Source of the DNA: an uncultured Chitinophagaceae bacterium
GTDB lineage: Bacteria; Bacteroidota; Bacteroidia; Chitinophagales; Chitinophagaceae
DNA length: 64,000 nt
Assembly: GCA_937981995.1 (NCBI GenBank)
Contig: CALJNC010000029.1
Location: forward strand, 1-64,000
Direction: 5' to 3'
Below the pieces are notes generated by a model. That model was given only the letters and a program-made list of their open reading frames with translations. It searched no databases and was not told where the DNA came from. Shown here piece after piece: positions 1 to 64,000 of this stretch. Position numbers and translations under genes: made by a program. Numbering within the stretch: position 1 is the stretch's first letter; each line of letters starts with the position of its first letter.

Positions 1-124
1 AATGCAGGAGCGTAATTCGAATTACATACAATTGTGTATTCAAAACAATGTTGACATAATTCCTACGTTAATTAAGTATCAGAAACCCAATGAACATAAG
101 TATTTGGTATTAACCATGTAGCTT

Positions 125-152
125 ATTTCCTATAATTAATAATATGATTATG
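125..152 (+). other. left attachment site, hybrid dif-like
   Basis: Left arm ATTTCCTATAA (125-135), spacer TTAATA (136-141), right arm ATATGATTATG (142-152). The left arm and spacer match the intact dif at 4656-4683, while the right arm departs from the canonical TTATG-type arm. This is expected if the left half is chromosomal and the right half came from the element's own attP. The last codons of a 39-aa element gene overlap this right arm. Confidence 0.65.
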
Positions 153-267
153 CAAGTAATGATACTAAAGCACATACACCAAGAGCAAGCATTCCCATTG
201 CTATTTTGAATAGGAAATTTTTTAGTTTTTCTTTAGTTGTTCTGTGCTTAAAATAGTACTCGTACAT
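148..267 (-). CDS. 39-aa membrane peptide ending at the attachment site
   Basis: A minus-strand reading frame from ATG (265-267) to TAA (148-150) encodes 39 residues. A basic N-terminal stretch (residues 7-17, rich in Lys/Arg) is followed by one hydrophobic segment (residues about 18-39, ending in VSLLA). The shape is that of a small single-pass membrane protein, as found among phage holin-like and coat-type peptides. A TAnnTTTG-type -7 box (TATGTTTG, minus strand, 299-292) lies just upstream, immediately after the terminator of the preceding gene. Its stop codon lies inside the element-derived arm of the left attachment site, so the reading frame belongs to the element. No family was recognised; coding status is inferred from position, promoter and composition. 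Confidence 0.45.
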   Translation of the reverse strand: MYEYYFKHRTTKEKLKNFLFKIAMGMLALGVCALVSLLA

Positions 268-291
268 AACTGATAGAACTTGTAAACGATA

Positions 292-322
292 CAAACATAA
301 AAAAAACTCTCGGAATTTCCAA
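292..322 (-). promoter_or_regulatory. candidate promoter for the 39-aa gene
   Basis: On the minus strand a TTG (322-320) is followed about 20 bases later by TATGTTTG (299-292), matching the Bacteroidota TTG-N19/20-TAnnTTTG layout. It overlaps the terminator hairpin 295-327, so termination and initiation are packed together. Confidence 0.4.
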
Positions 323-327
323 GAGTT
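295..327 (-). terminator. rho-independent terminator of the integrase transcript
   Basis: On the minus strand AACTCT (327-322) pairs with AGAGTT (310-305), with an inner GG/CC pairing, followed by an uninterrupted T-run (306-299). It lies downstream of the recombinase gene that ends at 485. Confidence 0.7.
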
Positions 328-484
328 GATTTTGTTTTCAAGTTTTCAGTCGTTGCCGTCTGAGTTGCACCTCTGCATTGCTCTTTGTTCTCCCGACAGC
401 ACAAATATAAAATAATTATTATAAAATATCCAAATAATAGTTATTCAATTAGGGTAGGTTTTTTTTCGAATTGAAAACTTTGGG

Positions 485-1003
485 TTAGCGTTCTCTTTTA
501 TCTTCGGGAACTTCCATAAATATAGGAGCATTGATATAGTATTCTGTTGTAGTTACTTTTTTATGACCAATATGTATCATTAAGTCGTCAGCGGACATAC
601 CCTCTTGTGCTAAACGCTTGATATAATTATACCTAAATGCATGACAAACAGAATGATTTTTATTTCCGTTGAATATTAATTTAGGAAATTCTTTTCTCAT
701 ATCGTGCCGGAGCATGTCATAAGTAAAGTAAAAGTCATTAGTATTATTTATGTATTTATTTAGTAGATTTTCGGGAATTAGTTCAATATTTATTTCTCTA
801 GTTTTGTTCCACTTTAAAGTTTCAAGATATATATATTCTCCACGTTTGTAAGTCCAACGTTCGGGTAATAATGCTTCACTTATTCTTATACCAGTATTAT
901 AAGCTAGTTGAAAAATATCATTTCTTTCTTGCCATTGTTGGTTCAATCTACCTAAAAAATCTTTACATAAATTATTGAGTTGTTCCAGGTCTATTTCTTG
1001 CAT
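485..1003 (-). CDS. catalytic-domain-only tyrosine recombinase (integrase)
   Basis: This 172-aa protein has the catalytic signature of tyrosine recombinases: Arg40 in TGIRISE, a Lys near residue 64-67 (TLKWNK), HAFR at 121-124, His147 in HIGHKK and a nucleophile Tyr156 nine residues later (TTTEYYIN), the spacing seen in XerC/XerD. Typical Xer or phage integrases are about 300-400 aa with an N-terminal SAM-like core-binding domain; here only about 20 residues precede the catalytic fold, so that domain is absent. The ATG at 1003 overlaps the end of the upstream gene (972-1226) by 32 bases. Because the element sits between dif-like repeats, this enzyme probably acts on dif, alone or with host XerC/XerD; that is inference. 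It is not obviously broken, since all catalytic residues are present. Confidence 0.85.
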   Translation of the reverse strand: MQEIDLEQLNNLCKDFLGRLNQQWQERNDIFQLAYNTGIRISEALLPERWTYKRGEYIYLETLKWNKTREINIELIPENLLNKYINNTNDFYFTYDMLRHDMRKEFPKLIFNGNKNHSVCHAFRYNYIKRLAQEGMSADDLMIHIGHKKVTTTEYYINAPIFMEVPEDKRER

Positions 1004-1226
1004 TTTGCTTAGCTTGTTTTTTTTCTCTGCGTTCTATTCTTCTTGCTCTCATTTCCTCTCGTAAGTCGTTTAAGAAAGGTATTAGTACACCCGTTAATAC
1101 TGGAATAATTATTTTAAGTATCAAATCAGTTTCTGGATTGTTTGTTATAGTAGTCTCTGCTATTGACGACCCTACACCTATACTTGTACCCGCACCTAAT
1201 AATATTGTTGTTGCTGTTGTTCTCAT
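972..1226 (-). CDS. small membrane protein, element-encoded
   Basis: The 84-aa product begins with a Thr/Gly/Ala-rich stretch, then a hydrophobic segment (residues about 35-53, LILKIIIPVLTGVLIPFL), then a strongly basic, Arg/Lys/Gln-rich tail (residues 55-84). One membrane span plus a charged cytoplasmic tail resembles phage holins or small structural membrane proteins, but no family was recognised. It is translationally linked to the recombinase downstream (32-base overlap) and follows the terminator after the DUF6266 gene. A holin role alongside the GH108 endolysin is possible but unproven. Confidence 0.6.
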   Translation of the reverse strand: MRTTATTILLGAGTSIGVGSSIAETTITNNPETDLILKIIIPVLTGVLIPFLNDLREEMRARRIERREKKQAKQNARNRPGTTQ

Positions 1227-1265
1227 TACTTTATTTATTTAGTTAGTATTATATATATTTATTTT

Positions 1266-1301
1266 AAAAAAAAAGGAGCGGAGCGGTGAGGCTCTACTCC
1301 T
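1266..1301 (-). terminator. rho-independent terminator after DUF6266 gene
   Basis: On the minus strand AGGAG (1301-1297) and GAGC (1294-1291) pair with GCTC (1284-1281) and CTCCT (1278-1274), followed by a run of T (1274-1266). It separates the DUF6266 gene from the small membrane protein and recombinase genes. Confidence 0.75.
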
Positions 1302-1329
1302 AATTTTTAATAGTGAAAAATCCTAATTC

Positions 1330-1956
1330 CTAGAACGATTGACTAGTAGATACGTCAGTACCAGTTGCTTTTTTGAAGAAGAAATAAACAACAACGTCAG
1401 AAGCATTGGCACCAATCAATTGAGGAAAGTTTTCGATAGTAGCAGTAGAATTTCTAGTATCTACATTACTAACTGAACCACCTATACCAGTATTGATATC
1501 ATAAGCACCTATACATAACTGGTCGTCAGCAAATGCATTAACACCATTTGTATTATCTGCCCATACTATTTCTACGTCTCCAGTTATAGGATCAAAACTT
1601 GTAGTTGAAGTAGTAACAGGAGCAAGAGAACCCTCTGCAACATTTACTAGTAAATATTCTGTTTTGGTAAGAGAAGTAAATGCACTAAGCTTATCTAATG
1701 CTTTTCGTACCGCTACGTTAGAAGTAGTGATTTTAGTAGCTTGAGCTTTAAACCCAATACGAATAATAAGCAATAGGGCAGAGAACATTCCTACCATTTG
1801 CTTAAACTTACTACGATTTTGTTGCTGTACTGGCGTGTTAGCGTCATTATAGCCACTAGGACGTCTTTTTACAACATTCTTGTCTTTCCACTTGCTGAAC
1901 ACTAGATTATCTACTTTCTGCTTGATTTGCCCTAAAGGCGATTGAATTAAACCCAT
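1330..1956 (-). CDS. DUF6266 family protein
   Basis: The 208-aa protein matches what I know of DUF6266, a Bacteroidota-restricted family of unknown function. The N-terminus (residues 2-33) has the Gly-containing start, a VDNLVFSKWK-type segment and an RRPSG motif, followed by a Gln/Arg-rich stretch (VQQQNRSKFKQ) and a hydrophobic region around residues 57-69. The C-terminal half is rich in Thr/Ser/Asn/Val and looks like beta-structure. There is no signal peptide. It is flanked by a terminator downstream and the GC-rich hairpin region upstream. In this element it is the only protein with the size and beta-rich composition expected of a virion structural protein, but no experimental function is known to me; that role is a hypothesis. 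Confidence 0.75.
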   Translation of the reverse strand: MGLIQSPLGQIKQKVDNLVFSKWKDKNVVKRRPSGYNDANTPVQQQNRSKFKQMVGMFSALLLIIRIGFKAQATKITTSNVAVRKALDKLSAFTSLTKTEYLLVNVAEGSLAPVTTSTTSFDPITGDVEIVWADNTNGVNAFADDQLCIGAYDINTGIGGSVSNVDTRNSTATIENFPQLIGANASDVVVYFFFKKATGTDVSTSQSF

Positions 1957-2193
1957 TTTTAAATATAATTTTTATGATTAGATACCAAAGTTAATGACAA
2001 AATGACATATTAACCAAATTATACTAATACTAATATGACACAATGACATACTATAGAATGTATACTGGTTATGTAGTTGGACTGTAGGGGTTGTATCTAC
2101 GGCCATAGAGCGTTCATACTTTCGGGTCTCCGCAAAGGTCTTCAATAGGGCTTTAACTGGTAAAAATCAGGTGTCGAATTTTCAAGAAATAAA

Positions 2194-2222
2194 TCAGAGG
2201 TCAAAAAGTCAGAGGTCAAAAA
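2194..2222 (+). repeat. tandem 15-bp direct repeat (iteron-like)
   Basis: TCAGAGGTCAAAAA occurs at 2194-2207 and again at 2209-2222, a 15-bp period, followed by a degenerate third unit (TCAAGGTCGG from 2223). Short tandem repeats beside hairpins are common at replication origins, so this may be a Rep-binding site; that is inference. Confidence 0.5.
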
Positions 2223-2249
2223 TCAAGGTCGGAATAATCAGAGTTAAGC

Positions 2250-2600
2250 TGTGCGAGACTGGTTTTCGGGCTTGCCCGAAGACCAGCGAGTGCATGCCCG
2301 CGGCAGGCGCATAGGTTTGAGTTCGGGTCGAGGGCGTTTCAAGATACAGAGCTAGGAAACTAACTAGGCTAGGGCAACACAGAAATGGCGGCAACCGCTG
2401 TGGGGAGGCGAAAGGGCTTTGCCCCGCCGACACACAGCGGTAGGCAGTACCGCCAACCGCCCCGAGGGTGCGAGGCTCGTCCCGAAGGGCGAGTCTCGTC
2501 ACCCGCAGGGATGCGGGAATAGAGGCGGGCGGATAGATACGATATTTTTTTCAGGCTTGAGCGTAGCGCCTGAAAAAATAGCGTAGCTATAACCGACCGA
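2250..2600. other. GC-rich hairpin-packed non-coding region (origin, packaging signal or structured RNA)
   Basis: Within an AT-rich element this block is strikingly GC-rich (41 of 60 bases in 2401-2460 and 42 of 60 in 2461-2520 by hand count). It contains successive inverted repeats: CTGGTTTTCGGG and CCCGAAGACCAG around a CTTG loop (about 2258-2285); ACCGCTGTG (2394-2402) with CACAGCGGT (2433-2441), enclosed by GGCGG (2387-2391) and CCGCC (2450-2454); a GAGGCTCG.CCC stem (2472-2497) with G-T wobbles; CCCGCA/TGCGGG (2502-2517); and an 11-bp stem (2546-2556 with 2568-2578) flanked by T and A runs. The 1957-2684 gap holds no convincing gene: open frames across it are unusual in composition and mirror the hairpins. 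Wobble pairs hint at an RNA; position between rep and DUF6266 fits an origin or packaging signal. Confidence 0.55.
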
Positions 2601-2684
2601 CTGCCCGTAGGGCGCCATATAATACAACACACGAGCTAGTACACTTTGCTGTTTAGATAATGTTAATCTTTGAGGTTTATTAAA

Positions 2685-3722
2685 CTATTCAATTAATATT
2701 TCTTCGAATATATTAGGGTGTTTTCGGGCTACCCAAGATTCTAAATTTCTGCTTTCAATGAATTTTTTTAGATTAGCTTTTGATTCGATTGCTCCAAAGA
2801 AATCACTACCTCTTAATTCTTGATTATACTGGTACATTTTTTTAATGAAGATTTTATCACTCCTAGTACTTTCTTTTTTATCTGATATTTTTAGAATAGT
2901 ATGCGATTTGCTAGAGGTGTTTAATAGTCTTACTGGTTTCATTCTATCCTTTCTACTCTTGCCGTCATTCTTTACAAATTGGAAATATTTATCTATTAAT
3001 GCGCAATATAGGGAGTTAAGTATTTCATGATTGATTACCTCTAAAGAATTTAAATTTATCAATTCACCAGTTTCGAGATTTACGAGGGTGTTTTTGTTTG
3101 CCTTTAGACTAAATTCTAATCTCCAAATATCTTCGGACTTATCAAGTTTTTGTTCTATCCATTTTTCATTAATCCACGGCTTATACTTTACATTTTCCAT
3201 TTCTTTTGTTTTGTTGTATAAGTAGTAGTTTATATCAGATAATTTAGAACCAAATGCTAGGTAGGTTGGGGTGGTTTTAGTTCCTTGCTTACCTCTGATA
3301 TTGAAGTTTACTTTTTCTCTTTTTAAGTATTCACTATTGAAGAAACGATTAATAAAATTTTCGGGTTTTATGCGAAGGTCAAAACGATTGAAATCATTAG
3401 CAATGTCTATCCTAGAAATACCTTGAAATTCTAATTGTAATGCTTCTAAAATTTGTTCTACTATTAATGAAATATCACTATCATAAAGTAAATTATTTTC
3501 AATTTTTAATAGTGCTAGACGTTCATGTAAGGCAGTAGATTGTGGTTCACTTGCTATAGTAGCTACCTTATTATTTCCTTGGTATATTTCATGTATAGAT
3601 TTAAAGTTTCTAGTTGAATATTCTAGTTTATCTATATCTAAAAAATCACTTTCTATACTATCGATAGGAAGGGTAGTATAAGTACGCAGTTGTAACCAGT
3701 CTAAAGAGGCGTCAATATTCAA
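2685..3722 (-). CDS. rolling-circle-type replication initiator (phage/plasmid Rep)
   Basis: The 345-aa protein carries the pattern of rolling-circle initiators of the Rep_trans and gene II/X type: RIDIANDFNRFD (104-115), a region reading TYLAFGSK then INYYLYNKTKEM (164-175, with the candidate nucleophile tyrosines) and WRLEFSL (200-206). The start is TTG at 3722; an in-frame stop lies six codons upstream and no ATG is available. It would nick a double-strand origin to start single-strand synthesis of the element. A hairpin precedes it (3751-3789) and the GC-rich hairpin region follows it, both candidates for its target. No HUH motif is evident, so assignment to the exact superfamily needs a profile search. 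Confidence 0.75.
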   Translation of the reverse strand: MNIDASLDWLQLRTYTTLPIDSIESDFLDIDKLEYSTRNFKSIHEIYQGNNKVATIASEPQSTALHERLALLKIENNLLYDSDISLIVEQILEALQLEFQGISRIDIANDFNRFDLRIKPENFINRFFNSEYLKREKVNFNIRGKQGTKTTPTYLAFGSKLSDINYYLYNKTKEMENVKYKPWINEKWIEQKLDKSEDIWRLEFSLKANKNTLVNLETGELINLNSLEVINHEILNSLYCALIDKYFQFVKNDGKSRKDRMKPVRLLNTSSKSHTILKISDKKESTRSDKIFIKKMYQYNQELRGSDFFGAIESKANLKKFIESRNLESWVARKHPNIFEEILIE

Positions 3723-3750
3723 TTCTGTAGCGTTTTTCTATGAAAAAGCT

Positions 3751-3789
3751 TGTCAAATTAACTGGCGTATCACTTAACGCCAGTTGACA
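3751..3789. other. perfect hairpin between endolysin and rep genes
   Basis: AACTGGCGT (3760-3768) and ACGCCAGTT (3777-3785) form a 9-bp perfect stem with an 8-base loop (ATCACTTA), extended by TGTC (3751-3754) pairing with GACA (3786-3789) across a bulge. On the minus strand the downstream side reaches a T-run only about 10 bases later, so it is either a weak terminator for the endolysin gene or a Rep recognition/nick site just upstream of rep. Confidence 0.55.
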
Positions 3790-3799
3790 AAGATTTTCT

Positions 3800-4339
3800 T
3801 TAATTTCCTATTCTGAATATTGCTTTACTTCGATTCAACCAACCCTTAAGAAACTTTCTTAGTCTTGAATTTCTTCTAGCTAAATTATAGTAGAATGAAT
3901 TTCTTTTTTTATACAAACAATGTTCTGTAAGGTTAGGAAGTTTACTAGTAGTAATTATACCAAATATGCCGTCAGGATAAGCACCTATACAAGATTGTAA
4001 TATTTTTACTCCACGCTTCACACCAGTATTAAATACTATATCAAAGTACTTTAGTTTACAATTATTTTTTACAAGGTTTACTTTGGCGGGTAGGTAGTAT
4101 TGGGTGAATGCTAAAAAACATGCTTCTTGGTATGTCATTGCTTTAAAGTCAGCAAGATTATAAAAGTGTCTGAAATTATTATTGTAGCTGATACCATACT
4201 TAGTCCAGCCACCGCTATCACCTTTGACTTTATGTAGTTTTTTGCCACCCTCCCAAAGTAGAGTGTGCTTAAATATATCAGTTTGAAAGTAAGAGAATTC
4301 AAGTTTTAATTCACAAGGAATATTAATTTTTGTTTTCAT
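3800..4339 (-). CDS. GH108-type lysozyme (phage endolysin)
   Basis: The 179-aa protein matches glycoside hydrolase family 108 followed by a short peptidoglycan-binding region. Residues 29-51 hold the family signature: catalytic Glu30 in the EGG motif, then DSGGWTKYGIS (41-51). The C-terminal part has the usual Asn-Thr-Gly motif (FNTGVKRG) and an LQ..GAYPDGIFG segment typical of the PG-binding module. GH108 enzymes cleave the glycan backbone of peptidoglycan and serve as phage endolysins. No signal peptide is seen, so release would need a holin or lysis protein; the small membrane proteins in the element are candidates. It is the second gene of the leftward transcription unit after the 69-aa protein. 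Its length is near the family norm. Confidence 0.85.
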   Translation of the reverse strand: MKTKINIPCELKLEFSYFQTDIFKHTLLWEGGKKLHKVKGDSGGWTKYGISYNNNFRHFYNLADFKAMTYQEACFLAFTQYYLPAKVNLVKNNCKLKYFDIVFNTGVKRGVKILQSCIGAYPDGIFGIITTSKLPNLTEHCLYKKRNSFYYNLARRNSRLRKFLKGWLNRSKAIFRIGN

Positions 4340-4359
4340 TAGAATAATAGAATTTTAGG

Positions 4360-4569
4360 TTAATAAATTTTGTTGATACGATTGTAGAGATTGTCCAGTA
4401 CTTTATCTAGTGCTTGTAATTCTAGTTTGTACTTTCTTCTTTTCCTTATGTATAGACTTTTGGTAATGTAATTTTGAACGTATAGGTTTTCGTTACGCTC
4501 TTGGTCTGATACAATTTTTAAACGATAGTCTTTTAATCGCTTGGGTAGGGCTTCTAGTTTTGTTGCCAT
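4360..4569 (-). CDS. small basic coiled-coil protein, element-encoded
   Basis: The 69-aa product is rich in Lys, Arg, Leu and Tyr (for example YIRKRRKYKLELQ, residues 41-53) with heptad-like Leu/Ile spacing in the C-terminal half, suggesting an alpha-helical DNA- or protein-binding peptide. It has no membrane span or signal peptide. It is the first gene of the leftward set, about 80 bases from the right attachment site and 20 bases upstream of the endolysin gene. No family was recognised; a regulatory, recombination-directionality or virion-associated role would fit its position, but nothing in the sequence decides between them. Confidence 0.55.
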   Translation of the reverse strand: MATKLEALPKRLKDYRLKIVSDQERNENLYVQNYITKSLYIRKRRKYKLELQALDKVLDNLYNRINKIY

Positions 4570-4641
4570 TTGTTAAATATTTAGGTTCACATTTAATTAA
4601 TGTTTACTAAATTCTCACGTTATTGTAAATCAATGAATTGT

Positions 4642-4667
4642 ATTATAGGATTAACTTTTCCTATAAT
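4642..4667. repeat. inverted repeat overlapping the dif arm
   Basis: ATTATAGG (4642-4649) is the reverse complement of CCTATAAT (4660-4667), the inner part of the left dif arm and first spacer base. The spacer is 10 bases. The extra half lies on the element side only and has no counterpart at the left junction, so it belongs to the element's attP. Confidence 0.55.
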
Positions 4668-4683
4668 TAATATTATGTTCAAT
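4656..4683 (+). other. dif site (XerC/XerD recombination site), right element junction
   Basis: Left arm TTTTCCTATAA (4656-4666), 6-base spacer TTAATA (4667-4672), right arm TTATGTTCAAT (4673-4683). The 11-6-11 layout and the arms closely follow known bacterial dif sites, for example the TTCCTA core of the Bacillus left arm and the TTATGT start of the right arm shared by E. coli and Bacillus. dif resolves chromosome dimers at the replication terminus, so this part of the window should be near the terminus. The left arm is probably element-derived and the right arm chromosomal, restoring a working dif after integration. Confidence 0.75.
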
Positions 4684-4760
4684 TGTAAGTAGTCTAATGT
4701 TAGCCACACTTCGTTTATCTTAAAAGCAACTCCCTTATCTTTACAATTCAATTTATCAAA

Positions 4761-5510
4761 ATGAAAAATATTCTTTCCATTATACTCATTACGGGTTTAC
4801 TAATTACTGGAACCAATGAGCTTTCAGCGCAAAGAAATATGGGTTATCACGCCTATTCTTATGACGGTGGATTTAGAGTTCCTAATAATTTAAAAAGTTA
4901 TGCTCGAAATAAAGCTAGTAATAAAAACAACGCTCGTGTTATAAGTTTCCGTCAAACGAGACCGACAAAATCAGCTAATAAGCGCTACGCTCTAGAAAAA
5001 ACAATTAATAAGAAGCCTTCACATGATAAAAAACCTAGCTGTGGCAAGGCTGCTTCATGTAGCAGTAAATCAAAAAAGCCTTGTTGTAAAAACAATACTA
5101 GTTGTCAAAAAAGATCTTGTAAAGCAAAGTCTAATTGTTCGGGGCAAAATAAATGTTGCAACAGCAGTAAGAAACATAATCCATGGGACTATTCAGATCA
5201 TTCTGACCTTAGAGATGTGCCCAATTTAGGCAGGAAAGGTCACTCTAGAGCAAATTCAAGAAACGCCTGCTCTACCGGTAAATCTTCTTGCTCAAGTAAG
5301 TCTTTTAGTAATGGAGCTAAAAAAGCATGTTGCAAAGACAAAGCAAGCTGCGCTAAAAAAGCATGTGCAAAAGCAAAAACTGCTTGTAAGCCAGGTTGTA
5401 AAAAAGCTTGTTGTAGTGTACGCGCTAAAGATGTGCAGAAATGTCCTAAAGGTTGTACAAAAGCTTGTTGTAAAAAGCGGCCAAACAAAAGCCGTTATAA
5501 TAGATACTAA
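4761..5510 (+). CDS. secreted Cys/Lys-rich protein, metallothionein-like composition
   Basis: The 249-aa protein has a Sec signal peptide (residues 1-23, ending ELSA before Gln). Residues 90-249 are dominated by Lys, Ser, Ala and about 23 cysteines, in repeated patterns such as KKACCK, KPCCK, CKKACC and CTKACCKK. Residues about 136-165 form a Cys-free insert (HNPWDYSDHSDLRD). The composition recalls metallothioneins or disulfide-linked surface matrix proteins, but the export signal argues against a cytosolic metal buffer. It is the first gene right of the dif site and its stop overlaps the start of the CPBP protease by one base, so the two are probably co-transcribed. No family was recognised; metal binding is inference from composition. 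Confidence 0.7.
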   Translation: MKNILSIILITGLLITGTNELSAQRNMGYHAYSYDGGFRVPNNLKSYARNKASNKNNARVISFRQTRPTKSANKRYALEKTINKKPSHDKKPSCGKAASCSSKSKKPCCKNNTSCQKRSCKAKSNCSGQNKCCNSSKKHNPWDYSDHSDLRDVPNLGRKGHSRANSRNACSTGKSSCSSKSFSNGAKKACCKDKASCAKKACAKAKTACKPGCKKACCSVRAKDVQKCPKGCTKACCKKRPNKSRYNRY

Positions 5511-6469
5511 TGCGGCACCTTGAACGAGCGCTTACCGATACCAATGATTGGTGGCGATATTTATTAAATTTTATTCTAACATTTATAGTTGCTTCTTCTA
5601 TAGGAAGCATTCCTTTACTTGTTGTTTTTATGATTCATGAGTTTAAAGGAGGAGTTGATTCTTCATCTCTGCAAACAGCAAGTGAGCGTATGCTAGATTT
5701 TGAAGGGATGGGTATTTCTAATAATATTGGATTATTGCTTATGCTTCTCCCCTTTGTTTTAAGTTTTGTTTCTTTCATTTTTGTAATGAAATGGTTTCAT
5801 ACTCGAAACTGGATTGAAGTAATTAATGGGCTAAAGAAAATCCGTTGGAAGAAATTTGCAACGGGTTATATCGTTTGGTTTTCAATGTCTGCCCTCTTTT
5901 TGATAATCAGTTATATGGCAAGTCCTGAAGATTTTGAATTGCAGTTTGTCTGGTCTCGTTTTTGGCCACTTTTGTTAATTTCTGTCTTGCTTATTCCCAT
6001 ACAATCATCATACGAAGAGATTTTATTTAGAGGATATTTGGCACAAGGCTTTGGCGTATGGACAGGAAGTAGATTCGTAGCAATTCTAATTCCTTCTATC
6101 CTATTTGGACTTATGCATTCCATGAACCCAGAGGTTCAGGAATATGGCTTTTGGCTTACTATGCCGCAGTATATAGGTTTTGGTGTAATTTTTGGTATTG
6201 CTGCCACACTAGACGATGGAATTGAGAGTGCTGCAGGTGCGCATTCGGCCAATAATACTTTTTTATCTTTATTTCTTACCTCTGAAGCGTCTGCTTTAAA
6301 AACCAACGCAGTTTTTAAACAAATAAACGTGGATCCAGAATCAGATGTTTTCTCACTATTATTTTTTGGAGTTGTATTTCTAATCATCCTCACTTTTATA
6401 TACAAGTGGGACTGGACAATATTGAAGAATAAAGTAGTTAAAACTGACCCTCCTGAAAACACTATTTAG
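5510..6469 (+). CDS. CPBP family intramembrane glutamic protease
   Basis: The 319-aa polytopic membrane protein has about seven or eight hydrophobic segments and the CPBP (CAAX prenyl protease 2 / ABI) signature: YEEILFRG with Glu169, Glu170 and Arg174, then FGLMH with His203 and a later GAHSANN motif. In this family the Glu and His residues activate water for proteolysis inside the membrane. The natural substrate in Bacteroidota is generally unknown. Its ATG overlaps the stop of the Cys-rich secreted protein gene by one base, so the protease may be linked to processing or envelope handling of that protein; this is inference from gene order only. Confidence 0.85.
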   Translation: MRHLERALTDTNDWWRYLLNFILTFIVASSIGSIPLLVVFMIHEFKGGVDSSSLQTASERMLDFEGMGISNNIGLLLMLLPFVLSFVSFIFVMKWFHTRNWIEVINGLKKIRWKKFATGYIVWFSMSALFLIISYMASPEDFELQFVWSRFWPLLLISVLLIPIQSSYEEILFRGYLAQGFGVWTGSRFVAILIPSILFGLMHSMNPEVQEYGFWLTMPQYIGFGVIFGIAATLDDGIESAAGAHSANNTFLSLFLTSEASALKTNAVFKQINVDPESDVFSLLFFGVVFLIILTFIYKWDWTILKNKVVKTDPPENTI

Positions 6470-6710
6470 TCCAAAAACCAACAGCCTCTAAAATACGTAG
6501 TATGAGTAATGAAAAAATACTCATAGCTGCAACAAATACCGCAAGTGCTCCTGTATAAAAAGTAACTGCAGAAATTGTTTCTAAACTTGCCTTGCTTGTT
6601 TCAGGTGTTACTAAGTATTTTGATAATACCATAGAAAGTACTAATACTAGCACACTGATAAAAAATACAATGCGTATCAACGGTTTTTTACTTAGTACGT
6701 AACTGCTCAT
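6462..6710 (-). CDS. small two-span membrane protein, unknown function
   Basis: The 82-aa product has two hydrophobic segments (residues about 12-29 and 48-72) separated by a polar loop (LVTPETSKASLETIS). No family was recognised. Its start overlaps the end of the OstA-like gene by 23 bases and its end overlaps the convergent protease gene by 8 bases, so it is probably the last gene of the leftward amidase-MCE-OstA operon and might support envelope transport; that is inference. Confidence 0.55.
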   Translation of the reverse strand: MSSYVLSKKPLIRIVFFISVLVLVLSMVLSKYLVTPETSKASLETISAVTFYTGALAVFVAAMSIFSLLILRILEAVGFWTK

Positions 6711-8661
6711 TTTGTCTTTTTCTTAATGCTTCTCTACTTTTAGGTCTTAGCTCGCTTTTCCATTTAAAGCCAGTCAAGAATTTATCTTTTGCTTTTATTT
6801 TATCCATTGGATAAAAAGTGCCTTTGGGTTTATTGTAAAAAACAATTCTTTGAATTTCTTTTTCTTTAAAAAGAATTTTAATTCTAGCCCCTTCTGCCCT
6901 ATTCAATCCAATAAACTCTTTTGCCTCGTTTGACGCATAATAAATACTTTCTGCATTGCCCATTACCAAGGCATTTTGGATCTCATTTTTATCAAATAAT
7001 GCATCAATATTCTTTCCCTTTATTTGATTGTACATTTTAGGGTAACCCGTATCGTCTACAATATAAGAATTGTTTCTTAATTCTGTTTTCCGAACATTGC
7101 CATTAGCCATAAAAATATTTATGGTATCCCCTTCTGCTTGCTGGTTGTTGCTCCATACCACCGGTTTTTTGAATAAATTAAAAAGAGAATCAGACTGTTT
7201 GTATATCATGCTATCGCATACTGCTTGCATGCTATCACCATAAATTTGTACTCTATTATCACAAATGATGAGTTTCTTATCTTCTAAAGTCTCTGGTTGC
7301 CCTTGATGCAATAAAGTATAGGTTGATTTACCCTTTCTAATAAAACGTTTCTGTAAGTTGCTTGTATCAATCTGACGAAGCGAAATCATCGTATCTGAAA
7401 TAATTAGTATGGTATCATTATCAGTAATTGTTGTAAGAATTGGATTTTCAGTTGCCAATAAAAAATCATTTAACTCATTAAACTCCACTTGTCCTGCCGT
7501 AAGTTCAATATTTTCAGTTGTATCTACATACTTAACTTTTCCCTTGGCTTTAACATATCCTGTATTTTTATTATAATCGGTGGCATCGGCATATAATACA
7601 GTGTTTTCATTTTGATCAATTATAATTACGTTTCCTTTTGCACTTCCTGTTCCCTTCTCTTTATTGTATCGAGTGGAGTTGGCGTATAAAATAGTATTAT
7701 CAGTTTCATTAATAATAGTCACTCGGCCCTTGGCACTGCCGCCTCCACTCTTTTTATTATAATTTGCTACATTGGCATAGAGCGTTGTGTTTTCATTTTT
7801 ATCAAAAATTACTACTTTACCACTTGCCTTACCCGATCCTGTTTTTTGATTATAAATTAATCTGTTGGCGGTAATGATTTGATCATCATTATTTATAGTT
7901 GTACGACTTGTAAAATTTGCTTTACCACTTTTTTGATTATAAGTACCACCGCTTGTTTCTATCATGGCATCGTTTCCATATACCGTGCTTTCATCTAAGA
8001 AAACAATTTTTTTACTATTCGTGTTATATGTAAGTTCTTTAGATTCTATATCACTATCAGGGTTTGTAATAAATACATTCCCTTTAAAGTATGATTGCTT
8101 TGACCTTCCATTATATTTTCCATAATCACTACTTATGGTTGTACCATCAGATACTAATTGACCACCATTTTTATAAATGCCAATTTTACTTCTGAGATTA
8201 TAACTAAGGTCATCAGTAATTAGGTTGCTTCCATTATCATAAACCTGCACATTTTCTTTCATAAATGCTTGGGCAGTATTCCCTATATATTCAACATAGT
8301 TTGCCTTGGCAGAAGTATTACTACCGCGCAATATTTTTACATTTCCATATGCTTTAATCCTATTACTTATTTGATCCAAAAAAGCACTGTCACAAGTCAT
8401 AGTTATATCGCCACTTTGCACGCGTACATTACCTATCAATTTATTTATATAATGATCGTCTTGGGTTTTAATTGCTTTTAAATCATCTGCATGTACAACT
8501 TGTATTTCAGTTGTATTTGCCTTAGTAGAATCTGAAATTATTTGTTGTGTATTATTTAATGAGTCTATTTGAGCATTCGTATCCATACTAAAAAATGCTA
8601 CTGATACAATCAGAAGCATTCCTTTCAATACATTATAGGTATACTTTTTACTTATCAGCAT
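6688..8661 (-). CDS. OstA/LptA-like LPS transport protein with 31-aa repeats
   Basis: The 657-aa protein has an N-terminal signal peptide (to about residue 30) followed by OstA/LptA-type beta-jelly-roll repeats (for example LIGNVRVQSGDITMTCDSAFLD, split here over residues 75-96). LptA-type proteins form the periplasmic bridge that carries LPS from the inner membrane to LptD. Four consecutive units begin at Tyr270, Tyr301, Tyr332 and Tyr363 with an exact 31-residue period and the pattern YNxKxGxGxAKGxVxI...NENTxLYA, lengthening the bridge. The C-terminal region is less conserved. It overlaps the MCE gene upstream by 14 bases and follows amidase and MCE genes, a familiar Bacteroidota envelope order; a divergent LptD-like gene lies beyond. 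Confidence 0.85.
   Translation of the reverse strand: MLISKKYTYNVLKGMLLIVSVAFFSMDTNAQIDSLNNTQQIISDSTKANTTEIQVVHADDLKAIKTQDDHYINKLIGNVRVQSGDITMTCDSAFLDQISNRIKAYGNVKILRGSNTSAKANYVEYIGNTAQAFMKENVQVYDNGSNLITDDLSYNLRSKIGIYKNGGQLVSDGTTISSDYGKYNGRSKQSYFKGNVFITNPDSDIESKELTYNTNSKKIVFLDESTVYGNDAMIETSGGTYNQKSGKANFTSRTTINNDDQIITANRLIYNQKTGSGKASGKVVIFDKNENTTLYANVANYNKKSGGGSAKGRVTIINETDNTILYANSTRYNKEKGTGSAKGNVIIIDQNENTVLYADATDYNKNTGYVKAKGKVKYVDTTENIELTAGQVEFNELNDFLLATENPILTTITDNDTILIISDTMISLRQIDTSNLQKRFIRKGKSTYTLLHQGQPETLEDKKLIICDNRVQIYGDSMQAVCDSMIYKQSDSLFNLFKKPVVWSNNQQAEGDTINIFMANGNVRKTELRNNSYIVDDTGYPKMYNQIKGKNIDALFDKNEIQNALVMGNAESIYYASNEAKEFIGLNRAEGARIKILFKEKEIQRIVFYNKPKGTFYPMDKIKAKDKFLTGFKWKSELRPKSREALRKRQNEQLRTK
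7576..7854 (-). repeat. three exact-period 93-bp coding repeats in the OstA-like gene
   Basis: Protein residues 270-300, 301-331 and 332-362 repeat with a 31-aa period (93 bases), and a fourth partial unit starts at residue 363. Conserved positions are the initial Tyr-Asn, the Ala-Lys-Gly (first copy Ala-Ser-Gly), and Asn-Thr-x-Leu-Tyr-Ala. Confidence 0.7.
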
Positions 8662-9679
8662 TAGGTGCTTTTATAGGAGGCGATGCTTTTTTCTTACCTC
8701 CAAAAAGATTTAGATTGACGTAACGATAGGGTCTGGCACTTAAATCATACAGAAGGTTATTCATAGTCTCGCTTGTATTCTTTAGGTTTTTGTACAGCTT
8801 ATCATCGTTCATGAGTAAAGCCATGCTGCCCTTGCCCGAATTTACTTTGCCTAGTGTAGCTTGCAATGAACCTAATGTTGTGTTTAATTTAGTTACGGTT
8901 TGCTCCAATTTTATTTTACTAAAATTTTGGCTTGTAGTTTCTAAATTAGAAAGCGTACGATTAATCGTACCGTTGTTTTTATTTAAGTTATTCGTAAAGC
9001 CGCTTAAGCTCTGGGATGCACCACTTAAGTTGGAGCTTATTCCGTTTAAGCTGTTCATAGCATTATTAATATTTCCTTTTTGTTTACCTAATGTGTTTGC
9101 TAGGTCATTAAACTGCGTCATTGTTTTATCTAATGAACTAATAGAATGTTTAAGGTTGCGTTGCGTAGCTGGGTTTAAGATATTTTTAATCCCATTTACG
9201 GCTGTATCAAGGGAAGCTAATGTGCCTTTTATTTCAGCAATCATAGGGTCAATTTCATTTCCTACCTTATCCATTAATCCAACTTGTACATCTCCTGCAA
9301 TTGTTCCTGATCCGTCTAAAAATTCTTTTGAATTTCCTATGTCTAACCTAACCGCCTTAGTACCTAATAAACCGTCAGATATAATGGAAGCTTTTGAATT
9401 TACCGGGATATTAATATTTTTATCAATAGCCATTTCCACTGTAATGCCTTTTGCAATATCTCCATCTGTAACGTACATATTACTTACTGAACCTACATCA
9501 AAACCATTTAAGGTAATTCTATTTGCAGGTTTTAAGCCACCTACTTCTTTATATATGGCCGTTACTGTGCGCTTACTCGCCCACATACCTTTTCCTTTAA
9601 GGTAGTTATACCCTAGTATAAAAATTGTAATAGCTACAATTCCTAAAATTCCAATTCTAACCTCGTTTGGTATTTTCAT
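8648..9679 (-). CDS. MlaD/MCE family lipid transport protein
   Basis: The 343-aa protein has one N-terminal membrane anchor (residues about 8-24, IGILGIVAITIFILGYN) and a single MCE domain (about 38-115, including VGGLKPANRITLNGFDVGSV). The C-terminal half is a long Asn/Ser/Leu-rich helical region with heptads, as in MlaD-type proteins that form hexameric rings and lipid tunnels. Together with an ATPase and a permease (not in this window) such proteins move phospholipids between membranes. It ends overlapping the OstA-like gene by 14 bases and starts 12 bases after the amidase gene, so the three form one leftward operon for envelope biogenesis. Confidence 0.88.
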   Translation of the reverse strand: MKIPNEVRIGILGIVAITIFILGYNYLKGKGMWASKRTVTAIYKEVGGLKPANRITLNGFDVGSVSNMYVTDGDIAKGITVEMAIDKNINIPVNSKASIISDGLLGTKAVRLDIGNSKEFLDGSGTIAGDVQVGLMDKVGNEIDPMIAEIKGTLASLDTAVNGIKNILNPATQRNLKHSISSLDKTMTQFNDLANTLGKQKGNINNAMNSLNGISSNLSGASQSLSGFTNNLNKNNGTINRTLSNLETTSQNFSKIKLEQTVTKLNTTLGSLQATLGKVNSGKGSMALLMNDDKLYKNLKNTSETMNNLLYDLSARPYRYVNLNLFGGKKKASPPIKAPNADK

Positions 9680-9690
9680 AGGGTTTGATT

Positions 9691-10500
9691 TTAGTTGCTA
9701 CGCGATGCTCCTGTTTGTTCTACTTCCGCTCTATATTTTTGTATAGCAAAGAAAATAGCATTAGCGCATTTGTTTTTACCTACTGGACTATTAAGCATAG
9801 CTTCTTCGCTTGGGTTGTTTAAAAAACCAAGCTCAACCAATACGGCAGGCATGGCTGTACCAGCCAATACTTCAAGTCCTTTTTGTTTTACACCTGCACT
9901 TTTTCTTCCCTGTTGCTGAAACTCCTTTTCAATATAGCTACCTAATAGGATGCTACTTGCCAAGAACGTTTGAGAATACTGCGCTATTAAAATTTGATTT
10001 AAAGGATCTCTTGTATCTAATAAACCTTTGTCAGCTACAAAATTACCAGCATACTCTCCTATAGCCCCTTCTTTCTGATCTGTTCTGTGCAACCCTAGAA
10101 CAAATGTTTCAGTTCCATTTGCTGTTGTTACTCTTTTAGGACTAGAGTTAATATGAATGGAAATAAACAAATCTGCTTTAGCATCATTTGCCATTTGGTG
10201 TCTTTCCTTTAAAGGAGGATACCAATCAGATTCTCTGGTATATAAAACTTGCACACCACTCATTTTACGCTTAATATTTTCACCTAGAATTTTAGACACA
10301 TCAAGTGCAATATTTTTTTCGTAAGAATATTGTCCATGACAGCCAGGATCTTTACCTCCATGACCAGCATCAATTACAATTTTACGTATTTTTTTTACTG
10401 CCGGAGCAGGTGTTGGATTGGCCCATAAAAACATACTACCTAGCACAATGAGTGTAGTGATTAATGTTACGGCTGATATTATTTTTAGTTTCAAAGTCAT
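9691..10500 (-). CDS. N-acetylmuramoyl-L-alanine amidase (Amidase_3)
   Basis: The 269-aa protein has an N-terminal signal/anchor (residues about 5-27) and one Amidase_3 zinc domain: IVIDAGHGGKDPG with the zinc ligand His47, Glu61 in the YEKNIAL segment, a SIHINS motif and the catalytic Glu in VELGFLNN. It hydrolyses the bond between muramic acid and the stem peptide during cell separation and wall turnover. It is the first gene of the operon with MCE and OstA-like genes, the common Bacteroidota arrangement, and is transcribed divergently from the LptD-like gene. A TAAATTTG box on the minus strand (10570-10563) lies 62 bases upstream of its ATG. Confidence 0.92.
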   Translation of the reverse strand: MTLKLKIISAVTLITTLIVLGSMFLWANPTPAPAVKKIRKIVIDAGHGGKDPGCHGQYSYEKNIALDVSKILGENIKRKMSGVQVLYTRESDWYPPLKERHQMANDAKADLFISIHINSSPKRVTTANGTETFVLGLHRTDQKEGAIGEYAGNFVADKGLLDTRDPLNQILIAQYSQTFLASSILLGSYIEKEFQQQGRKSAGVKQKGLEVLAGTAMPAVLVELGFLNNPSEEAMLNSPVGKNKCANAIFFAIQKYRAEVEQTGASRSN

Positions 10501-10562
10501 TTGTTATAAATCCTTTAACCCTTGCAGTAATACGTTTGCCATTTAAGAGCTTACTTTTACTG

Positions 10563-10570
10563 CAAATTTA
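10563..10570 (-). promoter_or_regulatory. candidate -7 box for the amidase operon
   Basis: On the minus strand TAAATTTG matches the Bacteroidota TAnnTTTG -7 element, 62 bases upstream of the amidase ATG. A clear -33 TTTG was not identified. Confidence 0.35.
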
Positions 10571-10575
10571 TTTGA

Positions 10576-13173
10576 TTGCGTAAAGTTAAATCATTCAAGG
10601 TATTGGTGCGGCTAACTAGCAGATTTATTCTGTTAGCGTTCTTGTTATTTGTCAATGTTTTAACACGTGCACAAGGTGTGGATTCGCTAGTTTCGGATAC
10701 AACTTCTATTGCTAAAACTGATTCTTTGGCAAGTACTATTCCTATTGCGCAAGGGGACCTGGAGGATCCTGTTATTTATGAGTCCTATGACTCTATTGTT
10801 TATGACGCCAAGAATAAGCGACTCCTACTCTATAGAGATGCTCAGATAAAGTATCAGGATATTGTAGTTGACGCTAGTTTTATCGAATATGTGCAAGATT
10901 CAAGCACTATGCATGCAAAAGCCCTTGAAGCTGAAAAAGACTCTGTGGATAAACACTTGCTTACCAAGGCAGAGGAAAAGACAAAATTTAAAGAAATGAA
11001 GTTCAACTTTAAATCGCAGCGAGCCGTTTTAAGTAATGCATATAGTCAATACGGCGAAGGTTTTATAAAAAGTGAACACATTAAACGTAATAAAGATCAA
11101 AGTATTTACGGAGCAAATAATATATATACCACCTGTAATTTAGAAGATCCACATTTTGGCATTGCAGCCAAAAAAGTAAAAATCATACCTAATAAAGTAG
11201 CGGTTAGTGGTTCGGCTAATTTGGTAGTTGAAGATATTCCCACGCCACTTTATTTACCCTTTGGGCTATTCCCACTTAAAAAGGGACAACGCTCTGGTTT
11301 TAAATTGCCAACTTATGATATGAGTCAAAATTTAGGTTTTGGATTACGCGGCGGTGGTTACTACTTTGCTATCAATGATCATTTAGATTTATTGGCTCAA
11401 GCCGATGTTTACTCATTAGGTACGTATAGAATTGGTGCTATCAACAATTATGTATGGCGCTATCGTTTTAGAGGAAACTTACAATTTGATTATGCCTATA
11501 ATAAAATAGGGAATGAATTTGAAAACTCTGCTGGCAATACTTCTAAGAATTTTATAATGAGATGGTCTCATTCACTAGACCAAAATGTAAAACCAGGAAC
11601 CAACTTCTCAGCCAATGTAACCTTTGGTACCAGCCAATACTATACTAATAATTCATACGATGCTAGTAGATATTTAAACAATAACTACTCGTCTTCAATA
11701 AACTACTCCAAAACATGGGCGGGCAAGCCATTTAACTTAAGCGTAAGTGCCCGACACAATCAGAATACACAAACGGGACTAGTAAATGTAACCTTGCCAG
11801 AGATTAATTTTTCTGCCAATCAATTGTTTCCTTTTAAGTTTAGAAAAGATGTAATTAAGCCCAAGTGGTACGAGAAAATTACTGCGAGTTATCAACTGGC
11901 GGCAGTGAATGAATACGAGTTTATTGATACACAATTAAACCTCCAAAATATAAATTCTAATGATTTTAGGAATGGTATTAAGCACAGTGTGCCTATTACA
12001 GCTACCTATAATTTGTTTAAGTATATCAATGCTAATTTTGGTGCAAATTATAATGAGTATTGGTTTTCAAGAAAATCGTTCCAATCATTTAATTTTCAAA
12101 ATGATGCTTTAGATACAGTCATTACGAATGGTTTTTTTACTGCCAGAGATTACAATGTAAACGCAAATTTTTCTACCCGGATTTATGGTATAAAATTATT
12201 TGATAAAGGACGTGTAAAAGGTATACGACATGTAATGACGCCAAGCGTAAGTTTTCAGTATAACCCTGATTTTGGCTTGCCTCGTTACGGCAATTACTAC
12301 GAAACGTTTACCAATAGTGCTTACTCTAAAAACAAGCTATCTTATTTCGCAGGTTCGCCGTATAATGGCCCTGCAGTAGGCGAAGTGGGCGGCATTGGTT
12401 TTAATTTAGGAAATAATCTTCAAATGAAGATTAAGTCAAAAGATACTACTAAGCCAGATCAAAAAGTAAACTTGATAGATGGTTTGAATTTTAGTACGTT
12501 TTATAATATGGCAGTTGATTCTTTTAATTGGAGTAACTTAAATATGTCTTATAGAACGACTCTTTTCAAAAAAATAAATATTGCCGGTGGAGCAAGTTTT
12601 AGCCCTTATGGTATTGATACTACTACCCTTGTACGTACGAAGGATTTTTATTGGCAAACGAATAAAAAAGCACTACGTTTTGAAAGTGCTACAGTAGCTA
12701 TTGGAGCAAGTTTTCCTTTAGGTTTAAATAGGAATGCGCAACCTGATCCTAATCAAAATAATACCAATCAGTTGGCAAATAATGGAATTGATTACGGTGA
12801 TTATGTTGATTTTAATATCCCCTTTACGCTTCGTGTAAATTACAATATGCGCTTTAGTAAGTTGTATGAGATTGACGACATTACGGCTGCTTTTAAAGAT
12901 AGCCTCGTTTTTGGTCAGGATTTGAATTTTTCAGGCGATGTGAATCTTACTTCTAAATGGAAAATTGGATTGCAAAGTGGTTATGATTTTATAAATAAAA
13001 ACCTAAGCTTTACTTCTATTGATATATTCAGAGATATGCATTGCTGGGAAATGCGCATCAATGTAATTCCTTTTGGGTATCGAAAAAGTTATAATTTTTC
13101 TTTGAATGTAAAAGCTTCTGTTTTACAAGATCTAAAACTCAACCGAAGAAGAGACTTTAGAGATAATCTCTAG
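10576..13173 (+). CDS. lptD: LptD-like outer membrane LPS assembly protein
   Basis: The 865-aa protein has a signal peptide (cleavage around residue 32, TRAQ) followed by an OstA-like N-terminal region (about residues 60-240, including YDAKNKRLLLYRDAQIKYQD) and a long beta-barrel region with alternating polar/aromatic strands. This matches Bacteroidota LptD-like proteins, which insert LPS into the outer leaflet together with LptE. The start is TTG at 10576, giving MRKVKSF; no upstream in-frame ATG is seen nearby. It is divergent from the amidase-MCE-OstA operon, making this a compact LPS/phospholipid transport locus. Its stop overlaps the convergent lipoprotein gene by four bases. Confidence 0.85.
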   Translation: MRKVKSFKVLVRLTSRFILLAFLLFVNVLTRAQGVDSLVSDTTSIAKTDSLASTIPIAQGDLEDPVIYESYDSIVYDAKNKRLLLYRDAQIKYQDIVVDASFIEYVQDSSTMHAKALEAEKDSVDKHLLTKAEEKTKFKEMKFNFKSQRAVLSNAYSQYGEGFIKSEHIKRNKDQSIYGANNIYTTCNLEDPHFGIAAKKVKIIPNKVAVSGSANLVVEDIPTPLYLPFGLFPLKKGQRSGFKLPTYDMSQNLGFGLRGGGYYFAINDHLDLLAQADVYSLGTYRIGAINNYVWRYRFRGNLQFDYAYNKIGNEFENSAGNTSKNFIMRWSHSLDQNVKPGTNFSANVTFGTSQYYTNNSYDASRYLNNNYSSSINYSKTWAGKPFNLSVSARHNQNTQTGLVNVTLPEINFSANQLFPFKFRKDVIKPKWYEKITASYQLAAVNEYEFIDTQLNLQNINSNDFRNGIKHSVPITATYNLFKYINANFGANYNEYWFSRKSFQSFNFQNDALDTVITNGFFTARDYNVNANFSTRIYGIKLFDKGRVKGIRHVMTPSVSFQYNPDFGLPRYGNYYETFTNSAYSKNKLSYFAGSPYNGPAVGEVGGIGFNLGNNLQMKIKSKDTTKPDQKVNLIDGLNFSTFYNMAVDSFNWSNLNMSYRTTLFKKINIAGGASFSPYGIDTTTLVRTKDFYWQTNKKALRFESATVAIGASFPLGLNRNAQPDPNQNNTNQLANNGIDYGDYVDFNIPFTLRVNYNMRFSKLYEIDDITAAFKDSLVFGQDLNFSGDVNLTSKWKIGLQSGYDFINKNLSFTSIDIFRDMHCWEMRINVIPFGYRKSYNFSLNVKASVLQDLKLNRRRDFRDNL

Positions 13174-14225
13174 TCTATTGAGCGTCCTACAAAGTTTAAG
13201 GAACGTGTTTTACTTCCATTAATTATAGAGTCGTAAGTAGCATCGTCAAATACAAGATCGCCAGCAAATCGAGTAGCTCTTGAGCCAAATATTCCAAGCA
13301 CATCTTTACCTCGTACACCATCGCGTGATAGATTCGTGAAAAATGGTTTGATTTGATCGCTTGTTAATCCACCCTGCGCATTATTCACGTCAATATACTT
13401 TTGAATAACTGTATCACCTCCTATGAAATACAGCTTGGTTGTATCTACCCTTCTTACAACATTAGTTGGTGCAGCTCCTACATTTGCATTGAGCAAGGAG
13501 TAGAATACTAGGTTTTCCATATTATAACTCATTGCTGCATTGGTACGAGGAATAGAGGTGCCTAATGGCATATCAAAGTGTTTTTTTACCGTGTCCTTTG
13601 TTACAAGATTTATATCATCATAATAAAACTGGAGTAAAATATCAAACAAGGCTGCTCTCTCAGGTGCCTTCCAACTAAAAATATAGTTTTGGTTAGGATC
13701 AGCAAATTGCAATTGAGCATTTGCTGTAAACGGTTTAATTATAGTAAAAACATTTTTTGTAGTATCAATAATTCCTGTATTAGCTGTTATTACACTGCCG
13801 CTTTCATTATTTTTTACAATTAATTTATATTCTCTTTTAGGGTCAAGGCTTGCCGGGAAAATATAAGCGTAATTAGGGTTGCTTGCAAAATCGCCCTCTT
13901 CTTTTAGTATAGGTTCAGGCAAGGTGGCTAAATCTACTTTATTACAGGTAAATGTATTAGACAGGTTACCGTTGTTATATTCTTCAACTTTTACATCTAA
14001 GTCATTGTAGTAGATTGAATCTGGATTAGCGGCTAATATAGTATTGTCCTCCGTTTCGCTATAAAAACCTTTAGTGATTTTGATATACTGCATACCTCCT
14101 GCATTACCAGCATCTAACAAGCCGTATATTATGGTTACTTCCTTATAATCAGCACCTACTTTAAAATCACTATCGCATGAACCAAGAAACAATAAAGTAA
14201 GCAGTAAGAATCCTAGATTTTTCAT
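13170..14225 (-). CDS. DUF4249-like lipoprotein
   Basis: Starting at the second Met (14225), the product has a lipoprotein signal peptide (KNLGFLLLTLLFLGSC) with the lipobox cysteine at residue 17. The longer frame starting at 14243 adds six residues ahead of the signal and is less likely. The rest, about 335 aa, is beta-rich with a first domain (TIIYGLLDAG...IKITKGF) that resembles the DUF4249 family of outer-membrane-associated lipoproteins, whose function is unknown. A TAAATTTG box on the minus strand (14238-14231) sits directly before the chosen ATG, implying a nearly leaderless mRNA if used. It converges with the LptD-like gene. Family assignment is tentative. Confidence 0.7.
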   Translation of the reverse strand: MKNLGFLLLTLLFLGSCDSDFKVGADYKEVTIIYGLLDAGNAGGMQYIKITKGFYSETEDNTILAANPDSIYYNDLDVKVEEYNNGNLSNTFTCNKVDLATLPEPILKEEGDFASNPNYAYIFPASLDPKREYKLIVKNNESGSVITANTGIIDTTKNVFTIIKPFTANAQLQFADPNQNYIFSWKAPERAALFDILLQFYYDDINLVTKDTVKKHFDMPLGTSIPRTNAAMSYNMENLVFYSLLNANVGAAPTNVVRRVDTTKLYFIGGDTVIQKYIDVNNAQGGLTSDQIKPFFTNLSRDGVRGKDVLGIFGSRATRFAGDLVFDDATYDSIINGSKTRSLNFVGRSID

Positions 14226-14270
14226 CGGCACAAATTTAAGCATTTTTCACCTAGCTAAAAGTGAGGGTGT

Positions 14271-14278
14271 TACATTTG
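14271..14278 (+). promoter_or_regulatory. candidate -7 box for argS
   Basis: TACATTTG matches TAnnTTTG and lies 20 bases upstream of the argS ATG. The -33 element is not clear. Confidence 0.4.
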
Positions 14279-14298
14279 TTAGCAAGTTTTACAATTTT

Positions 14299-16071
14299 AT
14301 GAGTTTTAGCAATAAAATAAAAGAAATAGGCGCACAAGCAGTGCAAGCGCTTTGGCAGCAAACAGTGGATTTAAATGATATACACGTCAATGAAACCAAG
14401 CCTGAGTTTGACGGTGAGTATACATTGGTAACCTTTAATCTTGCAAAAATTGCCCGTAAAAAGCCTGCTGAGATAGCTGAAGAATTAGGTAAGCATATTG
14501 TGGATACCCATTCTAAGGTATTTACATCCTATAATGTGATTAATGGTTTTTTAAATTTATCGCTAACTGATAGTCTGTTACTAGAGTTTGGAAAAGAAAA
14601 AAGCCTTGATACAGCAGTTTGTAATGACAATAATACTAGCGGTAAAATTATGGTTGAGTTTTCCTCACCCAATACGAATAAGCCGCTCCACTTTGGTCAC
14701 TTAAGAAATAACTTTTTGGGTGATAGTGTTTCTAAAATTTATAAGGCTTATGGTTATGACGTATGTAAAGCCAACTTGATAAATGATCGTGGCATTCATA
14801 TTTGTAAGAGCATGATAGCTTGGCAAAAAGAAGCGAACAATGAAACGCCTCAAAGTACAAATACAAAAGGTGATCATTTTGTAGGGAAATACTATGTAAA
14901 GTTTAATGACTTGTACAAAGCCGAAATGAAAGAACTTGTAGATAAAGGCGTATCAGAAAAAGATGCCGAACGTCAAGCACCCATATTTTTAGAAGCACAA
15001 GAAATGCTACGTAAGTGGGAAGCTGGAGATGAAGAAACGGTTTCACTTTGGAAAAAAATGAACGGTTGGGTTTATGAAGGTTTTGAAAGCACCTATGATA
15101 GACTAGGCATTTCGTTTGATAGATATTATTATGAGTCTGACACCTACTTATTAGGTAAAAAAGAAGTTGACGAAGGATTAGAGAAAAAAGTTTTCTTTAA
15201 AAAAGAAGATGGTAGTGTATGGATTACTATTAAAGAAGACCCATTGGATGAGAAATTAGTACTTCGTTCTGATGGCACATCAGTTTATATTACCCAAGAT
15301 ATTGGGACTGCTCAATTAAAGTTTGAGCAGGAGCAAATGCAAAAATCAGTTTATGTAATTGGAGACGAACAGATTTATCATATGAAAGTATTGAAGTTTA
15401 TACTTGAAAAACTTGGCAAGGAACATGCGGCAGGTGTGCATCATCTCTCCTATGGTATGGTAGAACTACCACATGGTAAAATGAAGAGTCGTGAAGGTAC
15501 TGTGGTAGATGCTGATGATATGATTGATGACATGCTTGCCATTGCTCAAAAAAATACCGAAGAGCTAGGTAAGGTTGATGGCTTTACACCTGAAGAATTA
15601 ACCCAGCTATATCGTACGATTGGCTTAGGTGCATTAAAGTTTTATTTATTGCGTGTGGACCCTAAAAAGAAAATGATTTTCAATCCTGAAGAAAGTATTG
15701 ATTTTCATGGTTTTACAGGGCCTTTTGTACAATATACTCATGCTCGTTTAAGTTCTATTCTGCGTAAAGCAGATGACTTCTCAGCAGAAATGGATACGGC
15801 ATTAAATATCGAAGAACGTAAAATGCTTACGGAGCTTGAAAAGTTTAGCTCAATCATAGAACAAGCTGCAATAGAATATAGTCCTGCATTAATTTGTAAC
15901 TACGTTTATCACATTGCTAAAAGCATGAATAGCTTTTTGAATAGTCAGCATATACTTACCGCAGAAGCAGATAGTAAAAAAGCATTAAGAATAGCCATAG
16001 CAAAAATTACCAAAAAAACGATTGCAGAAGGTTTATCTTTATTAGGAATTCATGCCCCTGAAAGAATGTAA
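14299..16071 (+). CDS. argS: arginyl-tRNA synthetase
   Basis: The 590-aa class I synthetase charges tRNA-Arg. It has an N-terminal Arg-tRNA synthetase-specific domain (about 1-90), the HIGH-type motif HFGH (131-134) preceded by SSPNTNKPL, a KMSK-type motif reading KMKSREG (from residue 394) and a C-terminal DALR anticodon-binding domain (about 470-590) ending in the typical PERM. Length is usual for the family. It lies directly upstream (9-base gap) of a secreted BNR/VPS10-type protein, which is probably only read-through context. Confidence 0.97.
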   Translation: MSFSNKIKEIGAQAVQALWQQTVDLNDIHVNETKPEFDGEYTLVTFNLAKIARKKPAEIAEELGKHIVDTHSKVFTSYNVINGFLNLSLTDSLLLEFGKEKSLDTAVCNDNNTSGKIMVEFSSPNTNKPLHFGHLRNNFLGDSVSKIYKAYGYDVCKANLINDRGIHICKSMIAWQKEANNETPQSTNTKGDHFVGKYYVKFNDLYKAEMKELVDKGVSEKDAERQAPIFLEAQEMLRKWEAGDEETVSLWKKMNGWVYEGFESTYDRLGISFDRYYYESDTYLLGKKEVDEGLEKKVFFKKEDGSVWITIKEDPLDEKLVLRSDGTSVYITQDIGTAQLKFEQEQMQKSVYVIGDEQIYHMKVLKFILEKLGKEHAAGVHHLSYGMVELPHGKMKSREGTVVDADDMIDDMLAIAQKNTEELGKVDGFTPEELTQLYRTIGLGALKFYLLRVDPKKKMIFNPEESIDFHGFTGPFVQYTHARLSSILRKADDFSAEMDTALNIEERKMLTELEKFSSIIEQAAIEYSPALICNYVYHIAKSMNSFLNSQHILTAEADSKKALRIAIAKITKKTIAEGLSLLGIHAPERM

Positions 16072-16080
16072 AATTAGAAT

Positions 16081-18858
16081 ATGAAAAAAATCAATCTTGT
16101 AGCCATAGTTTCCATTTTAGTTGGGTCATTTTTTTTGATTCAAAATACTTCCTTTCAATCTTTAATAGAATTGCGAAATGAAGAGTCTGCACGAAAGAAA
16201 CAATGGGAGTTTGAACAATTGCGAGACCCTGCTACTAATAAAATTCCTAGCGGTATAAAATTCAAAGAAATTAATTTTCTTAAAAATATGCCGCAATCCT
16301 CTTTTAAGCGAGGGCAAGAATGGCGTTTGCGTGGCCCTTGGAATGTAGGTGGTCGTACACGTGGCATGGCAATAGATGTTTTAAATGAAAAGCACATATT
16401 TGCAGGATCAGTAAGTGGTGGAATATGGCAAAGTAAAGATGGAGGCAATTCATGGAACAAAGTTTCTAGCCCTAATGAGCACCCGGGTATTGTAAGTATT
16501 GCGCAAGATACAAGAGCAGGTTTTGAATCTATATGGTACGCTTTAAGTGGAGAAATTACAGGCACATCAGCTGGAGGAACACGCGCATTTTACTTAGGCG
16601 ATGGAGCATTTAAATCTACCGATAATGGCAGCACCTGGACGCCTATTGCAAGCACGGCTATAGGTGTGCCTGGCAATTCGCTTTCAAGTGTAATCCAAGG
16701 TGGTTGGCGTATAAGAACCTCTCCTACTGATGGCTCAGTATATATGGCAGTGTATGGAGCAATTTATAAAAGCAACGACCAAGGTGATACTTGGCAAGCT
16801 GTTTTGGGTAATGGAAATAATTCTTATTATACTGATGTCGCAGTTTCTAATACCGGTGTTGTATATGCAGCTTTGAGTCATTTAGGTAACAATACAAAAG
16901 GTTTTTTTAGATCTATGGATGGCGTAAATTTTACGGATATTACACCCTCCTACCTAAATGGTTACGAACGAACCGTTATTGGAATTGATCCGAATAATGA
17001 AAACACGGTTTACTTTTTATCTGTTCTTACTTGTGATAATTGTGGTGGCGCACCTTCGGCAAATTATCAAGGAGCTATTGAGTATGAAAGTTTCCAACGT
17101 TACACATATAAAAGTGGCGCTGGCTCACCTGTAAATAATGAAGGTGAATGGGCCAATCTTTCAACTAATTTGCCTTTGTCGGATACTGATCCTTTTGATA
17201 AATTTAATTGTCAAGGTGGCTATGATTTATGTGTTGCTGTACAGCCTGGTAATTCTAATAATGTAGTAATAGGTGGTACAAATGTTTATAGAAGTACCGA
17301 TGGTTTTTCCACACCCAATAACACTCAGCAAATTGGAGGTTATGGCGTAGGTACTGCCCTCCCCTTTTTTGAAGTGTACCCTAATCATCACCCCGATATT
17401 CATGGATTTATTTTTTCAAAAAGCAACCCCAGAATATTGTATACCAATTCGGATGGTGGAGTGCATAAAACTACAGACTATCTAGCACCTAATGTAAGCT
17501 GGCAAAACAAAAGCTATGGATACGTAACCACACAATGCTATACCGTAAATATCGATGAGAAAAATGTGGGCAATCAACGCATGATGATTGGCTTGCAGGA
17601 TAACGGTAATTACGTTTCCTTATCAGACAATCAACAGCAGGAATGGGAACTACCTTACAATGGTGATGGTGCGTATGGTTTTATTTCCCCTAATGATGAT
17701 TATATAGTTACTAGTAAGCAACTAGGTCGTATTGTAAAGCTCAATTTAGATGAGCGCGGCGATATGATTCGTTATAGAAGAATTGACCCTGATGGAAAAA
17801 AAACTAGCGATTACTCTTTTATCAATCCATTTGATGTTGACCCTAATGATGAAAACTTTTTATATCTGCCTATTGGCAAAAAACTTTTTCGCTTGGATAA
17901 TTTAAAAGATATAGAAGTAAATAACAATCTCAATCAATTAAAAGACACTTGGTTTGAAATGCCCGATAGTATTTCTACAGCAGGTTATGTGCAAGGTACA
18001 AGTAGTACCACTGCTAAAATTAGCTGCTTAGCTATTTCAAAACAACCGGCAAATATCGTTTATGTAGGAACCAATAACAGAGAAATTTGGCGCATTGATA
18101 ATGCAAATACTGCAAATCCGATATGGACTTTAACTAGCATTATAAATTTATCGCCAGGTGGAAATGTAAACGATATTGCCATTGATCCAGAAGACGCAGA
18201 TAAGGTGCTTATATGTTACTCAAACTACGGAACGCTTAGCTTAATGTATACCGAAAATGGCGGCAATGATTGGACACGTGTAGGCGGCACGTTGGAAGGT
18301 TCTTCAAATCCTACAGGTGCTGCTCCTTCCATTCGTTCAGTAGCCATACTTAAAAAGCCTGATGGTGGACGAGTTTATTTTGCGGGTACGAGTATTGGAT
18401 TGTTTAGTACGGAAGGTTTCTCAGGGCTTACAACTCAATGGAACCAAGAAGCTCCAGACTTAATAGGAGCAAATATTGTGGTTGATATTAAAGTACGTCA
18501 AGAAGATGGCTATATGGCTATTGGTACGCATGGTAATGGTGTGTTTGAATCCTTTTACTTTTCCGATGAAAATCCTAGTACGGGTGATTTGCAAGTTATT
18601 AGCTCAGTCCTTTTTCCAATGCCAGTAAATAATACCTTGCAATATTCATTTGCTACTGGTGGCGATGCTACTATTGAGCTAATGATTACTGATATGGCCG
18701 GACGTTTTGTAATGAATAAAACAATTGGTTTGCATGCAAAAGGAGAATTCAATTATTCGCTTGATGTAAGCGAGTTCCTTTCGGGTGCTTATCTGTTTGG
18801 TATTTTTGATAAAAACACGGGAGCCGGTAATTTTCAAAAAATAATTATTCAACATTAA
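16081..18858 (+). CDS. secreted VPS10/BNR-repeat protein with T9SS sorting domain
   Basis: The 925-aa protein has an N-terminal hydrophobic segment (residues 5-21) acting as signal peptide. The body contains many Asp-box/BNR motifs of the sialidase and sortilin beta-propeller type (for example SKDGGNSWNKV, STDNGSTWTPI, SNDQGDTWQAV). The last about 80 residues form a type A T9SS C-terminal domain (PMPVNNTLQYSF... ending KIIIQH). The protein would be secreted across the outer membrane by the T9SS and cleaved or attached to the surface. Asp boxes are structural and do not prove sialidase activity; no catalytic Arg triad was identified. Related proteins occur at 58178 and 63340. Confidence 0.88.
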   Translation: MKKINLVAIVSILVGSFFLIQNTSFQSLIELRNEESARKKQWEFEQLRDPATNKIPSGIKFKEINFLKNMPQSSFKRGQEWRLRGPWNVGGRTRGMAIDVLNEKHIFAGSVSGGIWQSKDGGNSWNKVSSPNEHPGIVSIAQDTRAGFESIWYALSGEITGTSAGGTRAFYLGDGAFKSTDNGSTWTPIASTAIGVPGNSLSSVIQGGWRIRTSPTDGSVYMAVYGAIYKSNDQGDTWQAVLGNGNNSYYTDVAVSNTGVVYAALSHLGNNTKGFFRSMDGVNFTDITPSYLNGYERTVIGIDPNNENTVYFLSVLTCDNCGGAPSANYQGAIEYESFQRYTYKSGAGSPVNNEGEWANLSTNLPLSDTDPFDKFNCQGGYDLCVAVQPGNSNNVVIGGTNVYRSTDGFSTPNNTQQIGGYGVGTALPFFEVYPNHHPDIHGFIFSKSNPRILYTNSDGGVHKTTDYLAPNVSWQNKSYGYVTTQCYTVNIDEKNVGNQRMMIGLQDNGNYVSLSDNQQQEWELPYNGDGAYGFISPNDDYIVTSKQLGRIVKLNLDERGDMIRYRRIDPDGKKTSDYSFINPFDVDPNDENFLYLPIGKKLFRLDNLKDIEVNNNLNQLKDTWFEMPDSISTAGYVQGTSSTTAKISCLAISKQPANIVYVGTNNREIWRIDNANTANPIWTLTSIINLSPGGNVNDIAIDPEDADKVLICYSNYGTLSLMYTENGGNDWTRVGGTLEGSSNPTGAAPSIRSVAILKKPDGGRVYFAGTSIGLFSTEGFSGLTTQWNQEAPDLIGANIVVDIKVRQEDGYMAIGTHGNGVFESFYFSDENPSTGDLQVISSVLFPMPVNNTLQYSFATGGDATIELMITDMAGRFVMNKTIGLHAKGEFNYSLDVSEFLSGAYLFGIFDKNTGAGNFQKIIIQH

Positions 18859-18859
18859 A

Positions 18860-19453
18860 ATGAAAAACTTTTTTGTTCTATTTCTTGTTTGCATTGTTGC
18901 ATTTTCTTCTTGTAGAGAAGAATCCTACTTGCCCAAACCAAGAGGTTATTATAAAATAGAATTTCCCAAAAAAGAGTATACGCAATTCGAAAAGAAGGGG
19001 TATCCTTATCAATTTGAATTTCCTGCTTATGCTACTATTGAAAAAGACAGCTTATTTTTTGATAAAAAAACAGAAAATCCTTGGTGGATTAATATTGATT
19101 TTAAATCCCTAGGCGGTAAAGTATTCATAAGTTACAAGCAAATAACCGGAAGTGCAAGCTTAACCAAAATGCTAGAAGATTCATATCAACTGAGCTATTA
19201 TCACACCAAAAAAGCGGATTACATTGATGACCCTGTTTTTCATACTGATAATAATGTACATGGAGTATATTATAATGTTGGAGGAAATTCAGCATCAGCA
19301 TTTCAGTTTTATGCAACTGATTCTGTAAAACATTTTTTACGTGGGGCATTGTATTTCGATGTATCTCCTAATGCAGATAGTTTAAAACCAGTAAGTGAAT
19401 TTTTAAAGGACGACATTCAACGAATGGTTGAATCTATAAAATGGACGCGATGA
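18860..19453 (+). CDS. gldD: gliding motility lipoprotein GldD
   Basis: The 197-aa lipoprotein has a signal peptide with lipobox Cys19 (FSSC) and the GldD signature YLPKPRGYYKIEFPKKEY soon after it. GldD is required for gliding motility and for the T9SS in Flavobacterium and relatives; its exact biochemical role is not settled. The ATG follows the upstream T9SS substrate gene by one base, and its stop overlaps the next gene (DUF3109) in an ATGA arrangement, so the three may be co-transcribed. Length matches the family. Presence of gldD fits the many T9SS cargo proteins in the window. Confidence 0.92.
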   Translation: MKNFFVLFLVCIVAFSSCREESYLPKPRGYYKIEFPKKEYTQFEKKGYPYQFEFPAYATIEKDSLFFDKKTENPWWINIDFKSLGGKVFISYKQITGSASLTKMLEDSYQLSYYHTKKADYIDDPVFHTDNNVHGVYYNVGGNSASAFQFYATDSVKHFLRGALYFDVSPNADSLKPVSEFLKDDIQRMVESIKWTR

Positions 19454-20022
19454 TAATTGTAGACGACGTATTAGTAAGCAATGATATATTGGACAAGCAA
19501 TTTGTTTGTGATCTTACGCAATGCAAAGGTGGCTGCTGCGTAGAAGGCGATGCAGGGGCTCCTTTAACCAAAGATGAGTTAGCTGAGGTACACACTGCTT
19601 TTGAAGAAATAAAGGCTGAAATGAGCCCCGAAGCATTGGCAGAAGTAAAGAAAAACGGAACGCATACACGAGATGATGATTTTACGTATGTAACGCCGGT
19701 AATAAACGAAGGCATTTGTGTATACGGTTATTACGATGACAAAGGGATTGTCAAATGTTTAATTGAAAAAGCAAATCGTGAAGGTCGTTTATCTTTTAAG
19801 AAGCCTATCTCCTGTCACCTATTCCCTATTTTGTACACCAAAAATGAAACTGCTGAATTTATAAACTACCAGCCACGAAAAAAGCTATGCGCACCTGCAT
19901 GCAAACTAGGTGAAAAATTACAAGTGCCTGTTTATCAATTTTTGAAAGAGCCATTAATACGCAAGTTTGGGGAAGAATGGTTTAATGCCTTGGAGCATAT
20001 TGATAAGGAAATGCGTGAGTAA
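19450..20022 (+). CDS. DUF3109 family Cys-cluster protein
   Basis: The protein (about 190 aa from the preferred ATG at 19450) is rich in conserved cysteines: CDLTQCKGGCC near the N-terminus, GICVYGYY, a CLIEKA cysteine, SCHLFPI and LCAPACKLG. This is the DUF3109 pattern, related to YkgJ-type zinc or iron-sulfur cluster proteins; the function is unknown. An in-frame ATG lies three codons upstream (19441), but the 19450 start gives the classic ATGA overlap with the gldD stop. It may be translationally coupled to gldD, a common arrangement in Bacteroidota. Confidence 0.88.
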   Translation: MIIVDDVLVSNDILDKQFVCDLTQCKGGCCVEGDAGAPLTKDELAEVHTAFEEIKAEMSPEALAEVKKNGTHTRDDDFTYVTPVINEGICVYGYYDDKGIVKCLIEKANREGRLSFKKPISCHLFPILYTKNETAEFINYQPRKKLCAPACKLGEKLQVPVYQFLKEPLIRKFGEEWFNALEHIDKEMRE

Positions 20023-20035
20023 GAATAGCTAAGAA

Positions 20036-21157
20036 CTACTCATTAATTTTATAAGGTGAACTGACAGAATTTGCACCAATATGTGAAAGTCTATTCATGA
20101 TTATCTCTCTATCTAAAGTGCAGATTCTTAAAAAATCTAAACAGTAATTTTTTAAGCTAAATTCAGGATAGCTATTTAGTGAATTAAGAATAAATTTAGC
20201 ATAATCTTCAATTGATATTAAGGTAAATTTCTCAATGCCTGTTTTAAATTCCTTAGAAGAATTACAAATAAAACCATTTTTACCATGATTCAAAAAACGT
20301 ATATTTTCTCCAATAGGACTAGCCAGAACAGGAATCCCAACTGAAAGGCATTGCTTAAGTTTAAAGGCTGATTTACTTCTATTAAACTCAGTATTTAATA
20401 AAGGGGATACGCCTACAGTAAATTGTTTAATTAAATTATAAATGGCTAGTTCATCATGCCAATTTAAATTGATTTGAATATCCAAAATGACATTTGGATA
20501 TGGCTTAAATATTTTCTCAATTTCAACCCGTTCTTCTTGCTTCTCAACTCCCAAAAGCATTAATCTAACCTTTGTATCTATCCCAAGTAAAGCTGGAAAC
20601 AATATTTTTTTAAGGCTTTCGCTATGTGCTTTATAATACCCTATCCATCCAATTGTAAAAATGCTTTCTCTGCTTGTCTTACTTACGCCATGGTTTATTA
20701 CAGGGGAGGTCAATAAGAACGAATTGTCATTAAATTTTTTAGTGTAATTCACTAAGGTTTGACTTCCTGCAGTACAAATTGAACAATGTTTCATAAAGAA
20801 ATGAACATTCTTTGGTGGTCGTCTTGTATGCTCAGCATCATCAATGTCATATATTGTTTGACGTTTTCTAATGAGTAATAATAATTTCAATGCATTAGCA
20901 TAAATACCGAAACTATAGATTTTTTGAAATACGATTATTGAACCTTTTTTTCTAAATAGCAATACGGATAAATAGATATAAACAAATTTCAATATCGTTT
21001 TTAGTTGGTAACCTGGTACAACAAATGAATAATTGATATTATGCTCTCTTTTCAATTTATCCAATGGGTATATTGCCCTATATCTTACACTAGGTTCATC
21101 TTTATTGAAATAAGCAAACCAATAAATATGTGAAATATCATTGAAGTTCTCATTCAT
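20036..21157 (-). CDS. GT-B type glycosyltransferase
   Basis: The 373-aa protein looks like a GT4-type glycosyltransferase. The N-terminal half contains YWFAYFNKDEPSVRYRAIYPL and a hydrophobic patch; the C-terminal Rossmann part has IGWIGYYKAHSESLKKI (about 168-184), a PSFAP-like VGVSPLLNTEFNRSKSAFKL, and the GIPVLASPIGENIRFL...GKNGFIC segment that binds the nucleotide sugar in this family. It probably builds a surface glycan or LPS. It stands alone on the minus strand with a 247-base upstream gap in which nothing was recognised except a terminator for the next gene. Donor and acceptor cannot be deduced. Confidence 0.82.
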   Translation of the reverse strand: MNENFNDISHIYWFAYFNKDEPSVRYRAIYPLDKLKREHNINYSFVVPGYQLKTILKFVYIYLSVLLFRKKGSIIVFQKIYSFGIYANALKLLLLIRKRQTIYDIDDAEHTRRPPKNVHFFMKHCSICTAGSQTLVNYTKKFNDNSFLLTSPVINHGVSKTSRESIFTIGWIGYYKAHSESLKKILFPALLGIDTKVRLMLLGVEKQEERVEIEKIFKPYPNVILDIQINLNWHDELAIYNLIKQFTVGVSPLLNTEFNRSKSAFKLKQCLSVGIPVLASPIGENIRFLNHGKNGFICNSSKEFKTGIEKFTLISIEDYAKFILNSLNSYPEFSLKNYCLDFLRICTLDREIIMNRLSHIGANSVSSPYKINE

Positions 21158-21348
21158 TGCATTGGAAATTTTAAGAAAGTTGTTGTCATAATATGGGAGC
21201 TATCACAAGATAGTACTTGTTGTTTTAATTAAAGTTGAAAAACAAAAAAAAGCATTGGTAAACAGCAATGTATGCAACCATACTTAGTACAAATAAGAAT
21301 ATTATCGGTTTCTAATTGTATAAAGTATGAATCTAATAGATAGTAATT

Positions 21349-21377
21349 TAAAAAACCCTCCACAAGAATGCGGAGGG
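21349..21377 (-). terminator. rho-independent terminator of the T9SS protein gene
   Basis: On the minus strand CCCTCC (21377-21372) pairs with GGAGGG (21361-21356) and is followed by a T-run (21355-21350). It lies about 30 bases past the stop at 21405. Confidence 0.85.
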
Positions 21378-21404
21378 CCTATAAATAAAGGTTATTTATT
21401 TAAA

Positions 21405-22910
21405 CTATTGAACTACAAATTTTACAACTTGTGTTTTATTTTCTTTTGTATCAACAAACTGTGCTACGTAAAAACCAGCTTGTAGTTTTTGATCTAATTC
21501 AATGTTTGATACTCCCACGCTTAATCTATCTAATGATTGAGTTGAAATTACTTTACCTGTAAGATCTAAGATACGAATCTCAATATCTTGCATGCTTTCT
21601 TCAGCAACAACTTTAAAATTAACTGCTTGATTTGCTTTAGCAGGATTAGGATATACTGAAATGCTAGCTAATTTATCTTCAACATCATTTACAGCATTTG
21701 GAGCTTGGAATTTCTTAAGGATAATTGTAAAATCCTTAGAGTAACTACCATCATTTGCTCTGATTACAATCATTTGATCTCTTGTTTCATTTGCATTTGG
21801 TGTCCAACTAAATGTTCCGTTTACCATATTACCATTTCCTGTAGGGCTGTATGTAAATGTTGCCGCATTTGTATTCAATAAGTTACTAAAGGCAGTCATA
21901 GTTAAAACATCATTATTGTTTTGATCCATTGCTCCTATGGTAAAAGTAAGAGGAGACCCTGGGTAGTAATATTGATAGTTGTAGCTTGAACTGGTATTTT
22001 GATTATTCACTCCAAAACCAGTTATAGGAACAAATTCAGGTATTGCAACTCTTCGTCCTCCTATAGAATCTGGAGTTACAATATATTGCATATCACGAAT
22101 TGAGTTCCCAATTTCAATACCATTGCGATATTCAGTTACTATAAAAGAAGCCACAAAGTTCCCTTGTAAGTCTGGCGTCCAATCTAATTGACCTGTTACA
22201 TTGTTTAAAGTAAATGGTCCTGTTACAGCAGCTGATGGAGTTGTATAGCCACCACAATATGTATAGGCACCTGTAGCTTGATTTGCAGCACATACCGGAG
22301 TATCTATTTGCCAAGCAATACTATCTGCATCCGGGTCAAAAGGTAAAGGATTATAAACCCATGGTGTGTTTACTGGTCCAAAAAATACTGGAATAGCTAA
22401 GTAACGAGGGCTTTGATTTGCAGACATATTATCATAGGTATACTCGCAATGAATAATCATACTTGTTTTTTGAGTTAGATTAAGGATTGCATTATTTCTA
22501 CAACACTCATTTGCATAAAAACGATACTTACCATTTCCGTGTAACGCAAATATGCTATCTAATAACATGGCATCGGATTCATAATTATACATCTCTACAC
22601 CATAAGGAACACCAAGTAGTAAAAAACCAGAGTTAGCCGTATTCATAGGCATAGTCAATGACAATCCTGGAGGAGCAGAAATTGGATCCCAAGCACTTGT
22701 AACTGTATTCCACTTAAATGCGACAAAGTCTGTTTGTGTGTAAGCAGGGATTCCTAGTGTATCTCTAAAGTTTTTGTGTTTTAAAATGTGTTTTCCATTA
22801 GCATCTTTCTCAACCCAAATATCTCCACCCATAAGGTGAGTAGCATTTGAAGTGAAAGAGCATACTAGTAAAAGAGTAATTGCTGTAAGTAATTTTATTA
22901 GGTTTTGCAT
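21405..22910 (-). CDS. secreted protein with T9SS type A sorting domain
   Basis: The 501-aa protein has a signal peptide (to about residue 23, TSNA) followed by THLMGGDIW, a start common among large Bacteroidota surface proteins with Ig/cadherin-like domains. Repeated Asn/Thr/Pro-rich beta domains such as LDWTPDLQGNFVASF and GTFSWTPNANETRDQMIV (putative-Ig-like units) are followed by a C-terminal domain from about residue 420 (VYPNPAKANQAVNF) to KFVVQ, the T9SS sorting signal. It is probably exported to the cell surface. No enzymatic motif is seen. A strong terminator follows the gene. Confidence 0.88.
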   Translation of the reverse strand: MQNLIKLLTAITLLLVCSFTSNATHLMGGDIWVEKDANGKHILKHKNFRDTLGIPAYTQTDFVAFKWNTVTSAWDPISAPPGLSLTMPMNTANSGFLLLGVPYGVEMYNYESDAMLLDSIFALHGNGKYRFYANECCRNNAILNLTQKTSMIIHCEYTYDNMSANQSPRYLAIPVFFGPVNTPWVYNPLPFDPDADSIAWQIDTPVCAANQATGAYTYCGGYTTPSAAVTGPFTLNNVTGQLDWTPDLQGNFVASFIVTEYRNGIEIGNSIRDMQYIVTPDSIGGRRVAIPEFVPITGFGVNNQNTSSSYNYQYYYPGSPLTFTIGAMDQNNNDVLTMTAFSNLLNTNAATFTYSPTGNGNMVNGTFSWTPNANETRDQMIVIRANDGSYSKDFTIILKKFQAPNAVNDVEDKLASISVYPNPAKANQAVNFKVVAEESMQDIEIRILDLTGKVISTQSLDRLSVGVSNIELDQKLQAGFYVAQFVDTKENKTQVVKFVVQ

Positions 22911-23053
22911 AGTTAAAAGTTTTAGTTCATATAAAAGACGCAGTCAATCAGCAGAACGTTGGCTCAATGTATAAAAAATAATAAGAAAAGTTAAAATTAC
23001 AGATCATATTAACCTATGTTAATGCGCTGGTTACTAATCCGAAAGAATGAAAA

Positions 23054-24253
23054 TTAGGAGTCAGCTCCTTCAATATACTTACCTGTTATACCTTCAATTG
23101 ATCCAATCATATGATTGCTATTTAATAGTACTTTATCAATTTGCTTTTCGCGCTCTTTCCAAATTTTTTCCATTTGCATTCGCTCCCTATCAATACCAGA
23201 TTTTAATGATAAGTAGGCTGAGTTAATGGTTTCAACTTGTTGTCTAAACTCATTGCTAGTAAAGTAGTTATATAGCATTTCCTTTTTCTCTCCTTTGTTT
23301 TCTTGGCTATTTTTCGCTCTTGCTACACGTAAAATTCCTTCTCTTAATGACTTTACCAAACTGGCTACCTCACTAAACCTACAAATCCACACTCCATCAT
23401 GCTCATCAAACATTTCTTGTTCCCTAGGCAAAGTTTGTGTTACCAGTACGCTTACATCACCTTGGTCGGCAAGTGTGTCTTCTTTTAATTTTTGAATCCA
23501 ATCTTTTTTAAACTCTTTGGTACGCTTACTTTCAAATACAATTTTACCCGCTACTTTGCCTGCGCCATTTTTTACAACCAAAATGCAATCTGCTCCTTTG
23601 CGTCCTTTACCAATTTCATTTACTTCATCGTAAGGAAAAGAGTCTCTAAGTAACTGTTCAAGTGCAAGCTCCATTACTTCGCCTTGGGTTTGCATACTCC
23701 CCTGCTCTAACTTTCGCTGCGACTCTTCGGTAAGTTTCTTTTGATCGTTTAATTGTTTTTGTAGTTTTTGAATTTCCAATTCGCTTTTTTCTCTTTCTCG
23801 AGAGAGAATTTTCTCGCTTATTTGCTGTGTAAGACTTTCCTCCATCTTTAGTTTTTCTTTCTGAATCTGCAAGGCCACCTCCTCATCTTTATCTTTTAGC
23901 TGTTTTTCAAGCTCCATTTTTTCCACTTCTAATTTTTGCAAGGCTTTTCGCTTTTTGCGCTCCTCTTCAAATTTCTTTTCAATCGCCTTTACTTTATCCT
24001 CTTGTTCTTTTTCAGCAGCGTTTTTCAGGTCTTTTTCACGCTTTTCTAGCTCACCTTGTAAACGTTTTTTAAATAATTCATTTTCGTTTTTCTTCTTGTC
24101 TTCAAATTCCGATACCATTTGGTCAAATGCAGTCTGTTTTTGACGCAATTCTTTATGCAAACCTTCTTTTAGGTGTTTTTCAATATCCTTAGTTAAAACT
24201 TCGCTTAAATCATAGGTTTCACGGCAATGTGGACAAGTAATCGATTGAGACAT
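23054..24253 (-). CDS. DUF2130 coiled-coil protein
   Basis: The 399-aa protein starts with a zinc-ribbon-like CPHCRETYDLSE (residues 7-18), then a very long Lys/Glu-rich coiled coil (about 25-200), then the DUF2130 domain with ADCILVVKNGAGKVAGKIVFESKRTKEFKKDW (spread over about 225-257), which resembles a restriction-endonuclease-like fold (D..., E-x-K). DUF2130 function is not established; a nuclease-like role has been suggested by the fold. It is monocistronic and divergent from the DUF58 gene. Confidence 0.82.
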   Translation of the reverse strand: MSQSITCPHCRETYDLSEVLTKDIEKHLKEGLHKELRQKQTAFDQMVSEFEDKKKNENELFKKRLQGELEKREKDLKNAAEKEQEDKVKAIEKKFEEERKKRKALQKLEVEKMELEKQLKDKDEEVALQIQKEKLKMEESLTQQISEKILSREREKSELEIQKLQKQLNDQKKLTEESQRKLEQGSMQTQGEVMELALEQLLRDSFPYDEVNEIGKGRKGADCILVVKNGAGKVAGKIVFESKRTKEFKKDWIQKLKEDTLADQGDVSVLVTQTLPREQEMFDEHDGVWICRFSEVASLVKSLREGILRVARAKNSQENKGEKKEMLYNYFTSNEFRQQVETINSAYLSLKSGIDRERMQMEKIWKEREKQIDKVLLNSNHMIGSIEGITGKYIEGADS

Positions 24254-24325
24254 AATTAAATTATTCTTAAAGTAAATTTAGGCAAAAGTATTATCATTAC
24301 TTTAGCCAAAGTATCCACCATTATT

Positions 24326-25660
24326 GTGCAAAAGAAAATTGAACAACTCAAGTACGTTATGCAGTTCTTCCCACTGCGGCTCAATTTTTTTGTGTTTCTT
24401 TTTTTTATGGTACTTATTTATCGCTTTGCTAATCAGCCCGCGGCAGATACATCCAGTTTTCATCATTTCTTGATACTCATGAGTAAGATAGGTTTTGGGA
24501 TTTTAGTACTGCTTTTAATAATAAGTCTTTTATCTACCATTGCTGCTTGTTTGTACTTTATTAGGCATAGGGAGTATTTTCATGTAGAAGTACTGAATAA
24601 ACAAACTGAAAAGAATACTCCTGTTATTGAAGTGCATACGTTTATGCAAAAAATATTACGCCCTTTGTTAGGTAGCATACATGTGCGTTATGAATATAAT
24701 GAGCATCACCTTTCCCCTAGTTTTGCTATGAGCAGAGAAAATAGCTACTCATTTTTTCCTACCATAGGACATAGATCTAGTATTGAGTTGCCAAATATTA
24801 AAGAATATAAATTAGATGCGGCCTTGTTGAGCTTTCAGGATCTCTTCAGGTTTTTCTCATTTACATTTAAAAATGAAATTCAATCACGTTTTATAAATCT
24901 TCCTCATACAATTGAAACTAGCAAACCTCAGATTGACCCTAAATCAACTGAAACCGATGATGTAAGAACAAATAAATTAAGAAAAGTATCTGGCGAATGG
25001 CTTGAGTATAAAAAATATGAAGCTTCTGATGATATTCGTAGGATTGTATGGAAGGCATTTGCCAAAAACAAAGAACTTATTGTACGAAAACAAGAAGTGC
25101 TCTCCCCTTATGCGTCGCATATTAATTGTTATGCAAGTTTCTATAATGAGCAATCAGTTTCACAAATAAGCGGCGATGCGATGGCTGATTATTACAAAAA
25201 TTTTGTGTGGTCTTTTTATCAAGAGTTATGTGAAACTGAATATCAAGTAAAACTTCATTTTGAACAGTTAAAACCAGGAGTTACAGATAAGGCTCTATTA
25301 GCTGAGCAGATTTCTCAGGCCTCTTGGCAAGATGAAGTAACACCCAGTCAATTTTTTAATTTAAAAAAAGGAAGTGTGCTTTTGTTGCATAGTTTATTGC
25401 CGGTCTATGAGTTAGAAAAAATCATTACGGCATGTGATAAGAATACGCTTGTGATATATATTGAGCTTACGAGTTTATTTAATGAAGTAAATTCATCTTC
25501 TTGGTTTAGTCGACTTTTTCTTAAACCTCAAAGTCAGCAAAACGATGATTTGATTGCTGATTGGAGGACGAATCCTGCCCGAATTAATTTAAGAAAAGAG
25601 AAAGAAAATAAAAAGTACATTTTGGAAAACAGCCTTGCGCAAATCGAAATAATAAAGTGA
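24326..25660 (+). CDS. DUF58 domain membrane protein
   Basis: The 444-aa protein begins at GTG (24326) and has two N-terminal membrane spans (residues about 13-34 and 44-72) and a cytoplasmic DUF58 domain with the hallmark SGEWLEYKKYEASDDIRRIVWKAFAK (split over about 222-247) that resembles a von Willebrand A-adjacent motif. DUF58 proteins accompany MoxR ATPases and transglutaminase-like membrane proteins; here all three follow in order with overlaps of only a few bases (GTGA overlap with the next gene). They are thought to work as an ATPase-driven envelope or chaperone system of uncertain purpose. Confidence 0.85.
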   Translation: MQKKIEQLKYVMQFFPLRLNFFVFLFFMVLIYRFANQPAADTSSFHHFLILMSKIGFGILVLLLIISLLSTIAACLYFIRHREYFHVEVLNKQTEKNTPVIEVHTFMQKILRPLLGSIHVRYEYNEHHLSPSFAMSRENSYSFFPTIGHRSSIELPNIKEYKLDAALLSFQDLFRFFSFTFKNEIQSRFINLPHTIETSKPQIDPKSTETDDVRTNKLRKVSGEWLEYKKYEASDDIRRIVWKAFAKNKELIVRKQEVLSPYASHINCYASFYNEQSVSQISGDAMADYYKNFVWSFYQELCETEYQVKLHFEQLKPGVTDKALLAEQISQASWQDEVTPSQFFNLKKGSVLLLHSLLPVYELEKIITACDKNTLVIYIELTSLFNEVNSSSWFSRLFLKPQSQQNDDLIADWRTNPARINLRKEKENKKYILENSLAQIEIIK

Positions 25661-28245
25661 AGAATATAAGCACCATACAAAATAGACACCGATTGGCACA
25701 GCTTGTGTTTTTGGTATTGCCCACAATTTGTGTGGCAGGTTTTTTGTTATGGCAGGCTAATTCTTTTTATAGTATTTTGAGTAATCAGTGGCTTTCACAA
25801 CTTGTATATTTTGGTTTAGGTATTACCATTGGTAGCCTGTTGTATAGTACACGTTTGCGTTTTGTTACAAGTTTTGCGTTACTTATTCTATTCTTCTTTA
25901 TTGCGTATCGTTTTATTGAAACTTTGTCGGTCAATGAGTTAGACGCTTTCTTTATCTCAAATCAGTTTTTGGTTTTTGCAATTCTTTTTTCGTTGGGTGT
26001 ATTTATGGGTTGGGGTTTGCAACGCTATGCATATTTCTCTATTATCGTTTCAGCGTTTTTCTTCTTATTTAGCATTTACTTACTTTCCAAAACTGGGGAG
26101 TTTACAATGGGCAAAATCATATTCGTTTTAATACCCATTATTTTTTATTGTATTTATTTGATTTTTACTGCCAATGAAATGTTTCGCTTTGAAAAAAGTA
26201 GGATGTTTAGTTGGGGGAAGCTATTAAAGCGTTTGGGTTTATTCTTCGCATTTTTCCTTTTGTTAAGTACTGGCGTTCTGCTACTTATGAAAAACGAAAT
26301 AAAGGATACTATAGAACAATACGGCACGGCGCAAGCCAATGATGACAACTCCATGCTTAAAAAAAATAAGGATGGCACAGTAAAAAATCAAGACAAGATG
26401 AGCATGAAAAAAAATAACAAGCGGGGTAATCAGCTTGTATTTTGTGCTTTTATTGATAATTTCTTTGAGGGTTCTGATTTTCCGAATCCGTTGTACATGA
26501 CATCTTATTATTTTACAAAGTTTGATACACTAACTGAAACTTTTGAGCGTGACCCGCATATGCCGTATAAAGATGAGTTTACACCTAACCCAGATAAGAT
26601 TCCGTTATTTGCAAAAAAGAGAAGTAAGAACGTATTAGATAGTACCTTAAGCTATAAACAATTAAAAGAAGTAGAGGTGGAAGTGTATAAAAAATTACTT
26701 GCCGCTGATGCTTTTGTTGCGCCCTATACAGCCTATGAAGTGCAACCTATTACAGTAGAAAAAGATTTTCAGGATGAATACATTTATGCGTATCGTGCAA
26801 AATGTAGAGTATCTAAGTTAAATAGTGCCTACTTTATTTATAATACCGACGACCCAATGATTCAAGGCTTTCAAGAACAACGATTTGAAGAATTGCGCAA
26901 AGCCAAAGACTATAAAAATATTGATAAGCGTTTCCTTGATTATTATACTTTCTTTCCTTCTTCAGCCAAGTTTAATCGTTTTAAAATTATAGCTGATAGC
27001 TTAGATGCTGCAAATGAAAAAACGATAGATAAGGTAATAGCCATTCGCTCATACTTCAAACAAAAAAATCCATTAGGCGAAGCAGTGTATTCCTATTCTG
27101 ATAATCCGGGGATACCCGGTTTGCCAGGTGCTTCTAAACTAAGCACTTTTATGTTTGATACAAAAAAAGGTTGGTGTACTTATTATGCGGGTTCAACCCT
27201 TCTTATGTTACGCGCCATGAATATTCCTTCGCGTATAGCAGTAGGTTTTTTAACGGTAGACCGTAGTGATAATAATAAAGGTTGGTATTGGTTTTATCAG
27301 GATCAAGCACATGCTTGGGTTCAAGTGTATTTTCCTGAGTACGGCTGGTTAGATTTTGATATGACCATAGGAAATGACGAAGCACGAGAATCCAAAACAC
27401 CTGATGGTACACCGCCCATGCAACCACCTAAAGCAGTAGTTGTAGCCAGTGGAGAAATTAAAAAGTTAGATACCTTAACTAAACGTATCAAAATTCAATC
27501 CAATCATTTTATATACAAGGACAAGGAATTTGAAAATATAAATCAAGCATTTGATTTCAATGTAGGCAAAGCCAAAATATGGAAAGACTCCGCTCTTATT
27601 AAAATAAGTGATTTAGTAAAGAATGATTATGTGATTGGTGTTAGCTATAACGAGAAGCTAGGTGATTATCCTTCTAAAGATCTATCCAAAATTATAAATC
27701 GCTTACCTAGTCCTTTAGAAATTGATGAAGTATACCTCAAAACTAGAAAAACTGAATTAGGGCCTAAAAAAGAAGAAATAGATAAAATTCCGCGCAGTGC
27801 AAAATCAATTATTTTAGGAGTATTTATCGGTTTGCTTTTACTAGCAGGTTTCATTCTTGCTATGCCTTATATTATATTAAAGGTATACGCTTGGCGCTTT
27901 AAAAAAGGAAAAGGTTTAAAAGAACGTTCTTACAGGTTCTTTAGATATTCAACTTATTATTTAAACCAATTAGGATATCCTCAGGGCAATAAAACATTAA
28001 ACGAATTTGCTAGTGATGAAGTAGAAGCAATGTTTTCAAATAACTATTCTGAATTTGCTAATCATTATCAAAAAATTAAATTCTCGTCTAACAGCACCAC
28101 TGAATGGCAAGATGACCATTTACAATCATACTTTAGTACTTTTACGAGTAGTATAAAACAAAACATACCCTTTAAAGAGAGGTTCAAGAAATTCTTACAT
28201 CTTTCAAGAACTTTTAAATATTTTTTATCTTACGCAAATAATTAG
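25657..28245 (+). CDS. transglutaminase-like membrane protein
   Basis: The 862-aa protein starts at GTG within the DUF58 stop (GTGA). Six or more N-terminal membrane spans (residues about 14-210) precede a large extracytoplasmic region with a transglutaminase-like fold: catalytic Cys507 in KGWCTYYAG, His552 in DQAHAWVQV and Asp near residue 570 in GWLDFD. A further membrane span (about 707-730) and a cytoplasmic C-terminal domain follow. This is the TgpA-like layout found with DUF58 and MoxR genes. The catalytic triad is intact. The substrate is unknown. Confidence 0.88.
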   Translation: MKNISTIQNRHRLAQLVFLVLPTICVAGFLLWQANSFYSILSNQWLSQLVYFGLGITIGSLLYSTRLRFVTSFALLILFFFIAYRFIETLSVNELDAFFISNQFLVFAILFSLGVFMGWGLQRYAYFSIIVSAFFFLFSIYLLSKTGEFTMGKIIFVLIPIIFYCIYLIFTANEMFRFEKSRMFSWGKLLKRLGLFFAFFLLLSTGVLLLMKNEIKDTIEQYGTAQANDDNSMLKKNKDGTVKNQDKMSMKKNNKRGNQLVFCAFIDNFFEGSDFPNPLYMTSYYFTKFDTLTETFERDPHMPYKDEFTPNPDKIPLFAKKRSKNVLDSTLSYKQLKEVEVEVYKKLLAADAFVAPYTAYEVQPITVEKDFQDEYIYAYRAKCRVSKLNSAYFIYNTDDPMIQGFQEQRFEELRKAKDYKNIDKRFLDYYTFFPSSAKFNRFKIIADSLDAANEKTIDKVIAIRSYFKQKNPLGEAVYSYSDNPGIPGLPGASKLSTFMFDTKKGWCTYYAGSTLLMLRAMNIPSRIAVGFLTVDRSDNNKGWYWFYQDQAHAWVQVYFPEYGWLDFDMTIGNDEARESKTPDGTPPMQPPKAVVVASGEIKKLDTLTKRIKIQSNHFIYKDKEFENINQAFDFNVGKAKIWKDSALIKISDLVKNDYVIGVSYNEKLGDYPSKDLSKIINRLPSPLEIDEVYLKTRKTELGPKKEEIDKIPRSAKSIILGVFIGLLLLAGFILAMPYIILKVYAWRFKKGKGLKERSYRFFRYSTYYLNQLGYPQGNKTLNEFASDEVEAMFSNNYSEFANHYQKIKFSSNSTTEWQDDHLQSYFSTFTSSIKQNIPFKERFKKFLHLSRTFKYFLSYANN

Positions 28246-28249
28246 CAAT

Positions 28250-29230
28250 ATGGAACATACTCATGAGATAGAACCAGAACAAGTAGTTCATAATAAGCGC
28301 TCAATTGATCAGCTTAAAGGCAATCTTGAGTTAATTATCAAAGGAAAGTCCGCACAGGTTGACTTGGTAATTACATCACTTGTAGCAGGTGGCCACGTTC
28401 TTATGGAAGATAATCCTGGAACGGGTAAAACCGTCCTAGCTAAAACTTTAGCAGCATCAATAGGTGGCGGTGCACAGTTTAAGCGTGTTCAGTTCACACC
28501 TGATTTATTGCCTATGGATCTTTTGGGGAGTTTTATTTTTGATGAGAAGAATACAGATTTTGTATTCAAAAAAGGACCTTTATTTTGTAATATATTATTA
28601 GCCGATGAGATTAATCGTGCTTCTCCCAAGGTACAATCAGCATTACTTGAGGCTATGGCAGAAAGTCAAATTACGATGGGTGACCAAACCCATAAGTTAG
28701 AGGATTTATTTTTTACAGTGGCTACACAAAATCCTATTGAAATGGAAGGCACCTACCCCTTACCTGCTGCGCAATTGGATCGTTTTTATATGAAAATTTA
28801 CTTTGGTTATGTAAATGAAGAAACGGAATTAGAAATCTATTCAAATTATCAGAATATTCATAACAAGTTGCGTGACTTACAATCAGTTATAAATTTACAG
28901 GATGTAATCCAAGCCCAACAAGAGGCTGCAAACATTGAAGTACACCCTGAGATCATTAAGGCAGTAAGCAACATTGTAAGAGCTACTCGTGTGCATCCGG
29001 GTGTTCAACTTGGTGCATCTCCTCGTAGTGGTATTATTTTCTTAAAATGCTTACGCGCCTATGCCTACTTAAACCAAAGGGAGTTTGTTGTAGAGGATGA
29101 TATCAAAGCATTGTGTTTTGCAGTACTAGAACATCGCTTAGAGTATAAAAGTAAGGATGGTAAGGACGCTGCTCTGCAACAAATTTTAGATACTGAGTTA
29201 AATAGATTAAACGGACTTAAAATTTCGTAA
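28250..29230 (+). CDS. MoxR family AAA+ ATPase
   Basis: The 326-aa ATPase has Walker A DNPGTGKT (54-61), Walker B LLADEINRA (about 118-126), a sensor-1 type ATQNPIE segment and the MoxR C-terminal helical lid (SPRSGIIFLK). MoxR proteins act as chaperone-like remodelers, often with von Willebrand factor or DUF58 partners. Here it follows the DUF58 and transglutaminase genes (four-base gap) and precedes a secreted helical protein gene, forming a four-gene operon. Confidence 0.95.
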   Translation: MEHTHEIEPEQVVHNKRSIDQLKGNLELIIKGKSAQVDLVITSLVAGGHVLMEDNPGTGKTVLAKTLAASIGGGAQFKRVQFTPDLLPMDLLGSFIFDEKNTDFVFKKGPLFCNILLADEINRASPKVQSALLEAMAESQITMGDQTHKLEDLFFTVATQNPIEMEGTYPLPAAQLDRFYMKIYFGYVNEETELEIYSNYQNIHNKLRDLQSVINLQDVIQAQQEAANIEVHPEIIKAVSNIVRATRVHPGVQLGASPRSGIIFLKCLRAYAYLNQREFVVEDDIKALCFAVLEHRLEYKSKDGKDAALQQILDTELNRLNGLKIS

Positions 29231-29233
29231 TTA

Positions 29234-31252
29234 TTGAAAACGCTTTATTCCATATTTATTCTTTTTGTACTTTGTGTCCAAGGTGTGCAAGCTGCACCTA
29301 ATGCAGAAAAACGATATGAAATTGATGCCAAGCGTTTAGGAGTATATTATAATAGCGAAAACGCCTTGCCACGTGCACGTGAGTTTAAACGTATAGATAG
29401 TACGTACTACGTTGGTTGGATGTATGAAGGCACCTACCGCTACGAGCGCGCTGCTGATTACCGAGGATTTAAACTGGCTGCTGAGCAATTAAAAAAATCA
29501 TTAGATCTCTTATATAAAGATTATAAAAAAGAAATTAGTACCCGTACGGGCATGCCCGATTTATTTTATCGTCATTCTCAATTACGAAGAGATTTTGATT
29601 ATATGATTTATCTTTTGATGAATTGTTATAGTAATATGGAGCGTCCACAATTGGTATGGGACCATTTACAATGGAGCAAAAAAATCAACCACCAACAAGA
29701 AGATTATGCTGATACGTATTGCTTTCTTGCATGGACCGTACACCGCAATCGATTTTATAAAAGCGATAAGTTTCCATTTCTTAAAAATTCTATTGAAGAA
29801 AATGAAGCATATGCAAATAGGCTTTTGGATACAGCAAAGATCAAATTAGAGAAAGATGCTATACTCAATAATAAAATATTTGGAGGCGATTATTTTGGGA
29901 GCCATATAAGCTCAGTATGGCATTATCGCTCAATACTATACAGTTATCAATTAGATATTGAAAACGCTGAGGATACTTATAAAAAGCTTAAAGAAACATA
30001 TTACTTTCCTGAGAATAATTATGCCACCTTCTCAGCAATACAAGGCAAATTTAGAGAAGCAAGTTTTTATTACAATCAAGCAAAAAAGTTTGATGAAGGC
30101 GATAAACGTTTGAATGAGTCCTTCTATTATTCTTCTATTTTAAACATTTATCGCGCCTTGCCTAAAGATGCTATTCAAGAAATTAAAGATATTATTTCAA
30201 CGAATGGTACTACCCCAGGTTTTGGATGGTACAACCTAGCATTGGCTCGAGGATTAATTTATGACGGTCAATTAGCCGAGGCAAAAAATAGAGTATTAAA
30301 AGCGGAGCAGTTTAAGGAAATACATAGAGGTACTACCCTAGGCCAAAGTCATTATGATTTTACAACTGCTCTTTTGCAATTGAGTATTAAGCAAAAAGAA
30401 ATAAACGATATAAAATTCATGAATGCGGGTTGGTGGTTTAATTTTTCTAATCTTACAAGATTAGCAGGATTAAATGCAGAAAAGTACGGTCTTCAATTTT
30501 TAATCATAAATCAATTGGCTGCTAATCCAGAGCGAGAGTTGGTGATTTATAAATTATTCTCTACCGAGAATACTGTTTGCTTTGATGAGATATGGGAATT
30601 AATAAACGGGTTTTCGATTAACTTTTTTATTAAAAAATATAGTCAATTTGCTAAAGAGGATAATCGCCCTAAATTAAGAAAATACTATCAATACTTTATT
30701 GCAAAACTGCATATGGAAAAAGGTCAATACAAAGAGGCTTTTGATAATTTGAAAGAAATATTAACCAAAACAGAGATAGATGTAGAATACGAAAACCTAT
30801 TCCTGAGCAGAGTATACTTGGCGTATGCTGAATGTTTAACAAAAGCAAATAAAACTGATAGAGCAATACAATACGCACACAAAGCGTATAAGAATTACCC
30901 GCAACTAATACCTTTTCAAAGACAAAGAGTAGCCCTGCGCTTACATGCAAATGCCAGTACAAGTATAGAGAAAGATGTTTTAAAAGAATTAAAGGATATT
31001 AATGTAAACTGGATAGATAAAGGAAATCAACTGAAAGACGCGATCGACGTTTATATTAAATTTGGAGCTAATCAAGGTTTCCCTACTATAAACTTTGAAA
31101 CGAGTTATGATAAAACTGTTGTTGTAACCAATAAAACCTTCACGTATAAAGATCCACAAAAGGCAGCTAACGAATTAGCGCATTATTTATTTAATATTGG
31201 TAATGTTGAAAAGGCCTTTAATATGAACGAACCTACGGTAGCTTCTTACTGA
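29234..31252 (+). CDS. secreted TPR-like helical protein in the MoxR operon
   Basis: The 672-aa protein starts at TTG (29234), three bases after the MoxR stop, and has a signal peptide (to about residue 20, GVQA). The mature part is alpha-helical with TPR-like pairs (for example QYKEAFDNLKEIL and AECLTKANKTDRAIQYAHKAYKNYP near residues 495-555). No enzymatic motif is evident. It probably acts in the periplasm as a scaffold for the DUF58/transglutaminase/MoxR system; that is inference from operon position. Its end overlaps the convergent TerB-like gene by seven bases. Confidence 0.7.
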   Translation: MKTLYSIFILFVLCVQGVQAAPNAEKRYEIDAKRLGVYYNSENALPRAREFKRIDSTYYVGWMYEGTYRYERAADYRGFKLAAEQLKKSLDLLYKDYKKEISTRTGMPDLFYRHSQLRRDFDYMIYLLMNCYSNMERPQLVWDHLQWSKKINHQQEDYADTYCFLAWTVHRNRFYKSDKFPFLKNSIEENEAYANRLLDTAKIKLEKDAILNNKIFGGDYFGSHISSVWHYRSILYSYQLDIENAEDTYKKLKETYYFPENNYATFSAIQGKFREASFYYNQAKKFDEGDKRLNESFYYSSILNIYRALPKDAIQEIKDIISTNGTTPGFGWYNLALARGLIYDGQLAEAKNRVLKAEQFKEIHRGTTLGQSHYDFTTALLQLSIKQKEINDIKFMNAGWWFNFSNLTRLAGLNAEKYGLQFLIINQLAANPERELVIYKLFSTENTVCFDEIWELINGFSINFFIKKYSQFAKEDNRPKLRKYYQYFIAKLHMEKGQYKEAFDNLKEILTKTEIDVEYENLFLSRVYLAYAECLTKANKTDRAIQYAHKAYKNYPQLIPFQRQRVALRLHANASTSIEKDVLKELKDINVNWIDKGNQLKDAIDVYIKFGANQGFPTINFETSYDKTVVVTNKTFTYKDPQKAANELAHYLFNIGNVEKAFNMNEPTVASY

Positions 31253-31593
31253 TTGTCTGGGTCCCAAGCGTCAAAAAGAGTTTTAAGAAATAGGTTTTCT
31301 TCCTCTGTAATTACATCATCGGCTTTAACTAGATCCATTGCAAATTGCAAAAACTCATTACGTTCTTTTTCGTCGGCTTCGCTATAAAAAAAATCCATAC
31401 ACTCTTCAAATCGAGGCATCCAATCGTCAGGCGTAAGTTTACTAACCGATGTATCCAATGCTAAATCATCGTACTCTGCAGCCCACATTTTTTTAATAAA
31501 GCTTTGAATTACTACTTTCTCTTCCTCTTGAAATTCATTATCTACTGCTGATAAAATCATCAGCATATTATATCCTGCTTTTGCTTTGTTCAT
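31246..31593 (-). CDS. TerB-like small acidic protein
   Basis: The 115-aa protein is acidic and helical with MLMILSAVDNEFQEEEKVVIQSFIKKMW and a second similar half (FAMDLVKADDVITEEENLFLKTLFDAW); the paired D-x-x-x-x-x-E-E motifs match TerB-like domains of the tellurite-resistance TerB fold, which bind metal in some relatives. Function here is unknown. It is followed on the minus strand only by the convergent MoxR-operon gene, and is probably co-transcribed with alanine dehydrogenase 12 bases upstream. Confidence 0.7.
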   Translation of the reverse strand: MNKAKAGYNMLMILSAVDNEFQEEEKVVIQSFIKKMWAAEYDDLALDTSVSKLTPDDWMPRFEECMDFFYSEADEKERNEFLQFAMDLVKADDVITEEENLFLKTLFDAWDPDNQ

Positions 31594-31604
31594 TTTATTT
31601 CTTC

Positions 31605-32825
31605 TTAAGAATTGCTTGGTAAAATTAAGTCTAAATGGGTGTATTTCATATCAAAACGATCAGCTAATGATTTATGCGTTAGCTTGCCTTCGTAGGCATA
31701 AACAGCATGTACTATATTCATTTTGCTTAAGATCATTCGTTGAAAACCTCCTTCATTATTAAAAGCCTCTAATATCAAAGGCATAATTATATTACTAATC
31801 ATTTGAGATGCAGTTCTTGGTACTCCAGATGCCATATTCGGCACACAATAGTGCGTTACATCATACTTTGTAAATGTAGGGTCCTCATGACTAGTCATTT
31901 GAGAAGTTTCAATACATCCACCTTTGTCAATATTTACATCTACAATCACCGATCCACTGCGCATTTGTTGCACATTTTCTTCTGTTACTACCATGGGTAC
32001 AACGCCTCTTTTTGGTTTTACCGCACCTATAAGTACATCCGCTTTAGATAAAGCATTTTGAAAAAACACATTATCTAAAATGGAAGTATATATATTATGC
32101 TGCAAGCCTTTTTGAAGACGCATTAAACGATTTACACTAGTATCAAATATTTGCACACTGGCACCTAAGCCTATTGCTGCTTTGGCCGCATGCAAAGCCA
32201 CTAAGCCAGCACCCAGTATAACAACCTTTGTAGGCGGCACCCCGGTTACTCCACCCAATAAAATCCCTTTTCCTCCATTATTTGTATTGAGTAGTCCCGC
32301 TGCGGCTTGTATAGCATACACTCCAGCAATCTGACTCATAGATTGTACTATGGGATAATTATCGTTTTCATCTTTTATATCGGCAAGCGAAACGCCTATA
32401 ATTCCTTTATCAAGACATTTTTGCAAATGCTCCTTACTCATTTTAGGAAGATGCAAAGGCGATAAAACAACTTGCTTTGGTTTCAAAAACTCTAACTCTT
32501 CTTCTGATATTGGTGCTGTTTTAATAATAGTATCTGCTTCAAAAACTTCCTTTTTGCTATAGCAAATTTTAGCCCCAACTTCAGAATACTCACTATCGTC
32601 ATAGCTAGCGCCCTCTCCTGCTTTGGTTTCTATCCATACTTTATGACCATTATTAATAAGAACTGATACTGCAGCTGGTGTGAGCGGTACGCGCTTTTCT
32701 TGGTAGTGCAATTCGCATGGAATGCCAATAAATGAATCCTTTCTATTGGAAAGAAGCTCTAATGATTCTTCCAATACATTATAACTATAGGATACATCAA
32801 CTATTGGTTTTTTTCCTTTGCTCAT
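31605..32825 (-). CDS. ald: alanine dehydrogenase
   Basis: The 406-aa protein has the AlaDh/PNT N-terminal domain with IGIPCELHYQEKRVPLTP and GHKVWIETKAGEGASY, and the NAD-binding domain with GAGLVALHAAKAAIGLGASVQIFD. It interconverts alanine and pyruvate plus ammonia with NAD. The third glycine of the usual GxGxxG dinucleotide loop is replaced (GAGLVA), and the N-terminus carries about 30 extra residues relative to the shortest homologues, so a pyridine-nucleotide transhydrogenase-like paralog is a less likely alternative. It lies between TerB-like and metallo-hydrolase genes on the same strand. Confidence 0.85.
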   Translation of the reverse strand: MSKGKKPIVDVSYSYNVLEESLELLSNRKDSFIGIPCELHYQEKRVPLTPAAVSVLINNGHKVWIETKAGEGASYDDSEYSEVGAKICYSKKEVFEADTIIKTAPISEEELEFLKPKQVVLSPLHLPKMSKEHLQKCLDKGIIGVSLADIKDENDNYPIVQSMSQIAGVYAIQAAAGLLNTNNGGKGILLGGVTGVPPTKVVILGAGLVALHAAKAAIGLGASVQIFDTSVNRLMRLQKGLQHNIYTSILDNVFFQNALSKADVLIGAVKPKRGVVPMVVTEENVQQMRSGSVIVDVNIDKGGCIETSQMTSHEDPTFTKYDVTHYCVPNMASGVPRTASQMISNIIMPLILEAFNNEGGFQRMILSKMNIVHAVYAYEGKLTHKSLADRFDMKYTHLDLILPSNS

Positions 32826-32844
32826 TCGGCTTAAAGATAAATGC

Positions 32845-33615
32845 TTATAATGAAATTTTCAAACCGTCTGATGCCAAATTAATACCCTTCGGTAAACGGC
32901 TATCTTCTTCCTCATGCATGCCAAGCTTATGACTAATATGTGTAAAATAAGTTTGCTTAGCATTTACATCTTGTGCAAGCTCAATTGCTTCTTGCAAAGT
33001 GAAGTGAGAAATATGTTCTGTCTTTTGTAAAGCATTTAATACTAATACTTTAGAGCCTTTTATTTTATCTAATTCTTTTGCTTCAATTCTATTAGCGTCT
33101 GTTATATAAGTAAAGTCTCCTATTCTAAATCCTAGAACTGGCATTTTATAGTGCCATACCATTATGGGAATAATTTCTAAGTCGCCAATTTTAAACGAAT
33201 CATTTTCTGAGATTTCAATTGTTTGAATAGATGGTACGCCAGGATATTTTTTATTTGCAAACACATAATCATACTCTATTTCTACGCGCTCAATACATTC
33301 CTTGCGAGCGTATAAATCCATATCCTTTTTCTGCTTAAAATTGAATGCTCTTATATCATCTAAACCTGCCAAATGATCCTTATGTGAATGAGTTAAAATA
33401 ACAGCGGTTAATTTTTGAACACCCTCTCGTAACATTTGCTGCCTAAAGTCAGGGCCAGTATCAATAATGATACTTGTATTATCCGATTCAATTAAAACCG
33501 ATGAACGCAAGCGTTTATCTTTAGCATCAGAACTTTTGCAAACTTCACAATCACATGCTATAACGGGTACACCCTGCGATGTGCCAGTTCCTAAAAATGT
33601 GATATTCAATTTCAT
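32845..33615 (-). CDS. MBL-fold metallo-hydrolase, PhnP-like
   Basis: The 256-aa protein opens with FLGTGTSQGVPVIACDCEVC and has the metal-binding THSHKDHLAGLDD motif, an ITDANR segment and a C-terminal FTHISHKLG. This is the metallo-beta-lactamase fold of the PhnP/RNase Z-like phosphodiesterases; PhnP hydrolyses cyclic phosphodiesters, but no phosphonate genes are nearby, so the substrate is open. The N-terminal Cys pair (CDCEVC) is typical of the PhnP group and binds a structural zinc there. Confidence 0.85.
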   Translation of the reverse strand: MKLNITFLGTGTSQGVPVIACDCEVCKSSDAKDKRLRSSVLIESDNTSIIIDTGPDFRQQMLREGVQKLTAVILTHSHKDHLAGLDDIRAFNFKQKKDMDLYARKECIERVEIEYDYVFANKKYPGVPSIQTIEISENDSFKIGDLEIIPIMVWHYKMPVLGFRIGDFTYITDANRIEAKELDKIKGSKVLVLNALQKTEHISHFTLQEAIELAQDVNAKQTYFTHISHKLGMHEEEDSRLPKGINLASDGLKISL

Positions 33616-33639
33616 ATTGTAATGGTGAAACTACATCCT

Positions 33640-34536
33640 CTATGACTTTGGATGCGCTTTCTTGTGTACATTTTTAAGTTTTTCAATCCCATTGTGCGTA
33701 TAAATCTGAGTGGCAGCTAAACTAGCATGGCCCAATAATTCTTTGATAGCATTAATATCAGCACCTTCATTTAAAAGGTGTGTGGCAAAAGTATGACGTA
33801 GCACGTGCGGGCTTTTTTTGTTTAGGGTTGTACTACTTTGCAATATTTTTTTTACCTCGTTGTAAATATATTTTGGGTACAAAGGTTTGCCATTGGGTAA
33901 AACGAGTAATTTATCATTTCCGTCAATTACTACTTCGTTACGTTTTACTAAGTAATATTTTATAAGTTTAACCAATTCGGTACTAATGGGAATGAGGCGC
34001 TCCTTATTTCCTTTACCTATTACTCTTAGTTCTTTGCTTTCTATATCAGTTCGATTACATGTTAGGTTAAGTAACTCGCTACGACGCATTCCTGTTTGGT
34101 ACAATATCTCAATGATTAGCTGCGGGTTTAATTCCGCTATAGTTTCTGCCTGCTTGTCCTCTGATGCTGTTTCTAATACCTCTTCAATTTTATCTTCTCT
34201 AATAAAAGTAGCCAATCGTTTTTCTACTTTAGGCTTAATGATATTAAGCATAGGCGAAACCTCAATTTGATTTAAACGGTGCATATGTTTAAAGAATGAG
34301 CTTAATGATGACATTTTTCTATGAATACTTTTAGGAGATACGCCTTTCTCTCTTAAGTCTGCAATCCATGACCTAATATGGGTTCGTTTAATTTTTTGAA
34401 TCAATAGCGCATCATATTCGGCCACCATATAATCTCTAAACTGCTCCAAATCCTTTTTATATGCAGTTACTGTATTAGGAGAATACCGCTTTTCAAAACG
34501 GAGATAATCAATAAATTTTGATTGGAGATCTTTCAT
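33640..34536 (-). CDS. xerC: XerC/XerD-type tyrosine recombinase
   Basis: The 298-aa protein has the N-terminal SAM-like core-binding domain (about 5-90) and a catalytic domain with TGMRRSE (catalytic Arg), GKGNKERLIP (Lys), HVLRHTFATHLL (HxxR), LGHASLAATQIYTH (His and nucleophile Tyr). Length and motifs match chromosomal Xer recombinases that resolve dimers at dif. It follows rpsU, an arrangement I know from other Bacteroidota and usually labelled XerC, though XerC and XerD cannot be separated with confidence here. It is a candidate host partner for the dif site at 4656. Confidence 0.9.
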   Translation of the reverse strand: MKDLQSKFIDYLRFEKRYSPNTVTAYKKDLEQFRDYMVAEYDALLIQKIKRTHIRSWIADLREKGVSPKSIHRKMSSLSSFFKHMHRLNQIEVSPMLNIIKPKVEKRLATFIREDKIEEVLETASEDKQAETIAELNPQLIIEILYQTGMRRSELLNLTCNRTDIESKELRVIGKGNKERLIPISTELVKLIKYYLVKRNEVVIDGNDKLLVLPNGKPLYPKYIYNEVKKILQSSTTLNKKSPHVLRHTFATHLLNEGADINAIKELLGHASLAATQIYTHNGIEKLKNVHKKAHPKS

Positions 34537-34604
34537 TTAAAATGTGAGACTAAGCTAGTTGAGCTTTGTCTATAGTAAATGTACGTTTTGATAAACTCAA
34601 GAAG

Positions 34605-34638
34605 ACAAAAAAAATCCTCACCCATGTGGGTAAGGATT
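34605..34638 (-). terminator. rho-independent terminator after rpsU
   Basis: On the minus strand AATCCT (34638-34633) pairs with AGGATT (34618-34613), with an inner ACCCA/TGGGT stem, followed by a T-run (34614-34606). It separates rpsU from the Xer gene. Confidence 0.85.
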
Positions 34639-34663
34639 GTATATCATTGGGGATAAAGTTATC

Positions 34664-34861
34664 CTATTTTTTAATTTTACCAGACTCCAACTGCTGCACA
34701 TAAATTGCCTTAAGCACTTCATGACGACGCTTTACAGATGGTTTAGTGAAATGCTTATTCGCTCTCAATTTCTTGATAAGTTGCGTACGATCCGCTTTTT
34801 TCTTATACTTTTTAAGTGCACGGTCAATGCTTTCACAGTCTTTAGAATCTATTGTTAACAT
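34664..34861 (-). CDS. rpsU: 30S ribosomal protein bS21
   Basis: The 65-aa basic protein has the bS21 pattern: SIDRALKKYKKKAD, a KLRANKHFTKPSVKRRHEV segment and a Lys-rich C-terminus. In Bacteroidota bS21 helps bury the anti-Shine-Dalgarno sequence of 16S rRNA, which explains the rarity of Shine-Dalgarno sites in these genomes. Immediately upstream only a weak AAAGAG is present six bases before the ATG rather than a strong Shine-Dalgarno. It has its own promoter (34894-34925) and terminator (34605-34638), so it is a single-gene unit. Confidence 0.95.
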   Translation of the reverse strand: MLTIDSKDCESIDRALKKYKKKADRTQLIKKLRANKHFTKPSVKRRHEVLKAIYVQQLESGKIKK

Positions 34862-34893
34862 AAAAAATCTCTTTTATTAATCTTTAAGGAATG

Positions 34894-34925
34894 CAAATGT
34901 AGGATTTAATTCGATTTTGAACAAA
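34894..34925 (-). promoter_or_regulatory. rpsU promoter
   Basis: On the minus strand TTTG (34925-34922), 20 bases, then TACATTTG (34901-34894), matching the Bacteroidota -33/-7 consensus. The ATG lies 33 bases downstream of the -7 box. Confidence 0.65.
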
Positions 34926-35028
34926 AAAAGATAATTAAGTTAATTGCTCTCAAATACTATAAATTCCTAGCTTTTATCAAATAATTAGTAATTCAACAAG
35001 CAATAATAACTTTACCTTTACGGCAGGA

Positions 35029-35550
35029 ATGAGACAAAGCATTTTATTCATTTTACTTTTTGCAGCGGCTTGTAAGCCATACCAAGACCCTGATCCTATA
35101 ACAGACCCTAGGATTAATAACCCCTACTGCAATGTACCTTCTGCTATTAATTACAATTGGGGTTTTCCAGGTATACCTGATAACTCTACCTGTATTTATG
35201 CTGCAGATTTATTTCAAGGAAATTACATTTGGCGAGATACAATAAGAGACGGTAATGGCGCGGCCATTTCATTTGACTCAGTGTTTGCTACTGTAACCAA
35301 AATAGATTCAAATCGCCTAAATATCTCTGGTCGCTGTGGCTATGATTTAAAGCTTACAGCCGATCGTTTTTTGAATATTGTAATTGATAGCCTTGATGGT
35401 AATGGTCAAAAATTTTGTTCCCCAACAGATACTATTATAGGCTCAGGATTAAAAATTAGCTTTTCTGATACCACAAATTTCATATTGAATTACAGAATCG
35501 AATCTGACTCAGTCATCTCAACACACGAAGCTATTTTTATAAAACAATAA
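35029..35550 (+). CDS. small lipoprotein, unknown function
   Basis: The 173-aa product has a short signal peptide with lipobox Cys15 (LFAAAC). The mature part is Asp/Ser/Ile-rich and beta-like, with four further cysteines, and has no family I recognise. Two bases separate it from riboflavin synthase, so they are probably co-transcribed, but nothing suggests a role in riboflavin synthesis. Confidence 0.7.
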   Translation: MRQSILFILLFAAACKPYQDPDPITDPRINNPYCNVPSAINYNWGFPGIPDNSTCIYAADLFQGNYIWRDTIRDGNGAAISFDSVFATVTKIDSNRLNISGRCGYDLKLTADRFLNIVIDSLDGNGQKFCSPTDTIIGSGLKISFSDTTNFILNYRIESDSVISTHEAIFIKQ

Positions 35551-35552
35551 TC

Positions 35553-36152
35553 ATGTTTACAGGTATTATAGAATCTTTAGGTACAGTAGAAGCTGTAGAT
35601 AACTCAAACGAGCAAGTAGTTTTAACTGTTTCCTCTACCCTTACGCCGGAGCTAAAAGTGGACCAATCGGTTGCGCATAATGGAGTATGCCTTACTGTTA
35701 CCTCTTTAAACGAAAATCAATTTACTGTATGCGCAGTAAAAGAAACCATGGATAAAACTACTGTTGGCAATTGGCAAAAAGGCGATACGGTAAATATTGA
35801 ACGTGGTATAAAATTAAGCGATCGATTAGATGGCCACATTGTACAAGGACACGTAGATACAGTTGGCAAGTGCATTAAAGTAACAGCTGATGGAGAAAAC
35901 AGAGTGTACACTTTTTTGTTTGATACTTCTTTTGCTGCCTTGATTGTTGAAAAAGGATCAGTAGTTGTAAATGGTGTAAGCCTTACCTGTTATAATGTAA
36001 CGAATAATAGTTTTCAAGTAACCATTATTCCATTTACCTGGCAACATACAACCTTTAATTCTTTAAATGAAAACGATGCCGTTAATTTAGAATTTGATAT
36101 ACTAGGTAAATATTTTCAAAGACATTTGAGTTTACACGGAAGCACGAAGTAG
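35553..36152 (+). CDS. ribE: riboflavin synthase, alpha chain
   Basis: The 199-aa enzyme dismutates two 6,7-dimethyl-8-ribityllumazine molecules to riboflavin. It carries two lumazine-binding repeats: MFTGIIESLG and AHNGVCLTV in the first, HIVQGHVDTVG and VVNGVSLTC in the second. Length is typical. It follows the lipoprotein gene by two bases; no FMN riboswitch is visible upstream. A 157-base gap to the next gene holds no gene. Confidence 0.96.
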   Translation: MFTGIIESLGTVEAVDNSNEQVVLTVSSTLTPELKVDQSVAHNGVCLTVTSLNENQFTVCAVKETMDKTTVGNWQKGDTVNIERGIKLSDRLDGHIVQGHVDTVGKCIKVTADGENRVYTFLFDTSFAALIVEKGSVVVNGVSLTCYNVTNNSFQVTIIPFTWQHTTFNSLNENDAVNLEFDILGKYFQRHLSLHGSTK

Positions 36153-36293
36153 ACACCAAATCATTGAAAAATAAAAATAATAAACCTTCCTATTTCTGAA
36201 TTAAGCAGAATAGCTAAACAATATTATAGAGCCTATTAACTGATTAAGATTAGACAGTCTAAGCTTCAAGTCAAAATCTTTAAAAGATTAATT

Positions 36294-36301
36294 TATATTT
36301 G
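36294..36301 (+). promoter_or_regulatory. candidate -7 box for the glutamate synthase-like gene
   Basis: TATATTTG lies only eight bases upstream of the ATG at 36310, implying a very short 5' leader. Confidence 0.4.
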
Positions 36302-36309
36302 AAGCTGAT

Positions 36310-37944
36310 ATGCGAAAAATATTCTACCCGATTTTTATAATTCTATTCCTAATCATTGGAGCAATAGCGTTCTTCTTTAGCTTAAATGCTCTTTGGGCGT
36401 TGGTACTAGTTGTCCCACTTTTTATTATGGGGTTATACGATATGTATCAATCCAAGCATGCTATTCGTAGGAATTTTCCTGTAGCAGGACGTTTGCGTTA
36501 TTTGTTTGAGAGTATTCGCCCTGAGATACAGCAATACTTTGTTGAAAGTGATACAAGCGGTAAACCCTTTAATCGTTTAGCACGTAGCCTTGTATATCAA
36601 CGCGCTAAAAAAGTAAGAGACACCGTTCCTTTTGGTACACAGTTAGATGTTTATAAAGCAGATTATCACTGGATAAACCATAGTATTTCTGCATTAGACC
36701 CTCATAGTTTAGATCATAATCCAAGAGTAGTTATAGGCAGCTCACAATGCGAAACACCCTACCCTAGTAGTTTATTTAATATTAGTGCCATGAGTTTTGG
36801 CTCTTTAAGTAAAAATGCAATTCTTGCTTTAAATGGCGGAGCCAAAATTGGATCGTTTTTTCATAATACAGGAGAAGGAGGATTGAGTCCGCATCACTTA
36901 AATCCTGGAGGAGATATTTGTTGGAATATTGGTACCGGTTATTTCTCATGTAGAAATTCCGATGGAACCTTCAACTTTGAAGAATATAAAAAGCGTGCTA
37001 CGCTACCCAATGTAAAAATGATTGAAGTAAAGTTTAGCCAAGGTGCCAAACCTGGGCATGGTGGCATTTTACCTAAGGAAAAAGTAACTGATGAGATTGC
37101 AGCTATTCGTTTAGTAGAAAAAGGAGACGACGTTATATCCCCGCCTTATCATTCAGCATTTACTACGCCTAGGGAGTTTGTACATTTTGTAAAAAAACTA
37201 AGAGATGGCAATGGAGGTAAACCTGTAGGATTTAAAATCTGTATCGGTAACCGTAGCGAGTTTATTGCTATTTGCAAGGCCATGGTAGAAGAAAAAATCT
37301 ATGTTGACTTTATATCAGTTGATGGTGGCGAAGGAGGCACGGGTGCAGCTCCATTAGAGTTTACCAATTATGTGGGTATGCCTTTAAAAGATGCTATTGT
37401 ATTTGTACATGATACCTTAAAAGGTTTTGGAATAAAAGATCAAATAAAAATCATTGCTAGTGGACGAGTAACAAGCGGTTTTCATATTGTGGATTGTTTA
37501 TCGCATGGTGCGGATATATGTAATTCGGCTCGTGGAATGATGTTTGCTTTAGGTTGTATCCAAGCCTTAAAATGTAATGACAATGAATGCCCAACGGGTG
37601 TAGCTACTCAGAAAAAACATTTGGTAAAAGGATTAGTGGTAACGGATAAAAAAGTACGTGTAGCAAATTACCACCATGAAACGGTTAAAAGCGCGGTAGA
37701 ACTTATGGGAGCTGCAGGGATTGACCACCCAGATAAAGTGGGCCGTTTTGTAATGTTTCGTCGTGTAAGCAGAACTGAAGTAGAAACGCTTGAGCAAACC
37801 TACCCTGAAGTTGAAGTAGGATGCATGTTAAATGAAGATACCGTGCCGGAGAAGTATTTATCTTCTTGGAAAGGTGCTAGCGCAGATCGTTTTAAAAGCT
37901 ATCGTTTAGTTGAGCAAGAAAAAGCTATTATGGAAACTGCTTAA
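36310..37944 (+). CDS. FMN-binding glutamate synthase family protein
   Basis: The 544-aa protein has two N-terminal membrane spans (residues about 4-44) followed by the glutamate synthase FMN/iron-sulfur domain: SAMSFGSLS, GAKIGSFFHNTGEGG, KFSQGAKPGHGG, VDGGEGGTGAAP and the 3Fe-4S cysteines in CIQALKCNDNEC. It lacks the glutaminase and central domains of true GltB, so it is one of the stand-alone GltB-like membrane-associated proteins whose substrate is not established; archaeal-type glutamate synthase activity is one possibility. It converges with the M16 peptidase gene with no gap. Confidence 0.92.
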   Translation: MRKIFYPIFIILFLIIGAIAFFFSLNALWALVLVVPLFIMGLYDMYQSKHAIRRNFPVAGRLRYLFESIRPEIQQYFVESDTSGKPFNRLARSLVYQRAKKVRDTVPFGTQLDVYKADYHWINHSISALDPHSLDHNPRVVIGSSQCETPYPSSLFNISAMSFGSLSKNAILALNGGAKIGSFFHNTGEGGLSPHHLNPGGDICWNIGTGYFSCRNSDGTFNFEEYKKRATLPNVKMIEVKFSQGAKPGHGGILPKEKVTDEIAAIRLVEKGDDVISPPYHSAFTTPREFVHFVKKLRDGNGGKPVGFKICIGNRSEFIAICKAMVEEKIYVDFISVDGGEGGTGAAPLEFTNYVGMPLKDAIVFVHDTLKGFGIKDQIKIIASGRVTSGFHIVDCLSHGADICNSARGMMFALGCIQALKCNDNECPTGVATQKKHLVKGLVVTDKKVRVANYHHETVKSAVELMGAAGIDHPDKVGRFVMFRRVSRTEVETLEQTYPEVEVGCMLNEDTVPEKYLSSWKGASADRFKSYRLVEQEKAIMETA

Positions 37945-40878
37945 TTAATACCCAAACACCTCTTTCAAATTGAGCTCTTTTAAGCTGCCGTAGTTTTCAA
38001 GCACATCTAAATCTAAGTTCTTTTTAGAACCTAAAACACTCAAGGTGTGCGCCTTGCCTGCAATTTCATCTTTATGAAACTTTTTTACATCAGCTATTGT
38101 CATATTACTTACTTGATCAAAAGTGTTTTTGCGTAGGTCATAATTTACACCTTTCTTTTGAGCGTTTAAGTAACTAAATAAAATGCTTGATTTATTTATT
38201 CTACTTGTTGAAATTGAGTTTAAAAGCGATGCTCTAGAATTACTAAATAGTTTTTCTGAGGCAGGAAGCTCATCTAATAAGGCTTGCATCGCTGTAATAC
38301 TTTCTTTCATTTTATCAGATTGGCAACCTACATACCCAAGCATATAAAAAGGATCATCTTTTTTGCTTGGCGTACCATAAGATGCATAAGCTGAGTAAGC
38401 CAATGCTTTAGATTCTCTTATATCCTGAAAAACAATTCCACTCATGTTCCCTCCAAAGTATTCATTAAACATTCTAACCTTTGGTAGTTTATTTACACTA
38501 AACTGATCATTGGTTCTTATCCAAGTAATTTCAGATTGTACCATATCATAATCTACTAGATATACCTGGTTCTCATTTTGCTTTTGATAAACAAATTCAT
38601 GTTTAGCAGGAATTCGTTTTTCTGGCTGAAACGTTCTGTGATATCTACTTAATATGCCTGCTATATAATCAGCACTTTTAGGGCCGTAGTAAAGTACTTT
38701 GTGCTTGTAATGAATTAAGCTATGGAGTATATTCACCAACTCCTGCGCTTTTAAATTATCTAGTTCTTCATTGCTTAAACCATAATTAAAAGGGTTATCA
38801 GCACCATACATTGCATAACTGCGCATGCCGCTTTTAATGGCACTCTTGCTTCTTTTGGCGTCTTTTCTTTTCTTTTTAATACTAGAAACCATTTCCTTTA
38901 AAGCTGCCGGATTCGATTGGCAATCGGCCAATAATTCTTCAAATAACAATAAGGCTTCTTTATAGTTTTCTTGTAATCCGTCAAGGTATACATAACTCTC
39001 TTCTCTACTTGCGCTTACGCCAAAGTCACAGGCTAGCGTATAAAACTTCTTGCTCACTTGCTCAGCACTATACTTACTTGTGCCTAGGTATTGTAAGTAA
39101 TCCATAGCAATAGGCAGTAACTTATTATGATGGCTTCCCATTTCAATATAATAGTACTGGTCAAACAAATCATTGGTTTTATTTTTTACTGCTAGTAACT
39201 CTGATTCTCTTTTGCCTGTAAGAATAGTAGCTCGATCAATGTCTTTGTCATAGTCAACATAAACTGGTTTTATTTCCTCTGTTTTGGTATTGGCAATTTT
39301 TGTTACAAATTCTGATTGTGCATCTCTATTTACAGTAACTGGAGTAATAGTTGGCTTATCTACCTTGGTAGCGTTAGGGTCTTTTCCTATCTTTTTATAA
39401 ACACATACATAATTATTCTTAAGCCATTTTTTTGCAAATGTTTGAATTGACTGTTTATTAATCTTACTCATTTCTTGGAGAAGACTCGCCTCTTTTTTCC
39501 AATCTGAATCTGTTATAAAAGAGCCTAATAAAGAATAGGCTCGCCCACTATTTCCTTCATATTGTTGAATGTTAGACTTTTTATAATTACTAAGTACGGC
39601 GGTAAGAATTTCATTATCAAAGTCACCCGTTTTCAATTTGTCAATCTCTGCTAGCATAAGCGACTTTACTTCTTGTAAACTTTGCCCTTGTTTTGCTTTT
39701 CCTTCAAGGTATAAGATACCATAATCTTTAAGTACATAAGCACCACCACCGGCTGAAATTACTTTTTGTTTTTTAACCAAGTTTAAATCCATTAATCCCG
39801 CCGTTCCATTGGATAAAATACTGCTCATTACATCAAGCATCATTGCCTCATCACTATTTGCTCCTGGGAAACGGAATGCCATGGTCAAATACTCAGCATC
39901 GGGCCCATAAATGGTTGACTCCTTAGGTGAGCTTATTTCTTCTTCTGGTTTAAAAGTATATACAGGAACTTTTTTAGGTTGCATATAAGAAAACGATTTA
40001 TCTATTTTAGCAATCACCTCATCTGCATCAAAATCACCAGCCATAATCAAGCACATATTGTTAGGCACGTAGTACGTATAAAAATATTTTCTTATTTCTT
40101 TTAACGAAGGATTTTTTAAGTGTTCAATAGTTCCAATAGTTGTTTGTAATCCATAATTATGATTAGGAAACAAGTCAAGAAACAATTTCTCAAAAACCTT
40201 GTCGCCATCGCTATCCAATGATCTGTTTTTTTCTTCATAAACAGCTTCAAGCTCAGTATGAAATATTCTTAGAATTGGTTTACGATATCGCTCCGCTTCG
40301 ATAGCTAACCAACGATCAATTTGATTTGTAGGTATATCATTGATGTAAGCCGTTTGCTCAAATGAAGTAAAAGCATTTGTTCCTTTGGCTCCTATCATAG
40401 CGCTCATTTTATCAAATTCATTTGCTATTGCATATTTTGATGCTACGCCTGATACTGAATCTATAGCTTTATAAATTTTCTTACGAGCAGTTTCATCTTT
40501 TGTAGAATTATATTGCTCGTATAATTCATCAATTTGATCCAAATACACTTTCTCTTTATTCCAATCTAAGGAGCCATATTTATCTGTGCCTTTAAAAAGC
40601 ATATGCTCCAAATAATGGGCCAATCCGGTATGATCGGCAGGGTCAGATTTACTTCCTGCTTTGGTTGCAATAATCGTTTGTATGCGCGGCTTTTCATGAT
40701 TTTCTGATAAGATTACAGTTAGTCCATTTTTAAGGGTATAGAACCTTGCATTTGCGGGATCATTATTTACATACTGATACGAATATCCATTGGCTTCTTC
40801 TTCCTTCCAATTAAATTGTTGGGCAAATAGGTTTACAAATAAGATACTAAATACAATTACAAGAAAGACTTTTTTCAT
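37945..40878 (-). CDS. M16 family zinc metalloprotease
   Basis: The 977-aa protein has a signal peptide (to about residue 19, NLFA) and pitrilysin-like architecture: an active N-terminal half with the inverted zinc motif HYLEH (88-92) and a downstream Glu-rich ligand segment (AVYEEKNRS), followed by catalytically silent M16 C-terminal repeats. M16 enzymes form a clamshell around unfolded peptides. Export implies degradation of peptides in the periplasm or at the surface. It is a single-gene unit between two convergent/divergent neighbours. Confidence 0.92.
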   Translation of the reverse strand: MKKVFLVIVFSILFVNLFAQQFNWKEEEANGYSYQYVNNDPANARFYTLKNGLTVILSENHEKPRIQTIIATKAGSKSDPADHTGLAHYLEHMLFKGTDKYGSLDWNKEKVYLDQIDELYEQYNSTKDETARKKIYKAIDSVSGVASKYAIANEFDKMSAMIGAKGTNAFTSFEQTAYINDIPTNQIDRWLAIEAERYRKPILRIFHTELEAVYEEKNRSLDSDGDKVFEKLFLDLFPNHNYGLQTTIGTIEHLKNPSLKEIRKYFYTYYVPNNMCLIMAGDFDADEVIAKIDKSFSYMQPKKVPVYTFKPEEEISSPKESTIYGPDAEYLTMAFRFPGANSDEAMMLDVMSSILSNGTAGLMDLNLVKKQKVISAGGGAYVLKDYGILYLEGKAKQGQSLQEVKSLMLAEIDKLKTGDFDNEILTAVLSNYKKSNIQQYEGNSGRAYSLLGSFITDSDWKKEASLLQEMSKINKQSIQTFAKKWLKNNYVCVYKKIGKDPNATKVDKPTITPVTVNRDAQSEFVTKIANTKTEEIKPVYVDYDKDIDRATILTGKRESELLAVKNKTNDLFDQYYYIEMGSHHNKLLPIAMDYLQYLGTSKYSAEQVSKKFYTLACDFGVSASREESYVYLDGLQENYKEALLLFEELLADCQSNPAALKEMVSSIKKKRKDAKRSKSAIKSGMRSYAMYGADNPFNYGLSNEELDNLKAQELVNILHSLIHYKHKVLYYGPKSADYIAGILSRYHRTFQPEKRIPAKHEFVYQKQNENQVYLVDYDMVQSEITWIRTNDQFSVNKLPKVRMFNEYFGGNMSGIVFQDIRESKALAYSAYASYGTPSKKDDPFYMLGYVGCQSDKMKESITAMQALLDELPASEKLFSNSRASLLNSISTSRINKSSILFSYLNAQKKGVNYDLRKNTFDQVSNMTIADVKKFHKDEIAGKAHTLSVLGSKKNLDLDVLENYGSLKELNLKEVFGY

Positions 40879-40980
40879 TTTGATAGAATTATGTCCTTAA
40901 AAGTATACTAATCCTAATAAAAAAACGATTATAACAATTGGAACTCTTTAATTTAGCACATAGCTATTTATAATGCAAGC

Positions 40981-41901
40981 ATGAATAAATCTACCCCCAT
41001 AATAAAAGAAGACGACTGAGAAGTTTCTCGATTGGTCAATCCTATTATTGGAGCGATTAGTTTATTTGTAGCCGCTCCTTTATTTATTTTATTGCATCGT
41101 TATATTCCAAACCCTTCATGGCCTTATAATATTGATCGTTTGATTTTGGCTATTCTTACTCTTCTATTTGTAATACTAGTTTTTAGAAAAGTACAAGGAG
41201 TTGTAATTGCAGGATTTCTTGCTACCCTTTTGGGTTTAACCTATGCTCAATTTACTAATCGGTATTGCTTTGAAGATTTATATGAAGATTATCGTGCTAT
41301 GTTATATTCTTTAAAAGATAGTCCGCATCCTGAGGAATTTATAGCTACTAATTTTACGCCATTCCCTAATAAATCTAATTTTCAAGAAGGCATTAATTTT
41401 CAAGATTCTACAGTTCGAAATTTTGCTTTACGCGCTACAAGTAAACATTTTGTAGAATATCAAAAAAGACTTAAGCATCGAGTAAGCTTACAATGCTTTG
41501 CAATTTTTAAGGAGATAAACAACAATTGGAATTATGTAAATGATCCTAAAAGCCGTGAGTATTTAGCGAAAGCTAGCGAATCTATTGAACACTTATCAGG
41601 CGATTGCGATGATCATTCAATACTTATGGCTGCCTGTATAAAATCTGTGGGAGGCACGCCACGCTTAATTTATACTAAGAAGCATGTATACCCTGAAATT
41701 TTGATAGGTTCACAAAGTGACATGGAAGCATTGAATTATTTGATAAGAGAAAAACTATTTAAATATGAGATTGGTCATAAAACACTCCACTATCATATTG
41801 ATGAGCATAATCGTATTTGGTTAAACCTAGATTATACTGCTACCTACCCAGGAGGTCAATTTTTAAATGAAGAGGTGTTAGGTGTCCTCAATTTAGAATA
41901 A
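40981..41901 (+). pseudogene. transglutaminase-like membrane protein with in-frame TGA near the start
   Basis: An ATG at 40981 opens a frame of 12 codons (MNKSTPIIKEDD), then TGA (41017-41019), then continues in the same frame (EVSRLVNPI...) through the 289-aa part starting at TTG 41032. A single change of TGG to TGA would produce this. The longer part has two or three membrane spans (about 5-68) and a transglutaminase-like core with GDCDDHSILMAACIKSVGG (Cys of the triad) and HVYPEI (His) plus a final Asp region (LNLDYT). Neighbouring genes use TGA as stop, so it is not reassigned. The gene may still be expressed by re-initiation at TTG 41032 with the soluble domain intact. Confidence 0.65.
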
Positions 41902-41931
41902 GAAATTTCCCAAAACATTCACAACTCCCTA

Positions 41932-41962
41932 TTTGTTAATGCCGCTTTCGTACTTACCTTTG
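41932..41962 (+). promoter_or_regulatory. promoter of the bacilliredoxin-lgt-recF operon
   Basis: TTTG (41932-41935), a 19-base spacer and TACCTTTG (41955-41962) match the Bacteroidota consensus. The first ATG is 22 bases downstream (41985). Confidence 0.65.
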
Positions 41963-41984
41963 GTGCTTTAAATTAGAACAAATT

Positions 41985-42401
41985 ATGTATCCAGCAGAAC
42001 TAGTAATACCAATGAAAGAAGAGTTGACCGATAATGGTTTCAGCGATTTGAAAACTCCAGAAGAAGTAGACAGTGCACTTAAGCAAGAAGGAACAACCCT
42101 TTTAGTAATTAATAGTGTTTGTGGGTGTAGTGCAGGTACTGCAAGACCCGGCGTATTACATGCAGTAAAAACTTCTGAGAATAAGCCAACACAATTGGCT
42201 ACTACTTTTGCAGGATTTGATAGCGAGGCTGTAAGCCAAGCACGTCAGTATTTATTGCCTTATCCTCCTTCTTCTCCTTGTATAGCTTTGTTGAAAGATG
42301 GTGAGCTAGTTCATATGATTGAACGTCATATGATAGAAGGTCGTAGCGCTGAGATGATAGCTAGTAATCTTACTGCTGCTTTTGATACACATTGTAACTA
42401 A
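41985..42401 (+). CDS. bacilliredoxin, BrxA/BrxB family
   Basis: The 138-aa protein has the family signature CGCSAGTARPG (residues about 46-56), a CGC active site in a thioredoxin-like fold. BrxA/B remove bacillithiol from protein thiols; whether this organism makes bacillithiol cannot be seen from the window. It heads an operon with lgt and recF (six-base gap to lgt) behind a good promoter at 41932-41962. Confidence 0.92.
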   Translation: MYPAELVIPMKEELTDNGFSDLKTPEEVDSALKQEGTTLLVINSVCGCSAGTARPGVLHAVKTSENKPTQLATTFAGFDSEAVSQARQYLLPYPPSSPCIALLKDGELVHMIERHMIEGRSAEMIASNLTAAFDTHCN

Positions 42402-42406
42402 CAAGT

Positions 42407-43702
42407 ATGTATCCTGATTTTCACTTTCTTTTTCAAGAATGGTTTGGTGTAGACTGGCCTGTTCTTAGTTTGTTAAAAACCTTTGGTTTCTTAGTAGCCA
42501 TGGCTTTTTTAGCCGCTGGTTATATTTTATACCTAGAGTTAAAAAGAAAAGAAGACGATGGCTTAATTCCTTCGACAATTGAAGAAATTACAATAGGACA
42601 AGCTCCTACGCTGCTTAACTATGTATCAGCAGCTTTAATTTTCTTTTTTGTAGGTTTCAAGCTAGTAGGCTTAGTGGCAAATCATGCTACTGCTTCACGT
42701 GATCCATTAAATTTTATTTTTTCTTTAGAAGGCAATTTAATTGCGGGTTTAATTGCTGCCATTGGTGCCGTTGCTTTTACTTACTTATCTTTTAAAAAGA
42801 GCGATGAAGGCAAAGGGCCAATAACTAAAAAGGTAAGAACCTTCCCTAGTATACGCGTAGGCGATATGGCGGTTTTGGCAGCCGTATCTGGTTTTGGTGG
42901 TGCTAAAATTTTTAATACGTTTGAGGATTGGGATCAATTCATGAGCGACCCTTTTGGTAGTTTGTTTTCAAGTAGCGGACTGGCTTTTTATGGAGGTTTA
43001 ATTGTAGCTACTGTTGCATTTTACTTTTATGCAAGAAAATATAAAATTGACTTCAGGCATTTATGCGACGCTGCTGCACCTGCCTTAATATTAGCTTATG
43101 GGATTGGAAGGTTAGGCTGCCAAGTAGCAGGAGATGGAGATTGGGGTATTTATAATAGTGCGTACAAATTACAAGATCAAAAAGTAGTTTCGGCTCAAAA
43201 AGGTGAATTTGAAGACTTGGTAAAAAAACACCCCGAGTATTTTTCAAGAAATTTAAATAATACAGATGAGGTTGAGCATCGAGCATTTAGCGTTAGCTGG
43301 CTTCCCGTATGGTTTCAAGCTTATACTTATCCTAACAATGTAGCAGGCGAATCTCAAAATTATAGGATGCCCGATTGCGAAGGGACCTATTGCAGTCAAT
43401 TAGCGGCACCTGTTTTTCCTACTCCCGTTTATGAGTTTTTGGCAGGCGTTTTAATTTTCTTAATTCTTTGGTTGAACCGAAAGAAAATGAAAGTTCCATT
43501 AACCATGTTTGGTATTTATTTAATTTTTAATGGTGTAGAACGCTACCTCATTGAATTAATGCGGGTAAACTCAGAATATAGCAGTGGTTTTTCACAGGCT
43601 GAAGTTATTGCAATGAGCCTCATATTGGGAGGCGTTTTATTGCTTGTTTTCCGTAAGAAAATTGATAGCCTTATTAGTGCAAATGCAGTTTCTGAAAACT
43701 AG
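42407..43702 (+). CDS. lgt: prolipoprotein diacylglyceryl transferase
   Basis: The 431-aa polytopic protein transfers a diacylglyceryl group to the lipobox cysteine of prolipoproteins. The conserved core YGIGRLGCQVAGDGDWGIYN is present around residues 222-241, with the Bacteroidota variant of the GRIGNF motif. The protein is longer than the about 280-aa enterobacterial enzyme because of inserted loops (about 245-335, including a CEGTYC segment). Many lipoproteins in the window need this activity. It is the second gene of the operon with bacilliredoxin and recF. Confidence 0.93.
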   Translation: MYPDFHFLFQEWFGVDWPVLSLLKTFGFLVAMAFLAAGYILYLELKRKEDDGLIPSTIEEITIGQAPTLLNYVSAALIFFFVGFKLVGLVANHATASRDPLNFIFSLEGNLIAGLIAAIGAVAFTYLSFKKSDEGKGPITKKVRTFPSIRVGDMAVLAAVSGFGGAKIFNTFEDWDQFMSDPFGSLFSSSGLAFYGGLIVATVAFYFYARKYKIDFRHLCDAAAPALILAYGIGRLGCQVAGDGDWGIYNSAYKLQDQKVVSAQKGEFEDLVKKHPEYFSRNLNNTDEVEHRAFSVSWLPVWFQAYTYPNNVAGESQNYRMPDCEGTYCSQLAAPVFPTPVYEFLAGVLIFLILWLNRKKMKVPLTMFGIYLIFNGVERYLIELMRVNSEYSSGFSQAEVIAMSLILGGVLLLVFRKKIDSLISANAVSEN

Positions 43703-43716
43703 CTTTGTGATTCTTA

Positions 43717-44775
43717 GTGCTTAGCAAACTTTTTTTATATCATTTTAAAAATTACACGGAAGCATCCTTTGATTTTTCGCAACCAATATGTTGTTTTTAT
43801 GGCCCTAACGGTGCTGGTAAAACAAATATTCTAGATGCGATATACTACCTAAGTTTTACAAAAAGTTACTTCTCTTCCTTTGATCATCAAGTAATACAAA
43901 AAGATCAAAAGGGAATGTATACCAAAGGTATATTTGATAAAACCCAAATAGATTGTATAATACGCGAAAACGGGAAAAAAGAAGTTAGCGCTAACGGAAA
44001 ACAATATGAGCGGTATGCTAATCATATAGGTAAATATCCCGCTGTAATTATAGCTCCTGATGATATTGATTTAATTAATGGCTATAGTGATACTCGCCGA
44101 AGGTTCATAGATATCTTACTATGCCAACTAAAACCAACGTACTTAAGCCACCTAGTAGATTACAATAAATACTTAGCACAACGAAATGCTTTATTGAAGT
44201 CTTCAAAATCAAAAGCGATAGATTCAGTTGTACACAACCATTATAAAACGGAACTTTGCAGATTAGGAACACTTATTTACCAAGAAAGAAAAGAGATCAT
44301 TGAAGAGTTAACGCCTCTTGCCCAAAAGTTTTACTCGCAAATAGCTAATAATAAGGAGAAGATTAGCATAAGCTATAAAAGCCAATTATCAGAAGGTGCA
44401 ATGCATGACTTACTTGACCAAGTACAAGAAAAAGATTTTGCTACTATGCGCACTAATGTAGGTATACACAAAGATGACTTACAATTTGAGATAAATAGCT
44501 ACCAAGCAAAAAATCATTCTTCTCAAGGTCAAAAAAAGAGTTTTCTCTTTGCTATAAAATTTGCTGAGTTTGCCTTACTTAAAAAAGATTTAGGTAATTC
44601 GCCAATATTATTATTGGATGATATTTTTGAAAAATTAGATGTTGAAAGGTCACAACACCTAGTAAATTTAATAACTGAGTTAGATACGCAAGTATTTATA
44701 ACTGATACACATAAAGGGAGGTTAACTAATGCCTTTGAGGGGCATAATAATGTTCAGTTTGAATCTATAAAATAA
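43717..44775 (+). CDS. recF: DNA replication and repair protein RecF
   Basis: The 352-aa ATPase starts at GTG (43717). It has Walker A GPNGAGKT (29-36), a signature SSQGQKKSFLFAIKFA segment and Walker B ILLLDDIFEKLD, as in SMC-like RecF. RecF loads RecA at gapped DNA with RecO and RecR. It is not next to dnaA/dnaN here, as is usual in Bacteroidota, but follows lgt by 14 bases. Confidence 0.95.
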   Translation: MLSKLFLYHFKNYTEASFDFSQPICCFYGPNGAGKTNILDAIYYLSFTKSYFSSFDHQVIQKDQKGMYTKGIFDKTQIDCIIRENGKKEVSANGKQYERYANHIGKYPAVIIAPDDIDLINGYSDTRRRFIDILLCQLKPTYLSHLVDYNKYLAQRNALLKSSKSKAIDSVVHNHYKTELCRLGTLIYQERKEIIEELTPLAQKFYSQIANNKEKISISYKSQLSEGAMHDLLDQVQEKDFATMRTNVGIHKDDLQFEINSYQAKNHSSQGQKKSFLFAIKFAEFALLKKDLGNSPILLLDDIFEKLDVERSQHLVNLITELDTQVFITDTHKGRLTNAFEGHNNVQFESIK

Positions 44776-44780
44776 AACTA

Positions 44781-45791
44781 CTAATCGCCAAATTCAACTA
44801 CTGGGTTATTAGGGTTCGGAGCTTCTTTATATAGTGGTTTCTTTTTAGGAGCTACCTTTTTAATAGTCTTTTTTGCCTTGTTATTTATTTTCTTTTTAGC
44901 ATTCATACGCTCTGCATATTTCTGCGCTTCTGTTTTTCTTTTAGACCTTTGAATTGCTTGTTGTGCTTCTTTTTCTTTGGCTATTCTTGCTTTTTCAGCA
45001 TTTGCTGCTTCTAGCTTCTTAGCTTTTTGCATGCGCTGCAATTCGGCTTTTTTCTTAATAGCTTTTTGCTCAGCTAAATTGTTAGTTGTAACCTCAGATG
45101 AGGTATTTGTAGAATTGTCGTTACTTACTTCTTCTTTACTACTTTGTTCAACCATCAATTCCTGATTTATTGTACTATCAATAATTGTATTCGTTCCCTC
45201 ATTTGCAGCTAAGGAATCACTTGCGGTTAAGTTTTCTACATTGTTTGAATCTGCTACCAGTGGCGCAGTGTTTATTGTTTTTTCAATACTTGAACTACTA
45301 GTAGCATTTGTATTTGACGTAAACGCTTTTTTCCATAAAAGATAGCCCATTATAGACCATAGTAAAATGTTGCTTATAAGTAAAAGCCACCCCAACGATC
45401 CAAAACCTGTTGTCTTTCGTTCTTTTTCTTGCTCTTGTTCAACGTCTGTTTTTAGCATTTTATGTTTGTATAATAAGTCTCCAATTTGAGTTTCATGCTT
45501 TGCTATTGATGACTGAAGCGCTACTACTTCAGGCGCTTTAATGGCTATAGCATCAGACTTGCTTTTTTTTACTTCTACGTTTTTGGAAACTTTTTGCGTT
45601 AGTTCTTGTAATTGATTTTTAAGCTCTTCGATTTCATTACGGTGTTTTTCAATCGCGTCAAGCATTTTTTTATTGTCAAGCCCAGGAATTGCAAATCCCC
45701 CTTCCTCACCTTCTTCCACATCAGGATCTTTTGATTCTAAAAACTCAGTCATGAGTTCTACGAGTCGTTGATCCTTTTTCTTATCTGACAT
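44781..45791 (-). CDS. coiled-coil membrane protein of unknown function
   Basis: The 336-aa protein has an acidic, Glu/Lys-rich cytoplasmic coiled coil (about 50-120), a single membrane span (about 131-151, WLLLISNILLWSIMGYLLW), a Ser/Asn/Thr-rich linker and a highly basic Lys/Ala/Gln-rich C-terminus (about 240-325). The layout resembles TonB-like or TolA-like bitopic proteins but no C-terminal TonB motif was seen. Function unknown. It lies between recF (convergent) and miaA. Confidence 0.6.
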   Translation of the reverse strand: MSDKKKDQRLVELMTEFLESKDPDVEEGEEGGFAIPGLDNKKMLDAIEKHRNEIEELKNQLQELTQKVSKNVEVKKSKSDAIAIKAPEVVALQSSIAKHETQIGDLLYKHKMLKTDVEQEQEKERKTTGFGSLGWLLLISNILLWSIMGYLLWKKAFTSNTNATSSSSIEKTINTAPLVADSNNVENLTASDSLAANEGTNTIIDSTINQELMVEQSSKEEVSNDNSTNTSSEVTTNNLAEQKAIKKKAELQRMQKAKKLEAANAEKARIAKEKEAQQAIQRSKRKTEAQKYAERMNAKKKINNKAKKTIKKVAPKKKPLYKEAPNPNNPVVEFGD

Positions 45792-45828
45792 AGTTCGAAA
45801 TTAAGTAATTCTTTGAAAGTCAAGCCCT

Positions 45829-46740
45829 TCAATTGTTTCTATTTGTAAATTTAAGGTGAGTTTCTATTTTATCAGCAACTAAAAGCGTAAAGTCTCCTTG
45901 ATTTTTAAACCAAGTCAACTGACGTTTGGCATAGTTTCTTGTGTGCTGTTTTATTTTATCAATTGCTTTTTCTAATAACATATCTCCTGATAGATGCGCA
46001 AATAGTTCCTTATACCCTACTGTTTGCAATGCTTTCATTTGGCTATGTTTTAAAAGCCCTTCTGCCTCTTTTAGTAAGCCATCGTTCATCATTATATCTA
46101 CCCGCTTATTGATTCTTTTATATAAGATATCACGCTCCATATGAATAGCGTAATACTCAATATCAAACGATCTTTTTATCTGCTTGTTGCTTTTAAATTT
46201 TAAAATAGATTGTCCATGGCTTTTATAAAAAATTAAGCCTCGCAATAATCTCATAGGATTATTGGCATCTATGGCCTCATAATATTCAAGGTCTGTTTTT
46301 TTTAACTCGTCCTGTAACCACTCAAGTCCTTGTTTTTTATATTCTAGCTCTATTTGATTTCTAATGTCAGCGTCAACTGCTGGAATATCATCCATTCCAT
46401 TACACAAAGCATTAATATATAGCCCGGTTCCTCCAACACAAATGGCTGTATCTTTTTTTGCAAATATTTCTTCAAGCTTTTGTAAACCATAACGCATAAA
46501 AGTACCTGCGGTTACTTCATCTTGAATAGAATGTGAATTTATGAAATGATGGGTTGCTGCATTTAATTCTTCATGCGAAGGTTTTGCCACTCCAATATTT
46601 AATTCATTATAACATTGTCTGCTATCTGCAGAAAGTATTTCGGTATTAAAATGTTGTGCAAGTGATATGGCTAAGGACGTTTTACCAGATGCTGTTGGCC
46701 CTCCTATAACTATAAGCTTATTTTGCTTTTGCTGGTTCAT
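45829..46740 (-). CDS. miaA: tRNA dimethylallyltransferase MiaA
   Basis: The 303-aa enzyme has Walker A GGPTASGKT (13-21), ILSADSRQCYNELNIGVAKPS, GGTGLYINAL and the C-terminal RQLTWFKNQ, all conserved in MiaA. It prenylates A37 of tRNAs reading UNN codons, using DMAPP. Its start overlaps the upstream gene by 23 bases, so the pair is co-transcribed. Confidence 0.97.
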   Translation of the reverse strand: MNQQKQNKLIVIGGPTASGKTSLAISLAQHFNTEILSADSRQCYNELNIGVAKPSHEELNAATHHFINSHSIQDEVTAGTFMRYGLQKLEEIFAKKDTAICVGGTGLYINALCNGMDDIPAVDADIRNQIELEYKKQGLEWLQDELKKTDLEYYEAIDANNPMRLLRGLIFYKSHGQSILKFKSNKQIKRSFDIEYYAIHMERDILYKRINKRVDIMMNDGLLKEAEGLLKHSQMKALQTVGYKELFAHLSGDMLLEKAIDKIKQHTRNYAKRQLTWFKNQGDFTLLVADKIETHLKFTNRNN

Positions 46741-47284
46741 CGCCTAAGTTCAAATCTCCTAAAAAATCATCGGGCATATCCGGCATATCTCCAAGATCTT
46801 CCAATTTACCAAGGTTAAATTTTTCTTCAATTTCAGCGATCCCATCTTTCTCCTTGCCCTGAGCTCCAAAAGTTGCCGGTGAAACTCCTTCTTCTCTTAT
46901 GCACCTAGGAAAAGCAGAAGTCTCGGCAGGGTCATCGTTCATGCTTATAAGTTCTATTTGCAATCCCCACTTTTTTTTATGCTCTGTTTTGTAAACGAAT
47001 TTTTGATTCTGCTCATTTAGCAAAGCTCCAATGGGAGTTTTTTTCATGGATAAAGCCTCTGCACCTCTAATGTTTTTTTCAACCAAGGAAGATACTGCCT
47101 GATTCAAACGCCAAGTATCATCGCTTGTATAAAGTACCGCCTCCATTTTAGGCGGAAAAACAAAACTCTTTTTAATTATCTCATGAAAATCATGAAAGCT
47201 CTGTGAGTGCAATATTTCAATATCGCGCTCTACATTGATGTCATCATCCCAGCGAAGGTTGAATTTTAGTAGTGGCATTAACAC
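46718..47284 (-). CDS. plasmid pRiA4b ORF-3-like protein
   Basis: The 188-aa protein matches the PRiA4_ORF3 family: an N-terminal SFHDFHEIIKKSF segment, VLYTSDDTWRL, a KTEHKKKWGLQIEL-type motif and the CIREEGVSPATFG loop. It ends in an acidic tail (about 158-182, DMPDMPDDFLGDL). The family is widespread in chromosomes and of unknown function, despite its plasmid name. The ATG at 47278 (two codons in) is an alternative start. It overlaps miaA by 23 bases. Confidence 0.82.
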   Translation of the reverse strand: MLMPLLKFNLRWDDDINVERDIEILHSQSFHDFHEIIKKSFVFPPKMEAVLYTSDDTWRLNQAVSSLVEKNIRGAEALSMKKTPIGALLNEQNQKFVYKTEHKKKWGLQIELISMNDDPAETSAFPRCIREEGVSPATFGAQGKEKDGIAEIEEKFNLGKLEDLGDMPDMPDDFLGDLNLGDEPAKAK

Positions 47285-47407
47285 AAAAGTAATGAGTAGA
47301 TAGTATTTAGTAGCGAGTATTTAGTTTTTTATAAACGGAGACTAAAATAAGCCTCGAAAACTCAAAAGCTAAGCGGCCCAAACTTATATAAACCGCTAAT
47401 CAAGTTT

Positions 47408-47415
47408 TATATTTG
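47408..47415 (+). promoter_or_regulatory. candidate -7 box for the E1 dehydrogenase operon
   Basis: TATATTTG lies 17 bases upstream of the ATG at 47433; no clear -33 TTTG. Confidence 0.4.
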
Positions 47416-47432
47416 CAGCCCCATTCAATATT

Positions 47433-49481
47433 ATGAATAAGGATACATTATTAAAAGCTTACAGACTCATGATGACAGCCAAGGCAATGGCTGATTTGTA
47501 TGATGAAAATAGACAAATAACTAAATATGTACACTCCACTAGCCGTGGCCATGAGGCAATTCAGTTAGCTACTGCTTTTCATCTTAAAGATTATGATTGG
47601 GTAAGCCCTTATTACCGTGATGAAAGCATTATGCTAGGTATGGGCTGGAGGCCTTATGAATTAATGCTGCAGCTTTTAGCTAAAGGCGATGATCCTTTTA
47701 CTGGTGGTAAAGAATATTATAATCACCCCAATGCTAGACGGGATGGATATCCTAAAATAATACATCAAAGTAGTGCCACCGGTATGCAAGCTATACCTAC
47801 TACTGGCCTTGCACAAGGTATAAAATATAGAGAAACACAGGACTTAAATGAGAATAACGACAAACCCGTTGTTGTTTGTAGCCTAGGAGATGGCAGTGTA
47901 ACGGAGGGTGAAGTAAGTGAGGCTTTTCAATTTGCAGCTTTGCACCAGTTACCCATTATATATTTAGTACAGGATAATGATTGGGGCATAAGTGTAAGTA
48001 GCGATGAGGCACGTACAATGGATGCCTATGAATACATACAAGGCTTTATAGGTATTGAACGATTGCAAGTTGACGGTAGTGATTTTAAGAAAAGCCATGA
48101 AATCATGGAAACGGCTTTTCATTACGTACGTGAACAAAGAAAGCCAATATTGGTGCATGCAACAGTGCCTTTATTGGGTCATCATACTAGTGGTGTACGC
48201 AAGGAATGGTATCGTACAGAAGAGGATTTAGCAAAGCACTATAAAGATGATCCGGGCCCAAAACTTAGAGAAGAGCTTATAAAAGCAAAAGTATCGGTAG
48301 AAGAATTAGATAAAATAGTTCAAGAAGAAAGAGATTTTGTAGAAAAAGAATTTGAAAAAGCAGTAGCGGCACCCGAGCCATTGATAGCAACTGCTACACA
48401 AAATATATTAGCCCCAACAGAAATTACAGAAGAGCAAGGTGAACGAAGCCCTGCCAATGGCGAAAAGGTTGTAATGGTAGATGCTGCCTTACATGCCGTA
48501 GAAGAAATTATGCGCAAACATCCCGAATGTTTGTTTTATGGTCAGGATGTAGGTGGTAGATTGGGAGGCGTATTTCGCGAAGCTGCTACATTAGCTCAAA
48601 AATTTGGCGATGAGCGTGTTTTTAATACAGCGATTCAGGAGGCCTATATCATAGGTTCTACTGTGGGTATGAGTGCGGTGGGCTTAAAACCTATAGTAGA
48701 AGTTCAATTTGCAGATTATATCTATCCTGGTATAAATCAATTAGTTACAGAAATTAGCAAAAGCAATTATTTAAGCAATGGCAAGTTTCCAATTAATATG
48801 GTATTGCGCGTTCCTATAGGTGCATATGGTGGCGGTGGTCCATACCATAGCGGTAGTGTAGAAAGCATGGTAGCCAATATTAAAGGAATCAAAGTAGCCT
48901 ACCCTAGTAATGCAGCAGATTTAAAAGGTTTATTAAAAGCAGCAGCTCAGGATCCAAATCCTGTTGTGTTGTTTGAGCATAAAGGTCTGTATTGGAGTAA
49001 AGTACCTGGTACTGAAGAAGCCAAATGCATTGAACCAGCAGAAGATTACATTTTACCTTTTGGTAAAGGAATAAAGCATTTAGAAGCCTCGCAGGAGAAT
49101 ATTGATAATGGCGAAAGCCTTTGTATAATAACCTATGGCATGGGAGTACATTGGGCCTATAATGCAGCTAAGCAATACCAAGGTCAAGTTGAAATCATAG
49201 ATATACGTACCTTATACCCTCTTGATGAAGCGCTTATTTTTGAAAGTGTCAAAAAGCATAGCAAATGTATCGTACTTACCGAAGAGCAATTGCGCAATTC
49301 GTTTGCTGAGGCTGTTGCTTGCAGGATATCACAGGAGTGCTTTTATCAATTGGATGCCCCAGTTAAAACAATAGGCTCTAAAGATGTACCCGCCATTCCT
49401 ATGAATATGTCTTTAGAAAGTGAAATACTACCATCGGCTGAAAAAGTAGCTATTGAAATAGAAAAACTACTGAACTATTAA
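47433..49481 (+). CDS. fused alpha/beta E1 of a branched-chain 2-oxoacid dehydrogenase
   Basis: The 682-aa protein joins an E1-alpha domain (about 1-315, with the TPP motif GDGSVTEGEVSEAFQFAALHQLPIIYLVQDN split over about 148-178) to an E1-beta transketolase-type domain (about 345-682, with GQDVGGRLGGVFREA, VEVQFADYIYPGINQ and RTLYPLD). Such fusions are common in Bacteroidota. The enzyme decarboxylates 2-oxoacids, probably branched-chain ones, passing the acyl group to E2; E2 and E3 are not in this window. It precedes the LysE/UbiA/polyketide genes by two bases, so it may supply acyl starters, though that is inference. Confidence 0.93.
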   Translation: MNKDTLLKAYRLMMTAKAMADLYDENRQITKYVHSTSRGHEAIQLATAFHLKDYDWVSPYYRDESIMLGMGWRPYELMLQLLAKGDDPFTGGKEYYNHPNARRDGYPKIIHQSSATGMQAIPTTGLAQGIKYRETQDLNENNDKPVVVCSLGDGSVTEGEVSEAFQFAALHQLPIIYLVQDNDWGISVSSDEARTMDAYEYIQGFIGIERLQVDGSDFKKSHEIMETAFHYVREQRKPILVHATVPLLGHHTSGVRKEWYRTEEDLAKHYKDDPGPKLREELIKAKVSVEELDKIVQEERDFVEKEFEKAVAAPEPLIATATQNILAPTEITEEQGERSPANGEKVVMVDAALHAVEEIMRKHPECLFYGQDVGGRLGGVFREAATLAQKFGDERVFNTAIQEAYIIGSTVGMSAVGLKPIVEVQFADYIYPGINQLVTEISKSNYLSNGKFPINMVLRVPIGAYGGGGPYHSGSVESMVANIKGIKVAYPSNAADLKGLLKAAAQDPNPVVLFEHKGLYWSKVPGTEEAKCIEPAEDYILPFGKGIKHLEASQENIDNGESLCIITYGMGVHWAYNAAKQYQGQVEIIDIRTLYPLDEALIFESVKKHSKCIVLTEEQLRNSFAEAVACRISQECFYQLDAPVKTIGSKDVPAIPMNMSLESEILPSAEKVAIEIEKLLNY

Positions 49482-49483
49482 AT

Positions 49484-50176
49484 ATGATTATTATTGAAAG
49501 TCTCGTTGTTTTGATTGCTGTATTTGGCGTAAGCTATCTCAGTAATATTCCACCGGGCTTTGTAAATGTAAAAGTCATTGAATCTTCTTTATTTAGAGGG
49601 TATAAAAATGCTACAAAGGTTGCATTGGGAGCTGCAGTTGCCGAGCTTACTTACGCTGCTGCGGCATTAATCACATCTGTTTATATTCAAAAATTCCCTG
49701 TTTTAGTTTTTGTACTAGGCGTTTTTATTACCTGTTTTCTATTTTTTCTTGCCTATAGGTATTTTACTGGCAAATCATATGCCGAGCAAATTGAGGACAG
49801 TAAAATAGATTTTAAGGACGATAAGAAAAAACGGAATAATTATTTCTATGGATTAGGAGTGGGAATGCTTAATCCACAAATGTTTCCTTATTGGTTTTTC
49901 TTTTTTACCCTTACGCTACCAATTTATCCTATACAATATGAAAGCAGCTACTATATAGCCATTATAGGTGCTGTAACTGGTGGCTTTGCTTTGCTATGGA
50001 CTTATGCTTTGCTTGCGGCAAAATATCGCAAACAAATATTCTCAGTTTTTGCTAAGTATCCTATCAATAAATATGTAGGTTGGATGTTTTTAGTGCTAGC
50101 AGTGACTAAAATAGTTGAGATGTATATCAATTATCCTGGCAAGGAAATCAATGATATTTTAGCTAAATTGTTTTAA
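49484..50176 (+). CDS. LysE family transporter
   Basis: The 230-aa membrane protein has six hydrophobic segments and a LysE-like start with the conserved PPGFVNVKVI segment (residues about 24-33) in the first loop. LysE proteins export amino acids or related small molecules. The exported substrate here is unknown. It sits between the E1 dehydrogenase and UbiA genes with gaps of two bases, forming one operon; export of the polyketide-derived product is a possibility. Confidence 0.85.
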   Translation: MIIIESLVVLIAVFGVSYLSNIPPGFVNVKVIESSLFRGYKNATKVALGAAVAELTYAAAALITSVYIQKFPVLVFVLGVFITCFLFFLAYRYFTGKSYAEQIEDSKIDFKDDKKKRNNYFYGLGVGMLNPQMFPYWFFFFTLTLPIYPIQYESSYYIAIIGAVTGGFALLWTYALLAAKYRKQIFSVFAKYPINKYVGWMFLVLAVTKIVEMYINYPGKEINDILAKLF

Positions 50177-50178
50177 GC

Positions 50179-51039
50179 ATGCGCTCAATAATTCAACATT
50201 TACGATTCCCCTTTTCTTATTTGTTGTTGCCAGTGTTTTTAATGGGGCTCACTTTTACCTATCCATTGGTTCTTGATAAAATCCCTGTTGTAATTTTACT
50301 TTTTGTCATATTACACCTTTTGGTTTATCCAAGCAGTAATGCTTACAATTCAACCCAGGATAGAGATGAATCAAGTATTGGATTAGTTAAAAATCCATTG
50401 CCTATCAATGAAAGCCTAAATTGGATTTCAGCAGTCATGGACTGCGTAGCAATTGGACTAGCTTCGATAATTTCAGCTAAAGTTGCCTTTTTATTTTTAA
50501 TCTATATTTTGGTTTCTAGGTTGTATAGCTATCGTAAAATACGATTAAAAAAATATCCAATTATTGGTTTTTTAGTTGTGTTTATTTTTCAAGGAGCTTG
50601 GGTTTACTTTATTACAATATCGTCTTTAAATGAATACTCGTTTCAGTCCACTCAACATTACTTTTTTGCTGCGAGTGCATCTTGCCTAATAGGAGCAATT
50701 TACCCTTTATCACAAATCTATCAGCATCAAACGGATAAAGCCGATGGCGTAATAACCATTAGTTATATGTTGGGCAAAAAAGGTACATTTATTTTCTCAG
50801 GCATCTTATTTTTATTAGGAGCCGCATTATTAATATATCCCGTTTATAAAATTGGGGACCACATACTACCATTAATATTTATTGCCTTTCAAGTTCCAAG
50901 TTTAATCTACTTCAATTATTGGTTTTATAAAGTGATAAAAGATGAAAGCGAAGCTAACTTTAAGAATACTATGCGCATGAGTTTATTAAGTGCTACCTGT
51001 ATGAATGCTTTTTTTCTTTTTGTATTTATTGCCAATTAA
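50179..51039 (+). CDS. UbiA family prenyltransferase
   Basis: The 286-aa polytopic protein has the two aspartate-rich motifs of UbiA prenyltransferases: NAYNSTQDRDESSIG (about 55-69) in the first cytoplasmic loop and YQHQTDKADGV (about 186-196) in the second. These bind Mg-prenyl diphosphate and the aromatic acceptor. It precedes the type III polyketide synthase gene by about 80 bases and follows the LysE gene by two bases, suggesting prenylation or alkyl-quinone formation with the polyketide; the acceptor cannot be read from the sequence. Confidence 0.85.
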   Translation: MRSIIQHLRFPFSYLLLPVFLMGLTFTYPLVLDKIPVVILLFVILHLLVYPSSNAYNSTQDRDESSIGLVKNPLPINESLNWISAVMDCVAIGLASIISAKVAFLFLIYILVSRLYSYRKIRLKKYPIIGFLVVFIFQGAWVYFITISSLNEYSFQSTQHYFFAASASCLIGAIYPLSQIYQHQTDKADGVITISYMLGKKGTFIFSGILFLLGAALLIYPVYKIGDHILPLIFIAFQVPSLIYFNYWFYKVIKDESEANFKNTMRMSLLSATCMNAFFLFVFIAN

Positions 51040-51118
51040 TTGAAATTAAAAGCAATTAAACTCGTCTATTGTAATCATTGTACTTATAAATCTTTAATTT
51101 CTCATCTTAAATCAACCA

Positions 51119-52180
51119 TTGGCATATATAAATAAAATAGGAACCGCTAACGCACCTTTTTTGCATAAGCAAACAGCTATCAAAGATTTTGCAATTCAGC
51201 AATATAATATCCCTGATGAGCATATAGCCAAGGTGAAGCGCATGTATGACAATTCTTGGATTGATCAGAGATATTCTGCCATAGGAGATTTTACGAATAG
51301 TAATGGTGCACCCGTTTTATTAAAAAGTAAAACTCAAGAAGCAAGTACAAAAGCACGCATGGATATCTTTTTTGATGTAGCACCAAAAATGTGCGAAGAA
51401 GCAATCCGCACGATACTTACAGATGATGAATTACAGGATATTACCCATCTTATTACTGTTAGTTGCACGGGACTTTCGGCTCCTGGTTTAGAAATCATAT
51501 TATTAGAACAACTAAATCTACCAACCAATACTACCCGCCTTGGTGTTAACTTTATGGGTTGCTATGCTGGGTTTCATGCATTAAAACTAGCTAAGGCAAT
51601 TTGTTCTGATCAGGCCAATGCACAAGTACTAATAATAGACGTTGAGCTTTGTACGCTTCATTTTCAAAATGAATTTACAATGGACAATGTAGCCTCTACT
51701 CTATTGTTTGCCGATGGCGCCGCTGCCACACTAGTAAGCAATAAAGAAGATAGTAGTTTATATAAAATGGAATCCTTTTATACCGAAGTAGCACTTAAAG
51801 GTAAAAAAGATATGGCTTGGCATATAGGCCCTACTGGGTTTCAAATGACACTGAGTAGCTACATACCTTCAATTTTAGGAGAGAATATTTTACCACTACT
51901 AAATAACGCAATAGAAAAACCTCAAGAAGTAACCCATTGGGCTATTCATCCGGGAGGTAAAAAGATTTTACAGGAGTTTGCCAAAGCGCTTTCTTTAAAA
52001 GATGAAGACCTAAAAACGAGCTATGATATCTTAAGGCAATACGGCAATATGAGTTCTGTAACTATATTTTATGTACTTGAAGAAATGAGCAAAAAGCTAA
52101 AAGGTAAAAATAAAAAAGTATTTGCAGCGGGATTTGGTCCCGGCCTAACAATTGAAAGTGCTGTATTAAGTAGTATATAA
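51119..52180 (+). CDS. type III polyketide synthase
   Basis: The 353-aa protein starts at TTG (51119) and has the chalcone synthase-like triad: Cys148 in NFMGCYAGFHA, His277 in AIHPGGKK and Asn310 in YGNMSS, with the C-terminal GFGPGLTIES loop. It extends an acyl-CoA or acyl-ACP starter with malonyl units and cyclises to alkylresorcinols or pyrones. It is followed one base later by a methyltransferase gene and preceded by the UbiA gene, so the product is probably methylated and perhaps prenylated. Confidence 0.95.
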   Translation: MAYINKIGTANAPFLHKQTAIKDFAIQQYNIPDEHIAKVKRMYDNSWIDQRYSAIGDFTNSNGAPVLLKSKTQEASTKARMDIFFDVAPKMCEEAIRTILTDDELQDITHLITVSCTGLSAPGLEIILLEQLNLPTNTTRLGVNFMGCYAGFHALKLAKAICSDQANAQVLIIDVELCTLHFQNEFTMDNVASTLLFADGAAATLVSNKEDSSLYKMESFYTEVALKGKKDMAWHIGPTGFQMTLSSYIPSILGENILPLLNNAIEKPQEVTHWAIHPGGKKILQEFAKALSLKDEDLKTSYDILRQYGNMSSVTIFYVLEEMSKKLKGKNKKVFAAGFGPGLTIESAVLSSI

Positions 52181-52181
52181 A

Positions 52182-52859
52182 TTGAAATTAGCTAATCGGT
52201 CATATAAAAAAGAACTGCTTGATCAAGACGACATTCCGTTTGAAGATATTAAACAGAACTTAAAAGAACTAAATATAATTAATACTTTATTGGGTGGACA
52301 CAGCATTACCCTAACCGGTATAAAAGAACTTTTACCAAATACAAATAAAGAAATTCATATTGTAGAAATTGGTTGTGGAGGCGGCGATAATCTTGCTTAC
52401 CTACAAAAGAATCTTAATGGAAACTTTAAGTTTACAGGGATTGATATGAAAGATACATGCATTGCATTTGCAAATGAAAACTATCCAACAATCAACTTTA
52501 TTGAAAGCGATTACTCCAAAGCCAATTTTGATTCAAAACCTGATATTATTTTTAGCTCCTTGTTTTGCCATCATTTTACAGACAGCGATTTAGAAAAGCA
52601 ATTCCAATGGATGCAACTAAACAGCCATATTGGTTTTGTAATAAATGATTTACAACGTAATTGGTTAGCGTATTATTCAATCAAATTACTCACTAAATTT
52701 TTTTCAAAATCATACCTCGTAAAAAACGATGCCCCTTTATCTGTTGCACGTGGATTTCATAAAAATGAATTAAGCCTTTTGTTGACAAAAGTAGGGATTG
52801 AACAATCTAGTATAAAGTGGAAATGGGCATTTCGTTTTTTGGTCGTTGTCCCATCATAA
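52182..52859 (+). CDS. SAM-dependent methyltransferase of the polyketide cluster
   Basis: The 225-aa class I methyltransferase starts at TTG (52182), one base after the polyketide synthase stop. It has SAM motif I IVEIGCGGGDNLAYL (about 61-75), an acidic FTGIDMKD (motif II) and ESDYSKANFDSKPDIIFSSLFCHHF. In Bacteroidota a methyltransferase of this kind commonly accompanies type III synthases and methylates the resorcinol or pyrone product. Its end overlaps the longer possible frame of the DUF2490 gene, but the preferred start of that gene is 18 bases downstream. Confidence 0.9.
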   Translation: MKLANRSYKKELLDQDDIPFEDIKQNLKELNIINTLLGGHSITLTGIKELLPNTNKEIHIVEIGCGGGDNLAYLQKNLNGNFKFTGIDMKDTCIAFANENYPTINFIESDYSKANFDSKPDIIFSSLFCHHFTDSDLEKQFQWMQLNSHIGFVINDLQRNWLAYYSIKLLTKFFSKSYLVKNDAPLSVARGFHKNELSLLLTKVGIEQSSIKWKWAFRFLVVVPS

Positions 52860-52876
52860 TTGTATTTTTGAGCGGT

Positions 52877-53590
52877 ATGAAAAAAATAGCAATTGCTCTA
52901 TTCCTAATTTTTACTAGCCTTCAATCATTCTCACAAGCAAGTGATTTAGGTGCTTGGTATTCTTACTTGGGTACGTATGATGTGCATAAACGTTGGAATG
53001 TACAAGCCAATACGCAGTTTCGTTTTTATAATACACTAGGCGATTGGGATCAATTTTTAATACGTGTAGGAGCTAATTATAAGCTAGATAAAAAAGGCAA
53101 GTATCAAGCAGGCCTTGGTTTTGACTACTGGTACAATGAAGCTTATATAGGCACAACGGATCAAAAAATAGATTTCACAGAAATGCGTTTATACGAGCAA
53201 CTTGTAACACGTCAAGATTACAAGCGATTCTATTTTCAGCATAGGTATAGACTAGAAAATATTTTTAGAGAAAATCAAGATGTAAAATTTAGATTTAGAT
53301 ATATGTTACAAGTACGTATGGCCCTGAACAAGAAACGTATCCAACCAGGAACATTTTATGCTGCGCTAATTAACGAGACTTGGATTAATGCCAAAGGCCC
53401 TACACATTTTGATAGACACTGGTTACAATATACTTTAGGGTATCAACTTAATAAAAACTGGACTTTTGAGATTGGTAATCAAACACAATTCACCGGCAAT
53501 GGTTTTACAGACAATCGATTGCAATTCTGGGCTTTTCATAACCTAAACCTTATGAAAAAGAAAAGATATGAAAAACCGGGCAACTTATAA
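52877..53590 (+). CDS. DUF2490 outer-membrane beta-barrel protein
   Basis: From the ATG at 52877 the product (about 237 aa) has a signal peptide (MKKIAIALFLIFTSLQSFSQ) and alternating aromatic/polar beta strands ending with WAFHNLNLM, matching DUF2490 predicted outer-membrane proteins of unknown function. A longer frame from 52817 adds 20 residues inside the methyltransferase gene and hides the signal peptide, so it is rejected. It may carry the product of the polyketide operon or be unrelated. Confidence 0.82.
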   Translation: MKKIAIALFLIFTSLQSFSQASDLGAWYSYLGTYDVHKRWNVQANTQFRFYNTLGDWDQFLIRVGANYKLDKKGKYQAGLGFDYWYNEAYIGTTDQKIDFTEMRLYEQLVTRQDYKRFYFQHRYRLENIFRENQDVKFRFRYMLQVRMALNKKRIQPGTFYAALINETWINAKGPTHFDRHWLQYTLGYQLNKNWTFEIGNQTQFTGNGFTDNRLQFWAFHNLNLMKKKRYEKPGNL

Positions 53591-53592
53591 CC

Positions 53593-55582
<1,990 letters not shown>

Positions 55583-56581
55583 ATGAAAAAGAAAATTAAA
55601 TTCCTCCTATTCCTTTCTATTAGCCTTTTCATAGCAAATTCAAGCAATGCACAGTTAAACCAAGGTTTACTTGCTCACTATTGTTTTGATGGCAATGCTA
55701 CTGATGCAGCTGGCACAAAACATGGTACGCTAATGAATGGCGCTATAGGCACATTAGATAGAGGCGGCAATCCTAATGGTGCCGTAAAACTTGATGGGAT
55801 TGATGATTTCATTCAACTTCCATCTGATCCTTGGATAACGGGAGATTTTTCCTTTAGTGGTTGGATTAATATTAAATCAATTGGTTCTTGGCCACACCTT
55901 TGGGGTTTTGGTAATGGAACGAATGCACAAAATATTTTTTTATCCTTAGGCCAAGGAACTAATAATACACCTCATTTTACAACCCATGGTTGTACCAATG
56001 GTGGCATGCTAGACAGGATTGCTGTTACTAGCGCTTCGCCATTAAATACTTGGTTCCATATTGTAGTTACAATGAGCGGTAATTCGGTTTCTATTTATAA
56101 GGATAATGCTCTTTGGGTTAATGGCACTAGCTCAATTCTCCCCTGTGCTGCAGTTAAAGATTCTTCTTTTATAGGCAAAAGTAATTTTACGTTTAACAAT
56201 AACGCATTGGTGGATGCCGATATTGACGATTTTAGATTTTATAATCGAGTGCTAAGTGCTCAAGAAATTACTCAATTAAATGAATTGGAAGCATCCAATA
56301 ATTGCGGCCCAAGCTGGCCTAATAGTTCTTCTACTATTGATAATACTTTTAAAAATCATGCTATTCACCCTAACCCAAGTACAGGAAGGTTTTCAATAAA
56401 AATACCAGAACATACTCAAATAGAAGATCTAAGAATTTACGATCAAATAGGTAAAAGCATCCAATTTGAAAGATTTGGTAAGGATGTAACGATATCATCT
56501 ACCCTAGCAAAAGGAATCTATCCTGTAAATATAGTTTTGAGTAATGGCGCAAGCTTTACTTCTAAGTTAATGATTCAGTAA
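55583..56581 (+). CDS. LamG/concanavalin-like secreted protein with T9SS sorting domain
   Basis: The 332-aa protein has a signal peptide (to about residue 23, SNA), a LamG/laminin-G-like lectin domain (about 25-235, beginning GLLAHYCFDGNATDAAG with IDDFRFYNRVLSAQEI at its end) and a T9SS type A C-terminal domain from IHPNPSTGRFSIKI to KLMIQ. It is expected to be exported and surface-bound and to bind carbohydrate or matrix; specificity is unknown. Confidence 0.88.
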   Translation: MKKKIKFLLFLSISLFIANSSNAQLNQGLLAHYCFDGNATDAAGTKHGTLMNGAIGTLDRGGNPNGAVKLDGIDDFIQLPSDPWITGDFSFSGWINIKSIGSWPHLWGFGNGTNAQNIFLSLGQGTNNTPHFTTHGCTNGGMLDRIAVTSASPLNTWFHIVVTMSGNSVSIYKDNALWVNGTSSILPCAAVKDSSFIGKSNFTFNNNALVDADIDDFRFYNRVLSAQEITQLNELEASNNCGPSWPNSSSTIDNTFKNHAIHPNPSTGRFSIKIPEHTQIEDLRIYDQIGKSIQFERFGKDVTISSTLAKGIYPVNIVLSNGASFTSKLMIQ

Positions 56582-56667
56582 GCTTTTTGGCTAGTTGCTA
56601 ACTAGTAGATAAGTTGCTAAATCTATGATTTGCTTTTTAAAATTATTGCCTTACATTAGAGTTTATA

Positions 56668-57060
56668 ATGTCAATACCCATACAATTACCTGAAATTGAT
56701 AAACAGCTAGAGGTAAGCAGAGACTTAGCAACAAGTGTTGAAACACAAGCGCAGGTTATAGTTCATTGTAATTTTTTAGCCATGAACCCTGGTGATGGAT
56801 ATCGCATATGGCCTACAACCTTTCTTGTAGATCAAAAAACGGGTCATAAAAGCAAGCTCGTACATGCTGAGAATGTATGTTATTACCCACAATGGCAATT
56901 TGCACAAAAAGCAGGTTGGCATAGTTTTACCTTAGTATTTGAATCATTACCTTCTTCCTGCGACTTATTTGATCTGATAGAAGAAATTCCTGAGGATGGT
57001 GCTTTTAAAGCTTTAGGCATACGCCGAAATAAAAGCGATGTGTACAATGTAGAAATTTAA
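56668..57060 (+). CDS. conserved cytoplasmic protein, unknown function
   Basis: The 130-aa product has no signal or membrane span. It contains FLAMNPGDGYRIWPTTFLVDQ (about 35-55) and a C-terminal SCDLFDLIEEIPEDGAF segment, suggesting a compact globular protein; no family was recognised. Its stop abuts the sirtuin ATG, so the two genes are co-transcribed and perhaps coupled. Confidence 0.6.
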   Translation: MSIPIQLPEIDKQLEVSRDLATSVETQAQVIVHCNFLAMNPGDGYRIWPTTFLVDQKTGHKSKLVHAENVCYYPQWQFAQKAGWHSFTLVFESLPSSCDLFDLIEEIPEDGAFKALGIRRNKSDVYNVEI

Positions 57061-57747
57061 ATGAAAAAACGAATTGTAGTTTTAAGTGGTGCAGGCATAA
57101 GTGCCGAAAGTGGAATACAAACATTTAGAGATAGCAACGGCCTTTGGGAAAACCATAATGTACAAGATGTAGCAACACCGGAAGCCTTTGAAAGAAATCC
57201 CGAATTAGTTCTTCGATTTTATAATGAAAGAAGAAAAAATATAGCAGAAGTAAAACCCAATGCTGCTCATACAGAACTTGTAAGATTAGAAGAAAAATAT
57301 CATGTAGACATTGTAACACAAAACATAGATGATTTGCACGAACGTGCCGGAAGCTCTCAAATAACCCACTTACATGGTGAAATTTTTAAAATGTGCAGTG
57401 TTATAAATAAAGAGACAACCTTTCCTATTCAAGGAGATATAGAACTGGGCGACGTAGCACCAGATGGTCATCAGCTAAGACCATTTATTGTATGGTTTAA
57501 TGAGGCGGTTCCTATGATGGATGTGGCTAGTACCCTTTGCCAAAAGGCCGATATTTTAATAGTCGTAGGAACAAGCTTACAAGTATACCCTGCCGCTGGC
57601 CTTGTACATTGTGTAGGTGCACAGGTACCCGTATATATTATTGACAAAAATATCCCAAGTGTAAGCGGCGTGTCAAATATTACGACTTATGAAGAAAATG
57701 CAAGCACTGGCTTGAATAAAGTTGTAAATTTGTTGCTGGCTAAATAA
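57061..57747 (+). CDS. cobB: NAD-dependent protein deacylase (sirtuin)
   Basis: The 228-aa protein has the sirtuin fold: GAGISAESGIQTFRD (10-24), the class III FYNERRKN segment, TQNIDDLHERAG, the catalytic HLHGE and GTSLQVYPAAG. The Tyr/Arg in FYNERR suggests desuccinylase or related deacylase activity. The zinc-binding cysteines are mostly missing: only one Cys (KMCS) remains where two CxxC pairs are usual, as in other short Bacteroidota sirtuins. It directly follows the 130-aa gene. Confidence 0.92.
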   Translation: MKKRIVVLSGAGISAESGIQTFRDSNGLWENHNVQDVATPEAFERNPELVLRFYNERRKNIAEVKPNAAHTELVRLEEKYHVDIVTQNIDDLHERAGSSQITHLHGEIFKMCSVINKETTFPIQGDIELGDVAPDGHQLRPFIVWFNEAVPMMDVASTLCQKADILIVVGTSLQVYPAAGLVHCVGAQVPVYIIDKNIPSVSGVSNITTYEENASTGLNKVVNLLLAK

Positions 57748-57765
57748 GTCGTAATTTTATTATTC

Positions 57766-58167
57766 ATGAAAAAAATTTATCTAACAATATTTGCTTCAAT
57801 TTTCTTAGGATTGATAAGCTGTACCCCTAAAATATATTCTCAAGACAAAGACACTATTATAAAAGAGGCATTTACTCAGAAAGAAATCCCTGGTCAGGCC
57901 GACGGGAAAGTTCGCACTTATTTGAAAGTTAACTTTGATTTAAAACAAGGTGAAATTATACAAGTTGACAGTGTAACATTTCGTGGTGTAACCACCCCAA
58001 TTAATACTCCGGCTCGCAGATTAAAAGTGCAATTAAGCCTTGCCCAATTAAAAAATAAACCAACTTCTGGAGCAGAAGAAGCCATTGTTTATTTTACCAA
58101 AGACGGCAAAGCGTATAAGCGCGTATTATCTTCAGTAGGTTCTAAAGAAGACTTATTCTTACCATAA
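57766..58167 (+). CDS. small lipoprotein, unknown function
   Basis: The 133-aa protein has a lipoprotein signal with lipobox Cys19 (GLISC). The mature part has beta character (YLKVNFDLKQGEIIQVDSVTFRGV) and resembles no family I know. It precedes a large BNR-type secreted protein gene by 10 bases, so the two are probably in one operon. Confidence 0.6.
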   Translation: MKKIYLTIFASIFLGLISCTPKIYSQDKDTIIKEAFTQKEIPGQADGKVRTYLKVNFDLKQGEIIQVDSVTFRGVTTPINTPARRLKVQLSLAQLKNKPTSGAEEAIVYFTKDGKAYKRVLSSVGSKEDLFLP

Positions 58168-58177
58168 AATATAAAGA

Positions 58178-61100
58178 TTGAAAAGAGTACTAATTATTCT
58201 ATGCTTTTTTAGCATACAAGCGCAAGCACAGCAAAAGTCATATAAAGATATGATGAATGACAAAACAGTAAACTTTTATACTGTATGTGAAGAAGCTGAA
58301 AAATATTTTGAAACTATAGATAAAAATAAAAAAGGGAGTGGCTGGAAACCCTATCAGCGGTGGAAGGATGCCAATGAGTATAAATATTACCCTGATGGTG
58401 ATCGTAGTACCGAAGATCCATTTTTTGTAAAAAAACAATACAAGAGTTTTTTACGAAACAATCAATCGTCAAATAAACTATTTCCCAATGGATGGAATGA
58501 AGTAGGCCCTATTACAATTGATAGCATTACTGGGCATTACGCAGCTGGCTTGGGCCGTATTGAGGATGTGCACGTAGCACCTAGCAATCCTAATGTTATA
58601 TATCTTGGTTCAAGAAGCGGAGGATTTTGGAAATCTAATGATGCAGGTGTCACTTGGACAGGCGGCTCAACTGATTTCTTATTTGCAAGTGGTGTAAATA
58701 CCTTAACTGCTTCTCATACCAATCCTGATTCTGTAATGATTAATGTGCGTAATGCACAAAATGGTATTTCGCATGGCTTATACAGAAGTTCTAATGGAGG
58801 TAATACTTGGACACAAACTAATTTCAATCCTACTGTTTTAGGCTTTGGAGGATTGGGTTCTTATTTTGTAATACATGAAATAACGTACCACCCGCGCAAT
58901 GCAAATGTGTTATTTATAGGTACTTCAAATGGAGTTTTTAGGTCAGACAATGACTTACAATCATGGACACAACTATATGCAGGAAATGATATTACTGATT
59001 TTGCTTTTCATCCTACCGATGATAATATCGTATACATTTATAATGCTGACAATCCTTATAAAGATGTAATTCTTAAATCAACCAATCAAGGAATTAGTTA
59101 CTCTCAGACGGCAAGCTTAGCCGGCAATAACGGAACTACGAATTTAGAAATTTCAACAAGTGCTGATTGCCCTAATTGCCTTTATGCCGCAACAAGTAAT
59201 GGCGTATGGAAATCATTAGATACGGGAGCAAACTTTAATTTCATTAGTAACCCTGGGCAAACTTGTCGTGGCTTTGCAGTAAATGATTTAGATACATCTA
59301 ATATGATTTATGGTTATTTAGATTTGGAACGAAGCGTAAATGGTGGCGATACCTTTAGCCGAGTAACAAGATGGTCTTTAGGAAATACAAATGGATCGGG
59401 CAATGGCTTGCAAACAAGCTATCAAACAAGCACGGATTATATTCATGCAGATGTAAGAAATGCCAAATGCTTAAATGGAGTATTTTATGTGACTACTGAT
59501 GGATTTTTATGCAAAAGCACAGACCAAGGTTTGACTTGGAAAATACTTAGTGACGGCATAGGCATAAGAGAAAATTATAGAATTGGAGTAAGTCAATCAA
59601 ATCATGATAAAGTAGTAATTGGTTCTCAAGACAATGGTACAAGCTTTAGCATAAAAGATGGTTGGGTAGAATTTTATGGAGCAGACGGTATGGAAGCCAT
59701 AGTACATCCTTTAAACGAAGATTGGTTTATGGGAAGCGTTCAATTTGGCAGCAGAAGACTTACCAAAGATGGAGGAAAAAGCCAAACAGGTGCATCTCCC
59801 GCAGGTAGCAATAGCGGCGACTGGATTGCCCCACTTGCTTTTGACCCTAATAATCATATGGTTGTTTATGATTTTAGAGATGCTGTTTTTAAGTCTGATG
59901 ATTTTGGTACTAGTCATACTGCTCTTAGCATTCCCTCAAGTTTTATTGGGACGATTAAAAATGCCGCAATAGCTGAAAACAACTCTGACATCATGATTAT
60001 AAACAGAAACGCTAGTACTGACAAATCTGTTGATGGTGGTCTTACATGGACTAGTATTCGAAATAATTTGCCAGCCTATAACGTGGAGGATATTGCATTT
60101 GACCCTAATAACGATGATGTAATTGTAGTAGTTTTTGCAAGATACCAAGCCGATAATAATAAAGTATTTATTACAACAGATGGAGGTGCTAACTGGACAA
60201 ATATTACAAATAATTTAGGCAGCATGCCCATACGCTCCGTTGTAATAGATCATACACCGGCTCGTAATATTTATGTTGGTGCAGAAATTGGAGTTTATAC
60301 AATGCCAATAGGTGGTTCAAACTGGACATTATACAATACCAATTTGCCTAATATGGCAGTAAGAGAATTGAATATTAATTATGGATCAAATACATTAAAA
60401 GCAGCTACTTGGGGCCGCGGTTTGTGGGAGTATAGCTTAGTTGGGCGCGATGATTATCCTGCTATAGTTTATACAACAATTACAACACCTCCTACAGCAG
60501 ATAGACCAAAAAAAGGCATTGAGCAAACAGTAACTTCTCGCATATCATATGACAATACCTTGAGTGCAGTTTATCTTGAATGGTCAAGTAATACGCCAAG
60601 CTTTGGAAACATTATTTCAATGACTAATACTTCGGATTCTACTTGGAAAAGTACAAGTCCCCTACCCGATGTTGCAGTTGGAACCAAACTCTATTTTAAG
60701 GTGTTTGCAGTAGGCAATAATTCTGATACTACTGAAACATATAAATTTATGTACACCCAGCAACCATTTGAATATTGCCAAGCTATAGGCCATGATAATG
60801 ACGGGAACTTATTTATATCCAACGTAAACTTGGAAAGTATTAATAATACAACAACCAATGACGCTTATACATTATACCCAAATCCTATACCCACCTTATG
60901 GGCCGATTCTTCTTATACATTAGACATGACAGCCAATACGGGTTGGGGCAGAAATGATTATGGTGCTTGGATTGACTTTAATGGAAACAGAGAATTTGAA
61001 GTTGATGAACGCGTACTTTGGTCAATTGGGCCAGCAGTTGCTAATGTAAATAATACGTTTACAGTGCCTACCAAAGCGGTTGATCAAGATACAGTTGTAA

Positions 61101-61453
61101 TGCGTGTAAGATTATCGCATTGGGGAACTGAACCATTACCTTGCGGTACTCAATTTGGAGAAGTGGAAGATTATTTAATTTCCCTAAGAAATCTTGAATG
61201 GCCTTTAGCTATTGAAAACATTTCCAATAGTCTAAATGTAAAACTGTACCCAAATCCTACAAGCGGTAAAGTACATATTGATTTCAATACAGCTGCTAAG
61301 CGTAACTATCAATTGACAACTCAAATTGGTCAGCAAGTAATGCAAGGTCAACTTAGTAACAAAGACAATACAATTGATATAAGTAATTTTGCAACAGGTA
61401 TTTATTATTTAAAAATTGAGAATAGCATTTTCAAAGTATTGAAAAAAGATTAA
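58178..61453 (+). CDS. large secreted VPS10/BNR protein with GEVED and T9SS domains
   Basis: The 1091-aa protein starts at TTG (58178) with a signal peptide (to about residue 17, QAQA). Asp-box repeats (SNDAGVTWTGG, SSNGGNTWTQT, STDQGLTWKIL, SVDGGLTWTSI, TTDGGANWTNI) form one or two sortilin-like beta-propellers (about 90-760). A GEVED domain (GAWIDFNGNREFEVDE, then the GEVEDYLI motif) lies at about 910-1010 and a T9SS sorting domain runs from LYPNPTSGKVHIDF to KVLKKD. It is probably an exported adhesion or hydrolase-like protein; no catalytic residues were identified. Confidence 0.88.
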   Translation: MKRVLIILCFFSIQAQAQQKSYKDMMNDKTVNFYTVCEEAEKYFETIDKNKKGSGWKPYQRWKDANEYKYYPDGDRSTEDPFFVKKQYKSFLRNNQSSNKLFPNGWNEVGPITIDSITGHYAAGLGRIEDVHVAPSNPNVIYLGSRSGGFWKSNDAGVTWTGGSTDFLFASGVNTLTASHTNPDSVMINVRNAQNGISHGLYRSSNGGNTWTQTNFNPTVLGFGGLGSYFVIHEITYHPRNANVLFIGTSNGVFRSDNDLQSWTQLYAGNDITDFAFHPTDDNIVYIYNADNPYKDVILKSTNQGISYSQTASLAGNNGTTNLEISTSADCPNCLYAATSNGVWKSLDTGANFNFISNPGQTCRGFAVNDLDTSNMIYGYLDLERSVNGGDTFSRVTRWSLGNTNGSGNGLQTSYQTSTDYIHADVRNAKCLNGVFYVTTDGFLCKSTDQGLTWKILSDGIGIRENYRIGVSQSNHDKVVIGSQDNGTSFSIKDGWVEFYGADGMEAIVHPLNEDWFMGSVQFGSRRLTKDGGKSQTGASPAGSNSGDWIAPLAFDPNNHMVVYDFRDAVFKSDDFGTSHTALSIPSSFIGTIKNAAIAENNSDIMIINRNASTDKSVDGGLTWTSIRNNLPAYNVEDIAFDPNNDDVIVVVFARYQADNNKVFITTDGGANWTNITNNLGSMPIRSVVIDHTPARNIYVGAEIGVYTMPIGGSNWTLYNTNLPNMAVRELNINYGSNTLKAATWGRGLWEYSLVGRDDYPAIVYTTITTPPTADRPKKGIEQTVTSRISYDNTLSAVYLEWSSNTPSFGNIISMTNTSDSTWKSTSPLPDVAVGTKLYFKVFAVGNNSDTTETYKFMYTQQPFEYCQAIGHDNDGNLFISNVNLESINNTTTNDAYTLYPNPIPTLWADSSYTLDMTANTGWGRNDYGAWIDFNGNREFEVDERVLWSIGPAVANVNNTFTVPTKAVDQDTVVMRVRLSHWGTEPLPCGTQFGEVEDYLISLRNLEWPLAIENISNSLNVKLYPNPTSGKVHIDFNTAAKRNYQLTTQIGQQVMQGQLSNKDNTIDISNFATGIYYLKIENSIFKVLKKD

Positions 61454-61471
61454 ACATCTATTTGAAGAAGC

Positions 61472-62056
61472 ATGAGCAATCACACTAAAATAGAAAACAT
61501 CCTGGCTGCTTCAATAGAAAGCAAACAAAGTATACTTGCCAATAAAGAACTTATAAGCAAAATAAATAAGTCGGTTGAACTAATTACAACAAGCTTTAAA
61601 AATGGCGGCCGCTTATGGTTATGTGGAAACGGTGGAAGCGCTGCAGACGCACAACATATTGCTGCTGAATTTAGTGGAAGATTTTTCAAGGATCGAAAAG
61701 CACTACCTGCCGAAGCCTTACACGTAAATTCATCATATGTAACATCCGTAGGAAACGACTATGGTTTTGATGTTGTTTATAGTAGAATGATTGAAGGTGT
61801 AGCAAAAGAAGGCGACGTATTAATAGCTATTAGCACAAGCGGCAACTCCAAAAACATTCTCAATGCCGCTAAGGCTGCTAAAGTAAAAGAGGTTACTTGT
61901 ATAGCACTTACGGGTACAACGGGTGGCAATTTAGCACAATGTGCTGATGTATTGCTTAATATGCCAACGGATAGCACACCACGTATTCAAGAATGTCATA
62001 TTTTAATCGGACATATAATTTGTGAAGTAGTAGAAGAAAATTTATTCAATGCATAA
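61472..62056 (+). CDS. gmhA: phosphoheptose isomerase GmhA
   Basis: The 194-aa enzyme isomerises sedoheptulose 7-phosphate to D-glycero-D-manno-heptose 7-phosphate, the first step to LPS or S-layer heptose. It has the SIS-domain signature CGNGGSAADAQHIAAEFSGRF with the catalytic Glu, AISTSGNSKNI, and a late His in HILIGHIICEVVEE. It overlaps the next gene by eight bases and starts a three-gene operon with a nucleotidyltransferase-like gene and gmhB. Confidence 0.95.
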   Translation: MSNHTKIENILAASIESKQSILANKELISKINKSVELITTSFKNGGRLWLCGNGGSAADAQHIAAEFSGRFFKDRKALPAEALHVNSSYVTSVGNDYGFDVVYSRMIEGVAKEGDVLIAISTSGNSKNILNAAKAAKVKEVTCIALTGTTGGNLAQCADVLLNMPTDSTPRIQECHILIGHIICEVVEENLFNA

Positions 62057-62765
62057 GGATTGTATCATATTGTGTAATCACACAAATAAAGACGGTGAGT
62101 TATCATGTTTGCAAGAAATTAATGGCAAACCATTTATAGAGTATGTTGCAGAACAACTCAAAAAATATCACATCTGCAAAATTATATTTGCTATAAGTCA
62201 TAAAAAAGAAGAGTTTAAAAAGCACCTTATTGATAATAGAGATCGCTTTTATTTTGCCTTTGATTTTGCCGAACAAGAAGAAGATGCCAGTAGCGGTCAA
62301 TTAATTATAAATGCTTTGCAATATTCAGATACGCCTGACGTTTTTATTATGAACGGCCATCAATTATTTGACTTAAATTTAGATGACTTTATTGCTTGGC
62401 AACAAACAAAAATGGGCGATGTAACCATTGCCTTATCTCATCAAGAAAGTACTGAAGGCTATACTCTAGCTCACTTAAATGAAGAGAATGTTGTGCATGA
62501 GTTTTCTGACGGCGAGGCCAATAAGAGTGGCTTGCTATTAGCAGGTATGTATTGCATGTTCAGACCTTCGTTTTTAAACGTCAATTTCCCTCATTCTTTT
62601 TCTTTTGAAAAAGATTATCTAAAAAAGAATTTAAAGGAACGTGACTTTATAGGAATGATTTCAGAAGGGTATTTCCTTGATATTTCTAAAGAAGGTTCTT
62701 TAGACAAGGCAATCAAGGACTTCCAAATTATCTTTAAACCGGCGGCTACCAATGATACGAATTGA
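62049..62765 (+). CDS. degenerate HddC-like nucleotidyltransferase
   Basis: The 238-aa protein aligns with the sugar-phosphate nucleotidyltransferases such as HddC: NGKPFIEYVAEQL near the start, ASSGQLIINALQ, DVFIMNGHQLFDLNLDDF and YFLDISKEGSLDKAI near the end. However, the GGxGTRL nucleotide-binding loop is replaced by CNHTNKDG (residues 9-16), and the metal-binding Asp of the usual NGD is His104. Only the last Asp (DIS) is retained. It overlaps gmhA (8 bases) and gmhB (14 bases), so it is under the same selection, but activity as a guanylyltransferase looks doubtful. It could be a regulatory or structural pseudoenzyme. Confidence 0.8.
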   Translation: MHKDCIILCNHTNKDGELSCLQEINGKPFIEYVAEQLKKYHICKIIFAISHKKEEFKKHLIDNRDRFYFAFDFAEQEEDASSGQLIINALQYSDTPDVFIMNGHQLFDLNLDDFIAWQQTKMGDVTIALSHQESTEGYTLAHLNEENVVHEFSDGEANKSGLLLAGMYCMFRPSFLNVNFPHSFSFEKDYLKKNLKERDFIGMISEGYFLDISKEGSLDKAIKDFQIIFKPAATNDTN

Positions 62766-63303
62766 TAAAAGCTGGTCTTTATTTTTAGATAGAGATGGTG
62801 TTATTAATGTGGAACGAAACAATGATTATGTTTATGAACCATCTCAGTTTGTTTTTGATACGGGTGTGTTAGATATATTAAGTAAATGCAATGATTTATT
62901 TGCGCATATATTAGTAGCTACAAATCAAAGAGGAATAGGTCGTGGTTTAATGAGTCATCAAAACCTAGCTAATGTGCATAATCATATGCTCAAAGAAATT
63001 ATTAGTCATAATGGAAGGATCAATAAAATATATTATGCTCCTGACCTTGAAGACGATGCCTTAAATCGTAAGCCAAACACAGGCATGGCCCTACAGGCAA
63101 AAAAAGACTTTCCTACTATCAATTTTGAAAAAAGTATCATGGTAGGTAATAATATTTCTGATATGGAATTTGGCAAACGTATGGAAATGAAAACAGTTTT
63201 TGTAAACACAACACAAACTCAATCTAGCGATCACCCTATGATAGATTACTCAATAAAAAATTTAGCGGCATTGCCAACAATTCTACAATTAACTACTCAC
63301 TAG
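62752..63303 (+). CDS. gmhB: D-glycero-D-manno-heptose 1,7-bisphosphate phosphatase-like protein
   Basis: The 183-aa HAD-superfamily protein has the nucleophile motif FLDRDGVINVE (Asp13, Asp15), ATNQRGIGRG (motif II), RKPNTGM (Lys of motif III) and MVGNNISDMEFGKRM (motif IV). GmhB removes the 7-phosphate from heptose 1,7-bisphosphate. The zinc loop that usually carries three Cys and one His before RKP (about residues 95-107) reads APDLEDDALN, so the zinc site is absent. It overlaps the nucleotidyltransferase-like gene by 14 bases. The HisB-type phosphatases are the closest alternative. Confidence 0.88.
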   Translation: MIRIDKSWSLFLDRDGVINVERNNDYVYEPSQFVFDTGVLDILSKCNDLFAHILVATNQRGIGRGLMSHQNLANVHNHMLKEIISHNGRINKIYYAPDLEDDALNRKPNTGMALQAKKDFPTINFEKSIMVGNNISDMEFGKRMEMKTVFVNTTQTQSSDHPMIDYSIKNLAALPTILQLTTH

Positions 63304-63339
63304 AGAATATTCAGCGCGGTATCAGTTAAATTCGTAGAT

Positions 63340-64000
63340 ATGCGCATTTTGCTATTTATACTTTTCGCTTTAATTACAACATCGTCTTTTGCTCAGTTTA
63401 ATTATGATTGTCATAATCAAACCAATCAAGTAGCCAATTGGAAATTCTTGGGGCCCGTAAACACATTAGAAGAAACTCCACATCAGCGTTTTGGTGCAGT
63501 TACATGCTTAAGCGTAAACCCTAAGGATAGTAATGAGCTATTTGTGGGTAGTCCTACAGGAGCTTTGATGCACACAACCAATCGAGGTGCTACATGGCAA
63601 TCACTTACTGATAATATGGATATTCCTCTAATTGGTGTGAATGACATTATAGTTAATTATGACAAAAGCCCTTACGAAATACTACTTGCAACAGGTAGCC
63701 AAAATGAATGGTATGACACTCCCCACTTTGGAATATTTAAATCAAAAGATGGAGGCAAAACGTGGAACCACAAAAGAACCAATACAGACAATGTAATTTT
63801 TGAACCAGCATATTATAAATTTAAGAAAATCGAAAATGAAGTTTTTTGCATAAGCAGAAACTGCATATCCTACTCATCTAACAATGGAGAAGACTGGAAA
63901 AAAATAATAAAAGAAGATAGAGTTTTAGACGGATTGCCTTTACGTGAAAAGCAGATAAGACATTTTGTTTTTGAGCCAAGTCAACGTACTATTTACTTTA
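63340..64000 (+). CDS. BNR/VPS10-type secreted protein, 3' end beyond the window
   Basis: From ATG 63340 the frame is open to the end of the window (220 codons, no stop). It has a signal peptide (to about residue 18, TTSSFA before Gln) and Asp-box motifs such as TTNRGATWQSL (about residue 81), SKDGGKTWNHK and SSNNGEDWKKI, like the proteins at 16081 and 58178. A T9SS domain is expected at its C-terminus but lies outside the window. It begins 36 bases after gmhB on the same strand. Confidence 0.8.
   Translation, partial: MRILLFILFALITTSSFAQFNYDCHNQTNQVANWKFLGPVNTLEETPHQRFGAVTCLSVNPKDSNELFVGSPTGALMHTTNRGATWQSLTDNMDIPLIGVNDIIVNYDKSPYEILLATGSQNEWYDTPHFGIFKSKDGGKTWNHKRTNTDNVIFEPAYYKFKKIENEVFCISRNCISYSSNNGEDWKKIIKEDRVLDGLPLREKQIRHFVFEPSQRTIYF

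What the first reader, a model, noticed from the sequence alone, without database searches (positions are those of the whole stretch)
126..4683. A ~4.5-kb phage-like element integrated at a dif site and carrying its own mini-integrase
The endolysin, Rep, DUF6266 and recombinase genes lie between direct repeats that match the Xer dif site. The reconstructed chromosomal dif would be the left arm at 125-135, the shared spacer, and the right arm at 4673-4683; the reconstructed element site would be the left arm at 4656-4666 plus the altered arm at 142-152. Known dif-integrating elements (filamentous phage CTXphi, IMEX) borrow host XerC/XerD; this one also encodes a recombinase. No capsid family was recognised, so it could be an undescribed kind of temperate ssDNA phage or satellite in Bacteroidota.
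Basis: partly seen in the sequence, partly recalled or inferred. Interest (0 to 1): 0.85.

Follow-up and report, generated by a model that had tools for sequence, protein, structure and literature searches.

The report
Tiny phage-like element at bacterial dif site
A 4.5-kb virus-like DNA element sits in the spot where this bacterium separates its replicated chromosomes; it has its own replication, lysis and cut-down recombinase genes but no recognisable shell protein, so it is probably a very small phage or a parasite of other phages that use the same spot.

Summary
The two repeats (125-152, 4656-4683) are the two best matches in the 64-kb window to a dif profile built from relatives. The right one is the only dif in the genome. 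All genes between them are intact and on one strand. The left chromosomal flank is contig C77, which ends exactly at the last base of the dif spacer. In relatives, homologues of C77 genes and of a right-flank gene lie next to dif.

The Rep is a distant relative (28%) of that of the Obscuriviridae ssDNA phages; an isolate, Omtje_1, carries a dif-mimic of the same class. Larger phages occupy dif in related genomes. This element lacks every Obscuriviridae structural gene. It carries a GH108 endolysin, a DUF6266 protein (FN3-like C-terminus), a catalytic-domain-only Xer-like recombinase and a 69-aa gene shared with an unrelated dif prophage in a congener. Similar mini-recombinase, DUF6266 and Rep genes sit on a 3.3-kb circle elsewhere.

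Best reading: an Xer-exploiting, rolling-circle phage-like element of VGJphi-type att geometry, more likely a satellite (TLCphi-like) than an autonomous minimal phage. The packaging route is inferred. New variant of a known kind.

The parts
125..152 (+). attL: chromosomal XerC arm (125-135), spacer TTAATA (136-141), element's degenerate XerD-side arm (142-152)
   Evidence: dif profile 17.6 bits, second best site in the window; contig C77 ends exactly at 141
4656..4683 (+). attR: element XerC arm (4656-4666), spacer (4667-4672), chromosomal XerD arm (4673-4683); canonical dif
   Evidence: 41.6 bits, best in the window; only dif in the genome
142..4672 (.). the element between crossover points, 4531 bp
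1..141 (+). left chromosomal flank, identical to the last 141 bp of contig C77 (29,255 bp), whose last gene is a bshC homologue
148..267 (-). 39-aa single-TM peptide from its ATG (48 aa if the TTG start at 294 is used); stop codon lies inside attL
   Evidence: ORF only
485..1003 (-). mini tyrosine recombinase, 172 aa, catalytic domain only, R-K-H-R-H-Y all present, no core-binding domain
   Evidence: PF00589 3.8e-12; NCBIfam XerA/XerC weak hits; alignment with host XerC and XerD
972..1226 (-). 84-aa membrane protein with basic tail, overlaps the recombinase gene; holin or virion membrane protein candidate
   Evidence: sequence, no family match
1330..1956 (-). DUF6266 protein, 208 aa: conserved N-terminal domain plus FN3-like C-terminal domain; candidate surface or attachment protein
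   Evidence: PF19781 1.8e-17; AlphaFold2 models and fold searches
2150..2640 (.). GC-rich (54% against 30-33%) structured noncoding region with an 11-bp-arm hairpin at 2546-2578; origin and/or packaging signal candidate
   Evidence: fold z-score -5.1; GC-rich noncoding tracts also in L095 and L097
2685..3722 (-). rolling-circle replication initiator, 345 aa, TTG start
   Evidence: PHROG 20614 1.4e-13; Obscuriviridae Rep 28% id, 2e-10; pRGI00433 3e-18
3800..4339 (-). endolysin, 179 aa, GH108 plus PG_binding_3
   Evidence: 51-54% identical to Cellulophaga tailed-phage endolysins
4360..4569 (-). 69-aa protein of the first, dif-proximal gene; 43% identical to the dif-proximal gene of an unrelated 12.9-kb dif prophage in congener G001
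33640..34536 (-). host XerC-like recombinase, 298 aa (XerD is on contig C26): the machinery that would act on the att sites
   Evidence: TIGR02224 5e-87

Best explanation
A 4531-bp, autonomously replicating, phage-derived element that lodges at the chromosome's dif site and depends on a helper phage for its capsid: a satellite that works like TLCphi but with a Bacteroidota Rep. Shown by sequence: dif insertion with attL = host XerC arm + spacer + degenerate XerD arm and attR = canonical dif; an intact gene set of Rep, GH108 endolysin, membrane proteins, DUF6266, mini-recombinase and a 69-aa dif-proximal gene; no recognisable capsid protein or packaging ATPase. Inferred: the circle integrates as dsDNA by a XerC-led strand exchange of host XerC/XerD, because its attP keeps the XerC arm and spacer and has lost the XerD arm. 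The two att sites can recombine again for excision. Rep then nicks at the GC-rich hairpin region and replicates the circle by rolling circle. Endolysin and membrane proteins lyse the cell. DUF6266 is added to, or redirects, particles built by a phage of the Obscuriviridae/FLiP-like group or another dif-dwelling phage. The mini-recombinase most likely assists excision or multimer resolution together with host Xer. The 69-aa protein is a candidate Xer or replication accessory factor.
For: Insertion. The assembly breaks exactly at the crossover, C77 end = window 141, with k=141 overlaps at four other contig ends. Flanking genes are dif neighbours in relatives. Rep. Endolysin. Recombinase. Against a self-made capsid: only the Rep clusters with the Obscuriviridae gene set, no capsid family in Pfam or PHROGs, and an FN3-like DUF6266 C-terminus. 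Possible helpers: dif-integrated larger prophages in relatives, namely G001 12.9 kb with the homologous 69-aa gene, G021 9.6 kb and G372 6.7 kb Obscuriviridae-like. Omtje_1 carries an attP of the same class. TLCphi, a dif-integrating satellite without virion genes, is described in PMC4246890.
Against: No helper was identified in this genome: the one protein tried, the G001 prophage ATPase, gave no match, which shows little. Related small circles (L083, L097, L029) also lack a recognised capsid, which could equally mean that DUF6266 or another small protein builds an undescribed particle. An own endolysin is unusual for a satellite riding on a lytic helper. No capsid match by sequence does not exclude a divergent capsid.
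Confidence: 0.45

Rival explanations
1. An autonomous minimal phage. DUF6266 and the small membrane proteins form the virion, Rep copies an ssDNA genome, the endolysin releases it, and the mini-recombinase together with host Xer integrates it at dif.
For: DUF6266 plus Rep recurs on free or nearly free small DNAs: L083 (3449-bp contig with 127-bp identical ends, so a 3.3-kb circle) with mini-recombinase, DUF6266 and a REP_ORF2-G2P Rep; L097 pRGI00433, a 4190-bp circle with Rep, M15 endolysin and a DUF6266-like protein; L029, a 4663-bp contig; L095 from human faeces with Rep, DUF6266-like, TM protein and endolysin. An own lysis gene.
Against: The DUF6266 C-terminus models as FN3-like, and its N-terminus has low confidence. 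DUF6266 is also an orphan chromosomal gene in many Bacteroidota. My IMG/VR scans found no relatives, but these scans need exact 8-residue matches.
Confidence: 0.3
2. A degenerate prophage: the remnant of a 6-10 kb Obscuriviridae-like prophage at dif that has lost its structural genes by deletion.
For: The Rep is Obscuriviridae-like, and a complete Obscuriviridae-like prophage sits at dif in G372.
Against: All ORFs are intact and compactly arranged on one strand, with both att sites. DUF6266 and the mini-recombinase are absent from those phages and recur together on an independent 3.3-kb circle.
Confidence: 0.12
3. An integrative small plasmid that uses Rep for replication and Xer for integration. 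The endolysin and DUF6266 are accessory surface or competition genes, and spread is by transformation, vesicles or conjugation in trans.
For: Relatives are annotated as a plasmid (L097), and some DUF6266 units carry no Rep.
Against: Endolysin plus TM proteins in one operon with Rep is a phage signature. The nearest annotated Reps in the phage collection are those of isolated Obscuriviridae phages.
Confidence: 0.1

Closest known systems
TLCphi (Vibrio cholerae dif-integrating satellite; PMC4246890)
   Same: Sits at dif, has an autonomous replication module and lacks virion genes; 28-bp dif-like attP
   Different: TLCphi relies on host Xer and its first exchange is by XerD. Here the att geometry points to XerC, and an endolysin, DUF6266 and a mini-recombinase are encoded. 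No sequence comparison was made; Gammaproteobacteria against Bacteroidota.
VGJphi-class IMEX (PMC4246890)
   Same: Single dif-like attP with a functional XerC side and a mismatched XerD side; attL and attR remain recombination-competent
   Different: VGJphi is a complete 7.5-kb filamentous phage without its own recombinase
Obscuriviridae (Cellulophaga phages phi12:2, phi12a:1, phi18:4, Omtje)
   Same: Homologous Rep (28%); Omtje_1 carries a dif-mimic of the same class at 1121-1148 (-)
   Different: 6.4-6.6 kb with about ten structural genes and a glucosaminidase endolysin; none of the structural genes is here
PhiCjT23-like (FLiP-related) prophages of Flavobacterium (PMC9719478)
   Same: Bacteroidota, circular genome, dif-flanked prophage, Rep near the start
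   Different: 6.0-8.4 kb with a major capsid protein after the Rep; the paper attributes integration to host XerC/XerD
pRGI00433 (HG796319.1), rat-gut 4190-bp circle
   Same: Homologous Rep (E 3e-18), an endolysin, a protein with the DUF6266 N-terminal domain, and a GC-rich noncoding tract
   Different: M15 peptidase instead of GH108, longer DUF6266-like protein, no recombinase, no dif-like site found
G378:C174 (L083), 3.3-kb circle
   Same: Mini catalytic-domain-only recombinase, DUF6266 and a Rep
   Different: Rep is of the REP_ORF2-G2P (HUH) type, unrelated in sequence; no endolysin; no dif-like site above shuffles

Membership tests
IMEX (integrative mobile elements exploiting Xer) | Integrated at the chromosomal dif with a dif mimic as attP | tested here: met
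IMEX (integrative mobile elements exploiting Xer) | Integration catalysed by host Xer recombinases | not testable with these tools
   Host XerC and XerD are present; the element also encodes a mini-recombinase
Obscuriviridae | Replication initiation factor of the family | tested here: met
   28% identity, E 2e-10; alignment
Obscuriviridae | Structural gene set including the 241-aa structural protein | tested here: not met
   Only the Rep clusters with Omtje_1 and phi18:4 proteins
PhiCjT23/FLiP-like phages | Major capsid protein gene following the Rep | tested here: not met
   No such gene in 142-4672; remaining ORFs assigned or under 90 aa
TLCphi-like satellite | Replication module present, virion genes absent, located at dif | tested here: met
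   absence only to the limit of family searches
TLCphi-like satellite | Packaged by a helper phage | not testable with these tools
   No reads or particles; the one helper protein tried was not found in the genome
DUF6266 (PF19781) | Score above the curated cut-off | tested here: met
   63.9 bits against 23.4
Tyrosine recombinase (PF00589) | Catalytic R-K-H-R-H-Y residues | tested here: met
   alignment with host XerC and XerD
Tyrosine recombinase (PF00589) | N-terminal core-binding (SAM-like) domain | tested here: not met
   172 aa against about 300; alignment starts at the catalytic domain; frame has no further room upstream (182 aa open frame)

The most novel reading that the evidence does not exclude
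A widespread, unrecognised group of very small (3.3-4.7 kb) phage-like elements of Bacteroidota is defined by the DUF6266 N-terminal domain, an exchangeable Rep and a catalytic-domain-only recombinase. They dwell at dif beside larger phages, share dif-proximal genes with them, and make particles with DUF6266 as the virion protein or redirect other phages' particles.
Probability: 0.35. Interest if true: 0.8.

Novelty: new variant of a known kind. Interest (0 to 1): 0.6.

Why it matters
If right, it extends the dif-parasite way of life, known best from Vibrio filamentous phages and their satellites, to a minimal element of Bacteroidota. It gives DUF6266, a widespread family without a function, a testable role. 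It also adds a possible case of a dif-dwelling element that brings a stripped-down recombinase of its own, and suggests that dif in this group is a shared dock where small elements and larger phages exchange genes.

Tried and rejected
Close relatives of Rep, DUF6266, mini-recombinase or sibling Reps in IMG/VR: none; these scans need exact 8-residue matches, so this is weak. Rep in named genomes: none. Rep family in 395 genomes of the class: only this genome and two larger prophages. Rfam: no hit in the noncoding region (the U4 match is chance). 69-aa gene in 398 genomes of the order: only here (the congener was not in that sample). Homology of the 69-aa gene or the 84-aa TM protein to G021 prophage genes: not supported. 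dif-like sites on the L083, L029 and L097 circles: not above shuffles. An empty site by synteny in congeners G001 and G002: dif neighbours differ. DUF6266 as a recognised capsid fold: fold searches return FN3 domains covering only the C-terminal half; the N-terminal half was not tested alone. The idea that the contig break at 141 proves an empty site: rejected as proof, because C29 is not broken at the right junction, where an empty-site path should rejoin; it shows only that the graph branches there.
Full report
OBSERVATION. The repeats 126-146 and 4657-4677 match 20/21. In 41 related genomes the pattern TATAATTAATATTATGTTMAAT (up to 2 mismatches) is found in 29, once per genome in 27 of them, with almost nothing for the reversed control; in this genome the single hit is 4662-4683 and the congener G001 has the identical 22-mer. 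A 28-column profile from 25 relatives scores 4656-4683 at 41.6 bits and 125-152 at 17.6 bits; the next best site in 64 kb is 11.4. In 125-152 the XerC arm is intact (14.9 bits) and the XerD arm is not (-7.3). So attL is host XerC arm + spacer + element arm, attR is element XerC arm + spacer + host XerD arm, and the element proper is 142-4672 (4531 bp).

FLANKS. The window begins at the first base of contig C29. Its first 141 bases are identical to the last 141 of contig C77. Exact 141-bp overlaps also occur at four other contig ends of this assembly, so they are the overlap length of the assembly graph. Base 141 is the last base of the dif spacer, so the graph appears to branch exactly at the Xer crossover. 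This identifies C77 as the left flank and suggests that reads continue differently after the spacer in part of the population. It does not prove the empty site, since C29 runs unbroken through the right junction. The last gene of C77 is a bshC homologue; its homologue in G013 lies directly beside an unoccupied dif. A second C77 gene and the window gene 8648-9679 have homologues beside dif in G019 and G052.

GENES. All lie on the minus strand. 4360-4569: 69 aa, no family. 3800-4339: endolysin (GH108, PG_binding_3), 51-54% identical to endolysins of Cellulophaga tailed phages. 2685-3722: Rep (PHROG 20614), 28% identical to Obscuriviridae Reps, closer by E-value to an unannotated Rep on the rat-gut circle pRGI00433. 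1330-1956: DUF6266. 972-1226: membrane protein with a basic tail. 485-1003: tyrosine recombinase reduced to its catalytic domain, with R, K, H, R, H and Y aligned to host XerC and XerD; it is not either host protein. 148-267: a 39-aa TM peptide ending inside attL. Between DUF6266 and Rep lies a GC-rich (54%) noncoding tract whose strand folds far better than shuffles (z -5.1). GC-rich noncoding tracts also occur in L097 and L095, so an origin or packaging signal is a reasonable inference.

RELATIVES. The constellation recurs. L083 (G378:C174) has 127-bp identical ends, so it is a 3.3-kb circle with a 153-aa mini-recombinase, DUF6266 and a G2P-type Rep. L029 (same bacterial family as the window) is a 4663-bp contig with DUF6266 and a G2P-type Rep. 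L097 (4190-bp circle) and L095 (human faeces) carry the same type of Rep as the window, an M15 endolysin and a protein sharing the DUF6266 N-terminal domain (hhalign E 8e-9 and 2e-7). Two unrelated Rep types with one DUF6266 family point to DUF6266 as the constant part. DUF6266 is also common as an isolated chromosomal gene (26 of 395 genomes of the phylum; contexts) and is nearly identical across genera in a mobile 2.2-3.9 kb unit of marine Flavobacteriia. AlphaFold2 gives a confident C-terminal domain, about residues 110-213, which matches fibronectin type III domains (Z up to 8.6, rmsd 2.1, 93 residues). A Z near 8 is a common level for such folds, so this is FN3-like, not proof of function.

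OTHER dif DWELLERS. In G001 a 12.9-kb prophage lies between a degenerate site at C131:6476 and the canonical dif at 19378; it encodes a VapE-like protein, a P-loop ATPase with a marginal Zot match and an M15 endolysin. Its dif-proximal gene is 43% identical to the window's 69-aa gene, although the elements are otherwise unrelated. G021 has a 9.6-kb prophage with the same att geometry and a Phage_CRI Rep. G372 has a 6.7-kb Obscuriviridae-like prophage whose attP keeps the XerD arm instead. The isolate Omtje_1 carries TTGTCCTATAATTTATATTAT, identical over 21 bases to the family dif consensus, followed by a degenerate XerD arm: an attP of the same class as the window's.

MECHANISM. Shown: location, geometry, gene set. 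From established knowledge (PMC4246890): a dif-like attP with a matching XerC side and a mismatched XerD side (VGJphi) integrates as dsDNA by XerC catalysis and can excise; TLCphi is a dif satellite with replication but no virion genes. Inferred: XerC-led integration and excision here, rolling-circle replication from the structured region, lysis by the endolysin, and particle supply by a helper. The role of the mini-recombinase is open. It lacks the core-binding domain, so acting alone on a 28-bp site seems less likely than acting with host Xer; this is inference. The 69-aa protein, shared by two otherwise unrelated elements at the same place, may be an Xer-activating factor like XafT (mentioned in PMC9765430) or a replication factor; no similarity to XafT was tested.

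VERDICT. A real, intact, dif-integrated element; insertion at dif about 0.95 likely, rolling-circle replication about 0.85, satellite rather than autonomous phage about 0.45 to 0.3. It is not a member of the Obscuriviridae or the PhiCjT23 group, as it lacks their structural genes. It is a new variant of the dif-exploiting phage/satellite kind.

Noticed in passing
L163 3000-6843 (uncultured Tenacibaculum NZ_CANNBW010000002.1); also L164, L165, L180-L182: A DUF6266 + DUF6943 + small TM gene unit of 2.2-3.9 kb is 89-95% identical in DNA between genera and even orders (Balneicella, Mangrovimonas, Tenacibaculum). It carries two inverted dif-like sites 43 bp apart, like the CTXphi attP hairpin, and a variable cargo slot.
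   Followed up: partly
L163 7827-12008: An integron-like cassette array: seven ~130-bp repeats (CAACGTTTTGTG...GTTG) separated by single small genes, directly beside the DUF6266 unit.
   Followed up: no
L243 3935-13582 (G021): A 9.6-kb prophage at dif with a Phage_CRI-type Rep, a 310-aa candidate capsid protein and many small membrane proteins, in a complete genome of the same family.
   Followed up: partly
L136 6476 to L134 10406 (G001:C131 6476-19405): A 12.9-kb prophage at dif with VapE-like protein, DNA methyltransferase, P-loop ATPase with a marginal Zot match, and M15 endolysin; no capsid family recognised.
   Followed up: partly
L006 5104-5193 (phage phi18:4): Two oppositely oriented dif-like sites about 60 bp apart in an intergenic region, at about the shuffle maximum (16.3 and 15.2 against 15.2); a possible CTXphi-like fold-back att site.
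   Followed up: no
L087, L088, L089: A second protein family (242-268 aa) with a DUF6266-like N-terminus lies near DUF6266 genes together with small membrane proteins of 83, 98 and 142 aa.
   Followed up: no
window 4761-5510: Secreted 249-aa protein extremely rich in Cys and Lys (CCK repeats), the first gene on the right side of dif.
   Followed up: no
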